Assembly: GCA_963965975.1 (NCBI GenBank)
Contig: OZ014411.1
Location: 24,287,249 to 24,351,248, forward strand
DNA from: Xestospongia bergquistia
Lineage: Eukaryota; Porifera; Demospongiae; Haplosclerida; Petrosiidae
Direction of reading: 5' to 3'
DNA length: 64,000 nucleotides
Shown here: one piece after another, positions 1 through 64,000 of the stretch
How the letters are laid out: every line of letters starts with the position of its first letter
Position numbering within the stretch: the first letter of the stretch is position 1
Notes under the pieces: model-generated
The model's database searches: none
What the model saw: the letters and a program-made list of their open reading frames with translations, nothing else
Told to the model about the DNA's origin: nothing
Made by a program: the position numbers and the translations under genes

Positions 1-3000
1 ATACAATTACATATACATTACAATATACCTGGTAAAATGTTGGATCTATATCAATGGCATCATTAGCACACTCTACAGTACCTTCAGGTACATCACTCTC
101 ATAATACCCAATAGCCATATTGAATACTAAGAGCTTGATATCATCTTCAATTTCAGGTATTTTGTGAGGAAAATTGGCACAGATCCAGTCAAATTTCATG
201 TGACTTTTGCCATATATACTAAGAGATTCCGAGTACTTCTTATCACGAAAGAGATGATTGGCATGGTCTCTCTCAGATCGAGCTTCATCAACAGCTTTCT
301 GAAGTAGAGAGAAGAGATGCACAACACATGATAAAGGAGGATGAATAAAATATTTGTACATAGTCCCAGTACAGTAAGGAGGAGTAATACGTACAATGTT
401 ACAAAAAGATCCATAAATCATACATACAAATAGATGAATGCAGATGTACAAGTATATTTACAATTCATTGACTCAATTTGACTTTGATTGCACACAATGT
501 CCTTTAACTTACAGTGTATGGAGTGTTAGGTGGAAAAACAGTCATATCACAGCCAAAATGACCGCCTGCCATTTTAGCTAATCCCATTCTCATTAGTTTA
601 GGCATGTGTTCATAACGAGATTGCCACTTCTCATGTCTCCTCAGTAAACGTTCATATTCTATTATATCAAATTCTTCATCAATATCCATCTCTCTTCTAT
701 TTTTGGCTCTGGATTTTTCTTCTAGTTGAGGTTTGCTTTTAACATTGAACATCACTGAATCTAAAAAGAGAACAAAAATAAATTTTGATCTATATTTCAA
801 AAATTATGAAAATAAAACCTATATTGAAAATGTGTTGATGCGTTCATTATGTACATTGTATACATGTACATATACAATACATATACATTTAGATTTTTGC
901 ATATGTAATACTTGTTTTAAATACAGTACATGTATATGCACTGACTTCTTCATGTATGTGCGTATGCACATTATGACTCAGTCATTTGCTAGAAAAGTAT
1001 TACATGTTTGCATGTTCACATACTTTTAAACAACACCACAAGATACACATGTCCTGTATATGTACAATATCAATATCATTACCTTTTTCAAAAGATTCAT
1101 CTGATATTCTTTCTTTGAGTGCTTCAGAGTGGTTGATGACAAGTGTTCTCCGTTTGTCATCAACATCTGGTTTGGCATAGTCTTCTGCTTTCTTCCCTTG
1201 ATCATCTTTAATAGTTGTATCGATATTAAATTGTAGAAGATGTTGTAAAACCTACAAATTGTACAACCAAACATGTAACATTATTAAGTTGTAATTTGTT
1301 TATGTATATATCAGGCATACAGTAGCAGTGTCTATATATAAGGATAACCTGGATTGTTCATTGAAATGTATTGTCAGAAAATAGAGTATCATACCCAAAA
1401 CATTTAGAATATCTCAATACTTGTCAGTTTTCTTATCTAGGATAATGTCTATGTTGTGACTGATTTATAGGCTAAAGCAATGTTTCTAAACATTAAGTGA
1501 TTTAAATGGAATATCTTAAAAAGTTTGTGCCACTGTGTCATTATGTAGGGATGATGATAGATGATGCCTAATGTATTGTGCATATATAAATATATCACTT
1601 CTTTATTTTGCTTCAATTATATGATAACTTCTAAGTAATTTTTGCTTTAAACAGAAAACTTTTAAAGAGCTATGTTCTTTGTAAATGACATATGAGCAGA
1701 TCGACAAGCACATACATGTGTCCTACACATCAAAGATTTATTATATTATTTATCTAACCTCTAAACTGAATGATGATGGATCAGTTATCATTACTACATG
1801 AAGTGGTGTACGATTATGTTTGTCCACCAGTCTACCATTACTAGGAAACTCAAATCGACTACAAGTGAGGACTAGTATCTTGATGTTCTCTATGCAATAA
1901 AAAAATAGGTATAACAAAAATGACTTTATGTAATATAATTATATAATTTAATACTATGAAATGTACACCATGTATATTACTGAACAGCTAGTGGTCTAGT
2001 TTCAAAATATTCTAAACATAGTTGTTGAATGGTACAAACCATTTCTCTCTAGCTTATTCCTAACCTGAGATATATAAGACTAATCAAACTCAAATTGGAC
2101 ATAGTATAGTAGTAATTTTACAAACCACTTGTTGTCATTAAACAGACAACACATAGGCAACTATTACAATATATATTAGTTTGTACATGTGATTGTACAT
2201 CAACTACAAGGTAATAACATTCCATGTTGATGTAGTTAACCTGTTTCTAAAGCAAGTTTAGTAGCTACATGAACAGGACTCATAGGATCAGTAAAAGCGT
2301 TAGATAAATTATTAACAGCTGCACCATTCTCTAACAAGATACACACAATATCAACTTGACAGTGTCGAGATAAATGATTTTCTGCAAACACAGAAACAAT
2401 AGGAGAAGTGGATCCATCCACACCATCTGGACATGCTCCAGTCTGAATAAGTTTTGGAATATAATGCAAATTTTCGACTAAGATCTTGCTTGACATGACT
2501 TTACTCAAATCAATTGATGTGGAGTTGATTCGTCCAGACTCTACAGCATCTAGAAGTAGGTTGACATCATTGGAGACAAGACCTTTGACGACTAACTCAG
2601 CTCGGACATCAGGAGAACAAGAATCTAAGATAGTTTTAAGAAGAGAGCGTTCAGATTTAAGCAAGTCAAACAGGAGAGGAGCAGCTATTTTTGATGGTTT
2701 TGCTCCTAGTTTTAGGAGAAAACAGGCAAAATTTGATTTGTTTGTTATTGCAGCTTTCTCTAGAGCATCAGAGAAGTCATACTTTAGCTTAGAACGCTTT
2801 ACACATGTGATCACAAGTTTTTGAAAGAGATCAAATTCATCATTTTTACAATCATGTGCTAACTGAGTAATATCAGATGCATTGACTTGTAGATTCAGAT
2901 GAACGAGGACAGTCAACACGGATGAGTTTAGAAGTGACATAGAATAGAATGAACAGACCGAAACAGAGGAAACATCACATGGATATCTAAGAGCTAGACC

Positions 3001-5770
3001 ACTTTTATCATAACCTGGTTTAGTGATGAGAAGAAAATTAACACATTTTTTTGCTTGGTCCGGTAAACAATTTGACATCAAATGTGAAATTAATTGAGTA
3101 CAGATAGAGGCACGATCTTCTTTGTGAAAATCTGGTAACATCTTGGTAGCATCTAAAGAAAAGAAGCAGTAACAACTAAGTAATTCACTGGTCGTCCATC
3201 CATCTATCTGTCCTATTTATCAATCCAACTACATATCTATATACATATACATTATGTACATTTATCATCTCCATTTATCTATCTCACTTAAATCAATAGC
3301 TAAGATAAGTGCTTCACAGTATTGTTTTACTCTTGCAACTCTGTCTTTTTCTTCAGTCATTTTACGATAACATTTGCAATAATCTTTGAATGCTTCACCA
3401 TAGCTACTGGTGGGGTCCCGCCCGCTATCTTTAATTATATGACCAAGACCTTTAAAAGCCTCAGCACGACGATAATAACCCTAATAAAAGGAAGGAGCGA
3501 AATCATAATAATGTTTACATTCTTAGAATGTATTTGTACAATAGATGGATAATGTATACTACATATACATGTACTTATGACTATGTGTATATATATTACA
3601 TACTCATATACCACATATATCACATATATCACATATATCACATATACCACATATATCACATATACCACATATATCACATATATCACATATACCACATATT
3701 CCACATATACCACATATACCACATATACCACATATATCACATATAACACATATAACACATATATCACATATATCACATATACCACATATACCACATATAC
3801 CACATATATCACATATATCACATATATCACATATACCACATATACCACATATACCACATATACCACATATATCACATATAACACATATACCACATATACC
3901 ACATATACCACATATACCACATATATCACATATACCACATATATCACATATACCATAGATTGTAGATATACATAATACAAATGTAGAGATCTTAAAGTAT
4001 TAAGTTTTAAAAAATCCAAGTCCATTTAGTCTACAAAACAAACATTATACCACTTGAAAACAAACCTTTATAAAGTGACTGTCCAACTCAACACAAGCCC
4101 TAGCATATTCCAAAGCTTTACCATACTGCTGTTGTTTAGCATGTGCAGCTGAAAGATTACTATTGAGTAGGACCATTTCTGAGGAGACGTAAGGATAGAC
4201 TTGTACAGCATACTGGAAGAGTTGAAGAGAATATCGATATTTAGTAGCTGCTACTTCAAAGTCTCCATTACGAAAAGATTCGTTGCCAGACTCTTTCAAT
4301 TTGTAGGCAGTACTGACAGTCAACTAAATGACAGAAACATAACAGAGTATTTCATAATATTAATTATTAGTTTTGTGTATCTATTATATTATGTTGACAA
4401 ATGTATCTATCTTCCACAAATATGAGACAATTTTCATTTTGAATGGGTTAGTATATACTGTATATGTATAACAATATTTATATCAAAGTGACATTACATT
4501 TACATGTCAATACTAAAAGCATCTGTTAGTTGATGACAATGTGCATGTTAGAATGTAGTTATTGTCTGTATTGGTTACCACAACAATGCACATGTTACAA
4601 TATAGTTATTGTCTGTATTGGCTATCATATTACTATAATGTAATGTATGAATGATGACAAATTAAAAACAATGAAACAATAGAGCCCTCCCCCTTCTATA
4701 CCAGACCCCTGATTTGAGCTGACTATGAATACAGTTTGAACACACAATAGCTAATGAAGACATGTATTATAACCAATATAAATAATTTTAAATAGAGCCA
4801 TCTTTACTTATGATTAACTAATATTATAATATATTGACATTTAGTTTGCTTTGAAAACAAGGGAACAAGCTATAAACTTAGATCTCTAACAATATATAAT
4901 ATAGTAAGTAGAAATATAGTAAGTACATATTTAATGCTGGTGTCAATGAAGAGACACTAATAAGTGTCCTAGAATAAGCATGTTCTTAGTTCTTACATCA
5001 TAATCTTTTTGATAAATCCCTGGCATCATGAAAGGCCCAGCTGCTCTAGCAAAGTCCATAAAGGAGGGATCATTAATAAGCTCCTCATTTATAGGATAGG
5101 GTCCCATGAATTTTGGTCCTTGTCCTTCTTCAGTAAAACCTCCCAGAAGGAAGGCCATTTCTAAAAGAAGACATAACAAGTGATGGATGTAGTTATATTA
5201 TTAAATTATTAGTTATTAATTAAATTTTAGCACTCTACTACAAAAACAATAAACAATTAACTTTATTCATCGAAGATGTTCATCACAAGATAATACAGTA
5301 TTAGTTGTTAAGTTACTCAGATTTATGCTAACTTAAAATACAAGAAAGAGTGTGCAATGACTTCAGTTCAATTTCTTGGCATTTAAAGCACTTTCTTAGA
5401 TAAACCAGAGTGTTCAAAATTTATTGAACCAATTACAATCAATAAAGAGAAAATATGATTATAATTACAAAAATTATTGTAAGCAGAAAGTGGGCAGTGA
5501 AAATTGATTGGCCATATGGAATTGACCAATTCATAGTCATAACAAGAAGTATTGCACTAATAACACTTAATCAAATACATAATATAATAATCTACATGTT
5601 TACTGTCTTAATATTATATATACAACAATATTAAGACAAGGTTATAATGATCTTGTGGCGTGATTTATTATTGCTGAGACCAACGAAATCAGTCGTGTTC
5701 TGGTTATCAACTTTCACAGTTACAAACACACAGACTTACCTCTACCACCTTTCTTCCCTTTACCGGCCAT
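1..5770 (-). CDS. TPR and ankyrin-repeat protein (N-terminal 792 residues; continues past base 1)
   Basis: Nine exons read leftwards with matching phases: 5740-5770, 4997-5160, 4066-4323, 3288-3480, 2241-3152, 1759-1889, 1083-1251, 513-760 and 29-298, with a GT donor at 28-27 leading out of the window. The start is MAGKGKKGGRG. Exons 3-4 (residues about 66-215) form TPR helices, with the typical FIKGYYRRAEAF sequence spanning the junction. Exons 5-7 (about 216-620) carry degenerate ankyrin repeats (GRLVDKHNRTPLHVV; HLLQFNIDTTIKDDQGKKA). The last visible exon looks like another TPR pair (SERDHANHLFRDKKYSESL). The layout resembles the N-terminus of metazoan TRANK1-like proteins, but no helicase part is in view, so the family name is tentative. 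A scaffold role is inferred from the repeats only. The gene is divergently paired with the GT92 gene. Confidence 0.82.
3605..3955. repeat. 9-bp minisatellite, (CACATATAY)n
   Basis: About 38 tandem copies of CACATATAT/CACATATAC fill most of the 585-bp intron between exons 3 and 4 of the TPR/ankyrin gene. The unit is three codons long, so all frames stay open and give spurious HIY/TYI/VYV ORFs on both strands. Confidence 0.95.
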
Positions 5771-6020
5771 TTTTGTCTTAACACATAACTTCTTTGTAGA
5801 ATAATCGAGAACAATAAAGACAACGGGTAACAGTAACAGTAAAAATAATTACTTCAAGTCGTTCCAGCAACACGTTCTTTCTTTCAAAGTTAAAGGCTTA
5901 AGGCGTGTCTTTTGCGGAGTTACCCGGAGTAAGGCGTGGCAATCTATAGTACTGTATTATGTATAGTGAGCATTGAAGAGGTGTGACCTTAGTGTCACAC
6001 GTGCAAAAGTGAATATAATT
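5771..6020. promoter_or_regulatory. Bidirectional promoter between TPR/ankyrin and GT92 genes
   Basis: These 250 bp separate two divergent ATGs. They hold two TAAGGCGTG repeats (second one GGCGTGGC at 5933-5940), an inverted repeat GTGTGAC (5981-5987) / GTCACAC (5994-6000), and an E-box CACGTG at 5998-6003. Regulatory function is inferred from position. Confidence 0.5.
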
Positions 6021-8560
6021 ATGAGGAAACCATTTATTATTTTCATTTTGTTTTGTTTGTTGGTGTTCATATGTACATTGTTATGTCTTTCACCACAGAT
6101 AGGACTGATTAGCCCATTCCTCGTTAGTTTTCGAGACAAAATCCGTTACCATGACGATGCAATTGTGAGTCAGCACACAAAAAGTAATTATAAATATTTG
6201 TGTAATCATTATTACAATTATTTACTTGTAATAATTTTTTTGTAAGCAACATACTTATTTAAAGGCAATTTAAGTCAGTTAATTAAAAGATGGCTATATC
6301 TAGCTGGGATTGTTCAACCATCCTGATTAGATATAGCTAGTTTTTATAATATATTTTTACATATATATAGGCTGGCTGTGTGACCCAACATGTGTCACAC
6401 AGCTACCATAAGCCTGAAGGAGGTTGAATGGCACTGTACCTTTCAATCCATTTTTAAAAAACTGAATTACTGGAACTTGTGTGATACTAATACACCAATA
6501 AATTCATCCGAAAAGGACTTTCTTTTTTTCCTATAGTTAATTGACAGTGAGTATACCGGAGAAACAACTCAGTAAGTAATCTGATAGTTGATGTATTCTT
6601 TGATAATATAAAAAAGTTAAATTAATAGTGTCAAATTGCTAGAATGTCTCAATAGAATGCTTTATCTCTCTTGTGAGTTAATTAATGGCCTCTTACAAAC
6701 TTACCAGGTTAATTTTCAATTGTATTTACCAATATATAAAAAAGAGAGTAAACTAATGTGTATAAAATTTTTACTGGAACAGAAGACTTTTGTAGTTGTA
6801 ATCATTGAATACTTTGACAAGGTTGGTATAATATCAAGTTGGTATTGTAACTTTTGCTTATATATAATATTTCATAATGTTATTTTACATTTTCTCTGTA
6901 TTAATAAATTGCTCGACATTTATCATGTTGTAACATTATATTGTACTCAGTTTTAAATCTAGCGGTTTTATTAATAAGACATATATGAAACTACCTCATA
7001 ACTTTGATCACCCTGCTCCTCCTGACAATATTTGGGTGACAATTAACAATCGTCAATTAGTGGTATGTTCAAATCCTTAATAAATATTGTAGTACAGTTG
7101 TTATTGTTTTATTACAGATTAGACGTCTTGCTTATTATGATACTAGAGACATTTCCAATATTAGAGTTGTGCTTATCTCACTTCATGATGACAGAAAGAA
7201 AGTCAAGCCTGCCATATATGCTCTGTTAAGATATTCTACTGGCAACAAACTGTGTCTACCATTGGAATATTGGATACAAAGTGGTAATGTAAATAAAGCA
7301 ACTAAAGAAGATTATGTCAATTACATATTAAGAACAAAAGGACCAGTTAAGGAAATGCCTTTGAATGTATCAGTGACTACAGATATGAAGTGTCAGGCTT
7401 CTCTTTCAGTAGATATACCTGTTATAGGAGAACAACAAGGTACCAATGTGTTCACATATGGTGTTTGCTTGCATAAGGCACTGTTCTGGTTAGGTGAACC
7501 ACAGGTCAGTTAGAGTAGTATCATATAAACAGAAATTTTGAGGTAAAATTTTTAAAGATATTAATGAATTAAAATATTTGGAAATTACTACTTGGTATAC
7601 TACCCACTATAGACACCACACTCAACAGTGTTCTATAAAATGATACAACTTTAATATTAGCCATATATGCTAGGCAATGTTAAACTAATTTTGCTAAACT
7701 TTACTATTTATATTTTACTTCAATGACATCTCCATTGTGCAGTGAATATTTCTGACAGTTTGCTTTGGTTTAAAATTCAATTTTAGCTAAATTACCTAGT
7801 TACTATATTGTAAATGTAACTTATATTATTTTTCTTATAGTTGCTAGTTGACTGGGTTGAACTGAACAAAGAATTAGGAGCAGAAATAATTACTGTATAC
7901 TTTCAAGATGTTCGTGAACCAATGTATAATGTGCTAAAACCTTACATCAAAAGTGGATTAGTTGAGGTACTGGACTGGAGTCTCAAAAAGCCAACAATTG
8001 AAGAGTATACATTTTGCTTTGGTCAGTCAGCTGTCATTAATGAATGCATATGGCGCAATATGTTTCGAGTGAAGTACCTTGGAGTCTTTGATATTGACGA
8101 GTTCATTGTTCCTGGATTAAACTATAGGAAATGTCCAGATATGTTACGATATCTTGAAAAGTTAAAAAAACGCAAGCCTGCTTCAGCTTACCTTTTTCGT
8201 AACACTTACTGGTTTGAAGACAATGTGACTGTTCCTGAAGTAAAAGATATCAAAGTTTGTTCTAAGATGCGCTTGCCTCGCTACTTTAAAAGAACTCAAC
8301 GAGCTACTCATCCAGAGAAATATGGATCAGACAAGTTGATTGTAAAACCAAAAGCAGTAAATTCAGTTCAAGTACATTATGTTGTAAATCATCAAAAGGG
8401 ATATGGTAGAGAGTATATAGTTCCAAATGATGTTGGACTAAGTCATCATTATCGTAAACCATATAGAATGCCTGACTTTACTCCACACGAATATTCTGGT
8501 GCTATGGGTCGCTATGTGGCTCAAGTCCTTCCCAAAATACATGAACAAATGTGCAAATAA
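6021..8560 (+). CDS. Glycosyltransferase family 92 (DUF23) type II membrane protein
   Basis: Five exons with consistent phases: 6021-6164, 6537-6571, 6951-7062, 7118-7504 and 7841-8560, giving about 465 residues. The N-terminus MRKPFIIFILFCLLVFIC is a signal anchor, so the catalytic part is expected in the Golgi lumen. The C-terminal half has the GT92 core: an LVDWVELNKELGAEIITVYF block and the metal-binding DxD-like motif in GVFDIDEFIVPG (about residues 308-318), followed by YWFEDN and a late VHYVVNH/HHYRKPYR region. GT92 enzymes in animals transfer galactose to glycans; the acceptor here cannot be told from sequence. An AATAAA overlaps the stop codon. The start at 6021 is preferred to an upstream in-frame ATG at 5973 because it puts the hydrophobic anchor at the very N-terminus. 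Confidence 0.85.
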
Positions 8561-8954
8561 AAAGTTTTAATAACTTTTAAAAAAATTTTAATTATTTTTG
8601 CTGTTAGTATTTGTTAATATAACATTCAATTTTTCTATATTACACTTATAATTGTCACTATTTTAAACCTAAAAATGTATGTCCACATTATAACAAAATT
8701 TTATAGTTTTGCAACTTATTAATATAGGCTATTGATATAAATACTAACAATAAAAGGCATTAAAACCTCAACAAAGATAAACAACTATACCTTATTACCA
8801 AACACACATGTATATGTACTTGTATACGATAGCTCTTATACTAAGTATATGAATATTCTAAAAAAAGTGTAAAAAACTTTAAATACTATTGCATATACTA
8901 CCAATCAAGCTTAACATTATATGAGTCATTATCCTTTTATTGTGTCCTAATAAA
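8561..8954. other. Convergent intergenic spacer
   Basis: AT-rich 394 bp between the 3' ends of the GT92 and beta-TrCP-like genes. TTTATT at 8936-8941 is an AATAAA on the minus strand, about 14 nt after the beta-TrCP-like stop. No gene is seen. Confidence 0.6.
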
Positions 8955-11700
8955 TTAGTTGGCTTCTTCAGGAGCTAGTTCATCAGTTGTCTCTGTCTCG
9001 TTAGCTACAGGAGGGGCAAGAAAAAAGTCCCAAATTAGAATAGCATCACCATCTGAGCCACAAACAACTTGAAACTTGTCAAACTGTAGTCTAAAAATCC
9101 AACTTGTATTTTCCTATGTAATGCAATACTGATATCAAAAATAAGACTTTATATTAAGCATACTGATAGTGTTTGTAAACAGAGGTTATTAGCTGGTGTA
9201 GTTGGATCAAGTGCAGCTTTCATGTCCCAAATCTTTACAGTTCTATTAACAGAAACAATTAACGTAACAAATAACATTAATCATTGTAACTAATGTGACT
9301 GATATTATAACTAATAATAAAGTGAATATTATAATTGTTATAAGATAAACATATGTACATACATATTTGAACTGTCTACTGTATACATTCTACAATTAAT
9401 TTACCCATCATAAGATCCACTGACAATTCTCTTATCATCAAATCGAACACACCTATAGAACATTATGTATAATATATAGAAATATAGCAGAAAAAAGTAC
9501 TTGTATATTACATACCTAACTAAATGTTGATGACCTTGTAATACTCTAACACATAGGCCACATTCAACATCCCATATCCTAGACAACAATGAATTGTAGA
9601 TCTTAATAAAATGATTATATAGCATATGTCTTTTCCATTTTTCCCCAGCCACTAAAGTTTTATCTAGATTTGTTCCTGACCTTATGTCATTGTCTTGAGA
9701 GCCGCTGACTACAAAGTTTCCTTTGTAATGAAGGGAAGAAATACCACGTCTATGTCCCTCTAGCATACGTACAAACTCACAAGTTTTAGTACACCATATC
9801 TGTTAAAATAACAGTTAATAAACAAGTGGAAAGACTTTTTTTAAAATTATACTTTTAAGGTTTTATCACCAGAACCAGAGATAATGTAGTTCTTATCAAA
9901 TTCAACAACATTTACAGCTGCTGTGTGGCCGACTATTGCCTTCCTTATTAATATATTTGATGGTGTATATATGTCCCACACAGCTAATGTACGATCCTAT
10001 GTAACAAAATAAACAGATATGAGTTTAATATACCAGTCACTAATTGATAGAGTATATAAAGTACACAGTTACAAGATTTTGTATTAGTTATTAGCTTATG
10101 GGTTCCTGATAACATGTTATCAGGAACCCATAAGCTCACAAATGTGCTTTTTTATTTAAACCTAGTGGTTACCTAGCAACAATATAAAATATAAAATAGT
10201 AGCTCAGTCATTATAATAAAATCATTCTTGTCTAATTACAGAGAAAAATACAAGCATTTAATAGTAACGGAAATATCAGAACCGACAGCTGTAAAAACTG
10301 AACCAGAAAGACATTTCTGATTTGGTAAGTTATGAATAAACAGAACAATATAATAACTAATCTAATAATCATGAATATGTACAAGAATGATTTTATTATA
10401 ATGACTGAGCTACTATATTATATTTTATATTGTTGCTAGGTAACCACTAGGCTTAAATAAAAAAGCACTGAATATTCTCTTTAATAATATTTGTATAAAG
10501 GATAAAAATACATTTTATTACATTAATTCTCCACATTAGAATATCATTCAGTTACAGATAGCTATTATTATAGTGTTTTACAAAAGTACATGTTATTATA
10601 GACACCTTTGATGAAGTAATTAACGTGTCTTTGTTAAATTGAAGATGAAGGACATTGTCTGAGTGATGTATAAGAGTATTAACAATTTGTCCTGTCACTA
10701 TATCCCACACTCTAATAGATATAAAAAAATAAATCACTACAACATATACATTATATGTTACCTGATAGTTGAGTCAACTGATCCTGAAATAATAATGTTT
10801 TCATCATATTGTAGACATAAAACTGACCCAGTATGGCCAGACAATACTTTAGTGCATTCCAGTGTATTTCGATCCCATATCTAGAATAATATAGTAATTA
10901 TAAAATAAAAAGGGTAGACCAAAATCAGAAAACAATAGAAACTTTATAAACATAGAAAAGAGCTAGTAAAGGTTTAATAGCATTCTTATTAACAGCAGTC
11001 ATTTATATAGTACTGGTAACAGTCCTAAGAGTGGTGGTATATGTCAGCAGTAACTTTTATTCAGATTAATTTCCTTTGGAAGTGATATGCAACCATAGAA
11101 TTGTTGAATATAGACAACCAAAGTCTACCTCAATTAGAGTTATTGGATATATCATATCAAATTTCAATGTACATATCAGATTTTAATATTATATTACATG
11201 CATCAGATAACATTTTTAGTGAGAGATCTGGAAACAATGAGAGGTAGGGCAATAACATGTACAGAGAATATACATCATAACTACCTTACTGCTTACTGTG
11301 TCATGCTAAAAGTATAGAGTTAATAGTATAATATCGGTACCTTAATTGTGCAGTCTCTTAGTCCACACACAATACGTTCATTGTCATACTGTAGACAATA
11401 TACTCCTTTCCGTTCTCCACTTTGACAGTCAATGCATTTAAAAGAGTACATTCCATTGTTCCAATTATCTTCCAAAGTCTATGAATTAAATACATATCTC
11501 ATAAACTTTATATAATAGATAATTACCTGTATATCTTTTAAGATAGATGGATATAATCTTTTAAAGTAATTGCTGTCAGTTGGAGGAGCAGTTTCATTGT
11601 TAAAATATTGCCCCCTACAAACAATGATAAGAGAGAGTAAATGAATAAGATACTAATCGCACTTGTTCCTTGCTTATGAAATTAGTATTACTATTATTAC

Positions 11701-11750
<50 letters not shown>

Positions 11751-11842
11751 GACACCATCAACAGAAGGAGAGGGGGTGGGGGAACGAGCAAGCCACATGG
11801 CAGAATTACCCTTCCATAGAGAGATCAATAGGCATTGGAAAA

Positions 11843-11887
<45 letters not shown>

Positions 11888-14078
11888 ATTATTGATCTGG
11901 TCAACAACAAACAGTTAGTGATATATGACAAGTCTGCTACAATTATTAAAATCAAGATCAGACACAGGGCAAGCATTTAGTGAAGTGCTTGAAACATGAC
12001 TTCAAGCACTTGTTAAACTCATTACTAACACATCATCTTAATTTCATTATTATAGCACAGATTCCATATGATATAAAAAACCTTGCAACATTTCTCACAA
12101 TATATAGTATACTACTCTGACAACAAACATGTATGGTAAGCTAGAGAAGATCATGCTACTATTGATGTATTACAGAATTTTTTATGAACATGTGAAATTC
12201 AATTCTTAAATGGCAAGCGAAGTATGCCTGGCATTCCTAAGATTCTTTTCAGTCTTAAAACATAGCCAAGTAATGAAGCTCTTATTGGCCTAGGTATATA
12301 TTGTTATGTAACTTCTTGTTATACATATACATTTCTTAGATCATAGCAATTACATGTATTACAATGCACAACATACCATTGTCTTCTCTCAGAGAGTCCT
12401 TTCCAAACAGGAATAGTCTTGACATTACATGCAATGAGTTTTTTCCATAACTTTTCCTCTGATATGATATGGTACCACTCAGAACATACCTAGTGTAAAG
12501 TGTTAAAACTAGAACTAAGGTACTATAATTGTTTGTACCTGCTCTGCTTTGCTTAATGATTCAGCATCCAAGTAAGAGAAAAATTGGGATGTTACACGAT
12601 GGCGAACTTTAGAGGAAAAATTAAAGCATATTAAAATTCTTAAATTATATTATCTATCATGACATGTATTATTGGTTTTGTTATATTTATATTTCTTTAA
12701 TAATTAAGTTTGAAGGATATAAGTAAACAACTACAAACAAACCAAAACTTAACACAAAATACATCACATGTATACACTACATGACACACCCATCATTCAG
12801 CAAATACTTATATGAGAATTACCTTCCTTGTCTCCAAAAATAGATTCAAACTCTTGAATCCTTTGATCTATCTGATTGGATGTCTGTCCAATTTGCTCTT
12901 TCTGTGCAAAAGCTTTATCTGTTATAACGGAAACGTACATTATTACATGTACATGTACAAAATATTTACATGTACATGTATATACATACATGAATATATT
13001 GTAGATTCCTAAATACCTTTTAGTGTTTGAGCTTCATGTCCTCCAATTACCCTTGCTGTTAATAAAAGTGATACAATGTGATTGATATTGTTTGTAACTG
13101 ACCATAGTCTTTAAGGATAGCATATCCAAATGGTATGTTTTCTGTAGTTCCATTCAGCACATTAGCAAATACTTGTAGATTGTGATGATTATTGTGAACA
13201 GCAGCACGTATAGCCTTAAATAAAACACCTTTTATTTCTGACTGAGATCGTCCAACACCTTTAATAACAGACAAAGTTGAATCAGATATTACTTTCTCCT
13301 CCCACAGGCTGTGTGCCACACTGATTAGATGATGTAAATATAGTGAGAGGTTGCCATAATGATTGCGTAGAATATTACTGGCACTATCTAGAGGATTTGT
13401 TTGAAAAACAGTCTGCTCTTCATTAGGAAATTTTTGATCTAGAGATATAATGATCTTATAACAGAATGTATTTGTCATTTCTTACCAAATGCAGTGAGAA
13501 TTTCATTTCCCAAGGAGTTCATTTCCTCAAACTTGGACAATATCGTAGCAAATACTTTAAGTTTCTTGTAATCAAGTGATACTGCTGTATATATAGCAGT
13601 TAACAGTGCTATCTTCTTATTATCCAATGAGGTTTCTATTCCTTCCAAGTCATCAAGCGTTTGTTCGTCAATACACCTTTCACTATACAATAACTGAGAC
13701 ATGTCAATAGGACATATCATAGCCTGTAACACTGCAGCATGATAGTGCCCAAGTATAGTGCTGGCTTCATTATCTGGTACTGTATGTGCATAGGAGAAAA
13801 AATGGAACATTTAAGAATATATAAGAATTTACTAGTTCATTGTAGTTGATGACAAGTATATAATATTTCTTGTTGATAATCATAATGTTAGACTACTGAA
13901 CAATTTATAATTATGTATATATCTGTATACAATACAAATTGTACTGGTAGAGGTATTAAATATGGTAAAAGCTCATGAGATAGCATCAATCCAGTTTAAA
14001 GTTACACTGAATACGAAAGTATATATACTCACACAATTGGTCAACATTTAACTTGTCTTCGATATCTTTAAACGCCAT
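8955..14078 (-). CDS. BTRC-like: Beta-TrCP-type F-box/WD40 protein with two N-terminal death-fold-like domains
   Basis: Seventeen exons join in phase: 14033-14078, 13486-13779, 13103-13438, 13017-13055, 12823-12918, 12539-12606, 12377-12489, 11527-11614, 11341-11478, 10762-10880, 10606-10711, 9853-9996, 9681-9799, 9516-9578, 9405-9452, 9164-9242 and 8955-9113 (684 residues). Residues about 16-113 and 114-225 are two related helical domains ([20 protein letters not shown] and [20 protein letters not shown], each ending in a KVFA/QVFA..L helix) that look like CARD/death folds. About 239-270 may be coiled coil; 271-330 is an F-box ([20 protein letters not shown]). Residues 331-684 match vertebrate beta-TrCP closely, with seven WD40 blades (e.g. 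[29 protein letters not shown]). Beta-TrCP is the substrate receptor of an SCF ubiquitin ligase that binds DSGxxS phosphodegrons in IkB and beta-catenin. The human D domain is replaced here. The death-fold call rests on pattern only. Confidence 0.85.
10093..10136. repeat. 44-bp perfect palindrome
   Basis: AGCTTATGGGTTCCTGATAA... is followed immediately by its exact reverse complement, with no spacer. It lies in the beta-TrCP-like intron between exons 9853-9996 and 10606-10711, eight bases before a larger inverted repeat. Confidence 0.95.
10144..10468. repeat. Foldback element: 88-bp inverted arms, 149-bp loop
   Basis: Arm 10144-10231 and the reverse complement of 10381-10468 differ at only about three positions over 88 bp. 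Both contain GTGGTTACCTAGCAAC. It looks like a foldback MITE, or possibly a source of long hairpin RNA, since it lies inside a transcribed intron. Confidence 0.9.
11690..11895. repeat. Paired (TTA)n microsatellites
   Basis: Two ATT/TTA arrays (about 11690-11747 and 11845-11895) flank a G-rich unique segment, in the intron between exons 11527-11614 and 12377-12489 of the beta-TrCP-like gene. Confidence 0.95.
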
Positions 14079-14640
14079 ATCTAGAGAGAGCTATTATTTA
14101 CACGAATCAGCATGACTTGGCTAATATGTATATCATGAAGGGGAGGGGCTGGGCGCCATCACCAGACTGTGCCACGCCCTTCGAGCTAAGATGTTATTCA
14201 ATAATTATTATAATTTTCAAGTCGAAAAAATTTCAGAATGATTGGAATTAATGGATAATTTTAGTCCTTTACAAAGAATGTAAAGAAGATAGTAGGGATG
14301 GTAGTACATCATCTCTACATAATAACATATAAACAAAGCTATATATAATCCAACAATATCTTTTAACTATGTACTTTTGTAATCAGCTAACATTATGGAT
14401 GCGATAAACTTTTGCATTAAAGTTTAAATGAGTATTATGGAAATGCATGATATGTCATTTTTTAATTAGGCTACTTATAATAGATTATTTCCTTTTGCAT
14501 TTTTTTTGTTTTCTTTTGTTTTCCTTTGTTTTCTTGTTTTCTATTGTTTTGTTTTTTTTCTTTTGATTTGTTTTGTTTCAATTTCCATTCTTTCTTTTCT
14601 TTCCTTTTTAAATTTAAATTGTTTTGCTTTGTTTTTTCAG
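14079..14640. other. Upstream region of the beta-TrCP-like gene and T-rich tract
   Basis: GCCACGCCC at 14171-14179 lies about 95 bp upstream of the beta-TrCP-like ATG and recurs near other promoters here. From about 14500 to 14640 the DNA is a (TTTTGTTTTC)-like T-rich tract. No coding sequence is recognised. Confidence 0.5.
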
Positions 14641-14990
14641 ATTATATATCTGCATGTAGTTTTAAAATTAAAACAAGCGTTATAATATTGCTGATTGTAT
14701 GCATACTATTTTAACACTTAAAAAAAAACTTTAATTGTATTCATAGTTGCAAGTTGGTGAAAGCGTTGAGGAAGTTCAATTGTACCACTTTGAAAGATCA
14801 GGTGTTTTGTTTGAAATTTATGAATATATATCTACGTACCGAGAACGTCTTTATATATACTTATATATGGAGTTACACTGGAGTGAAGATACGATCAACT
14901 GGTCAAAATTTAAGGAGAGAAAAAAAATTAAGAGAGACTGTACAAAATGTTAAGGGTGAGCCTTGTCTTTATATAGTTTATAACAGCTAA
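14640..14990 (+). repeat. Dispersed ~350-bp repeat, copy 1
   Basis: It is homologous along its length to 28010-28395. Shared blocks include CACTTTGAAAGATCAGGTGT, GAATATATATCTACGTAC and GGGTGAGCCTTGT. Short ORFs inside it (14747-14990) are not conserved as protein in the second copy, so it is treated as a non-coding repeat. Confidence 0.8.
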
Positions 14991-15099
14991 AATATTACAA
15001 TTGATTATACCAAGCATCAATGTGTCTTACAAATTATCTGTACTACAATGATCTATTTACTTTATTAGTGTTGGTGAATGACTCTATTCATTATTAAGT

Positions 15100-15245
15100 T
15101 ATCTTTTCTGTTATAACAAACAATTAATGTTTATTCACATCTAATGACAAATCACTTGACAATTACAAATAGTGCACAGGTCATCTATTATACTACTTAC
15201 CATGTGACTGCTTATTACAACAGACATGTAATGAGAACATTATTT
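15100..15245 (+). repeat. ~130-bp dispersed repeat (cluster-wide), first copy
   Basis: Its core is TATAACAAACAATTAATGTT, then a TTGACAATTACAAATAGTG block, GGTCA..TCT, and TGTGACTGCTTATTACAACA. Other copies lie near 15815-15945, 18955-19085, 25505-25625 and 39640-39765 (+), and 40640-40770, 46535-46600, 48550-48665, 54535-54620 and 54905-54985 (-), with a partial one near 58120-58185 (-). Confidence 0.85.
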
Positions 15246-15394
15246 CTCATTATGAAGGTGATCACAGCCAATATTACTATATGCATAAAAACATAAATTT
15301 TTAGTAGTGGATGTTAATAGTTTTATATAATCAATATATCTTTATATACGTCCACATGAACTAGCGGAAAATGTTATCGTTGTCATATTCTATG

Positions 15395-15645
15395 GTATTA
15401 TAGTTTAGCATGTTTGAGATCATCTGTTAAAGTCTCGTTCTCAACAACTAATTCCAAAAGTCAGAAGATATTGAAGAAGCCTCCAATAACTTCTAATAAT
15501 TTAGAGCTTCCTTCAACTAACTACTGATAAAATATATCCAGAATGCTGTGGCATTAACATAAACTGACTTTGACATCAGTTTCAATGGATATATAAGAAT
15601 TAATGATATGAAACGATAATCCCTTTTGTTTGTTGACTAGTGTTG
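15395..15645 (+). pseudogene. Decayed 3' end of a family P (pmp-repeat membrane protein) gene
   Basis: The DNA aligns with the last ~250 bp of the family P coding sequence (compare 25075-25335): GGTATTATAGTTT...CATGTTTG, GTTAAAGTCTCGT, AAGAAGCCTCC, ending TTTGTTTGTTGACTAGTGTTG. In-frame stops and indels remove coding capacity. Only the cytoplasmic tail region is left. Confidence 0.85.
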
Positions 15646-16060
15646 CAAATTCTGAGAACATTTGTTGATTATAATATGCAATTTATATTGTCAAGTACTT
15701 TATGTAGTGTAGTAAGAATATAATAAGAAAATTAAACTGCATGTCTTAATAAATATTTAGTCAAGTGCTACAATGCCTTTTTGTGTTATTGCTGGCAAAA
15801 GAAAATTTATCTTTCTATTATAACAAACAATTAACGTTTATGTACATCTAGTGATCTTTGACAATTACAAATAGTGCTAAGGTCACCTCTTACCCTACTT
15901 ACTTACAATATGACTGCTTAATACAACAGACACATTTTCCCGCGACGTGTCGTATGACGTCTTGTGTTGTTTTACGAAACGTAAGTCTAATTAATAGCGA
16001 TCTATTTCGAACAATATCGACTTTACTAAACATTTCAACTGTGTAAAGCGCTCTTCGAAG
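15645..16060 (+). promoter_or_regulatory. Shared flank and CRE-bearing promoter block, driving family T copy 1
   Basis: It is nearly identical to 18800-19185. It includes the ~130-bp repeat (15815-15945), CGCGACGTGTCG and TGACGTC at 15955-15961, and TTTCGAACAATATCGACTTT. Homology to the other copy stops at about 16038. Here it stands ~135 bp upstream of the family T ATG; in the other copy it precedes a family P ATG. Confidence 0.7.
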
Positions 16061-16093
16061 TCTAGTTTTCTAAAACTTGGTCAGAAATATATA

Positions 16094-17639
16094 ATGGAAG
16101 AATTAACTACAAAATCAGTAAGCGAAAATAGTGTGTAGTATAGTAGTGTAGTATAGTATATATATTATAGAACAACATAGTATATAACATAGCATCATGA
16201 TAATTTAAAACTAAATTAGTAGTTTAACTGACTCATGAACATTTCTCAACAAATACATTCAAGTGTATGTATGAATTTTATATTAACACCAACAACTCCA
16301 GCAACTTATCGCATATCAGACATCAGATGTTATAATTAACAACATTAATAGTAAATTCCATAGTACATTTACTACAATAGCATTCAAAACTGTACACGAA
16401 ATTTACCTTACTCTATTTAATAATTGGCTATATACATACAATTTTTTAACCATGCATATGCTGATTAAATCAACCAATCAATTTGACAGTGATATAGTAT
16501 AACATCTTTACTGATGATACATTTAATTTTGATATGCTTTTTTATTGTTTCAGTATAAGGTCTTACTACCTAAGCTGGCCAAGCACTACAAAATTGTAGT
16601 CTTTTTTATGACAACCCTAAACACAATGCTTAGTCATTTCATATCTTTACTTCCTATTCCAACACACAATGCAGCTATTGGATCAGTTACAGTGTTAGTA
16701 TGGTGTTTAAGTATGTACATGTTAGTGTCACTTATCATAACAGTTGTGGAATTTTACTTTACTAGAAAAAAAATCAAACAAGTCAGTAAAACAATAATAG
16801 CATTAAAAGGTATAAAAGCTGCGTCTTCATTCTTTGGAGGCTTGTTTTATTATTTTGCGGACAATGTTCCTATATTTGTATACAAATACAGCGAAGAAAC
16901 ATTTGGATGCGACAGAGACTGTAATGATAAATTTGCTACAGTAGGTATTTTCTTCGGTATTACAGCATTGCTCTGTTATACAGCCATTCCTATTATGACA
17001 AAAAGATGGCTGAAAGTTCATATAATAAAGAGCAGTAATAAGATTCCACATAGTAAAGCAAAAGGGAAAGTACAAGTAAAGGAGTTTGAAGCAGTTTGTA
17101 AAATGATTAAAAATACATTAGTCCGAATAATTATTCTTGATACCTGGCTAACTCCAATTGCTAATCTCTCACTGCAAACTCCAGAATTTTGTCCTCAAAG
17201 AGAAATACTAGCAGCCTGGGTGGCATATGTAGTATATTTAGTTCTTTGGACTGTAATTTTTGTTTCTGATGCCTTTAAAGCCATTTTGTTAATAACCAAG
17301 AAAAAGGTTAATTATTGTCTAGTTGTACTCTTCATGCTCCTTTTATGGCTTTCATCAACACTCTTCCCACTTGTTAACAATCAACAACCATTAGGATGTG
17401 CTACTCATTGTGACTTTTCTGTGAAGAATAAAACCATCAATGACATCAATTGCAAAGAAACAAGTAATCACAGTATACAATTTAGTTTTCTTGTTTTGAT
17501 AGAAAGCATTACAATATTAATGCTAACGGTTTTAATTATCCATCTTTATCTTAAACACAAAGCTACTAATAAAGCACAACAACAAACAACCAATACTGAA
17601 GAAATTGAGATAAAAGATATAACCAGTATCATTGATTGA
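16094..17639 (+). CDS. Family T multi-pass membrane protein, copy 1 (unrecognised)
   Basis: Two exons: 16094-16117 (MEELTTKS, donor GTAAGC) and 16554-17639 (acceptor TTGTTTCAG), joined in phase 0, giving 369 residues. I do not recognise the family. About seven hydrophobic segments are visible near residues 21-43, 48-77, 95-116, 131-152, 222-251, 258-278 and 312-336. A Cys-containing loop (GCDRDCNDKF) lies between segments 3 and 4, and another with glycosylation sequons (CATHCDFSVKNKT) between 6 and 7. The tail is charged (TNTEEIEIKD). The start is supported by the paralogue at 33017, which has the same 8-codon first exon. Transporter or receptor roles are both possible; nothing decides. Confidence 0.8.
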
Positions 17640-18514
17640 CCTTATAGCTGCAGCTGAAAACACTGTTTGCATTAGTACTTTGTTTTTGAATTTATATAAT
17701 ATACTGTATTAAATCTGTTTAATTTTTTCAATGCCTTTTAAATTAGAAGTATTAATTATGATATTTTTTAAGATAATGATATATCAATTATATTTTTAAT
17801 GAAGATACATGTTAGTTTAATACTTTTTACTTACTAATATTATAGTAATAGTGTTTAGATTAAAAATGTAGCATGTGCTTTTGTGGTTGACATTGAAGTA
17901 ATACAAAAGAAGATGGTCTCGTTTCAGCACTCTTTACGTGAATAACATAAACAAGCTTTCATCACTTTAGCAACAGCAAGAGCTATAGGAATCATTTTTC
18001 TGGTACAGACAAACATTAGGCTTGAGATTCTCACACTAAAACATATACATAATATACATAAGGAGCCATGAGCCTGGAAAGAGAGTGTTGTTTCATTTGT
18101 CACCACTTCATAATGAGTCTTGTGATTAAGAAGATGCATACAAAGCAAGCCCTATTGTCTTGTGATGGAATGGGTAGTGCTAGTGTGATCTTGTAAACAC
18201 AGCTTGCATCATCATTTTTTACCACAAAACACTCAAAATCATTAGCTGTGTAGAAGGAATTTCGGTTGGTGCAAATTTTCGATAGGATGTGCTAAGTCCT
18301 TTAAAATCAATATTTTAAAATTTATTCCCCCTAACCACTCCCTTTATAGTAACCGGAAACACTCCTTTCTATATTGTTTTATCATAACATATGGCTCTTG
18401 CTACTGAGAGGATTGTTAAGTTTTCTTTTGATGTGAAAAATAAACATTTACTATGTGACTTGGCAGTAAACGTCAAAAAACTTTCAAATATTGCTTCAAA
18501 TATGGTTTTAGTAT
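17640..18514. other. Intergenic, nothing recognised
   Basis: 3' flank of family T copy 1, then unique AT-rich DNA. The minus-strand ORFs at 17924-18148 and 18369-18566 have no recognisable motif and no supporting splice context. Confidence 0.5.
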
Positions 18515-18800
18515 CAACATCATTGTCATATTCTACGGTATTATAGTTTATCATGTTTGGGATCATCTGTTAAAGTCTCATTTGCAACAACTACTTCCAA
18601 AAGTCAAAAGATATTGAAGAAGCCTCTGATAGCTTCTAATGATATCATAGAACTTTCTTCAACTAACTACTGATAAAATATATCCAGAACCCCCTGGTAT
18701 AACATAAACTGACTTTGATATCAGTTTCAATGAATCTATCAGAGTTAATGATATAAAACGAGAATCCATTTCGTTTGTTGACTAGTGTTGCAAATTCTGA
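18515..18800 (+). pseudogene. Second decayed 3' end of a family P gene
   Basis: It is homologous to 15395-15645 and to the intact tail at 25075-25335 (GGTATTATAGTTTATCATGT; AAAACGAGAATCCATTT). Stops and small deletions are present. It is followed by the same flank as the 15395 copy, so the two fragments and their flanks are products of one duplication. Confidence 0.85.
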
Positions 18801-19303
18801 CAATATTTGTTGATTATAATATGTAATTCATATCATCAAGTAGTTTATGTAGTGTAGTAAGAATATAATAAGAAAATTAAACTGCATGTCTTAATAAATA
18901 TTTATTTAAGTGCTACAATGCCTTTTTGTGTTATTGCTGGCAAAAGAAAATTTATCTTTCTATTATAACAAACAATTAACGTTTATGTACATCTAGTGAT
19001 CTTTGACAATTACAAATAGTGCTAAGGTCACCTCTTACCCTACTTACTTACAATATGACTGCTTAATACAACAGACACATTTTCCCGCGACGTGTCGTAT
19101 GACGTCTTGTGCTGTTTTACGAAACGTAAGTCTATTTAATAGCGATCTATTTCGAACAATATCGACTTTACTAAACATTTTGTCCTCGTAAAGATCTACA
19201 GAAGTAGCAAGATCTCCTAGAAGGTGAATATATATTGACGCAAGGGTCATCACTTATATATACATAATTTAGCTTATGTTGTACAGTTGAACACACTACC
19301 GCC
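18800..19303 (+). promoter_or_regulatory. CRE-bearing promoter of truncated family P gene
   Basis: It contains the ~130-bp repeat (18955-19085), CGCGACGTGTCG and TGACGTC at 19100-19106, 198 bp before the ATG. The block AAGATCTAC..GTA..AAGATCTCCTAGAA and GTACAGTTGAAC also precede the intact P genes at 45606 and 53598, so this is the family's own promoter. Confidence 0.7.
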
Positions 19304-20302
19304 ATGAGCTGGTGTCATATCTATTTTATAACATCAATTATTCTGTATATATGCAGTGGATGTGTTACTGCTTCTGAGTATTATGTTTCTGCAGCTCCTA
19401 ATGGAGTAGATTGTCCTCATACTGACCTACGTATACTTTGTTACAATCTCTCCTACTTAGCTGATGATTATTTATCTTACTTCACTGATGATACGATCTT
19501 CCACTTCCTAAACGGAACTCATACTCTGGAAAGTACATTGGTGATCAGTGATGTAAGTAATATAACTCTACAGGGACTCTATTCTATAGAACAAGGCTTC
19601 CATGAGACAGTTATGCAATCTCCCTCAGTAATAATGTGTAGTGATTACAACAACAGTGGCATAGGATTTGTTAATAGCACAGGTATTGTATTAAAATCAT
19701 TAACAATAGCAAACTGTGGGTTCAATACTTTTATCAGTAGCCAAGTACACTCTCGCAATGCAAATGTTAGCTTATTTTTTGTTCACATCAATAATGTCAC
19801 AATGGAATGGGTATCAGTCCAGAATGGTTCAGGTTATGGACTCTGTCTAGTCAATAGTTTTGATGTGTCAATTGTTAATTCCACATTTGCCAATAATGGA
19901 GGTCCTAAGACTACAGGAGGTAATGCATTAATAGTCTCTGATAGCCAGAGTAAAGGACTTTTCAATGTAAATATTGTTAAATCAAATTTTACACTGAGCT
20001 TAGTAGCTGGTATGAATTTGTGGTATTATAGTGAAGTTAAGGTAATCATTAAAAATTGTAGATTTTCACACAATGTTGTTGGATATGGAGGAGGAGTGTA
20101 CATTCGATCACAAGGAAATGGTAGTATTGAGTTTCATAACAGTGCTTTATCTAACAATATTGCTCGGTATCGCAAAGGAGGAGTGTATATGAACTTATTT
20201 AAAGGAAGTGGTAGTATCAAGTTTGATAACTGCACTATATACAACAATTCTAATTTAGAAAGCAACATTAACAAATTAACTATTAACATCTGCTCAGGTT
20301 GA
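19304..20302 (+). CDS. Truncated family P protein: signal peptide and start of the beta-helix only
   Basis: A 332-residue ORF aligns with the N-terminus of the intact P proteins: signal peptide MSWCHIYFITSIILYICSG, then ASEYYVSAAPNGVDCP and N-glycosylation-rich sequence. It ends just after the first repeats (GGGVYIRSQGNGSIEFHNSA) with a non-homologous tail and a stop. AATAAA follows at 20349-20354. It has no membrane segments, so if expressed it would be secreted. It may instead be a pseudogene whose 3' half is at 23930-25333. The intact promoter and clean 999-bp frame argue that it can still be expressed. Confidence 0.65.
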   Translation: MSWCHIYFITSIILYICSGCVTASEYYVSAAPNGVDCPHTDLRILCYNLSYLADDYLSYFTDDTIFHFLNGTHTLESTLVISDVSNITLQGLYSIEQGFHETVMQSPSVIMCSDYNNSGIGFVNSTGIVLKSLTIANCGFNTFISSQVHSRNANVSLFFVHINNVTMEWVSVQNGSGYGLCLVNSFDVSIVNSTFANNGGPKTTGGNALIVSDSQSKGLFNVNIVKSNFTLSLVAGMNLWYYSEVKVIIKNCRFSHNVVGYGGGVYIRSQGNGSIEFHNSALSNNIARYRKGGVYMNLFKGSGSIKFDNCTIYNNSNLESNINKLTINICSG

Positions 20303-21839
20303 CTGTGACCTTTGAAATCTGTTAGAGTTTCATCATTTCAATAGAAGACAATAAAAAGTAATCAGACTCTATAATAACTGCTTCACTGCACTTTTTATAC
20401 TCACTTCATATAACTACAAGCCACATCAAGTTAGTAATAACATTTATAACAAATATTTATTCAGTTAGTGTTTTTACATAGAATATGTGTTATGTAACAC
20501 TTTGCAAGAATTACTTGTATAGAGAATCAAAAAAGAACTTTGAAATTCTGTGAATGGGTTTAACGTGATTCTGAAGTAAAAATTATACCATAACAGATTT
20601 AACATATTATATAAATAAATAAAGTCTCATATAGTCCCAGACAACTAAATCCAATAGACAATGGAGTACTTGTATGTATGCATGGTAACTATCAGTAACA
20701 TAGAAATGACCTATACATTAGAATACAACCATTAATACCACTCTACAATATATATGGTCATTAAAATATGCTTAACTTACAGGTTGGTCGATATATCATA
20801 AATCAAATGACACTTACAGAAGTGAAATTAAATTAACTGATAAACTTGGTATACCATATTATATTTTATTATACTATTTAATAAACATAAGCAATTATGA
20901 TAGAAAGAACAAGCAAAGTGAATAATTAATACTTTTTCACAACTTACTATACAGTATTGATACTAGTACTGATACTATCCATACTTTCATTGCACTTGTG
21001 TACTTGATTTTTGTACATAATATAATAACATATTGATATCCTCTTGACCTCGGTCATCTGTCATTAAGAAAATGAATATACATATAAAACCAATCAAATA
21101 GTGTGTCATTAAAGTGAAGTATAGTGCAGAATAATTAGACATGAATTAATAGATATGCTGATGATAGTGTATATTGACTTTGCCTGTTACAAGAGGCTGA
21201 TCAAATAGTGCATTAACGTGAAGTATTGATTAAAATGGCAAGGCTAGTCACTGAATCTGTCAGAAAGTGATACTTTCGCTGGAATTTATAAAGATGGGAA
21301 TATGATACAATTGCTTACCTTTCGCTTTTTTGCATTTATCTGGCAAATCCTTTGTAGTATCTCCCCCTATGTGTATTCGAGTACAACTCAGAGGGTTAAA
21401 TTTACTGGCTTGATTGCGGCACTCACTATGGTCAGTGTGGTGATAAGTTGACTTAATTCATTGATATAGTCACACTCATTTGATAAGAATCATGAAAATG
21501 ACCAACTCAGCACTTATCTTATAACACCATTGTATATATAATATAGTATGTAGCTGTTAACTAACTTGCACATCCATTTAACCAAACCTATCCTCCAAAT
21601 AGTAATTATGTGCTAACAAGCTGTGATAGACACTCCCTTCCCATCCTTTATAATATCATTGTTAGGTATGAGCATGACTTCAAAATAATGTAGCAATGAG
21701 AATGGAATCATTAGTAATAATATGAGATTACACAGTCTTATAAATAAATGTATAGAATAGTTTTTATTCACTTGCATCAGGTATGATTATAAGTGAATCA
21801 AATAATAATACAACATTGTTGAAACTTTAATTTTTATAA
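20303..21839. other. Intergenic, nothing recognised
   Basis: AT-rich unique DNA between the truncated P gene and profilin. No family P homology is seen, so the repeat-encoding middle of that gene is absent, not just interrupted. Confidence 0.5.
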
Positions 21840-22306
21840 TTATATATTCATGGTGGACAAATATTCAGCTATAGTATCGACAGCTTTATTACAATTGCCA
21901 GCCTGTGAACCTTCAGGGCAATGTGCAATAACAATGGCTGTCTTTGATGCCTGAAGTGTGAGAGAACCATAGTCTTTACGCTTTGCATAGACTACTTCCT
22001 TATCTTCCTCACGTAGAAATTGAAATTTTATCCCTTCTAATACAATTCCACTTGTCATGAAAGAGGCAAAGTCTTTACTTTTGAAACATTTAGCAATCTC
22101 ACTTCTTTCTTGATGTGAAGGCTATACAAAATATTGTCAATATTTATTTAAGAGTTAGATTTCACCTTTATTTTATTGCCACCGTTATTAGTAGTCCACT
22201 GAGCTCCTCCATCAAGTCCTATAATACAAGCTTTATCGACATGTACTGTGCCTTTTGCATCTTTGCTTTGAGCAATTAAGTTGTCAATATAAGAGTCCCA
22301 AGACAT
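21840..22306 (-). CDS. Profilin
   Basis: Two exons, 22166-22306 and 21840-22121, join in phase 0 and give 140 residues, the usual profilin length. The start MSWDSYIDNLIAQS is the characteristic profilin N-terminus (MxWxxYID..), with GLDGGAQW in the middle. The C-terminal half has YGSLTLQASKTAIVIAHCPE and a final amphipathic helix (NCNKAVDTIAEYLSTMNI). Profilin binds G-actin, promotes ADP/ATP exchange and delivers actin to proline-rich elongation factors in the cytoplasm. It lies on the opposite strand between the separated halves of a family P gene. An inverted CCACGCCCAG/CTGGGCGTGG pair is 65-95 bp upstream. Confidence 0.93.
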
Positions 22307-22371
22307 ACTTCATAGATCAGCTGCAGTAACTTATAAACGGAGAAACCAAGTAGACTAAGTATTATTTAGAG

Positions 22372-22400
22372 CCACGCCCAGCTAAATATACTGGGCGTGG
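22372..22400. promoter_or_regulatory. Inverted CACGCCC motif upstream of profilin
   Basis: CCACGCCCAG (22372-22381) and CTGGGCGTGG (22391-22400) are perfect inverted copies with a 9-bp spacer. The same GCCACGCCC core lies at 14171 upstream of the beta-TrCP-like gene and at 5933-5940 in the TPR/GT92 promoter. It resembles a KLF/Sp-type CACCC box; binding is inferred. Confidence 0.5.
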
Positions 22401-22733
22401 TATATAAAAATATACTGTAAATGAAATTGCTCGTAAGAAAAGAATAATAGGAAAAGAATTACTGACTTTTTTTAAGTTCAGAGTACCTAAATTAAAAAAA
22501 AAGATCAATAGTTTTAGTCAGTATAGCCACCTCTTTCTTAACAACAATGGAATTTAGGTGACCAATTTGAAATGTCATATTTAGCACTGTAAAATGCTGC
22601 AAAAGGAAATTCCTACTAACTTCTGAATTCACACTTTTTAATGATAGTAAGCACTTTGTATGTAATGCCAATGAAACATATGTATAACCAAAAATCTCCT
22701 TACAACAAGGAACTGGTTTGTCCTTGTTTTATA

Positions 22734-23890
22734 TAACTACACAGCAAAAAACACAAGGTTAAAACTACCCGCAATGGTTGTATCAACTACAATACAAATT
22801 GGTTATATTAACCTACATGTAATTGAAGTGACACTCCTGGGTAACTTTAACTAAAATGGGTTAATGTAACTAAGTTGGTTGAAGCTACCATGTTGACTGA
22901 CTGTTACTATAACTAACACCAGAATAACAATGTAATCTAGTTATTAAACAAATTGGTAAAAGGGAGAAAAAGCAATATTAGTTTACATAACATAGCGTTT
23001 TAGATAAATATAAGTCAAACCATCTGTTAGTTTATATAAATATGACCATGATAAATATTGTAATTAAATAAATCAGATATTAATGACTGGTGTGAAGAAA
23101 CAGAAATGACATAGGTATAATAGTGCACTTAAAATAGAATTTTGTCATTTCAACCCTTAATTGTCCTCGTTACCAGAATCTCATCAAGTTGATGTAGCCC
23201 AATATTGAGTTACCATAAAGTCAAAAACTGGTGTAACTTAATATGTGAAAAGCCAACTAGAAGCCAAAAGTAGTCTTTGTAGTTTATATCCAATAACTGA
23301 AATTATGAGGGAGAGGTGGATACTGTTTCAAGCTAACTAACTAGGTTAATTAAGTTGAAATGGTATCTGCTTATAGCTTCAATTGAAGCCATGATTCGAC
23401 TACTATAGCAAAGTGGGTGTAAAAGCAATGTGGTTGTAAATGCAACTAGTTTGCTTCATGATTATTGAGTTACACTAGTATTGGTCTTGTAGCAACTTTG
23501 AATTGGGCTTACATCATATTGATGTAACTATAGTTAAAATGACAACAAGCTTTTTTCAGTGTGGCTATCAAAATAAAGTACATTACATGATGAAACCAAA
23601 CAAAGAAGCATGTCACCACCAATGATTTATATTAACAATATTAGTTATAACAACCTATTTTGTTAGTTATGATAATCACAACATATGTTAGAATCAAACC
23701 TACTAAGTGTTACAGTAACCACAGTGCACAGTGTTAAAGTAACAGCAATTGTTACATCAACTACTTATGTCAGATGTTACTTTAACTATAGGTGTGAGTT
23801 ATAATCACCAATACATTTGACAGTTGCTTTAACTATAATTTTTATTGGGTTATTTTAACCAAAGACATGGGTTACCTGAGTTGCATGTGT
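22734..23890. repeat. GTTAC-rich degenerate repeat, probable non-autonomous element
   Basis: Short runs such as GTTACTTTAAC, GTAACT and GTTATAA recur throughout in both orientations. Imperfect ends CTACACAGCAAAAAACACAAG (22737 on) and, inverted, AGCCACACTGAAAAAAGCTTG (about 23545-23566) resemble MITE termini. Similar GTTAC-rich DNA continues to about 23890, where family P homology resumes soon after. Confidence 0.5.
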
Positions 23891-23929
23891 TTTGACCCAA
23901 AAGTTTGGGTACTTTCTACCCATCACTTT

Positions 23930-25333
23930 TTACTGTGTGCCCCTTTGATTATTGCAATGATGGAACAATTCAATTTAAAGTCAACTCTCCTGATCCACAA
24001 TGTCTTCACAAAAGGTCTGGCATACTCTGTGGACAATGCAAGAAAGGATTCAGTCTCTTGTTAGGTTCCAAGCAATGTGAAGAATGCACTAATGACCACA
24101 TAACTCAAATCATTCCTTTTGCTGTGGCAGGTATAGTATTGGTAGCTTTTATCATTGTTTTAAATCTAACTGTATCTGTGGGTACAGTTAATGGACTTAT
24201 ATTCTGTGCTAATGTTGTCAAAATATATGAAGCTTATTTCTTTCCTGGTGGTCCCATTCCAATTCTTAGTCAGTTCATTTCCTGGATCAATCTTGATTTG
24301 GGTATTAAAACTTGTTTCTTTGATGGTATGGATTCTTGTAGTAAGACATGGCTTCAGTTTATCTTTCCAACCTACATTTGGTTTATTCTAATACTTATTA
24401 TAATATTATCACGATATTCCAGCAAAGTGGTTCGACTTGTGGGAAGACAAATAATTCCAGTACTAGCCACTATGATCCTTCTCTCTTATACCAAATTGAT
24501 ACGCACTGTTTTTCATGTTATCCATCGTGCCCGTATCAATTGTAACGATGACATATTTCTAAGGTGGTACATTGATGCAAACGTCCAATATGTGGGAGGT
24601 TGTCATCTACCATTGTTCTTATTCTCACTGGCTGTCCTCATTTTCCTAATTGTTCCATACACCTTCTTCCTTTTAACTATACCATTATTTGAAGGACCTT
24701 TATCAAAATACATGTTCTGCTTCCAAAAGTTGTCAACATATGTGAAGCCTTGCATATGGAGGTCCATATAAGGACAAGTGTCGTTTTTGGACTGGATTAT
24801 TACTACTTGTTCGTGTTATCTTAGCACTGGTTGTGTCTCTAGATACTGAATTCGAAGCTACAACAAGCTTGACTGTTTTAACATCTCTTCTAATTGTTAT
24901 TAATTTCATGTATTTCTTGTTAAAAGGAGTGTATCAACAGTTTCCTTTGGTTCTTCTTGAGGTGATTTTCAATCTCAACCTAATATTGATGGCTCACATG
25001 AACTTACAAAACTTTGAAAAATCCAAACAACAAGTATCAAATACTTTTTTATTATCAGTATCATTTGTATTATTCTGTGGTATTATACTTTATCATGTTT
25101 GGGATCGTCTGTTAAAGTCTCGTTTGCAACAACTAACTCAAAAAGTCAAGAAGATATTCAAGAAGCCTCCACCACCTTCTACTTCTAATGATATTGAACT
25201 TTCTTCAACTATCTCGGCTAAAATGCATCCAGAATCAGCTGATATTGAACGTAAACCAACTTTGACATCAATTTCAATGGATATATCAGAGTTAATGGAT
25301 ATAAAACGAGAATCCATTTTGTTTGTTGACTAG
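23930..25333 (+). pseudogene. 3' half of a family P gene, frameshifted
   Basis: The sequence starts at the Cys-rich module (CPFDYCNDGTIQF...CLHKRSGILCGQCKKG) and continues through the membrane segments, in frame to about 24745. Compared with the intact copies, 8 bp are missing in the codons for MKPFFDAYGG, shifting the frame; the correct frame resumes and runs to the stop at 25333 (..ESILFVD). No signal peptide or beta-helix precedes it, so it is a pseudogene unless spliced to an unseen upstream exon. Its 3' flank matches those of the intact P genes. Confidence 0.85.
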
Positions 25334-26180
25334 TGTTGCCAATTCTGACAACATTTGCTGATTATGTGTGTAGTTCATATTGTCATGTACTTTATGTAAT
25401 GTAGTTAGAATATAATAAGAAAATTAAACTGCATGACTTAACACATATTTATTTAAGTGCTACAATGCCTTTTTGTGTTATCACTGGCAAATGAAAGGTT
25501 ACCTTTTCTATTATAACAAACAGTTAATGTTTATGTAAATCAAGTAATCTTTTGACAATTATAAATAGTGTAAAGGTCACCTCTTGCCCTGCTAAAATGT
25601 GACTGCTTCATACAATGGACACGTGACTAAACAAGCTTTTAATGTGATCACCTACAATAACATGGTACAAAACATGCATAATCAGCAGAAAATAAATGTA
25701 AGTTTTTTATTTTGTGTAGAAACGAAAATACATTATTGACATAAGTCTGTGTTATTAACAGTATTATTGACTCAGTAAAAGTATATTATAGTCTGGTTAT
25801 TATAGATGATAATGAGAAGTCATAAACTCAAATGGCATCAACATGACATCGCTACAATAAACATTGATGTTAAGTGGTCAGATGTAGCAGTATTGACTAA
25901 AGTAAATATTTACAGTGCTCAGTCCTATAAGAAGTCTAAAATAACAGCTGTTCAGTTAAATAGAATGTGAGGATTTTATTCAAGGAATGTACTCATAACA
26001 TAGTACATAAAATATAGATTTTAAATATAAAATTGTTAATGCGTACTTCTGTGTGGCTACTACATAGGAATGTCCATACTGCCATTAATAATTTCGGTTT
26101 GTTTGAGATGCCATCCCTATATTAATAATTTCATTTATAAAAATTTACTTGTTTGTGTTATTTTTATTGACAGACCTCAC
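25334..26180 (+). repeat. 3' flank homologous to the downstream flanks of the intact P genes
   Basis: It aligns, in reverse complement, with about 40000-40940 and 47920-48834: CAGTATTATTGACTCAGTAA, TAATGAGAAGTCATAAA, ACTAAAGTAAATATTTACAG and later CTACTACATAGGAATGTCC. The ~130-bp repeat lies at 25505-25625. The duplicated unit therefore extends about 0.85 kb beyond the stop codon. Confidence 0.75.
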
Positions 26181-26459
26181 TGAGATGGAAAATAGACATA
26201 CTATTAAGCTGAAATCTTCTGGAAAAGATATTAGGCATAGTATTAACTCAAACTCATAGTCTCACTATATCATTTACCTTACAGCATCTGATAGGGAAAA
26301 TAATGTAGCATTTCCTTGAAAGGAATCAAGCAACACATCATCAAAATCATTTCAGTACAATCATGACATCACATGTCAGACCATTTCACATTTTTTTCTA
26401 AAAGTCTAGATTTTTCATTTTAATTGTTTAGTTGGGAAATTATTAATTACAATGCTGTA

Positions 26460-27370
26460 TTGTTTTGTTTAATAGCAAGTGTTAATAGTGGTGCATGGCA
26501 ATATTTCATTGCTATATGATGGTTTTATGATCGTGAAGTCTGTGACTATGACAAAGTTACATTAGATCTTGTTTCATCTAACTGGGGATGTACTATTAAT
26601 GATGTCTAGTCATCAGTGTATGCCTTGAAGGAGTGCTATACTGAAATCATTTAAAAAGTTTGTATTATATATGTTTTTTTAAAAAAGTCCCATTGTGTTA
26701 GTGGTACCAGTCCTAATAACTGTACTGTTCTATGGAGTTTGATGACAATATATATTTTGTAAAATAGTATCCAGGTGAATCTAGTACAACTACATGTTAT
26801 TGATGATGAGAAATAATATCTTCTACTATATAATTAGGCCATCCAAACAAATATAACTGTACTTACCTAGCTCTGATAAACAACTGGAAACAAAAATGGG
26901 ACAAATCCACTAAATGGACAAACAAAAGAAATATTTATTTTTGGATTTGTACAGGTACATACATACAAATAGGTCTTAATATAGTTTAATTTTTATTATA
27001 TATTTTCAATAGCTAGATATCTGCTATTAGAACAAACAACAACCCTGAGGATGTATTTCCATCAATTAATTATGTGGGTCAGACAGCTACTTATGGATAT
27101 TTACTAATCCAGATCTCCAAAATGCCATTAAAGCTGTGTCAATGGATCTTGGTGACCTTAGGTCTCCTTATGGTAACATACATCCCAGAGACAAAGATGT
27201 CAGAGTAAGATTGGACTTGAGCTATAGCATACAGTGATGGTCTGATTTACTGGAGCTCTTGTTAAAGGAGTATTTTTTCCATCATCTCTTCCTGGTAAAA
27301 ACTACGTTCAAATTACATTTCATAACATCCCAATGAGTGGTAAACTTGTACTTCACTAACATTATGAATT
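26460..27370 (+). pseudogene. Sialate O-acetylesterase-like pseudogene
   Basis: Fragments recall the SIAE family. Near 26530-26640 there is LDLVSSNWGCTI, then a degraded WSS..ALKEC. Near 27060-27210 VGQTATYGY is followed, after a frameshift, by TNPDLQNAIKAVSMDLGDLR and SPYGNIHPRDKDV. Near 27260-27340, TGALVKGVFFPSSLPGKNYV follows another frameshift. Several stops and frameshifts exclude a functional enzyme. The family removes 9-O-acetyl groups from sialic acids or acts on related esters. Confidence 0.7.
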
Positions 27371-28009
27371 TGAAATTAAGCTGGTTGTATAACTAATTCT
27401 AAAATATTATTTTTTTCGGAACTACAAGGCAAAAAGAAGGAGTCACAGATGTGTTAACACGTTTCCAGAATGTCCTAAGAGATCTAGAATGGTTAGTATT
27501 CATTAATTTTGGATGAATGATCCTTGCTCTTTTATAAAATGTGCTGTTTACAATGAAGATTTACCATCTCCATCATTTAACTTTGTTAAAAAGCTTAAGA
27601 GTACTTTCTTATGTTATTATGATGATAGTAATTGTCATTGTAAGTGCAATACAGTTAAATTGGAATTTTCAAAAAATTAAAGTAAAATGTCAATAAATAT
27701 CTTCTATATTAGAGAGAGTTCGTATGTAAAGTTGAAAAAATGGTCAATTTGTTATAAGGCATTTTCTGGATCATTTATTATTCCATAGCAAGATAAAAAA
27801 GCTATTGCAATCTGTTTATATATATATGATATTTTTATTTGCAGACATCCTGAATGTTTGATGTACTCTAGGAAGTTTATCTTTATGGATCAAGGTAACA
27901 AAGTCATTCTATTGATTACATTTGCATACACTTCTAGTTATGACACATACTAAGAAATTGAACATCAGCTAGTGTATGACAATCATCATAATATTCTTTA
28001 GCTGCGTGC
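27371..28009. other. Intergenic, nothing recognised
   Basis: AT-rich unique DNA with no supported coding sequence; possibly further decayed parts of the esterase pseudogene. Confidence 0.4.
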
Positions 28010-28395
28010 TAGTAGGTTTAAATATATGTATGCTGTTCAAAAATTTAAACAAGCGTTAAAATTGATGATTGAATATAAAAAAATTTTGACACTAAAAGAA
28101 GCATTAATTATATTCATTTGTAAAGCAAACTGAGAAAGGCGGAAACGTTGATGATTAAGTCATTAATCAATTGTATTCGCCCACTTTGAAAGATCAGGTG
28201 TTTTGTTTGTTAGCCTTGAAGTTTATGAATATATATCTACGTACTGAGAACATCTTTAATATATGCTTTTATACAGAGTAATACTGTAGTGAAGATACAA
28301 TCAACTGATCAAATTCAAGGAGAGAAAAGAAATTAAGAGCGGCTGTATGAAGTGTTTTAAAGGGTGAGCCTTGTTTTTATATAGTTTATTACAGT
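28010..28395 (+). repeat. Dispersed ~350-bp repeat, copy 2
   Basis: Homologous to 14640-14990 in the same orientation, with small insertions. Function unknown. Confidence 0.8.
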
Positions 28396-28789
28396 TAAAA
28401 TATAACAATTGAGTGTATACTACATAGCCATTATAGTTTCTGTGGATTATTAAGCATTTCTAAGTGATTTAAATATAAAGGTGTCATATCCGATCCTCTC
28501 TAATACATGTTTTCATTTAATAAGATGTTGTGCATTGAAGGTAATTGAAACCAAGGTTGTATAACAAAGTAAGGTGTTCATATCATGACTATTTTCTGAA
28601 ATGTGGTCCCATAGGATGCTGCAGGTAAATCAACTATTAAGAAGGCTCCCCAAAAATAATATTATAATTTTTTTAGAAAGTGGCATTAATATGTATGCTG
28701 TCGTACTTTGCCATAATTGGCTTATTCCTTGTAAATGTACCAGTAAGTGTAAATTAAGTGCTGGTATGAAAATACAAACTTAGCTATAA

Positions 28790-29133
28790 CTGTATTTCCT
28801 CAAATAGTGGTACCTGAGCCTCTATTTCTTTTGCAAAATTTTTGACCAGGCCTCTAAATAACGAATACCTCAAATATTGATCTAACAACACTTGCACTAA
28901 ACGCTCTTACAATAAATTGCTGAGATATTCCCTTTTAGAACTTTAGTTTGAAAGAGGTAAAGAAAGATGTGTGGTTGGACATATTACAGCATGAAGAATG
29001 GGGGCAGTATGTGAAGAGATTAGTTAGATGTTGGAAGGGTGTGGTTAGTGGGCCTCTATTTGACTCAGATTATCTAGGCCTCAATTTGAAACTGAGACTT
29101 ATTAGTAGGAAGTGTCTATTTAAGGAAATACAG
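28790..29133. mobile_element. 344-bp MITE with terminal inverted repeats
   Basis: The left end CTGTATTTCCTCAAATAG and the inverted right end CTGTATTTCCTTAAATAG match at 17 of 18 positions. The interior has GCCTCTATTT motifs in both orientations and no real gene; the ORF at 28948-29190 lies inside the element. A clear target-site duplication was not found. Confidence 0.75.
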
Positions 29134-29190
29134 TACATATTATATCAATATAATTTGTTAAAATATAATAGCACATTTGTGCTGTATTAA

Positions 29191-29335
29191 TAGTCTATAA
29201 TTGTACTATAGTCCACAATTGTACTATAGTATACAATTGTACTATAGTCCACAATTGTACTATAGTCTACAATTGTACTATAGTTCACAATTGTACTATA
29301 GTCTATAATTGTACTATAGTCTACAATTGTAATTT
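29191..29335. repeat. 18-bp tandem repeat, about 8 copies
   Basis: The unit is close to CYACAATTGTACTATAGT. It contains two 8-bp palindromes, ACAATTGT and ACTATAGT, so each copy can pair with itself or its neighbours on either strand. Confidence 0.92.
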
Positions 29336-29916
29336 CTGTAAATTTTAGATAATGTGACACTATTCATTAGAAGCACCCCTACATTTCAATTCTGCATCAC
29401 TTTATAAACTAATATATTATTATTGCATCAACCAATTTATAGCTTACATGGATAGGTTACTATATGGATTGTAGAAGCCATGTGAATTACTCACTGCATA
29501 ATTTGTTACTTTGCAATAGAATACCATACCAACAAATGGTATGGCGAATAGTATACATGAACTCAATGTCCAATAGTAACCCACCCATAAAGGTTACAAA
29601 TGAGTTGTTAAAAGAAAATATTAATTTTTATAGCGCAGCTGACATAGCTACTACATTCATGAAGACTTTAAAAACTCTTTAAACTTTTCAACTTCCATTA
29701 GTTCTTTCACAAAATTCATTATGTATCTTTTTTTTGGAAAAAAAACATTAGCCACTCATAACATTAATGATATAATGCAAGACAACATGTTCTTATGTAT
29801 GCATATAGTTGATTTTGCCAAATTATTGTTTTTATTGATTAGTGTCTCTCTATATATCCTTTTTATGCATAGAAACTGGATGTCTACAGAACAAGCTTTC
29901 TTGACAGCGAATTAAT
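29336..29916. other. Upstream region of the Ser/Thr-rich membrane protein gene
   Basis: AT-rich. The ORFs at 29464-29682 and 29721-29915 show no recognisable domain and no splice support. Confidence 0.4.
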
Positions 29917-31423
29917 ATGCAAGATTTGTGTTCTAAACATACAACAGTGTTAATAGTTATTTTAATGACATTAGTAGTATCCTATTATTGTGAATATAGT
30001 GGACAACAAGATGATTTAAATATGACTGTTGTTGGTAAGTGTTCAATTACCAGAGTGAATGAGGAAAAGTTGTAATAAATTAGAGAGTTTCATATCAGTT
30101 GTGATACTTAATATTTATAACAATTTCTTTAAACTCAGACCTTTATGCAAACTAAAGTATGCCCATACCAATACTACTATTGCATGTGTACAAGTTCATA
30201 TATAATCTTTGTTTGGTTAGGAATGCATCTGTATGAAATTGTGAAGCTAAGATGTATTTTATCTTATTAGGTAATTATGTTTTAATTATGTTTTTCTCCC
30301 AAATATACTAAGTGATTGTTAAATATGGAGTATTTTAGAATGAATTTATGTATTCTATAGGCCTGTCATCATCTTCATTAGCTAAATCATCAGGCACCTT
30401 CTTAACTAGTGCAACATTTTCAACAGAAATATCATCTCAGTCATTGTTTGTTACTATTGCTTCCTCCATTACTCTTGTTACCAGTACTTCTTTCTCAAAT
30501 ATGCCCAACATGTTAACAGAGCCATCAGGTATTTAATCTTATAGCTATACACACACACACACACACACATACATACAATACATGTAAATATGTATATGTA
30601 TATACGCTAAGGTTCAATTGGTCACCCTACATGACCAAATTTATTTACCTTGATAAGTTTTATAAATTTAATATAGTATTGTAGTCACTTACAAAGCTCT
30701 CAGCATAGTAAACACATACATACCAAGTTATCTTTGGCACAGAATACTCAATGCCAGACTAGCATGTAGTAGATAATAGTGAATGAGATATAACAAGTTT
30801 ATGATTGACCTAAGTGTTATGTACTGAACATTGATGTCCTGAAAAAATATTATATATCTCCTTATATATTCCTTTCAGAGTTATCCAAAATGCTCAAGAC
30901 ATTTATTTTATTTCTTCTATAAAATTGTTAAATGGTCAATTATAATATGCAAATGATGTATATTTTAAAGCTCTTAGAGCACTTTGTTTCTCAACAGCAT
31001 TGTATTCTATGCCAACAACTATTCAGTGTATACAGTCATGATAAAATTCAGCCAAAGTATTTAGAACCTGCACTTGCACCATCAAACTAATTTGTTATTT
31101 TATTTTACAATATGTTTTTGTACTTTTATTTAGTGAGCCCCTCAAGTGATAGTACTAGTAGCAGAGCATCGGATGCCATAGTAATTGTTATTGTTTTATT
31201 ATTAAGTTTTGTTATCATTATTGCTGTTGTTTGTATTTGTGCTTGTTGTCTTTTTCTGACTACTAATAAAAGGAACCTCAAAAGGAATGGTGAACAAACT
31301 GTTCAGCTGACAAGATTAACCACCAACAAATTTGTAGGTAGCAGTACAGAAACAATCTACCCACCCAGAAGTCCAACCTTGAGTTTATCTTCAGAGGGAA
31401 ATTCACCACTTAAAACAGTGTAA
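29917..31423 (+). CDS. Ser/Thr-rich single-pass type I membrane protein (unrecognised)
   Basis: Three exons with phase 1 introns: 29917-30034, 30361-30528 and 31134-31423, giving 191 residues. Residues about 8-24 (HTTVLIVILMTLVVSYY) form a signal peptide. The ectodomain (about 40-105) is Ser/Thr-rich and mucin-like (GLSSSSLAKSSGTFLTSATF), likely O-glycosylated. The transmembrane helix AIVIVIVLLLSFVIIIAVV is followed by CICACCLFL, where Cys residues could be palmitoylated, and a ~60-residue tail (PPRSPTLSLSSEGNS) with possible phosphosites. I do not recognise a family. The 168-bp middle exon is symmetrical (1-1). Extra exons in the 605-bp second intron cannot be excluded. Confidence 0.65.
30550..30570. 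repeat. (AC)n microsatellite
   Basis: A short AC repeat in the second intron of the Ser/Thr-rich protein gene. Confidence 0.9.
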
Positions 31424-32880
31424 AAATTGTCAGCAGGGTCTATCATTACTTCATACCATTTTGTTAATAATTTTTATATTCTACCTTTTTTCATTGTATT
31501 CCCTGTTTCTTGTCAATACTATTCATCACTTAGCCTCTCCACTTCATCTGCTTAAGATTAAGGAAATGGAGACTACTGTCTATTACAATTTGCTTGTATT
31601 CACTTCAACAACATATTATACTGACATTATTTTAATTATGCTGTTGTTGCTATCTTTTTGTATTGTCATGTTATTTTATTAAATTTCTACAATATATATT
31701 TATCCTATTCTATAGTAAGAATGTCATATTGTGTGGTGACTGAGTTGGTTTAAGTTCCACAAAAAGAGATAATTAGTGTGACAACTAATTTTACTTTGTT
31801 ACAGTACAGAACACTATTATGACAACGTTTGAGTGCATATGATTTTAGGATAGACTCATGTATCTATACTACTCATGACAGCCAAGTTGTTCAAAAACTC
31901 TGAAGCTTAAAGTTTAGACGAATAAAAGCTCGTGTGATTTGCAATAATTAAAATGTTTAAATAGTTTACTGTTTTATTTTAAACTGATGAATCAAGATGT
32001 ATCATAGTACCAAAAATGCAATGGCAACAGTATAGGTTTACAGCATAAGTGTATTATTGTGATGCATATTTGGAGTTCTAACTTTCAAGTTACAATCTAT
32101 GTATCAGCAATGTGATCAAACACTGATTACTCATTCTGCCCAGTCCCTCCAGTATTATGATTGTAAACCTAAGGGACTAGTATCAGGTACTAAGAAAATA
32201 TGAGGCACCAGATGACATACAGTCATTGAAGATGTAATTTATGAGTATATCCATTTTCCATGCTTGATGCATCTATTTTCTGTTAAGAAAATACTACCTC
32301 TTCATATCATATTGATATAACTTCATGATCCACAGCATCATGAGTATTTTGCCAAAAGCTACTGATGTAACTACTACACCAGCTATTATGAGGTTGTTTA
32401 ACATTTACATTAAGACAAGTCACATTACTCAAACTATCTATTGTTAAATAAAATTCTTTAGAGGCATATATTTAACATTATTAAGACCAGGTTTAGATAG
32501 AGTTGAAATCATACACCTTATAAATAGGGTTTCTACCATGTAAATTAATATGTATATATATATAGTCTTAGGACTCATCGCTTTAACTCATTCATGAAGC
32601 AACTCACAGTAGCCTATACTCAGTAAAAAATGTCAATAGATTTTCACCATCAACTCTTCATAGCTACACAATTATTACATAATATATATATATATATTAT
32701 ATATATATATATCAATTTTTACAGCACTTTATATATAGGTCAACAAGCTTAGATAATATAATATAGTAAGGTAGAAAAATCAAATTCATATATATATATA
32801 TGTATGTAGTAAGCTGACATACAGAGCTGAAGGAAAGAAGTTTATAGTTAATTTATGACACGACCGATAATGAATGTTTT
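31424..32880. other. Intergenic between Ser/Thr-rich protein and family T copy 2
   Basis: 3' flank, then AT-rich DNA with an (AT)n stretch at about 32682-32712. No supported gene. Confidence 0.5.
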
Positions 32881-33016
32881 TGTACCACACCCATTAATGT
32901 TTTACGTTGTCGGATGACGTCAAAGTAATCAGTTACCTACTGCGTAACAAATCTGGTCAATTTCAAAAACCAACATCGCTATAAGTTCTTTGAAGTCTTA
33001 TACTTCCTCGCAACCA
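32880..33016 (+). promoter_or_regulatory. CRE-bearing promoter of family T copy 2
   Basis: The full 8-bp palindrome TGACGTCA lies at 32915-32922, 95 bp before the ATG, in a context (TTTTACG..GTCGGATGACGTCA) related to the promoter blocks at 15955 and 19100. It is a consensus site for CREB/ATF bZIP factors; use in vivo is inferred. Confidence 0.6.
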
Positions 33017-34313
33017 ATGGAAGATACAACTACAAAATCAATAAGTGTACATAATGTATAGCATAATATAGTAGTTTAGTATAATAAGTACAATATGGTA
33101 GAGTACTTATAGTACATAATCATAATATTTAATATGATATCTGTACTGATCATTATATATTTAATCATCATATGCTCTTTTATTGTTTCAGTATAAGGTC
33201 TTGTTACCTAAGCTGGCCAAGCACTACAAAATTGTTGTCTTTTTTATAACAGCCCTAAACACAATGCTTAGTCATTTTATATCCTTACTTCCTATTTCAA
33301 CACACAATGCAGCTATTGGATCAGTTACAGTGTTAGTATGGTGTTTAAGTATGTACATGTTAGTGTCACTTATTGTAACAGTTGTGGAACTTTACTTTAC
33401 TAGAAAAAAAATCAAACAAGTCAATAAAACGATAATAGCATTAACAGGTGTAAAAGCTGTGTCTTCATTCTCTGGAGGTCTGTTTTACTATTTTGCAGAC
33501 AATGTTCCTATATTTGTATACAAGTACAGTGAAACATTTGGATGTGACAGAAGCTGTGAAAATAAATTTGCTACAGTAGGCATTGTCTTTGGTATTACTG
33601 CTTTGCTCTTTTATACAGCCATTCCTCTACTAACAAAAAGATGGATGAAAATTCATATGATTAAAAGTAACATTTCAAAGAACAAGATTAAAAAGAAAGT
33701 AGAAAATTTTGAAGCAGTTTGCAAAATGACTACTGAAACTTTAGTTCAAATAGTTACTCTTGATACCTGGCTAACTCCAATTGCTAATCTCTCACTGCAA
33801 AGTCCAGAATTTTGTCCTCAAAGAGAAATACTAGCAGCCTGGGTGGCATATGTAGTATATTTACTTCTTTGGACTGTAATTTTTGTTTCTGATGCTTTTA
33901 AAGCCATTTTGTTGATAAATAATAGGAAGAATGTTCCTCTAGTTATAATTTTTATGCTTCTCTTATGGCTTTCATCAGCTCTCTTCCCACTTGTTAACAA
34001 TCAACAACCATTAGGGTGTGCCACTCATTGTGATTTTTCAGTGAAGAACACAACCATCAATGACATCAATTGCAAAGAAGCAAGCAATCATAGTATACAA
34101 TTTAGTTTTCTTGTTTTGATAGAAAGCATTACAGTATTAATGCTAACAGTTTTAATTATCAACTTTTTTCTTAAACACAAGGCTACTAATAAAGCACAGC
34201 AACAAACAACCAGTAATGTAGAAAATGAGATGAATACCAATGCCATTAAATACAAAACCTCGGACAAAGATCAACCCCAAAAAAATGATGATGTGGATGC
34301 ATCAATAATGTAG
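33017..34313 (+). CDS. Family T multi-pass membrane protein, copy 2
   Basis: Two exons by comparison with copy 1: 33017-33040 (MEDTTTKS) and 33192-34313, 381 residues in phase 0. The membrane segments, the Cys loop (GCDRSCENKF), the block LDTWLTPIANLSLQ and the second loop (CATHCDFSVKNTT) are conserved. The intracellular loop after segment 4 and the C-terminal tail differ most (DQPQKNDDVDASIM). The first-exon donor reads ATAAGT where copy 1 has GTAAGC, so the canonical GT is lost; read-through would hit a stop seven codons later. The long exon 2 is intact, suggesting recent selection or an alternative start. Confidence 0.7.
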
Positions 34314-35588
34314 CTGCAGTTGACTAACATAAGTCTTTCTATGTGTTGTTTGCTTTCTTGTTTAATTTGTAATAACATTATTAAAAAAATATTTATAAGC
34401 TAAATTGTATTGTAACATGCTCTTTTCACACAATTTTCTAACTAATGACTAATTTAGAGCTATTATATCAAATTATGTTATTGTATCTCTTCCAAAATTA
34501 AAATCATAAACTTTATAAGCACACATTATATCTAAATCATTGATTTACATACTGTTCAAAATTTAGAATATTAATATCCATTGTATTACAATTATAAATA
34601 TGTTATTATAATACGATTCATAGACATGATGAAGAAATAATTTCAGTGGAAGCTATTTTATGTAGAAGAATTAATTTTAATGCTGATTATTTTCTAATTT
34701 TATAAAATGATTAATATAATTATTATTATTTGTGAAATATGTAGAAAAGTCTATTTCTTCATTTTAAATGTTAACTATAATCTTATCTGCCATATCAATG
34801 TTCTTAAATAAAGTTGTAAAATGCATTAAAACAACGATGAACAAATTACAAACAGCAAGCTTTTGATGAAAAGTTGGATGTTCCATATAATCCCTTCCTT
34901 AGTGGAATAGGCTTAATGTCAGGATTGATCATACTATGTATATTATTATTATCCAACATTTTATAAATAACAAAGCATCTTTATATTTTTATAATTATAT
35001 ATGTCATAAATAACAAAGCATCTTTTATCATAAATTGTCTATGTGTTTAGTATATCTCGTATATATACTCAAAGGTATTATCACTTGAACAGTGATGTTC
35101 ACTTTGTACCAGTGAACGTTGTGGGAGTTACAATGGCATTCGCACGTTACACTGTTTACTCGTAGGAAGTAAATACAATTCTTTGTTTTAATTTCAATAA
35201 CTATTGAATGCAGGTGTTTTCTAGCTTATTCCTATAGCCTGAGATATAACACTGTTAGAATCAATTTAAATTGAACAGAGTATAAGAGTGAGAACAAGGC
35301 AATTTTTGTGACATGCCTATATATAAGCAATTAATTAAATACATTCATAAATGAGGCACATAGCCCAGCAAGGGAATTTGGGATTTCCTCCAGTGAGATC
35401 TGAGTAGATAATCTTCAGGAAGGCATAAAAATGAATTTAAGTAGAACAACTGACTATATTGATAGATTGGTATTTAAAGAATTAAGTTTATTACATAACT
35501 AAGCTAAGGTGAATATAGTTGACAGAGTTTAAAAAGAGAGACTGAAGACTTAATCAGTACTGTAAGGAGTTGTTAGGGTGAGGTAGAC
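34314..35588. other. Intergenic, nothing recognised
   Basis: AT-rich. A short stretch at about 35215-35285 (CTAGCTTATTCCTA..CCTGAGATATA) also occurs at 2045-2110 inside an intron of the TPR/ankyrin gene, so it is a dispersed repeat fragment. Confidence 0.45.
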
Positions 35589-35647
35589 ATGTATTCTTAC
35601 CTTATATTTATAGTAATGTGGATAGGCTTTGGCGAACTTACTGAAGG
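35589..35647 (+). other. Possible orphan signal-peptide exon
   Basis: ATG at 35589 opens MYSYLIFIVMWIGFGELTE, a good signal peptide, ending in GAAG followed by a donor GTCAGT (phase 1). No downstream partner exon was found; 50 bp later the DNA becomes a long microsatellite. Confidence 0.3.
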
Positions 35648-35681
35648 TCAGTCTCATCTATATAATATATATATAATATAC

Positions 35682-35803
<122 letters not shown>

Positions 35804-36129
35804 ATGTATATCTATTACTAATGTATATTTAATGCATACATACATTGAATAGCTCAAGCCTTATTCCAATTTGCCAATAAAATGGCTGTTAAAACAAATA
35901 AAGACTATCAATTTCTTCAAGTTGACATGAAATTATAACATGTATGCAATTGCAATCTGTATACAAGTATACTGGTTAAATGAGCTAATCAATTTTTACA
36001 ATGATTTATAACTTAAAGACAATGTGTAGGTATTAGTAAGTTAGAAAATGATTTATATGTCGTATGCTGAGTAAGATAGAGCTTAAAATTCATGTATTTA
36101 GGAATACTATTAAGATTCTAGAGAAAAAT

Positions 36130-36440
36130 AACAAATGGAAAAGCCCATGCAAATGAGTTTATAAAATTACAATGACTACATTAGACCAAGTAGATACTCT
36201 TAATATATGGCCAACTACAATTGCTAATCTCTTATTGTAGACTCCAGATTTTTATCCTTGAAGAGAAATTTAATCATCCTGGGTGATATAGTTTGTTGTT
36301 TGGACTGTAATTTTTGCTTCTGATGCTTTTAAAGCCACAATATTGATAAATGAGAAAAGTTTAGTTATGGTCTAGTTGCATTCTTCACATTCCTTTTATG
36401 GTTTTCATCAGTACTCTTCCCACTTGTTTTTTAAAAAATA
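36130..36440 (+). pseudogene. Decayed family T fragment
   Basis: DNA matches the middle of family T: GATACTCTTAATATATGGCC, CAATTGCTAATCTC, TGGACTGTAATTTTTG, TCTGATGCTTTTAAAGCCA and TCTTCCCACTTGTT. In-frame stops occur where the functional copies have CAA and CAA-like codons, and sequence is lost around LAAWVAY. Both ends are missing. Confidence 0.85.
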
Positions 36441-38122
36441 ATATTAAACAATTCAATCACACATATATAATTTGCAACAGGATATAAAAACAGTTTCAAA
36501 ACTTATACAAGTTTTTATCCCATGAACAGATACCAGTAACATTTAATATTATATGAATAAGTACATTATAGGTAGGTAATGGACAAATAAATAAATAAAT
36601 GAATGCTATGAGTTTAATTGAATTAATCTTTTAAAATAAATAAGTTTTCTGTGTTGGTCTGTTCCCAACTAACATGATTCCATAATAATATTGTGTGAAG
36701 TGCAAAATGAGCATAAATATCAAGTTGTGTTTGGAACTGGCTGAGTAAGCTTTATTATTTAAACTTAGAAAAATTATGTTGTTATATGGCATTAGTTCAT
36801 ATTGACAACCATGCTGTTGCTAAATATATATTTCAAGTGTTGGATGACTGCCAAATAATTTCTGCCAATGAAATTGAGGACTATAGTATCTTAAATGACT
36901 TACGGTTGTTGTATGTATCACCTATTTATAATCCTGTAATGATATTTGAAAAATGATATCATTTATTGAGTGTGTACTTAAGACAATTAAATAAGTGAAA
37001 CTAGTAGAAGAGAAAGGTAAGAATTTGCATATCAATACTTACCACAGTGACTTACGATAGCTACAATTCATATACTCTAGACTAGTAAACATCAGTACAT
37101 ATATATGTTTGTCCCTTACAACAGCTAATCATTAATGTGTTTCAAAAATCTCAAGCAACTTTTTCTGTAGATAGCATAGAAACTCCATTAATGGCTTTTT
37201 TACAGGTTCTTTGGTGGTTACAAGTACTTTGTATAGGTGTTAAGGAGACCCAAGTCACCAGGCTTGTTGATAGCCCATTGGGAACCCTGTAATACTATGT
37301 AGACTACATGCTCATATCCTTTATTGTATGAACATGATAGAGTCAGTCTATAATGCACACCTAGCAATGTAACTTTTATCAAAAGTTTCAATCTAACCTA
37401 ACCAACTCTCCCCACAAACTGTCACTTCTACTGAATACACCATCCTCACAACTCTTCCCTTTACCCAACCCTCCTTACAAATATTCAATTTTACCCAACT
37501 GTCCTTTCAAATCTAGCTCCATTATTACTCAATCCCTTCTCAGAACATCTAAACTTTTCTCCTCCCTCATCTCAACCTCAATCATGCATCCTCCCCTTTA
37601 ATACCTGACCTCTCTCATCCATACCTTCCCCCTCCATTCAACCAATACTATCTATATGCCATCTACCAATCAAGATCATCTCTCTGCTTGCCACAACCTA
37701 GTGTCCAATCTTCTAGGTCTTCAGCATTACTCTATTTACTACCTACACTTTCTATGACAAATCACCTCACCCATTAACTATCCAATACTAGAAGTATTTC
37801 ACTTTAAGTTGAATGAATTTTTATCCTCTGTTCTATTCACTCTCCTGATATTATTTTTATTGCTGAATCATGGAATTCTTCTGTCATTCTTAATTCAGAA
37901 GTATATATTTATTCCTAATTATTTGCGCATCAGACATGGCCGCAACCATTATGATAGTGAAAGTATCCCTTCTCCTAACAACCTGGAACTTCTTTTGTCT
38001 CTAAAGTTTAAATGTTCTAATATCAATATTGGCACTTTTATCGTCCTTGAACTGTTTCTCTGCCTTTGACTCTTTCACGTACTTTTTTGTGATTTCAACA
38101 TCAATTATTCTAATATTAAGTC
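36441..38122. other. Intergenic with a pyrimidine-rich block
   Basis: From about 37380 to 37780 the plus strand is strongly C/T-rich and G-poor (e.g. TCTCCCCACAAACTGTCACT), unlike its AT-rich surroundings. No supported gene; ORFs at 37809-38232 are featureless. Confidence 0.5.
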
Positions 38123-38418
38123 ATCATTGGAAGAGAAATTGTTTTGTAGAACCCAGTCCCTGTAGAGTAATATTACTTACACCATTGATCACCAATATAT
38201 CTTGTAGAGTACGAGTTCCATTCATAAAGTAGAGGATTGTATCATCAGTGAAGTAGGGCATATAATCAGCAGCATAGTAGGAGAGGTTGTGACAAGGTAG
38301 GTCAATACGAGGGCAATCCATTAGGAAATGTAGAAACATAATACTCAGAAGCAGTAATACAACCACTGTAGGCATACAGTGTAGCTAATGTTATATAATA
38401 GATGTGACAGCAGCTCAT
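38123..38418 (-). pseudogene. 5' fragment of a family P gene with a frameshift
   Basis: ATG at 38418 opens a P-type signal peptide and ASEYYVS. Relative to intact copies 5 bp are missing at PNG(VD)CP, shifting the frame. Homology continues through FTDDTILYFMNGT to about 38150 (VSNITLQGLG) and then stops. Related promoter DNA with an AAGATCTAC..AGATCTCC block and TGACGT (38608-38613) lies upstream. The remaining gene is absent. Confidence 0.85.
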
Positions 38419-39540
38419 GACGGTAACAGTATAACACGAAGTAATAATATGTGGTACCGTTTGTGTCTCTATTTTTGACTTCTAGGAGATCTTGTTACTT
38501 CTGTAGATCTTTACGAGAACAAACATATACTTAAAAGTGGATGATAGAATTCGAATTTGAAATAGATCGCTATTAAATAGACAACCGTTTCCTACAAAAA
38601 CACAACACGTCAATTAAAATACGAAAGAGGCGATAACATCCTTGCTTGTTTTCAGTCGGTGAATGTTGCCCACACACAATGTAAATATAACTATTATCAA
38701 ATTCCGTTAACCTAACCTTAGAAGGCCCCATAAATTGTAAACTAGTACTGTGAAGTTGCATACTTAAACATCTATTTTTACAAAAAAATAGAATTTAACA
38801 AGACTCAGAAGAAAGAACCATATATTACCATGATGGAACATTCAGTATAGGTTCTTGTTTGTGTCACAAGCAAAAACTCTTCATGCCTTGATCATGGTAG
38901 GTGCTTTCTTTTCCACTAGGCTCGCATGGATGTATAGAAAAGTATATTTTTCATACGTCTGGAAATTTGTTTATCATTTGAATAAAGTTTTTGCTAGCTT
39001 ATTTTCTAATTTGCACCAAGCAAAAATTTTCTGGTATACAGTCGGTAACCATGCAATGACCTGCAGAGTCTGTTCTGCAAATACCTGTCTCTAAGGAACC
39101 TCCCTCCTCTACTCTTGATCACCCTGCTAGTTTTGCCCACATCATTGACACCAATATTGATCTCATCACTGTGAGGGGAGGATCCCAATCATTAATTATT
39201 GTTTATTATTTTTAAGTATATGACTGTACTCAATTTAATCTACTTTTATGCCTCACTATGTGTCTACTTGACACTTTGAAAAAAATTGATTGCTATATGT
39301 ATTGGTAGTTAAGGGTGTGGTTTAAATTTATTCATTGCTGTTGTAAGTTGCATAGAATAATAATATTAAAACAATGAAAACAAATCAAACCCATTACAAG
39401 TATATATACTTAAAGCATGGTTGAAAAATTATAACACAGTCTGGCATGTTTATGTTATTCTATTTCACACATCAGTCTAGCTCTAGTGCTAATTTCAACA
39501 TTATTTTGCTGATCACATATCACTCATATATATTTGTCTT
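38419..39540. other. Promoter remnant and unrecognised intergenic DNA
   Basis: 38420-38620 is homologous to family P promoters. The rest shows no supported gene. Confidence 0.5.
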
Positions 39541-39770
39541 ATTAGTAATGTAACATGTCTTGACATTTATCTGTACTACGATGTTCTATTTACTGTGTTA
39601 GTATTGGGCAATGAGTATATTACTTATAAAGTTACTTTTTCTGTTATAACAAACTGTTAATGTTTATGTACATCTAGTAACAAATCACTTGACGGTTACA
39701 AATTGTGTACAGAACACCTCTTATACTACTTACCATGTGACTGCTAATAACAAGAGACATTATTCTTAGG
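39541..39770 (+). repeat. ~230-bp repeat related to 15030-15250
   Basis: It shares TTATCTGTACTAC, TGTTCTATTTACT, then the ~130-bp core TTATAACAAACTGTTAATGT through CATGTGACTGCTAATAACA. Confidence 0.75.
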
Positions 39771-40941
39771 TGATGACACCCAATATTAATACACGAAACA
39801 CATACTATATTATTAGGGGATGTAAATACTATATATACACTGTATAAATTATATTGGTTGATTTTGTCAATACTTGTTATATACAGGTGGATTTAGTAAA
39901 ATTATTAATTTTCCATCTTAGTGATGGCTGTCAATATTGTCACTTGTTTATAATTCGATTAAAAATAATACAAGTAGATAAAAATTTCTAAAAAGAAATC
40001 ATTATTGTAGGGATGGTAGTAAAAACATCTCGAACAAGTCCAAAGTAGGAATGACCATATTGACACACCCCCTACATATTAGCCACATGAAATAATCTAA
40101 CAGTTTTTATATTGAAAGGTGATATTTTATATACTGTGTTGTGATACATTCCTTCAATAAAATTATCACTTTCTATCAAACTGAACATTTTTTTTACTTT
40201 AGACTTCTTGTTTACCTCATATAACTGTTGTAACAAAGCCACTGATAATGTTGTTGCTATGTAAGATAGATCTAGTTGTGATAAGAATGTGAAATTTATT
40301 GGTAGTCTCTATTCTAATAATCATTATGTTACAGTCATAAAGATTAAGAGTACTGTAAATATTTACTTTAGTCTATACTACTACATCTGACTACTTAACA
40401 TCACTGTTTATTGTAGTGATGTCACATTGATGTTAATATTGGATTTATGACTTCTCATTATAAACTATATAGTATCCAAACTGTACTATACTTTTACTGT
40501 GTCAATAATACTGTTAATATCACAGACTTAAGTCACTACTGTATTTACATTTCTAAACCAAATGAAAAACTTACATTATGCGGTACTAATCATGCGTGTT
40601 CATGAGTTACCATAATATTGACCATGATCACATTAAAAGTTTGTTTTGTCATGCGTTTGTTGTAATAAGCAGTCACATGTTAAGTAGGGTAAGAGGTGAC
40701 CTTTACGATATTTGTAATTGTCAAAAAGATCATTAGATGTACATAAACACTAACTGTTTTTTAATAGAAAAGATAATTTTTCATTAGCCAGCAATAACAC
40801 AAAAAGATATTGTAGCATTTGAATATAATAATAATTATTAAGACAGTTTAATTTTCTTATTATATTCTTATGACAATACATAAAGTACATGACAATATAA
40901 AGTACATATATAATCAGCAAATGTTGTCAGAATTAGCAATA

Positions 40942-43900
40942 CTAGTTATCAAACAAAAGGGATTCTCGTTTCATGTCCATTAACATTGATGTATTCATTG
41001 ACACAAATGACGAAGTATGAGTAGGTTTACGCTCAATACCCAGTTTTCCTGGACGTGTTTTAGCATAAATGGTTGAAGACATTTCAACATAATCAATACC
41101 AGAAGGAGCAGGAGGCTTCTTGAATATATTCTTGACTTTTGGAATTAGTTTTTGCGAAAGAGACTTTAACAGACGATCCCAAACATGATAGAGTATAATA
41201 CCACAGAATATGACAAATGAAATTGATACTAAAAAAATACTTGGTACTTGTTGTTTGGGTTTCTCAAAGTTTTGTAGGTTCATGTAAGCCATCAATATTA
41301 GGTTGAGAATGAAAATCAACTCAAGACAAACCAAAGAAAACTGTCGATACACTCCTTTTAAAAAGAAATACATAAAAGTAATAGCAATTAAAAGACATGT
41401 TAATACAGCTAAGCTTGTTGTAGCCTTTACATCTAGAGACACAACCAGTGCTAAGACAACACGAACGAGTAGTAATAATCCAGTCCAAAAACGACACTTG
41501 TCCTTATATGGACCTCCATATGCATCAAAGAATGGCTTCATATATGCTTGTAGTTTTTGGCAGCAGCACATGTATTTTGATAGAGGTCCTTCAAATAATG
41601 GTATACTGAAAAGGTAGAAGGTGTATGGAACAATTAGGAAAATGAGGACAGCCAGTGAGAATAGGAACAATGGTAGATGACAACCTCCCCTATATTGGAC
41701 ATTTGCATCAACATACCACCTTAGAAATATGTCATCGTTACAATTGATATGGGCACGATGGATAACATGAAAAACAGTGCGTATCAATTTGGTATAAGAG
41801 AGAAGGATCATAGTGGCTAGTACTGGAATTATTTGTCTTCCCACAAGTCGAACCATTTTGCTGGAATATCGTGATAATATTATGATAAGTATTAGAATAA
41901 ACCAAATGTAGACTGGAAAGATAAACTGAAGCCATGTCTTACTACAAGAATCCATACCATCAAAGAAACAAGTTTTAATACCCAGATCAAGATTGATCCA
42001 GGAAATGAACTGACTAAGAATTGGAATGTGACCACCAGAAAAGAAGATGGGTTCATATATTTTGACAACGTTAGCGTAGAATATAAGTCCATTGATTGTA
42101 CCCACAGATACAGTTAGATTTAAAACAATGACGAAAGCTACCAGTGCTATACCAGCCACAGCAAATGGAAGGATAAAAGCTATGTGGTCATTAGTACATT
42201 CTTCACATTGATTGGAACCTAATGTAAGACTGAGTCCTTTTTTACATTTTCCACAGAGTATTCCAGACCTATTGTGAAGACATTGCGGATCAGGAAAGTT
42301 GACTTTAAATGGAATTGTTCCATCATTGCAGTAATCATAGGGACAGTTTTGATAGACGATAAGACAGTCTGAGTCATTTTTATAACCAATCCACATATCA
42401 CCATATCTAGTTATATTTTGAGTGTTAATATCACAATTAATTGACTTAGAAGGCAAATTTAATTCATGCGTACAAACACAAGCGTCCTTACCCAACATAA
42501 ACCCAATTGGACAGGACTCAATTGTAACATCAATGACTTTAGTTAATGAAAGTTTACTGATTGAACTTTCAAGCTTTGCATATATCTGTGCTGTGTTCAA
42601 CGAAAGGTTTTTTTCAATCGTAACATTTGTACATTTTGCACTTAGTCTAGTTTGCTCAGTATATAAACCATCTGATGATGTCAATTTTACCACACCCTCT
42701 GTTAAGCCATCCTTTAAACCAGCAATGGCTAGTGATACACTTACATCAATCCCAGGTATTGCAGTCATAGTAATATTTGTAATAGAACAGTTTTGCGTGT
42801 TATATTCACAAAAACACACTTGAATAGGATCTGATGATACTATTGAATTACCTTTCTGCTGAGAATAGTGAAAAAGGGATTTAAAGTCTCTCTCATTAAA
42901 ACAATTATCAAAATTACCACCATATAGCACATCACCTGATATGTCAGCTTTATTGTTGACAAAATATAACACAGCACTGGAATTATAGTAAGAACGGTGA
43001 AGAACAAAGGAGCAAACGTCTGCATCAACATGTGATATAAAGATTCCTCCACCTGACTCACTGGCATGATTATTGAAAAACGAGATGTTTGCTTGCTGAT
43101 TTAGTAACAACTGGGAAGATTCATATAAAGCAATACCTCCACCTTTAATGCCAGAATTGTTTGTAAATCTGCTGTGTTTATGAAATGTTAACCAACTATT
43201 GAAACACACTAATCCAGTTGTGTTATGATTACTAACTTCAATGTGATCAAATGTAACATTAACAATGTTGAATAATACCAGAGCAGATCGATATACTTCT
43301 CCATAAACAGCCAGTTTATTACTTGCTTTATTGGAATGAAATGAAATGTTTTTAAAATGAAAACTAGTTGTTGAAGTAATTTGAAGAGCACGGAGAAACA
43401 ACCCTGATCCAAGGTATGCAGTATTGTTGTATATATTGCAGTTATCTAACTCGATACTAAGACCGTCTTCATACAAATCAATGTACACTCCTCCTCCATC
43501 ATAATGAGCAGTATTATTATATATAGTGCAGTTGCTAAACTTAATAGTACCAACTCCTTCATACAAATCAATGTCCACTCCTCCTCCAACACGATGAGCA
43601 ATATTGTTGCATATAGTGCAGGTATTGAACTCAATACTACAATTTCCTGATAACCTAATGTCCACTCCTCCTCCTTCTCCATTTAACTCTGCATTATTAT
43701 TGCAAAAAGTGCAGCTTAAAAACTCAATACTACCATTTCCTCCATGTGAATTAATGTACACTCCACCTCCTCTTCCAAAATATAGAACAGTGTTATTGTT
43801 TATATTGCAGTTATAAAACTCAATATTACTGTTCCCATTCAAATATGTATAAATGTACACTCCTCCTCCATTGTAATGTGCAGTATTTTTGTATATAGTG

Positions 43901-45606
43901 CAGTTACAAAATTCAATTCTACCATTTCCTCTATATGAACTAATATACACTCCTCCTCCATATCCATATTGCTGAACAGTGTTGTTATATATAGTGGAGT
44001 TACAAAACTCAATTCTATCATTCCCTATATATGAACTAATATACACTCCTCCTCCATATCCGTATTGCTGAACAGCGTTGTTGTATATAGTGGAGTTACA
44101 AAACTCAATTCTACCATTCCCTCCATATGAAGTAATATACACTCCTCCTCCTCTTCCAAAATATAGAACAGTGTTGTTGTTTATATTGCAGTTATAGAAC
44201 TCAATGTTCTCTCCATATGATCTAATATACACTCCTCCTCCATATCCATATTGCTGAATAATGTTGTTGTATATAGTGGAGTTACGAAACTCAATCCTAC
44301 CATTCCTTCCATATGGACTAATACACACTCCTCCTCCATATCCATATTGCTGAATAATGTTGTTGTATATAGTGGAGTTACAAAACTCAATTCTACCATT
44401 CCCTCTAATATACACTCCTCCTCCAAATCCATATTGCTGAACATTGTTGTATATAGTGCAGTTATAAAACTCAATTCTACCATTTCCACTATATGAACTA
44501 CTAATATACACTCCTCCTCCAAATCCATATTGTTGAGCAGTGTTGTTGTATACAGTGGAGTTACAGAACTCAATACTACTGTTCCCATTCAAATAAATGT
44601 ACACTCCTCCTCCATAACGTCCAGTATTTTTGTATATAGTGCAGTTACGAAATTCAATTCTACCATTTCCTCTATATGAAGCAATATACACTCCTCCTCC
44701 AAATCCATATTGCTGAACAGTATTGTTGTATATAATACAGTTATGAAACTGAATACTGTGACTTCCTCCATACAAACGAATGTACACTCCTCCTCCTCTA
44801 CGATACTGAACAGTATTATATAAAAACTTACTACTGTCTATGATTACATGTGCTTTGCTGTCATTTAAATACCATAAAGCCATGCCATATCCTAAGCCCA
44901 GTGTAAAATTTGATTTCACAATATTAACTCTGGTGAGTGTGTTAATTTCGTCATCATACAATATTAATACATTGCCTCCATGAAACTCAGGAGCTCCATT
45001 GTTTGCAAATGAAGAGTAAGCAATTAACACATCAAAAGCATTGACAAGACAGAGTCCATAAACTGAGCCATTCTGGACTGATACCCATTCTAATGTGACA
45101 TTAACAATGTCAGTAAAGAGAAAGCTAACATTGGTTTGGACTGAATATAGTTGGTAAGAATAATGCCAGTCCCTGATAGTAGTATCTAGCCCACAGTTTG
45201 CTACTGTTAATGACTTTATCACAATATCTACACAGTTAGTAAATTCTATGCCAGCTCTGTTGTTATCACTACACGTTATTGTTGATGTGGATTGCATAAT
45301 TGTTTCGTGAAAGCCTTGTTCTATATTACCCAGTCCCTGTAGAGTTATATTGCTAACACCACTGATCTCCAATGTACCTTGTAGGGTATGAGTTCCCTTT
45401 AGGAAGTAGAAAATGGTATTATCAGTGAAGTAATATGCATAATCAGCAGCTAAGTAGGAGAGGTTGTAACAAAGTATACGTAGGTCAGTATGAGGACAAT
45501 CTACTCCATTAGGAGCTGCAGAGACATAATACTCAGAAGCAGTAACACATCCACTGCATATATACAGTATAACTGATGTTATAAAATAGATATGACCCCA
45601 GGTCAT
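40942..45606 (-). CDS. Family P: giant pmp-repeat (beta-helix) multi-pass membrane protein, copy A
   Basis: One uninterrupted ORF of 1554 residues. Residues 1-23 form a signal peptide (MTWGHIYFITSVILYICSG). About 24-270 is N-glycosylation-rich. About 272-852 carry some 17-20 repeats of 24-33 residues around GGGVYI...GRIEFCNSTIYNN, the pattern of polymorphic-outer-membrane-protein/parallel beta-helix repeats. A Cys-rich module follows near 1088-1135 (CPYDYCNDGT; SGILCGKCKKG; CEECTNDH). Then come 8-9 hydrophobic segments from about 1140 to 1477, with the motif FDAYGGPYKDKCRFW near 1357. The tail is about 77 residues. The expected topology is a large extracellular beta-solenoid on a polytopic membrane anchor. 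Receptor, adhesion or channel roles are all possible; none is proven. Overlapping ORFs on both strands are shadows of the repeats. Confidence 0.9.
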   Translation of the reverse strand: MTWGHIYFITSVILYICSGCVTASEYYVSAAPNGVDCPHTDLRILCYNLSYLAADYAYYFTDNTIFYFLKGTHTLQGTLEISGVSNITLQGLGNIEQGFHETIMQSTSTITCSDNNRAGIEFTNCVDIVIKSLTVANCGLDTTIRDWHYSYQLYSVQTNVSFLFTDIVNVTLEWVSVQNGSVYGLCLVNAFDVLIAYSSFANNGAPEFHGGNVLILYDDEINTLTRVNIVKSNFTLGLGYGMALWYLNDSKAHVIIDSSKFLYNTVQYRRGGGVYIRLYGGSHSIQFHNCIIYNNTVQQYGFGGGVYIASYRGNGRIEFRNCTIYKNTGRYGGGVYIYLNGNSSIEFCNSTVYNNTAQQYGFGGGVYISSSYSGNGRIEFYNCTIYNNVQQYGFGGGVYIRGNGRIEFCNSTIYNNIIQQYGYGGGVCISPYGRNGRIEFRNSTIYNNIIQQYGYGGGVYIRSYGENIEFYNCNINNNTVLYFGRGGGVYITSYGGNGRIEFCNSTIYNNAVQQYGYGGGVYISSYIGNDRIEFCNSTIYNNTVQQYGYGGGVYISSYRGNGRIEFCNCTIYKNTAHYNGGGVYIYTYLNGNSNIEFYNCNINNNTVLYFGRGGGVYINSHGGNGSIEFLSCTFCNNNAELNGEGGGVDIRLSGNCSIEFNTCTICNNIAHRVGGGVDIDLYEGVGTIKFSNCTIYNNTAHYDGGGVYIDLYEDGLSIELDNCNIYNNTAYLGSGLFLRALQITSTTSFHFKNISFHSNKASNKLAVYGEVYRSALVLFNIVNVTFDHIEVSNHNTTGLVCFNSWLTFHKHSRFTNNSGIKGGGIALYESSQLLLNQQANISFFNNHASESGGGIFISHVDADVCSFVLHRSYYNSSAVLYFVNNKADISGDVLYGGNFDNCFNERDFKSLFHYSQQKGNSIVSSDPIQVCFCEYNTQNCSITNITMTAIPGIDVSVSLAIAGLKDGLTEGVVKLTSSDGLYTEQTRLSAKCTNVTIEKNLSLNTAQIYAKLESSISKLSLTKVIDVTIESCPIGFMLGKDACVCTHELNLPSKSINCDINTQNITRYGDMWIGYKNDSDCLIVYQNCPYDYCNDGTIPFKVNFPDPQCLHNRSGILCGKCKKGLSLTLGSNQCEECTNDHIAFILPFAVAGIALVAFVIVLNLTVSVGTINGLIFYANVVKIYEPIFFSGGHIPILSQFISWINLDLGIKTCFFDGMDSCSKTWLQFIFPVYIWFILILIIILSRYSSKMVRLVGRQIIPVLATMILLSYTKLIRTVFHVIHRAHINCNDDIFLRWYVDANVQYRGGCHLPLFLFSLAVLIFLIVPYTFYLFSIPLFEGPLSKYMCCCQKLQAYMKPFFDAYGGPYKDKCRFWTGLLLLVRVVLALVVSLDVKATTSLAVLTCLLIAITFMYFFLKGVYRQFSLVCLELIFILNLILMAYMNLQNFEKPKQQVPSIFLVSISFVIFCGIILYHVWDRLLKSLSQKLIPKVKNIFKKPPAPSGIDYVEMSSTIYAKTRPGKLGIERKPTHTSSFVSMNTSMLMDMKRESLLFDN
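43480..44815 (-). repeat. Coding tandem repeats of the beta-helix, copy A
   Basis: Units of roughly 72-99 bp share CCTCCTCC (coding GGGGTGTA, i.e. GGGVY), ACTCAAT and GTTGTTGTATATAGTG. Neighbouring units can be nearly identical, indicating recent unit duplication or conversion. Confidence 0.9.
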
Positions 45607-46768
45607 GACAATAGTATGTTCAACTGTACAGAATTAATGAAAAATATGTCGTGCCGTTTGTGTCAATATATTTACTTTCTAGGAGATCTTGTTACTCGTA
45701 CTAGATCTTTGGAGACTCAAAGAAATCTTTAATAAAAGTGGAATGGTGTTCGAAATAAATCGCTATTATATAGACTACCGTTTCGTAAAAAAACATAAGA
45801 CGTCAATATTGCACGTGACGGTAACACGCCTGCATTTACTTTTACAGTTAGTGATATTTCTATCATTGAAATATGTTGACCCAACCTTTGAAATCTCCTT
45901 AATTGATGGACTAGTACAAATAATGTGAACTTGGATTATGTTTTTTTTTTCAACAAAAGAGAACCTAACAGTCCTCTAAGGATCGAAGCAAGAGCTGTAT
46001 ATTTCATAATGGAACATTCATTGTTATATATCAAGGTTAAAAGGTTAATTATTCATTATTTAATGTAACTACTATTCATTACTTATTGGTATATTTAGGT
46101 TATTTCATTTTTCATCAGAGTGAGAGTGAGGATTTAGAGAGATACTGCGAGTGAAATGATTACTTTTTTTGAGGTCAATTTTGAAAGGTCTTCTTTACAC
46201 AGTCATTGGAGCTGAACTTTCCATCTGACAAAAATTCATCCACATGCCAAAAATGAATAATAGTAATATCATATTGATGTGCCGTTTACTTTAAAAATAT
46301 GTCAGTCAATCAATAGTTTAACACATTGTTTTACTGTATCAAGAATATCCTCAACAAAACAAGAGATACTAATTAATGTATATCATCTACTCCTGTATTT
46401 ACTAGAGAAACTTTACAATTCTAAACCAAATGGGAAAGCTATTAATCATGAAATTTGTACATTTCTTAATAATCATACTTATTGTTTTACCATATCATTG
46501 ACTAATCAAGTTAAAAGCTTGTTTTATGTCATGTGTCTGTTGTGATAAGCAACCACGTGGTAAATAAGATAAGAGGTGACCTTGAAATTGCAAGTGATCT
46601 GTCAGTACATAAAAAAATAGTAGCAGCACTGAACCATCATCTTAAATCATTAACAATAACACAAACAGTCAACTCTATAATTCATTAAATAGTTACCAAA
46701 ACAGTATATGTTTACTTTTTTACATCAAATAACTTTGACAAATGTACCTGTATATATCCATATATTGA
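45607..46768 (-). promoter_or_regulatory. 5' flank and promoter of family P copy A
   Basis: GACGTCA (45799-45805) lies 193 bp upstream of the ATG. The flank also has AGATCTTGTTACTCGTACTA and CGAAATAAATCGC shared with the other P promoters, and a ~130-bp repeat remnant at 46535-46600. The corresponding copy B sequence is nearly identical. Confidence 0.6.
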
Positions 46769-47864
46769 TCCATATATTGATCAAATACTTAATTGAGTAG
46801 GCGTATCTTGATTTTGCTTAATAGACAGTATAGCATTTGCTTTTGCTACTTGGTTGTCCATTTTTTTATGTCCGTGGTTTAAAGATTAGTCCATATAAGG
46901 TGTGTTATTATTATCTTATTTAATAACTATCTTAATTATAATGTTATTTGATATATAGCTACATCTGCTCTACCCAAAAAATAGTTTTTCCATCTTGTCT
47001 TTTGCTTTTAACTGATTACCACACTAAAATAGAAAAACACTTTCCTAATTAAATAGTTACAATGAGAAATCCAAGCCTCCAGACAAAAATGTGAACAGTC
47101 CATCAGAATCAGCACATCTTAAAATGTAAAATATATGTAAACCAATAATTATATCTTTAAAGCAATAAATTATTCTGTAACTATTTTGATCTGTAGTCTT
47201 GTCCCCAAAGCAAAAAGGCAGTCTGGTACATTTGCTTCAAATTGTTGGTCCTAGTGTCATGAAAATGATGTCAGTGATCAAATAACCTTGAATAAAATGA
47301 CTTGATTACTACAATTTAAGGCCTCTCAGGAAATACTAATATAGATAACTTTTCATGTATTTTGAAAAAGCAATATCTTTTGTATTAGTGATAGAAGAAA
47401 AGTTATAATTATATAGTTGATCATTGCATAGGTTTAATCTTATTATTTCAAACACATAGTTTATAATTAATTGTATTAAAATCTTCAAAGACAATATTTT
47501 GTAGTCTCAAAATTATCATTATTTTCTATTAGTGATTTATTTTCTTGCAAATTCATGTGTCATGCAACCATTAATTATAATATATGATTAGATGGAATTG
47601 ATATGTCACACTGATAGCACTAGAACTAAGAATTTAAAACAAGTGTTTCAGACTGCCTTTTCGCTCAGGAGGCATAGTAGTCTGTCTATTGATCCAGGTC
47701 TGCATATGGGCTGTAAGTAACTGAAATTAATATGCATTTGCAATATTTGGAGGTGTGGCTTGATGTTGAATTGTATAGCTCGATTCCTTTCAAGAGAAAA
47801 CTTATATTATTTTGCTTATTGCATATTTTCCCAATTCAGAATTCAGCTTAATGACACCCCCCAA
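46769..47864. other. Spacer between the two segmental duplicates
   Basis: AT-rich unique DNA, 1.1 kb; no gene or recognised repeat. Confidence 0.5.
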
Positions 47865-48834
47865 TTTTCCATCTTAGTGAGGTCTGTCAATATTGTCACG
47901 AAATAATACAAGTAGATAAAAATTTCTAAAAAGAAATCACTATTGTAGGGATTGTAGTAAAGACATCTCAAACAAGTCCAAAGTAGGAATGACCATATGG
48001 ACATTCCCTGCATAGTAGCCACATGAAGTAATCTAACAGTTTTTATATTAAAAGGTGATATTTTATATACTGTGTTGTGAGTACATTCCTTAGACTTCTT
48101 ATGGGATTGTTTACCTCATATAACTGTTGTAACAAAGCCACTGATAATGTTGTTACTATGTAAGATAGATCTAGTTGTGATAAGAATGTGAAATTTATTG
48201 GTAGTCTCTATTCTAATAATCATTATGTTACAGTCATAAAGATTAAGAGTACTGTAAATATTTACTTTAGTCTATACTACTACATCTGACTACTTAACAT
48301 CACTGTTTATTGTAGTGATGTCACATTGATGTTATATTGGATTTATGACTTCTCATTATAAACTATAATATCCAAACTGTACTATACTTTTACTGTGTCA
48401 ATAATACTGTTAATATCACAGACTTAAGTCACTACTGTATTTACATTTCTAAACCAAATGAAAAACTTACATTATGCGGTACTAATCATGCATGTTCATG
48501 AGTTACCATAATATTGACCATGATCATATTAAAAGCTTGTTTTGTCATGCGTTTGTTGTAATAAGTAGTCACATGTTAAGTAGGGTAAGAGGTGACCTTT
48601 ACGATATTTGTAATTGTCAAAAAGATCATTAGATGTACATAAACACTAACTGTTTTTTAATAGAAAAGATAACTTTTCATTAGCCAGCAATAACACAAAA
48701 AGATATTGTAGCATTTGAATATAATAATTATTAAGACAGTTTAATTTTCTTATTATATTCTTATGACAATACATAAAGTACATGACAATATAAAGTACAT
48801 ATATAATCAGCAAATGTTGTCAGAATTAGCAATA

Positions 48835-51800
48835 CTAGTTATCAAACAAAAGGGATTCTCGTTTCATGTCCATTAACAGTGATGTATTCATTGACACAAA
48901 TGACGAAGTATGAGTAGGTTTACGCTCAATACCCAGTTTTCCTGGACGTGTTTTAACATAAACAGTTGAAGACATTTCAATATAATCAATACCAGAATGA
49001 ACATGAGGCTTCTTGAATATATTCTTGACTTTAGGAATTAGTTTTTGCGAATGAGATGTTAACAGACGATCCCAAACATGATAGAGTATAATACCACAGA
49101 ATATGACAAATGACATTGATACTAAAAAAATACTTTGTACTTGTTGTTTGGGTTTCTCAAAGTTTTGTAGATTCATGTAAGCCATCAATATTAGGTTGAG
49201 AATGAAAATCAACTCAAGACAAACCAAAGAAAACTGTTGATATACTCCTTTTAAAAAGAAATACATAAAAGTAATAGCAATTAAAAGACATGTTAATACA
49301 GCTAAGCTTGTTGTAGCTTCAGTATCTAGAGACACAACCAGTGCTAAGACAACACGAACGAGTAGTAATAATCCAGTCCAAAAACGGCACTTGTCCTTAT
49401 ATGGACCTCCATATGCATCAAAGAAAGGCTTCATATATGCTGATAGCTTTTGGCAGTAGCACAAGTATTTTGATAGAGGTCCTTCAAATAATGGTATAGT
49501 GAAAAGGTAGAAGGTGTATGGAACAATTAGGAAAATGAGGACAGCCAGTGAGAATAGGAACAATGGTAGATGACAACCTCCCATATATTGGACGTTTGCA
49601 TCAACGTACCACCTTAGAAATATGTCATTGCTACAATTGATATGGGCACGATGGATAACATGAAAAACAGTGCGTATCAATTTGGTATAAGAGAGAAGGA
49701 TCATAGTGGCTAGTACTGGAATTACTTGTCTTCCTACAAGTCGAACCACTTTGCTTGAATATCTTAACAATATTATGATAACTATCAGAATAAACCAAAT
49801 GTAGGTTGGAAAGATAAACTGAAGCCATGTCTTACTACAAGAATCCATACCATCAAAGAAACAAGTTTTAATACCCAAATCAAGATTGATCCAGGAAATG
49901 AACTGACTAAGAATTGGAATGTGACCACCAGAAAAGAAGATGGGTTCATATATTTTGACAACGTTAGCGTAGAATATAAGTCCATTGATTTTACCCACAG
50001 ATACAGTTAGATTTAAAACAATGACAAAAGCTACCAGTGCTATACCAGCCACAGCAAATGGAAGGATAAAAGCTATGTGGTCATTAGTACATTCTTCACA
50101 TTGATTGGAACCTAATGTAAGACTGAGTCCTTTTTTACATTTTCCACAGAGTATTCCAGACCTATTGTGAAGACATTGTGGATCAGGAAGGTTGACTTTA
50201 AATGGAATTGTTCCATCATTGCAGTAATCATAGGGACAGTTTTGATAGACGATAAGACAGTCTGAGTCATTTTTATAACCAATCCACATATCACCATATC
50301 TAGTTATATTTTGAGTGTTAATATCACAATTAATTGATTTAGAAGGCAAATTTAATTCAGGCGTACAAACACAAGCGTCCTTACCCAACATAAACCCAAT
50401 TGGACATGACTCAATTGTAACATCAATGACTTTAGTTAATGAAAGTTTACTGATTGAACTTTCAAGTTTTACATATATCTGTGCTGTGTTCAACGAAAGG
50501 TTTCTTTCAATCGTAACATTTGTACATTTTGCATTTAGTCTAGTTTGCTCAGTATATGAACCATCTGATGATGTCAATTTTACCACACCCTCTGTTAAGC
50601 CATCCTTTAAACCAACAATAGCTAGTGATACACTTACATCAATTCCAGGTATTGCAGTGATAGTAATATTTGTAATAGAACAGGTTTGCCTGTTAGATTC
50701 ACAAAAACACACTTGAATAGGATCTGATGACACTATTGAATTACCTTTCTGCTGAGAATAGTGAAAAAGGGATTTAAAGTCTCTCTCATTAAAACAATTA
50801 TCAAAATTACCACCATATAGCACATCACCTGATATGTCAGCTTTATTGTTGACAAAATATAACACAGCACTGGAATTATAGTAAGAACGGTGAAGAACAA
50901 AGGAGCAAACGTCTGCATCAACATGTGATATAAAGATTCCTCCACCTGACTCACTGGCATGATTATTGAAAAACGAGATGTTTGCTTGCTGATTTAGTAA
51001 CAACTGGGAAGATTCATATAAAGCAATACCTCCACCTTTAATGCCAGAATTGTTTGTAAATCTACTATGTTTATGAAATGTTAACCAACTATTGAAACAC
51101 ACTAATCCAGTTGTGTTATGATTACTAACTTCAATGTGGTCAAATGTAACATTAACAATGTTGAATAATACCAGAGCAGATCGATATACTTCTCCATAAA
51201 CAGCCAGTTTATTACTTGCTTTATTGGAATGAAATGAAACGTTTTTAAAATGAAAACTAGTTGTTGAAGTAATTTGAAGAGCACGGAGAAACAACCCTGA
51301 TCCAAGGTATGCAGTATTGTTGTATATATTGCAGTTATCTAACTCAATACTAACACCGTCTTCATACAAATCAATGTACACTCCTCCTCCATCATAATGA
51401 GCAGTATTATTATATATAGTGCAGTTGCTAAACTCAATAGTACCAACTCCTTCATACAAATCAATGTCCACTCCTCCTCCAACACGATGAGCAATATTGT
51501 TGCATATAGTGCAGGTATTGAACTCGATACTACAATTTCCCGATAACCTAATGTCCACTCCTCCTCCTTCTCCATTTAACTGTGCATTATTATTGCATAA
51601 AGTGGAGCTTAGAAACTCAATACTACCATTTCCTCCATGTGAATTAATGTACACTCCACCTCCTCTTCCAAAATATAGAACGGTGTTATTGTTTATATTG
51701 CAGTTATAGAACTCAATACTACTGTTCCCATTCAAATAAATGTACACTCCTCCTCCATTGTAATATGCAGTATTTTTGTACATAGTGCAGTTACAAAATT

Positions 51801-53598
51801 CAATTCTACCTTTCCCTCTATATGAACTAATATACACTCCTCCTCCATATCCGTATTGCTGAACAGTGTTGTTGTATATAGTGGAGCTACAAAACTCAAT
51901 TCTATCATTCCCTCTATATGAACTAATATACACTCCTCCTCCATATCCGTATTGCTGGACAGCGTTGTTGTATATAGTGGAGTTACAAAATTCAATTCTA
52001 CCATTCCCTCCATATGAAGTAATATACACTCCTCCTCCATATCCATATTGTTGAGCAGTGTTGTTGTATATAGTGGAGCTACAAAACTGAATTCTATCAT
52101 TCCCTCTATATGAACTAATAAACACTCCTCCTCCATATCCGTATCGCTGAACAGCGTTGTTGTTTATAGTGGAGTTACAAAACTCAATTCTACCTTTCCC
52201 TCTATATGAACTAATATACACTCCTCCTCCATATCCGTATTGCTGAACAGCGTTGTTGTATATAGTGGAGTTACAAAATTCAATTCTACCATTTCCTCTA
52301 TATGAACTACTAATACACACTCCTCCTCCGTATCCATATTGCTGAGCAGTGTTGTTGTATATAGTGCAGTTACAGAACTCAATACTATTGTTCCCATTCA
52401 AATAAACGTACGCTCCTCCTCCATCATAATGAGCAATATTTTTGTATATAGTGCAGTTACGAAACTCAATCCCACCATTTCCACTATATGAACTACTAAT
52501 ATACACTCCTCCTCCAAATCCATATTGTTGAGCAGTGTTGTTGTATATAATACAGTCACTGAACTCAATACTACTGTTCCCATTCAAATAAATGTACATT
52601 CCTCCTCCATAACGTGCAGTATTTTTGTATATAGTGCAGTTACGAAATTCAATTCTACCATTTCCTCTATAGGAAGTCATATACACTCCTCCTCCATTTC
52701 CATACTGCTGAACAGTATTGTTGTATATAATACAGTTATGAAACTGAATACTGTGACTTCCTCCATACAAACGAATGTACACTCCTCCTCCTCTATGATA
52801 CTGAACAGTATTATATAAAAACTTACTACTGTCTATGATTACATGTGCTTTGCTGTCATTTAAATACCATAAAGCCATGCCATATCCTAAGCCCAGTGTA
52901 AAATTTGATTTCACAATATTAACTCTGGTGAGTGTGTTAATTTCGTCATCATACAATATTAATACATTGCCTCCATGAAACTCAGGAGCTCCATTGTTTG
53001 CAAATGAAGAGTAAGCAATTAACACATCAAAAGCATTGACAAGACAGAGTCCATAAACTGAGCCATTCTGGACTGATACCCATTCTAATGTGACATTAAC
53101 AATGTCAGTAAAGAGAAAGCTAACATTGGTTTGGACTGAATATAGTTGGTAAGAATAATGCCAGTCACTGATATTAGTATCTAGCCCACAGTTTGCTACT
53201 GTTAATGACTTTATCACAATATCTACGCAGTTAGTAAATTCTATGCCAGCTCTGTTGTTATCACTACATGATATTATTGATGTGGATTGCATAATTGTCT
53301 CGTGAAAGCCTTGTTCTATATTACCCAGTCCCTGTAGAGTTATATTGCTAACACCACTGATCTCCAATGTACTTTTTAGAGTATGAGTTCCCTTTAGGAA
53401 GTAGAAAATTGTATTATCAGTGAAGTAAGATACATAATCAGCAGAATAGAAGGAGAGGTTGTAACATGTACAAGGTAGGTCAGTAGGACAATCTACTCCA
53501 TTAGGAGCTGCAGAGACATAATACTCGGAAGCAGTAACACATCCACTGCATATATACAGTATAACTGATGTTATAAAATAGATATGACCCCAGGTCAT
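48835..53598 (-). CDS. Family P: giant pmp-repeat (beta-helix) multi-pass membrane protein, copy B
   Basis: One uninterrupted ORF of 1587 residues, the tandem paralogue of copy A. Signal peptide, Cys-rich module (about 1121-1168) and membrane domain (about 1173-1510) are almost identical to copy A. The differences concentrate in the repeat region (about 272-885), where the net gain is 33 residues, one unit, and unit order differs. The N-terminal segment differs too (CPTDLPCTCYNLSFYSADY versus CPHTDLRILCYNLSYLAADY); here the sequence adds two Cys. The stop and tail (..MKRESLLFDN) are shared. The same topology is expected: an extracellular beta-solenoid on a polytopic membrane domain. Confidence 0.9.
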   Translation of the reverse strand: MTWGHIYFITSVILYICSGCVTASEYYVSAAPNGVDCPTDLPCTCYNLSFYSADYVSYFTDNTIFYFLKGTHTLKSTLEISGVSNITLQGLGNIEQGFHETIMQSTSIISCSDNNRAGIEFTNCVDIVIKSLTVANCGLDTNISDWHYSYQLYSVQTNVSFLFTDIVNVTLEWVSVQNGSVYGLCLVNAFDVLIAYSSFANNGAPEFHGGNVLILYDDEINTLTRVNIVKSNFTLGLGYGMALWYLNDSKAHVIIDSSKFLYNTVQYHRGGGVYIRLYGGSHSIQFHNCIIYNNTVQQYGNGGGVYMTSYRGNGRIEFRNCTIYKNTARYGGGMYIYLNGNSSIEFSDCIIYNNTAQQYGFGGGVYISSSYSGNGGIEFRNCTIYKNIAHYDGGGAYVYLNGNNSIEFCNCTIYNNTAQQYGYGGGVCISSSYRGNGRIEFCNSTIYNNAVQQYGYGGGVYISSYRGKGRIEFCNSTINNNAVQRYGYGGGVFISSYRGNDRIQFCSSTIYNNTAQQYGYGGGVYITSYGGNGRIEFCNSTIYNNAVQQYGYGGGVYISSYRGNDRIEFCSSTIYNNTVQQYGYGGGVYISSYRGKGRIEFCNCTMYKNTAYYNGGGVYIYLNGNSSIEFYNCNINNNTVLYFGRGGGVYINSHGGNGSIEFLSSTLCNNNAQLNGEGGGVDIRLSGNCSIEFNTCTICNNIAHRVGGGVDIDLYEGVGTIEFSNCTIYNNTAHYDGGGVYIDLYEDGVSIELDNCNIYNNTAYLGSGLFLRALQITSTTSFHFKNVSFHSNKASNKLAVYGEVYRSALVLFNIVNVTFDHIEVSNHNTTGLVCFNSWLTFHKHSRFTNNSGIKGGGIALYESSQLLLNQQANISFFNNHASESGGGIFISHVDADVCSFVLHRSYYNSSAVLYFVNNKADISGDVLYGGNFDNCFNERDFKSLFHYSQQKGNSIVSSDPIQVCFCESNRQTCSITNITITAIPGIDVSVSLAIVGLKDGLTEGVVKLTSSDGSYTEQTRLNAKCTNVTIERNLSLNTAQIYVKLESSISKLSLTKVIDVTIESCPIGFMLGKDACVCTPELNLPSKSINCDINTQNITRYGDMWIGYKNDSDCLIVYQNCPYDYCNDGTIPFKVNLPDPQCLHNRSGILCGKCKKGLSLTLGSNQCEECTNDHIAFILPFAVAGIALVAFVIVLNLTVSVGKINGLIFYANVVKIYEPIFFSGGHIPILSQFISWINLDLGIKTCFFDGMDSCSKTWLQFIFPTYIWFILIVIIILLRYSSKVVRLVGRQVIPVLATMILLSYTKLIRTVFHVIHRAHINCSNDIFLRWYVDANVQYMGGCHLPLFLFSLAVLIFLIVPYTFYLFTIPLFEGPLSKYLCYCQKLSAYMKPFFDAYGGPYKDKCRFWTGLLLLVRVVLALVVSLDTEATTSLAVLTCLLIAITFMYFFLKGVYQQFSLVCLELIFILNLILMAYMNLQNFEKPKQQVQSIFLVSMSFVIFCGIILYHVWDRLLTSHSQKLIPKVKNIFKKPHVHSGIDYIEMSSTVYVKTRPGKLGIERKPTHTSSFVSMNTSLLMDMKRESLLFDN
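51345..52800 (-). repeat. Coding tandem repeats of the beta-helix, copy B
   Basis: Same repeat class as in copy A, with a different number and order of near-identical units. Confidence 0.9.
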
Positions 53599-54790
53599 GA
53601 CGATAGTATGTTCAACTGTACAGAATTAATGAAAAATATGTCGTTCCGTTTGTGTCAATATATTTACTTTCTAGGAGATCTTGTTACTCGTATTAGATCT
53701 TTCGAGACTCAAAAAAATCTTTAGTAAAAGTGGAATGGTGTTCGAAATAAATCGCTTTTTTATAGACTACCGTTTCGTAAAAAAAACATAAGACGTCAAT
53801 ACTACACGTGACGGTAACACGCCTGCATGCATTTACTTTTACAGTTAGTGATATTTCTATCATTGAAATATGTTGACCCAACCTTTGAAATCTCCTTAAT
53901 TGATAGACTAGTACAAATAATGTGAAGTTGGATTATGTTTTTTTCAACAAAAGAGAACCTAACAGTCCTCTCAGGAGCAAGAGCTGTATATTTCATAATG
54001 GAACATTCATTGTTATATATCAAGGTTAAAGGTTAATTATTCATTATTTAATTTATTTAATGTAACTACTATTCATTACTTATTGGTGTATTTAGGTTAT
54101 TTCATTTTTTATCAGAGTGAGAGTGAGGATTTAGAGAGATACTGCGAGTGAAGTGATTACTTTTTTTGAGGTCAATTTTGAAAGGTCTTCTTTATGCAGT
54201 CATTGGAGCTGAACTTTCCATCTGACAAAATTCATCCACATGCCAAAAATGAATAATAGTAATATCATATTGATGTGCCGTTTACTTTAAAAATATGTCA
54301 GTCAATCAATAGTTTAACACATTGTTTTACTGTATCAAAAATATTGTCAACAAAACAAGAGATACTAATTAATGTATATCATCTACTCCTGTATTTACTA
54401 GAGAAACTTAACATTTCTAAACCAAATGGGAAAGTTATTAATCATGAAATCTGTACATTTCTAATAATCATACTTATTGTTTTACCATATCATTGACTAA
54501 TCAAGTTAAAAGCTTGTTTTATGTCATGTGTCTGTTGTGATAAGCAACCACGTGGTAAATAGGATAAGAGGTGACCTTGAAATTGTCAAGTGATCTGTCA
54601 GTACATAAAAAGATAGTAGCAGCACTGAACCATCATCTTAAATCATTAACAATAACACAAACAGTCAACTCTATAATACATCAAATAGTAAAACAAAACT
54701 ATACAAAACAGTACAAAACAAAACAGTATATGTTTACTTTTTTACATCAAATAACTTTGACAAATGTACCTGTATATATCCATATATTGA
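53599..54790 (-). promoter_or_regulatory. 5' flank and promoter of family P copy B
   Basis: GACGTCA at 53792-53798, 194 bp upstream of the ATG, in the same context as in copy A. A remnant of the ~130-bp repeat lies at 54535-54620. Confidence 0.6.
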
Positions 54791-55740
54791 TTAAGTCAAC
54801 CAATAAATTTATACAGTGATATAGTATTTACATCCATTACTAAAAACATTTGTTTTATGTATAAACATTGGCTGACATCACCTTAAAGTAATGTTCTCAG
54901 CATAAATCTGTTGTAATAAGCAGTCACATAATAAGTAGTATAAGAGGTGACCTCTACACTATTTGTAACTGTTACTAGACAAAAAGCTAACTATCTTTGA
55001 AAATTTGGTTTATTGGAAATGAATAGGATAGTTAAGCCTGAGATTTCCTAAAGATTTACTGTACCTATCCTTGATACAATATATACTATGCATCAACTAG
55101 TGATACCCGAAATAATTTGTGATGTATTAAATCTGTCACCTATTAGTTACTGGAGGATAGTGGATAGATAGCTCACATTTTGGTTAATATATTATTCTGA
55201 CCTCATCTATATATAATATTATAAATGAGGTAAGAATATTATTGAATTTAATTTAGCACAGCAGTTTGTTCTAACTTGGGTCTATAGTAAAAATGCATGA
55301 ACATTTTTGTTTGAGCACAATTGTAAAAAGTGCATAATTATGTAAGGGAACAAAGATTTCTTCACTTTATACAAGAGGTATGACTTGTACCAACCTTACA
55401 TTGTGGACACAGGTTTTCAAATATGCTTTATTTAGTGAATAGGAACAAAACAGTAATAATTTGGATGTTCAAAATTGTCAGGACAACAGATCTGCACTGG
55501 CTTACCCATCCTACCAAATTGCCAATGGGGGATATACCACAAACAAACAGCTATTGGCAAGTTTGAAACTTCATCTCCAACACACACAAAAAAACAAACC
55601 AAAGTGATGTATCTTTACAGGACGAAAGCTACTATTGTAATACAACTAAGTGTATCCAAAGATTATGTCCCAATGTGCAAGAGCAGCTAAAAAGGTTGAG
55701 TTTTTAGGAGAAGCAAGAAATTGTTTTCCATGAAGATAAT
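54791..55740. other. Intergenic, contains another ~130-bp repeat copy
   Basis: Copy of the cluster repeat at about 54905-54985 (minus). No supported gene; the ORF at 55475-55690 has no recognised feature. Confidence 0.5.
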
Positions 55741-55742
55741 TG

Positions 55743-57390
55743 TTATGTACTTTTGTAAATTGAGTTGGGATAGGTAATCATAGACTGTGGATGAAGTTTA
55801 GCATAAATAGTCATGAGGTAATTTACATGTTTGTCTGTTAAGACATTAATGGTATAAGTGTTTGGAAATGAGTACTTGGCTTCATCATTAAGGTCACATT
55901 GAAGTGTTTGATGATATGATCCAACTTCCCTAGCATTGAGCTTGGTGAGCAATTTGGAATTAAATAGTTCAGGTGGAGACAATGATATATAATTGGCACA
56001 AAAAAGATTGCTTCATTAATTGACATTCAATATATATATGTTGCTGTGTGGCTGATAGCCAAGGATATCATTATATCATTTATAGGAGAATAACCAAAAC
56101 CCATGTACAGTGCCATAGCTTTCACTACCTCAACTAGATGACAATGTAATGATATGTGCTCCATATAACATTTCCATTTTCTGGCAAAATTTTAAGAAAA
56201 AGTGTCTGATAATATGTTGTCTTTCTGATCAAGGATTGTCTTCAAAAGAATTCTACAAGCTAGAACAAAATGGCGCCAGCATTCTAAGTGTATTTCAGGA
56301 AAGATATTAACCAGAACAGGAATAGAATATATGTTTACCCATTTCTTGAACTGATCAGAAGAAAAATCAGAAAAACTACTAGAAATCTTGTGTGGAATTC
56401 TGCCAATATCATAAGGAATGTTTATTGAATTTACACAGCTTTGAAATCTGTCAAAGTGACATCCATTTAATAAATGATGGTCTTGCCATACCTCTAGCAT
56501 CTTTTTGGCTCTCCAACAAAAAGATTATGCATGGGATCAATAGATGATATCCGAATTAGGTCAAAGTAAGGAAGCTGAAGTAGAGATGATATCTACATCC
56601 AAGTAACGATTCTAATTTGTGTTGTTTTAATTGAGTATTAGCTTGTTGTAATAATTGAGCACTGTAATGAAGTTGTTCCATTGTCCTTTTAGGCATTAGT
56701 GCAATTTTGTTTAATGAGATTTGTCTCTGATCATATGTTTTCCAAATTTCTCCTTTATAAACATCAGTTATGTAGTGTTTTGGCAATTAATCTACTGCCT
56801 ACATACATCAATAAAACCAGATAATATATAGAAGCATTTACTGTATACTCTTTCAAAGGGTAACAATAGTAAACTTTTAATGAGTACTAAATATACATGC
56901 CAGATGAAAAACAAACAAACCTCAACAAAGCAGTGCCATACGGTTGACGAAATCTCTTTGGTTAGGAAGTTGATTGTTTTAAGCACCTGAAGTTCCTTTG
57001 TGAATGTCAACATTATACATGTTCATGGACAGTAAGACATTCTGGAAAAACAAAATAAGATGACATGTTTCACTTGTATTAATGAACAGTTACTTTTTAG
57101 CCATACACAATGTAGTTGGAAAGTTGTTGTCAAAATGTAAGTTGAACATTGAATAACTTGCCATAATCACAATATTTTTTACATAAACTTAGTCAATTCA
57201 TCAATGGCATTCTTAAGAATGTACTTGAAGCCTAAGAAGAAAAAGCATTCCAAGTAGCTAAAGCAGAAGCCTCAGTAACAAGTTCGTTTGAATCATGTTT
57301 CGATGCTGTTGGTCATGAAGGAGCTTTAATGATATCTTGCTCAATGTCACTGTTATAATCTTCTACATTCTCCCAGTAATCGTCTGTAAA
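55743..57390 (-). mobile_element. Decayed CACTA/EnSpm-like transposase (DUF4218-type)
   Basis: Reading leftwards, several frames give family blocks. An N-terminal part (DDYWENVEDYNSDIEQDI) is followed by DVYKGEIWKTYDQ near 56740, then YFDLIR and IDPMHNLFVGEPK near 56510-56580. After a frameshift come IPYDIGRIPHKISSSFSDFS and FPEIHLECWRHFVLACRILL near 56230-56440, then VHGFWLFSYK..NDILGYQP near 56050-56110, and a C-terminal piece. Multiple stops and frameshifts show it is dead. DPMHNLFLG, GRIPxKI and CWRHFVLACR are hallmarks of this transposase class. No terminal repeats were identified. Confidence 0.85.
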
Positions 57391-59224
57391 TGAAACAAAA
57401 CTTGTTAAACCTGTATTTGTTTATCAATACTAATGAAGTGTCTTAAAGATATGAGTTTAACATTGACTGTAAGAACAAAAATACAAAACATTAAGCTTAC
57501 TAACAATCCTTCCTTAATGGTATCACCAGAAGTTATGTCTTCGAAAGGAGTCAAAAATTTCTCTTCTATAGCACAAGAAAAGGTTAGTAGCCACAAACTA
57601 GTTTGTGATTACTTGATTCCATCGTACCTTTGCTCAAAAAACAAGATTCTGTATGTTCAGACATTTGTGGAAACTCTGGTGCTTCTATACTGCAATGATA
57701 ATGAGATTAGTCATGAGTAAATACAACATTGACACAGAGAATATTTGACTTTTATCAGTACAAATATAAATATAGAAGGAGGGAATGATTGGAAAGGAAA
57801 TTTTATACAGTATTAGCAACGATTCCCCTATATTTCTATGGTACAACATTGTTGTTGTAAAACATAATGTTAAGATAGAATTCATCTTTCATAACAGAAT
57901 TAAATCCTTCTGTTTCTTTGTGATTCTCTACACTCAAAATCCAAATATCATCACAAAATTAATGTCTTCTGTGCTTTCTTTAAGTTTTAATAGTGACATC
58001 CTTCTTATAATGAGGGCAGTACATCGTACATGAAGGAGAAGAAAACCTAGAGAATTCATTTTCGCGCATTGAAAGTAACTCCTACTTGCTCCGCCCAGAA
58101 ACTTGAGCATACGCTGATTTGTCACTTTATGTACGTAAAAATTAACTGATTGTTATAATAGAAAAGATAATTTAATAATTTGCTAAGACATATTACATTA
58201 CTGTTACTTATAAAACATAATTATATATGAATGACATGAGATCAAAAAATGTTGTCAAAATTATTACTAGACTATTTGATGAGTCAGACAGAATAATGTT
58301 AGCTAACATTCATATACGTCATCATGAAGGAAACTTCTGCATATCTATAAAGAAATAAAAAGCTGTTAATGATATTTACAGTCATTGTTAAATAAATTAG
58401 TTGTTTTAACTAATTCATGGCGCATGAATCCTTATAAAATACATTGAAATGTATGTATGAATTTCATAGTACAGTTCTAACACAATATCTTAAATCATTG
58501 TTAGTTCTATGAGTTACATAAACAATTGATCACATAGTACATTGCTAATCAAAACAGTAGATGATTTTTTTGATCAATTGATTTTACTAAATGAACAACA
58601 ACAAATCAAAGCTGTAACAGCAAATGTTTAAATACAAAGAGAAAGATGCAAACTAAAAAGTAACACATAGCATTAAAAATGAGTATAACACTACTAAATA
58701 TTGTCACATATCACAAAAGAAACATAGAAAGCACCTATTAACAAATACACATGAAAATTGAACCTAACAAAACACACATCATAAACAAATAGTAGGTGTC
58801 TAAATGAAATACAATTATAATATATTAACACTAATAGACAATGATTATCTGACTCTGAAAAAGTGTTTACTCTGTAGGGGTTATGCCTAGGTTATTTACG
58901 ATTCTTGACAGACTCTTTATGGAGAAATTTTGTGAGTTCCCAATCATTAACTTTCATGTAATCAGATAAAGCTTGGTCTATTTATGTAGTAGAAAAGTTG
59001 CTTCAGAGGAGTCCTACATTATAGTCCAAGCAGAAGAAACAACAGCTTTTCTCCAGTGCTCTCATGTAGTCCAGAAGTACTTCAATATGCCCATAAGAGT
59101 CCAGAAAAATTCTCCCAATGATTACGGGGCGCTATTTGTATCAAAATTGGAAAATTATCATGATATATCAAATATCATGATATATCAAAAATAAAATAAG
59201 GGTGGGCTATATACTAATTCTTTG
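57391..59224. other. Intergenic, nothing clearly recognised
   Basis: A partial ~130-bp repeat core (TTATAATAGAAAAGATAA) lies near 58150-58170. The ORF at 57433-57720 (95 codons) has no recognised domain or splice support. Confidence 0.4.
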
Positions 59225-59680
59225 AAATTGCCTAACCTTGGACGAATTGTCTCAAACTATAGTTCCTAGCTAGGAATTCTCCTAAAGTTTTCACACATCT
59301 GGATTGGGGTCTTAGGCCATCTGAAGTGACAATGTGTCCTAAATATTCAAATTCCTTCCTATAAGAAATTAACATTTCGATTAACTTTAAACTAGCATTT
59401 GAGAGTCATTCAAATACTAAGTGGATATGTATTAGGTGTTCCTCTAAAGTGTAAAAGAAAAGCAATATATCATTTATATAGACTGAGACAAACTTGGGGG
59501 CCCACTCCAGGTTCAATCTATGTAATACTTCTTCTATATAAGTTGTTGAAACAGAGGCAAAGTCCAGCATTGAAAAGTGCTTAGAATTTCCTATCTGATG
59601 CAACAAGTCATCTATTCTTGGTGTAAGAAGTGCATCTAGCTTGACAGTCACCGCAACATTTTTATCCTATTAATAATAAG
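59225..59680 (-). mobile_element. Ty3/gypsy reverse-transcriptase fragment, degraded
   Basis: Leftwards, DALLTPRIDDLLHQIGNSKHF and FVSVYINDILLFFYTLEEHL (a degenerate YIDD-type box) are fused after an internal deletion. They are followed, after interruptions, by FEYLGHIVTSDGLRP. The order and motifs are those of Ty3/gypsy reverse transcriptase. The catalytic YxDD reads YIND. No LTRs were recognised. It is a dead remnant. Confidence 0.88.
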
Positions 59681-60133
59681 AATTGAATAGACCCTTCTTT
59701 ATTCTGAATGTATTTCTTCTCACAATTAGTCCTAGTTTGTTTCAAATTAGATAATTAGGCAGACTTTAATTAAAAATTTAACATTTGTTTAGTAAGATAT
59801 ATGCATTCAGTAAATTAACATTTTCAGTGACACATAACAATCAGTTTATACCTGTTTTAAAACTATCAACATAATTATGTTATCAACTAACATATTGCGT
59901 AAAATGACCTCTGTTTAATAATCATTGCTTAGTAATATAAGCTAGGTATCTTCAACAATGATATCTTTATATATTGATAACAAAGTATTGCGCTCCAAAT
60001 CGATACTGTGTATTAAAACATGTATATATGAATAATCATCTTTTAATTAACTATTAATAAACCAGACGAGGGGAGGAGCTTGTCTCGGGCAGGGCTGCTG
60101 CTGAGTGCTGACTAATATCAGAATAAGTTACAG
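59681..60133. other. Upstream region of the SRCR gene
   Basis: AT-rich, becoming GC-richer at 60063-60110 (GAGGGGAGGAGCTTGTCTCG) just before the ATG; a likely core promoter and 5' UTR. Confidence 0.45.
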
Positions 60134-63100
60134 ATGAAGTCCACTTTCTTTCGATTCTACTTGTCCTTCATACTTCTAGGATTAGTTACTACAATATCAG
60201 GTTAGCGACACATAGTAAACAATATTAATGTTATCATTGCTACTGTAAGAATATATAACAAGACTTTTAAACATAATAATACATTAATATATCAATGTAA
60301 AGATACTTTATTATCTAATTTAAATGTTGCTAGTTGTAGTATTATCTTTATTATAGGTCAATCTAATGGAGAACTACGTTTATCACGTGATGGTGTGGTC
60401 AGTAGAACCTATACATCAGGCCGACTTCAAATCTACTTGAATGGACAGTGGGGCAATATATGTGATAATGGATTTAATATGGTAGCTGCTGATGTATCTT
60501 GTCATCAGTTAGGCTATGATCGTGCATTGGGCTACTCTAGTGCAGCTAATGACAGGTGTGAATTCTTTCAAGTACATATACCATAGTCATTTCCTGTCAT
60601 AGTGGATCTTATTTCATGTGATGAGGTGATAGTTCAAAGTTGATGTTTAGCTCTAGAATAAATTTCTGTAAATGATGCTTTAACTATAATAAGAATTAGA
60701 TTGATAGTATATATTAAAGACTCTTCTAGTTAAACATACTGTCCACTATATACAAGGTGTTACAATAATATTATTTTGATTTTTCTTTTCACTCACACAT
60801 AGTACAGAGCATGTTTGTTTCCCATATATTCTGTATGTATAATATACAGTTGTGTTCACTCACATTTTATTCTAATAATAAAACTCAATAGTATATAATT
60901 ATACAAATTGTGGACACACATAACAAATTGACAATTTGTTACTTACATCAAATGCTATGATAATATGTATGGTTGGCATAGGGGTAGGAAGGGGGCAGGA
61001 GGGGCTGAAGCCCCTTCAACTTCAAATCAGGGGGGGCTAAGCCCCCCCTCTGATTTGCACTCAAGACTATGTACATATAACCTCTTGACTGAAGTGACTA
61101 TTGTGTTAATTTGTATACATTAACAATCAATCACCACATTATTGTGTGATCATGTTACCTTCTGTAAAATTAATTGCTATAACAAAAGTATTAATAGAAC
61201 GGAATGCACTTTTTCATTCTTACTCAGACTATAAAATTACCTACAAAGTACTATGACCCAAGAACGACTAACCATGTCATGTTGTTGCATACACATAAGG
61301 ACCATACAGATAACATAAACTTATTAGAAATAGCTAAAGAGTTCGTTTCCTTTAATGACAGACGAATTAATTTGTTTGGTCATTTTTGATGTTTAATAAA
61401 GTAAAGCAACTAAATATAAGGTCAGCCCCCCTCCCCCCCCCCCCCCCCCCCCCCCCCCCCCACCTTAAACTTCATTCCTACCCTCCTGATGGTTGGTAAT
61501 GCTTTTTAGCTTTTTATAGGCTAGTTTTTGATTGTAATCTTTTTATTATTATTTATTTTCAAAATGTAAATGTGAAATTAGCCTCTTTGAAATAAGTAGA
61601 ACAACAACAATTATTGTTTGTGTTGATAAAGATTATTAAATAGCCACTTTCCTTGTCGAAAGTATTGATGACAAAGTATGTTTCATTGACATGTTCAACT
61701 CATTCTTGTCTAATAATATTGTAGTACTGACATTGTATTTAATTAAATATTGATGTTCTAATTGTGTCTGTTATTTTATTCTATATAGTTTTGGATTTGA
61801 TGATCGTCCTCCATTATTAAATGATATTACTTGTAATAACAACAACTTTTTACACATTTTACAATGTGGCTATAGTACTACTGTTAACTGTGAATCTGAT
61901 GATGAAGTCTCCATTACTTGTAGTAAGTGAGATTATACTGATTATATTTAAATTATGCATAAATTATATTATTTAAAGCTTACCTTATGTACTATAGGTA
62001 CTACTCCAGTATGGACTAATCCATTCCAAGGAGCTTTACGATTACAAGCAGGTACATATCCATCACGAGGTAGACTTGAAATCTATATCCCTGATGACTG
62101 GGATACACTATGTGATAACGGTTTTGGTTCAAATGAAGCTCACACTGCTTGTAGACAACTTGGATATACACATGCTTCACAATGGAACCACATCAGTGGA
62201 ATGTGAGTATAAAATAACATTGAAAATTTGTAAACTACTTAAAATTTTAGTTTATTTGTCTAAACCAATCTTTATATTAAGGTTGATAAACATAGTGTTA
62301 GCTATAATTAGGTTACTGCTAAGACAAACCTTATAACCAATTTTTTATAATAATAATGAGTTTTTATTATGCTACATCAATTTAGTGACCTTTCTGTTTT
62401 ACTTGTATAGACAAGGTAGCCATGGTCGTACAACTCAATATACTTGTTGCTATAGAAGCAATAACTGTCTACGTGATTGCTACTGTGATGATGATGACAA
62501 AAAGAGAAGAAAGAGAATTGATTTGTTTTGTGATCACAATGATGATGTTACTTTGCAATGTGGTAAGTTAATTGTTAGTATAATGTTTAGTATAGCATTT
62601 TCACATACTGTCAAGAAAATAGGTCAGAATTTTGTCAACCTAACACTAACAATAGTAATAGTAATTCTACTTCAGCCTCTTCTACCCTCAGAACATTTTA
62701 TTATACATTCTCTCTCTGACCCAAGTGACTTACAGTATATTTAATACACAAGTCATATCAATGTTGATTGTATTACAACTTGCTTATATATTAACAACAA
62801 GTCAGATTTATATTTAAAAGCATACTAAAATTAATCATGAAATGTCATTAGAGATCTGTATATTTTTTGAATGATTAGATTGATATTTTATGTCAGATAT
62901 TCTAGCTGTTCTTTTTTGTGTCTACAGATTTTTCAGTCTCTTCAAAAAATGATGCTGGTACAAGATATGAGTGTGATTGTGAGTTATTTATAACAAATGT
63001 ATTAATTATAATAATACATGCTTCATTAATAATTATTTATTTTATTAATAGTTTCATGTAAACATTTTATGTGATTTACATTGTCTTTTAAGCCAGTCAT

Positions 63101-63437
63101 TACTAAACTATGCACAAGTATACTTTACAACTTGTGTAAATAACATGCAAACTGAAGTACTGAAAAGAAAAATGGAAATAGCTTATGATATTTATTAGAG
63201 AATTTAATATTTATTAAAAAAATTATGTTCTTTAGTTTCCAAATTTTATATCTAATTTATTACATGTAATTGATATTATATGTATTCATTGTTCTTATGT
63301 TTCCAATAGTTACTCACCGTGATAAAATTATTGGTATTGTTATTGGATCTGTATGTGGAGGTATTTGTTGTATCATCATTATTGTTTTTCTTGGTTGTCT
63401 TGGTTTTGCAAAATTTAATAATTGGCGAAATAGCTAA
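60134..63437 (+). CDS. SRCR-domain single-pass membrane protein
   Basis: Seven exons in phase: 60134-60200, 60357-60555, 61789-61922, 61998-62202, 62411-62562, 62928-62978 and 63310-63437, giving 311 residues. The signal peptide is STFFRFYLSFILLGLVTTIS. Two scavenger-receptor Cys-rich domains follow. The first (about 25-135) has GRLQIYLNGQWGNICDNGF and VSCHQLGYD; the second (about 140-250) has GRLEIYIPDDWDTLCDNGFG and TACRQLGYT. The second has an unusual acidic-basic insertion (CDDDDKKRRKRIDLFC). A short linker precedes the transmembrane helix IIGIVIGSVCGGICCIIIIV and a ~15-residue cytoplasmic tail (FAKFNNWRNS) without obvious signalling motifs. SRCR proteins bind polyanionic, microbial or self ligands at the cell surface. 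Each SRCR domain is split by a phase 2 intron. Confidence 0.88.
60965..61493. repeat. G/C-hairpin and poly-C element in SRCR intron 2
   Basis: The left part has GGGGCTGAAGCCCC and GGGGGGGCTAAGCCCCCCC hairpins (about 60999-61050); the right part has about 30 C residues (61438-61461). The outer ends share AGGGGTAGGAA / inverted GAGGGTAGGAA, suggesting a non-autonomous insertion, though the end match is short. Confidence 0.55.
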
Positions 63438-64000
63438 TTGTTTTATTTAATAATTAACCATTAATAGTTTAAAAGTACAGAAATTATTGTTTTTATAAAT
63501 GTTGATATTTTAATGCTTTTCTGGTTTACTTAAACATTGTAATTAAAATATCCATGTTACTATTTTGCAATGTAAAATTGTAAGTATTTTAAAAATTTGT
63601 TATACACATAAATGAAATTACAAAATCATGTATAATGACTGTGATTGTGGAATGACATATTTGCAATATTAAAATTAATTTAGAAATGACATCAAAATAA
63701 AGAGCGAGGACTTTAAAAGTAATGTTATGACTCTGTCTATTAAGTCTCACTTGTGCAATGTTAGTATATGTAAGCTTCATGCATATAAAATAATATATGA
63801 CCTTGATTGTTGAGGAGAAATGCTCTAGCCCTTAAACAGGTAGGTAGCTATACCTGGTGCCTTGCATCAAACTAATTGACTATAGTATTGTGCAAATCTA
63901 TTCTTCAGAATATAATTTGCATGTTTCTTTCTGGTATCCTCTATATTCTACTACAAGTTTATCTCAGTTTATTGTGCAGGTGGATGTATAAAGATATGTA
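63438..64000. other. 3' flank of the SRCR gene
   Basis: AT-rich; AATAAA-like signals occur (e.g. CAAAATAAAGAG near 63695). No further gene recognised. Confidence 0.5.

Follow-up and report, generated by a model that had tools for sequence, protein, structure and literature searches.

A beta-TrCP-type gene with two N-terminal CARD-type domains in the sponge Xestospongia bergquistia

In the genome of the sponge Xestospongia bergquistia, we identified a single gene in which a beta-TrCP-type F-box/WD40 receptor follows two CARD-type death-fold domains that stand in the position of the D domain. The gene lies in a 64,000-nucleotide stretch of contig OZ014411.1, hereafter the window, and positions without a prefix refer to that stretch. 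Death-fold assembly and SCF-dependent degradation converge in NF-kB control, where vertebrates keep them in separate proteins. Here, one gene joins death folds and SCF receptor parts, and an ordinary beta-TrCP gene on C13 of the same genome serves as a built-in control. Sequence and structure prediction give good support to both the fusion and the CARD fold.

Gene model

The gene model, read from the genomic DNA of one genome and rebuilt from splice sites, runs from 14078 to 8955 and comprises 17 exons (2,055 nt including the stop, 684 aa). Its features are listed below.

14033..14078, minus strand: exon 1, ATG plus 15 codons (splice sites, frame)
13486..13779, minus strand: exon 2, CARD 1, residues 17-113
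13103..13438, minus strand: exon 3, CARD 2, residues 115-225 (piece residues 4-15 at pLDDT <50)
13017..13055, minus strand: exon 4, linker of 39 nt, both ends in phase 1 (from splice sites and frame only)
12823..12918, minus strand: exon 5, linker of helical appearance, both ends in phase 1 (from splice sites and frame only)
12607..12822, minus strand: intron 5, junction of the fusion, phase 1, 216 nt
12539..12606, minus strand: exon 6, F-box, part one, without the preceding LP pair of the C13 copy (PF12937 39 bits, cut-off 24.3)
12377..12489, minus strand: exon 7, F-box, part two
11527..11614, minus strand: exon 8, F-box-to-propeller linker
11341..11478, minus strand: exon 9, start of the WD40 propeller (splice sites, frame, structure-sequence alignment)
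10762..10880, minus strand: exon 10, WD40
10606..10711, minus strand: exon 11, WD40
9853..9996, minus strand: exon 12, WD40
9681..9799, minus strand: exon 13, WD40
9516..9578, minus strand: exon 14, WD40
9405..9452, minus strand: exon 15, WD40
9164..9242, minus strand: exon 16, WD40
8955..9113, minus strand: exon 17, propeller end and stop
8936..8941, minus strand: AATAAA, a polyadenylation-type signal starting 14 nt past the stop

All exons join in phase in one open frame from the ATG at 14078 to the TAA ending at 8955, with GT-AG borders at 16 of 16 introns and no internal stop. The first-pass annotation had described a single gene with these ends and 17 exons, naming exons 3 and 7 by position, and all of this was confirmed. 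Exons 2 to 5 are phase 1 at both ends. Residues 226 to 369 contain no methionine, so translation of the beta-TrCP half could not begin independently within exons 6-8, ahead of the propeller.

Among 2,749 window segments compared with a profile made from 18 exon starts of the family, the exon 1 frame ranked highest (E 0.42), with a matched stretch that overruns the splice donor. Exon 1 may thus be a stub of a lost Death-type exon of the kind that opens related genes, a likeness that is suggestive only; a complete Death-type exon was looked for upstream of the window CARD pair and not found. Exon 4 had no match in the loci examined besides the window's own DNA. Exon 5 was considered as a copy of the coil exon of the tandem-CARD family, to which it shows a weak likeness (E 0.005 and 1.1); the family coil profile misses it, and the relationship is not claimed.

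A glycosyltransferase family 92 frame lies on the plus strand at 7841-8557 (PF01697, E 1.8e-33), its 3' end facing that of the fusion gene. Elsewhere in the window, 40828-41127 and 48721-49020 form a direct repeat, 97% identical and spaced 7,893 nt apart, with more copies at about 44.2-44.7 and 51.6-52.7 kb, suggesting that roughly 8 kb was duplicated in tandem.

The beta-TrCP half and the ordinary copy

The proposed resemblance of the F-box and WD40 half to vertebrate beta-TrCP was borne out by alignments from end to end, covering residues 274-673 with the FBXW11 structure 6wnx (E 2.5e-171) and residues 275-668 with the beta-TrCP1 structure 1p22 (E 3.1e-170). Six WD40 stretches were recognised by Pfam in the fusion protein. 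When the genome was searched with the F-box/propeller half (101 of 126 candidates scored), the window exons ranked first, followed by the exons of the C13 gene (48-74% identical) and then by other WD40 matches (23-59% identical). The window and C13 proteins are identical at 262 of 413 aligned residues, and the introns after the F-box exon agree in both phase and aligned codon in 11 of 11 cases. The D domain (PF12125) has its sole genome match at C13:1519904-1520017, inside the ordinary beta-TrCP (69.4 bits in the C13 piece), and is absent from the window gene piece; the fusion gene is therefore regarded as a beta-TrCP-derived paralogue and not as a full beta-TrCP. The junction intron is phase 1 in both genes, lying in the C13 copy between the D-domain exon and the F-box exon.

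The F-box of the window gene scores below that of its paralogue, with 39 bits against 46 for PF12937 (cut-off 24.3) and 20.4 against 27.4 for PF00646, where the window value falls just under the cut-off of 20.5. Immediately before the junction the C13 protein reads ITALP and the window protein IFGDKE, so that the window F-box opens without an LP pair. In the consulted portion of PMC3386239, this pair is described as common to beta-TrCP1 and Skp2, and its mutation in human Skp2 abolished Skp1 binding; the same change in that paper's own full-length protein did not abolish binding.

Residues common to the human and C13 proteins are kept in the window copy at 32 of 43 positions in the F-box and 175 of 241 in the propeller, by which measure the F-box is not decaying faster than the propeller. 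At 14 presumed contacts of the phosphodegron pocket, the C13 protein matches human FBXW11 throughout (14/14) and the window protein at 10 of 14. The changed contacts are, in what we take to be the human numbering, S325V, A434S, S448Q and R521W. This retention is close to the background rate (219/302) and points to no extra protection of the pocket.

The CARD pair and its genomic family

Two homologous death-like domains had been proposed for the N-terminus, where the vertebrate protein has its dimerisation domain, and this description is upheld in a more specific form. The two domains are 29% identical, with a profile-profile probability of 99.7%, and both are predicted to form six-helix death folds of CARD type. 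The CARD profile scored 42.5 on the N-terminal domains and at most 14.9 on 40 column shuffles; a reversal control was also run. In hhalign comparisons with 13 CARDs of the same genome, probabilities were 94.1% for both domains together, 93.5% for CARD 2 alone and 75.4% for CARD 1 alone, against 0.8% with 12 Death domains of the same genome and at most 1.4% for 40 shuffles. The Death profile did not match the N-terminal domains.

Pfam CARD (PF00619) matched neither window domain nor any of 24 family domains, and the 16 places that it marked in a genome scan all lie outside the window. The CARD structures of RIG-I and MDA5 were among the fold matches of the predicted N-terminal models, with nothing at E 0.001 or better in Foldseek for either CARD model. 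By sequence, the PDB profile search ranked 4irl highest, a fusion of MBP and a zebrafish CARD, at an E-value that is not significant alone (0.069); with the profile of CARD 1 by itself there were four hits (best E 0.16), and no name among them was that of a CARD. When residues 1-270 were searched for related proteins, in a database that may hold no close sponge proteins, all 1,881 candidates had E-values above 0.001.

Around H2-H3, CARD 1 carries 1 basic and 8 acidic residues, and H1 and H4 of CARD 2 carry 4 basic and 1 acidic, so that a type I contact between an acidic CARD 1 and a basic CARD 2 is plausible. Mean net charge is -3.5 (-8 to 3) across 17 CARD 1 domains of the family and -0.4 (-4 to 5) across 18 CARD 2 domains, and the contrast between the two varies across the family.

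The window pair is homologous to the pairs of a large Death-CARD-CARD family in the same genome. Searches with CARD 1 and CARD 2 gave 450 and 376 candidates and at least 150 scored places each, mostly on C3 and C4; these counts are lower bounds, and the scored CARD 1 matches include some CARD 2 places. Set against the 16 places marked by PF00619, they suggest that CARDs are far more numerous in this genome than a Pfam-based count would indicate. Among the matches listed, identity to family members reaches 65% for CARD 1 and 60% for CARD 2. As in the window gene, each CARD occupies one exon in most of the family loci read. Many loci also have an upstream Death-type exon, with 18 distinct starts; one scanned exon of this type reached 14.0 bits for PF00531, under the cut-off, and some pass it in the genome scan. 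One locus (L021), with a stop in its frame, was omitted from the CARD 2 alignments.

Downstream, the CARD pair is usually followed by an exon some 220 codons long, whose query sequence has IPRSMSS close to its start, found within 3 kb on the same strand at 85 of 90 CARD 2 places when the best 90 of 150 scored CARD 2 places were compared with all 150 scored matches of this exon (84 of 90 with part of these). The exon has 441 candidates genome-wide, at least 150 of them scored (for example L036 1191-1925 and L070 972-1727), and no significant Pfam match. In the window its best match is E 0.18, and no window place occurs among the 150 scored. The five places that lack it by count are the window gene, C3:10991967, C3:5271176, C4:5558725 and C4:6374254. 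Once the DNA was read, the exon was present at C3:10991967 (L076), and a partial one lies about 5 kb from C3:5271176; none of it was seen at the window gene, at C4:5558725 (L075), where an LRR frame follows, or at C4:6374254 (L077). The window gene is thus not the sole family member without this exon.

The C-terminal parts of the relatives, assigned by same-strand frames and not by spliced models, are diverse. They include NHL repeats (L037, E 1.5e-38), a caspase domain (L070 2765-3580, PF00656 E 1.5e-42) on the same strand as the CARD pair at C13:1488851-1489512, and LRR frames over the Pfam cut-off in L073 and L075, below it in L036, and recognised by eye only in L072 and L076. A genome scan found 97 NACHT places; the window has none of them, and the 90 CARD 2 places checked have none closer than 20 kb. 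The L070 caspase frame reads TSARGG where the aligned caspase-3 has QACRG, making it a probable dead caspase; the ordinary C13 beta-TrCP lies about 24 kb from its end. Frames resembling, by eye, a pogo/jerky-type transposase adjoin the CARD-pair gene of L036 (5866-6999).

Origin, possible roles and known systems

The sequence suggests that beta-TrCP was duplicated with its introns, giving a copy without the D-domain exon, and that two symmetrical phase-1 exons of the tandem-CARD family, one CARD each, came to stand ahead of the phase-1 intron preceding the F-box. Since the junction is phase-matched and exons 2-5 are all phase 1, the D-domain exon appears to have been swapped for a phase-matched CARD head, and the origin of the fusion becomes readable as an exon swap at a phase-1 intron. 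Exon shuffling after an intron-retaining gene duplication is the origin to which this points; a retrocopy is ruled out by the 11 of 11 shared introns.

Both halves show low pairwise dN/dS. Between the window and C13 genes the ratio is 0.23 by NG86 (0.226/0.989), YN00 giving 0.211/2.517, and it is 0.22 for each of the F-box, the linker and the propeller. The CARD exons, each compared with four family members, gave 0.14-0.27, rough values given that the synonymous distances exceed 1.

CARDs are generally assembling domains. We judge the chances about evenly balanced that this is a functional chimeric gene encoding a substrate receptor without a D domain, scaffolded by its CARDs and dependent on a CARD assembly for pairing. 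The CARD pair would take over the job of the D domain in bringing receptors together, regulated through joining a CARD assembly, and its WD40 face would present phosphorylated clients from that assembly to an SCF ligase. The D domain serves dimerisation in the related FBW7 (PMC9691902, in the part consulted), and the consulted part of PMC8869227 offers a precedent for a CARD-controlled E3, the CARD regulating dimerisation and enzyme activity of cIAP1 and cIAP2. More tentatively, the protein may be a signalosome-targeted ubiquitin ligase, in which the pair joins CARD/caspase/LRR assemblies in nucleation, or is itself nucleated by them, and an SCF receptor of altered specificity, active only on the assembled complex, degrades parts or inhibitors in place. 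The active-SCF-receptor and signalling roles are hypotheses. Loss of the LP pair and a pocket kept no better than background count against a plain ligase; retention of the F-box as well as the propeller favours a live F-box.

A less likely alternative is a CARD-propeller adaptor or decoy that binds no SKP1 and ubiquitylates nothing; it would bring phosphorylated clients into contact with a CARD assembly or keep them away from ordinary beta-TrCP. The missing LP pair, the lower F-box scores and the missing D domain would all suit such a protein, but the remaining F-box is kept like the propeller, in dN/dS as in retained residues, which a dead F-box would not need. A CARD pair acting as a constitutive dimeriser only, in a tissue- or substrate-specific beta-TrCP with no immune link, seems unlikely: it would fit the replacement of the D-domain exon alone, and the four pocket changes suggest a new client, but elsewhere in the genome this CARD pair precedes a caspase frame at one locus and LRR frames at others, which points to a death/immune network and away from plain pairing. 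For a fusion read from genomic DNA, two adjacent genes or an assembly or annotation artefact are very improbable given the in-phase GT-AG exons, the short junction intron with the phase of the C13 pre-F-box intron, the stretch free of methionine, and low dN/dS on both sides.

For the chimeric receptor, the pocket changes mean that its clients may well differ from those of ordinary beta-TrCP. The first-pass reading holds for one gene with a beta-TrCP-type F-box and propeller and two CARD-type death folds replacing the D domain; IkB as a client is not supported. One Rel-homology gene was found in the genome scan, on C9, and the pieces read (L078-L080, with the C-terminal part outside) contain no DSG(x2-4)S/T pattern. 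A beta-TrCP-type step in sponge NF-kB control is possible, which by itself does not tie the fusion gene to such a step.

The open-licence literature, judged by titles and abstract starts, yielded no paper on such a CARD/beta-TrCP fusion, and the term 'F-box' is absent from the main text of the Dysidea NLR paper. Compared with beta-TrCP/FBXW1A and FBXW11, the fusion is alike over the full length of F-box, linker and WD40 propeller, with introns as in the C13 copy, but it lacks the D domain and the LP pair, departs at 4 of 14 pocket contacts and carries two N-terminal CARDs. With cIAP1/cIAP2 it shares a CARD within a ubiquitin-ligase protein; the cIAPs have BIR, UBA and RING domains, as stated in the consulted part of PMC8869227, whereas the fusion joins a doubled, N-terminal CARD to a receptor of the cullin-ligase type. 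RIG-I and MDA5 likewise begin with two adjoining CARDs and match at the level of fold, but the fusion has no helicase, and the PDB profile search gave no significant RIG-I/MDA5 sequence match. With the Death-CARD-CARD genes of its own genome it shares the CARD pair and exon layout, carrying the beta-TrCP half instead of the IPRSMSS exon. The fusion protein could link CARD complexes of immunity or cell death directly to protein degradation.
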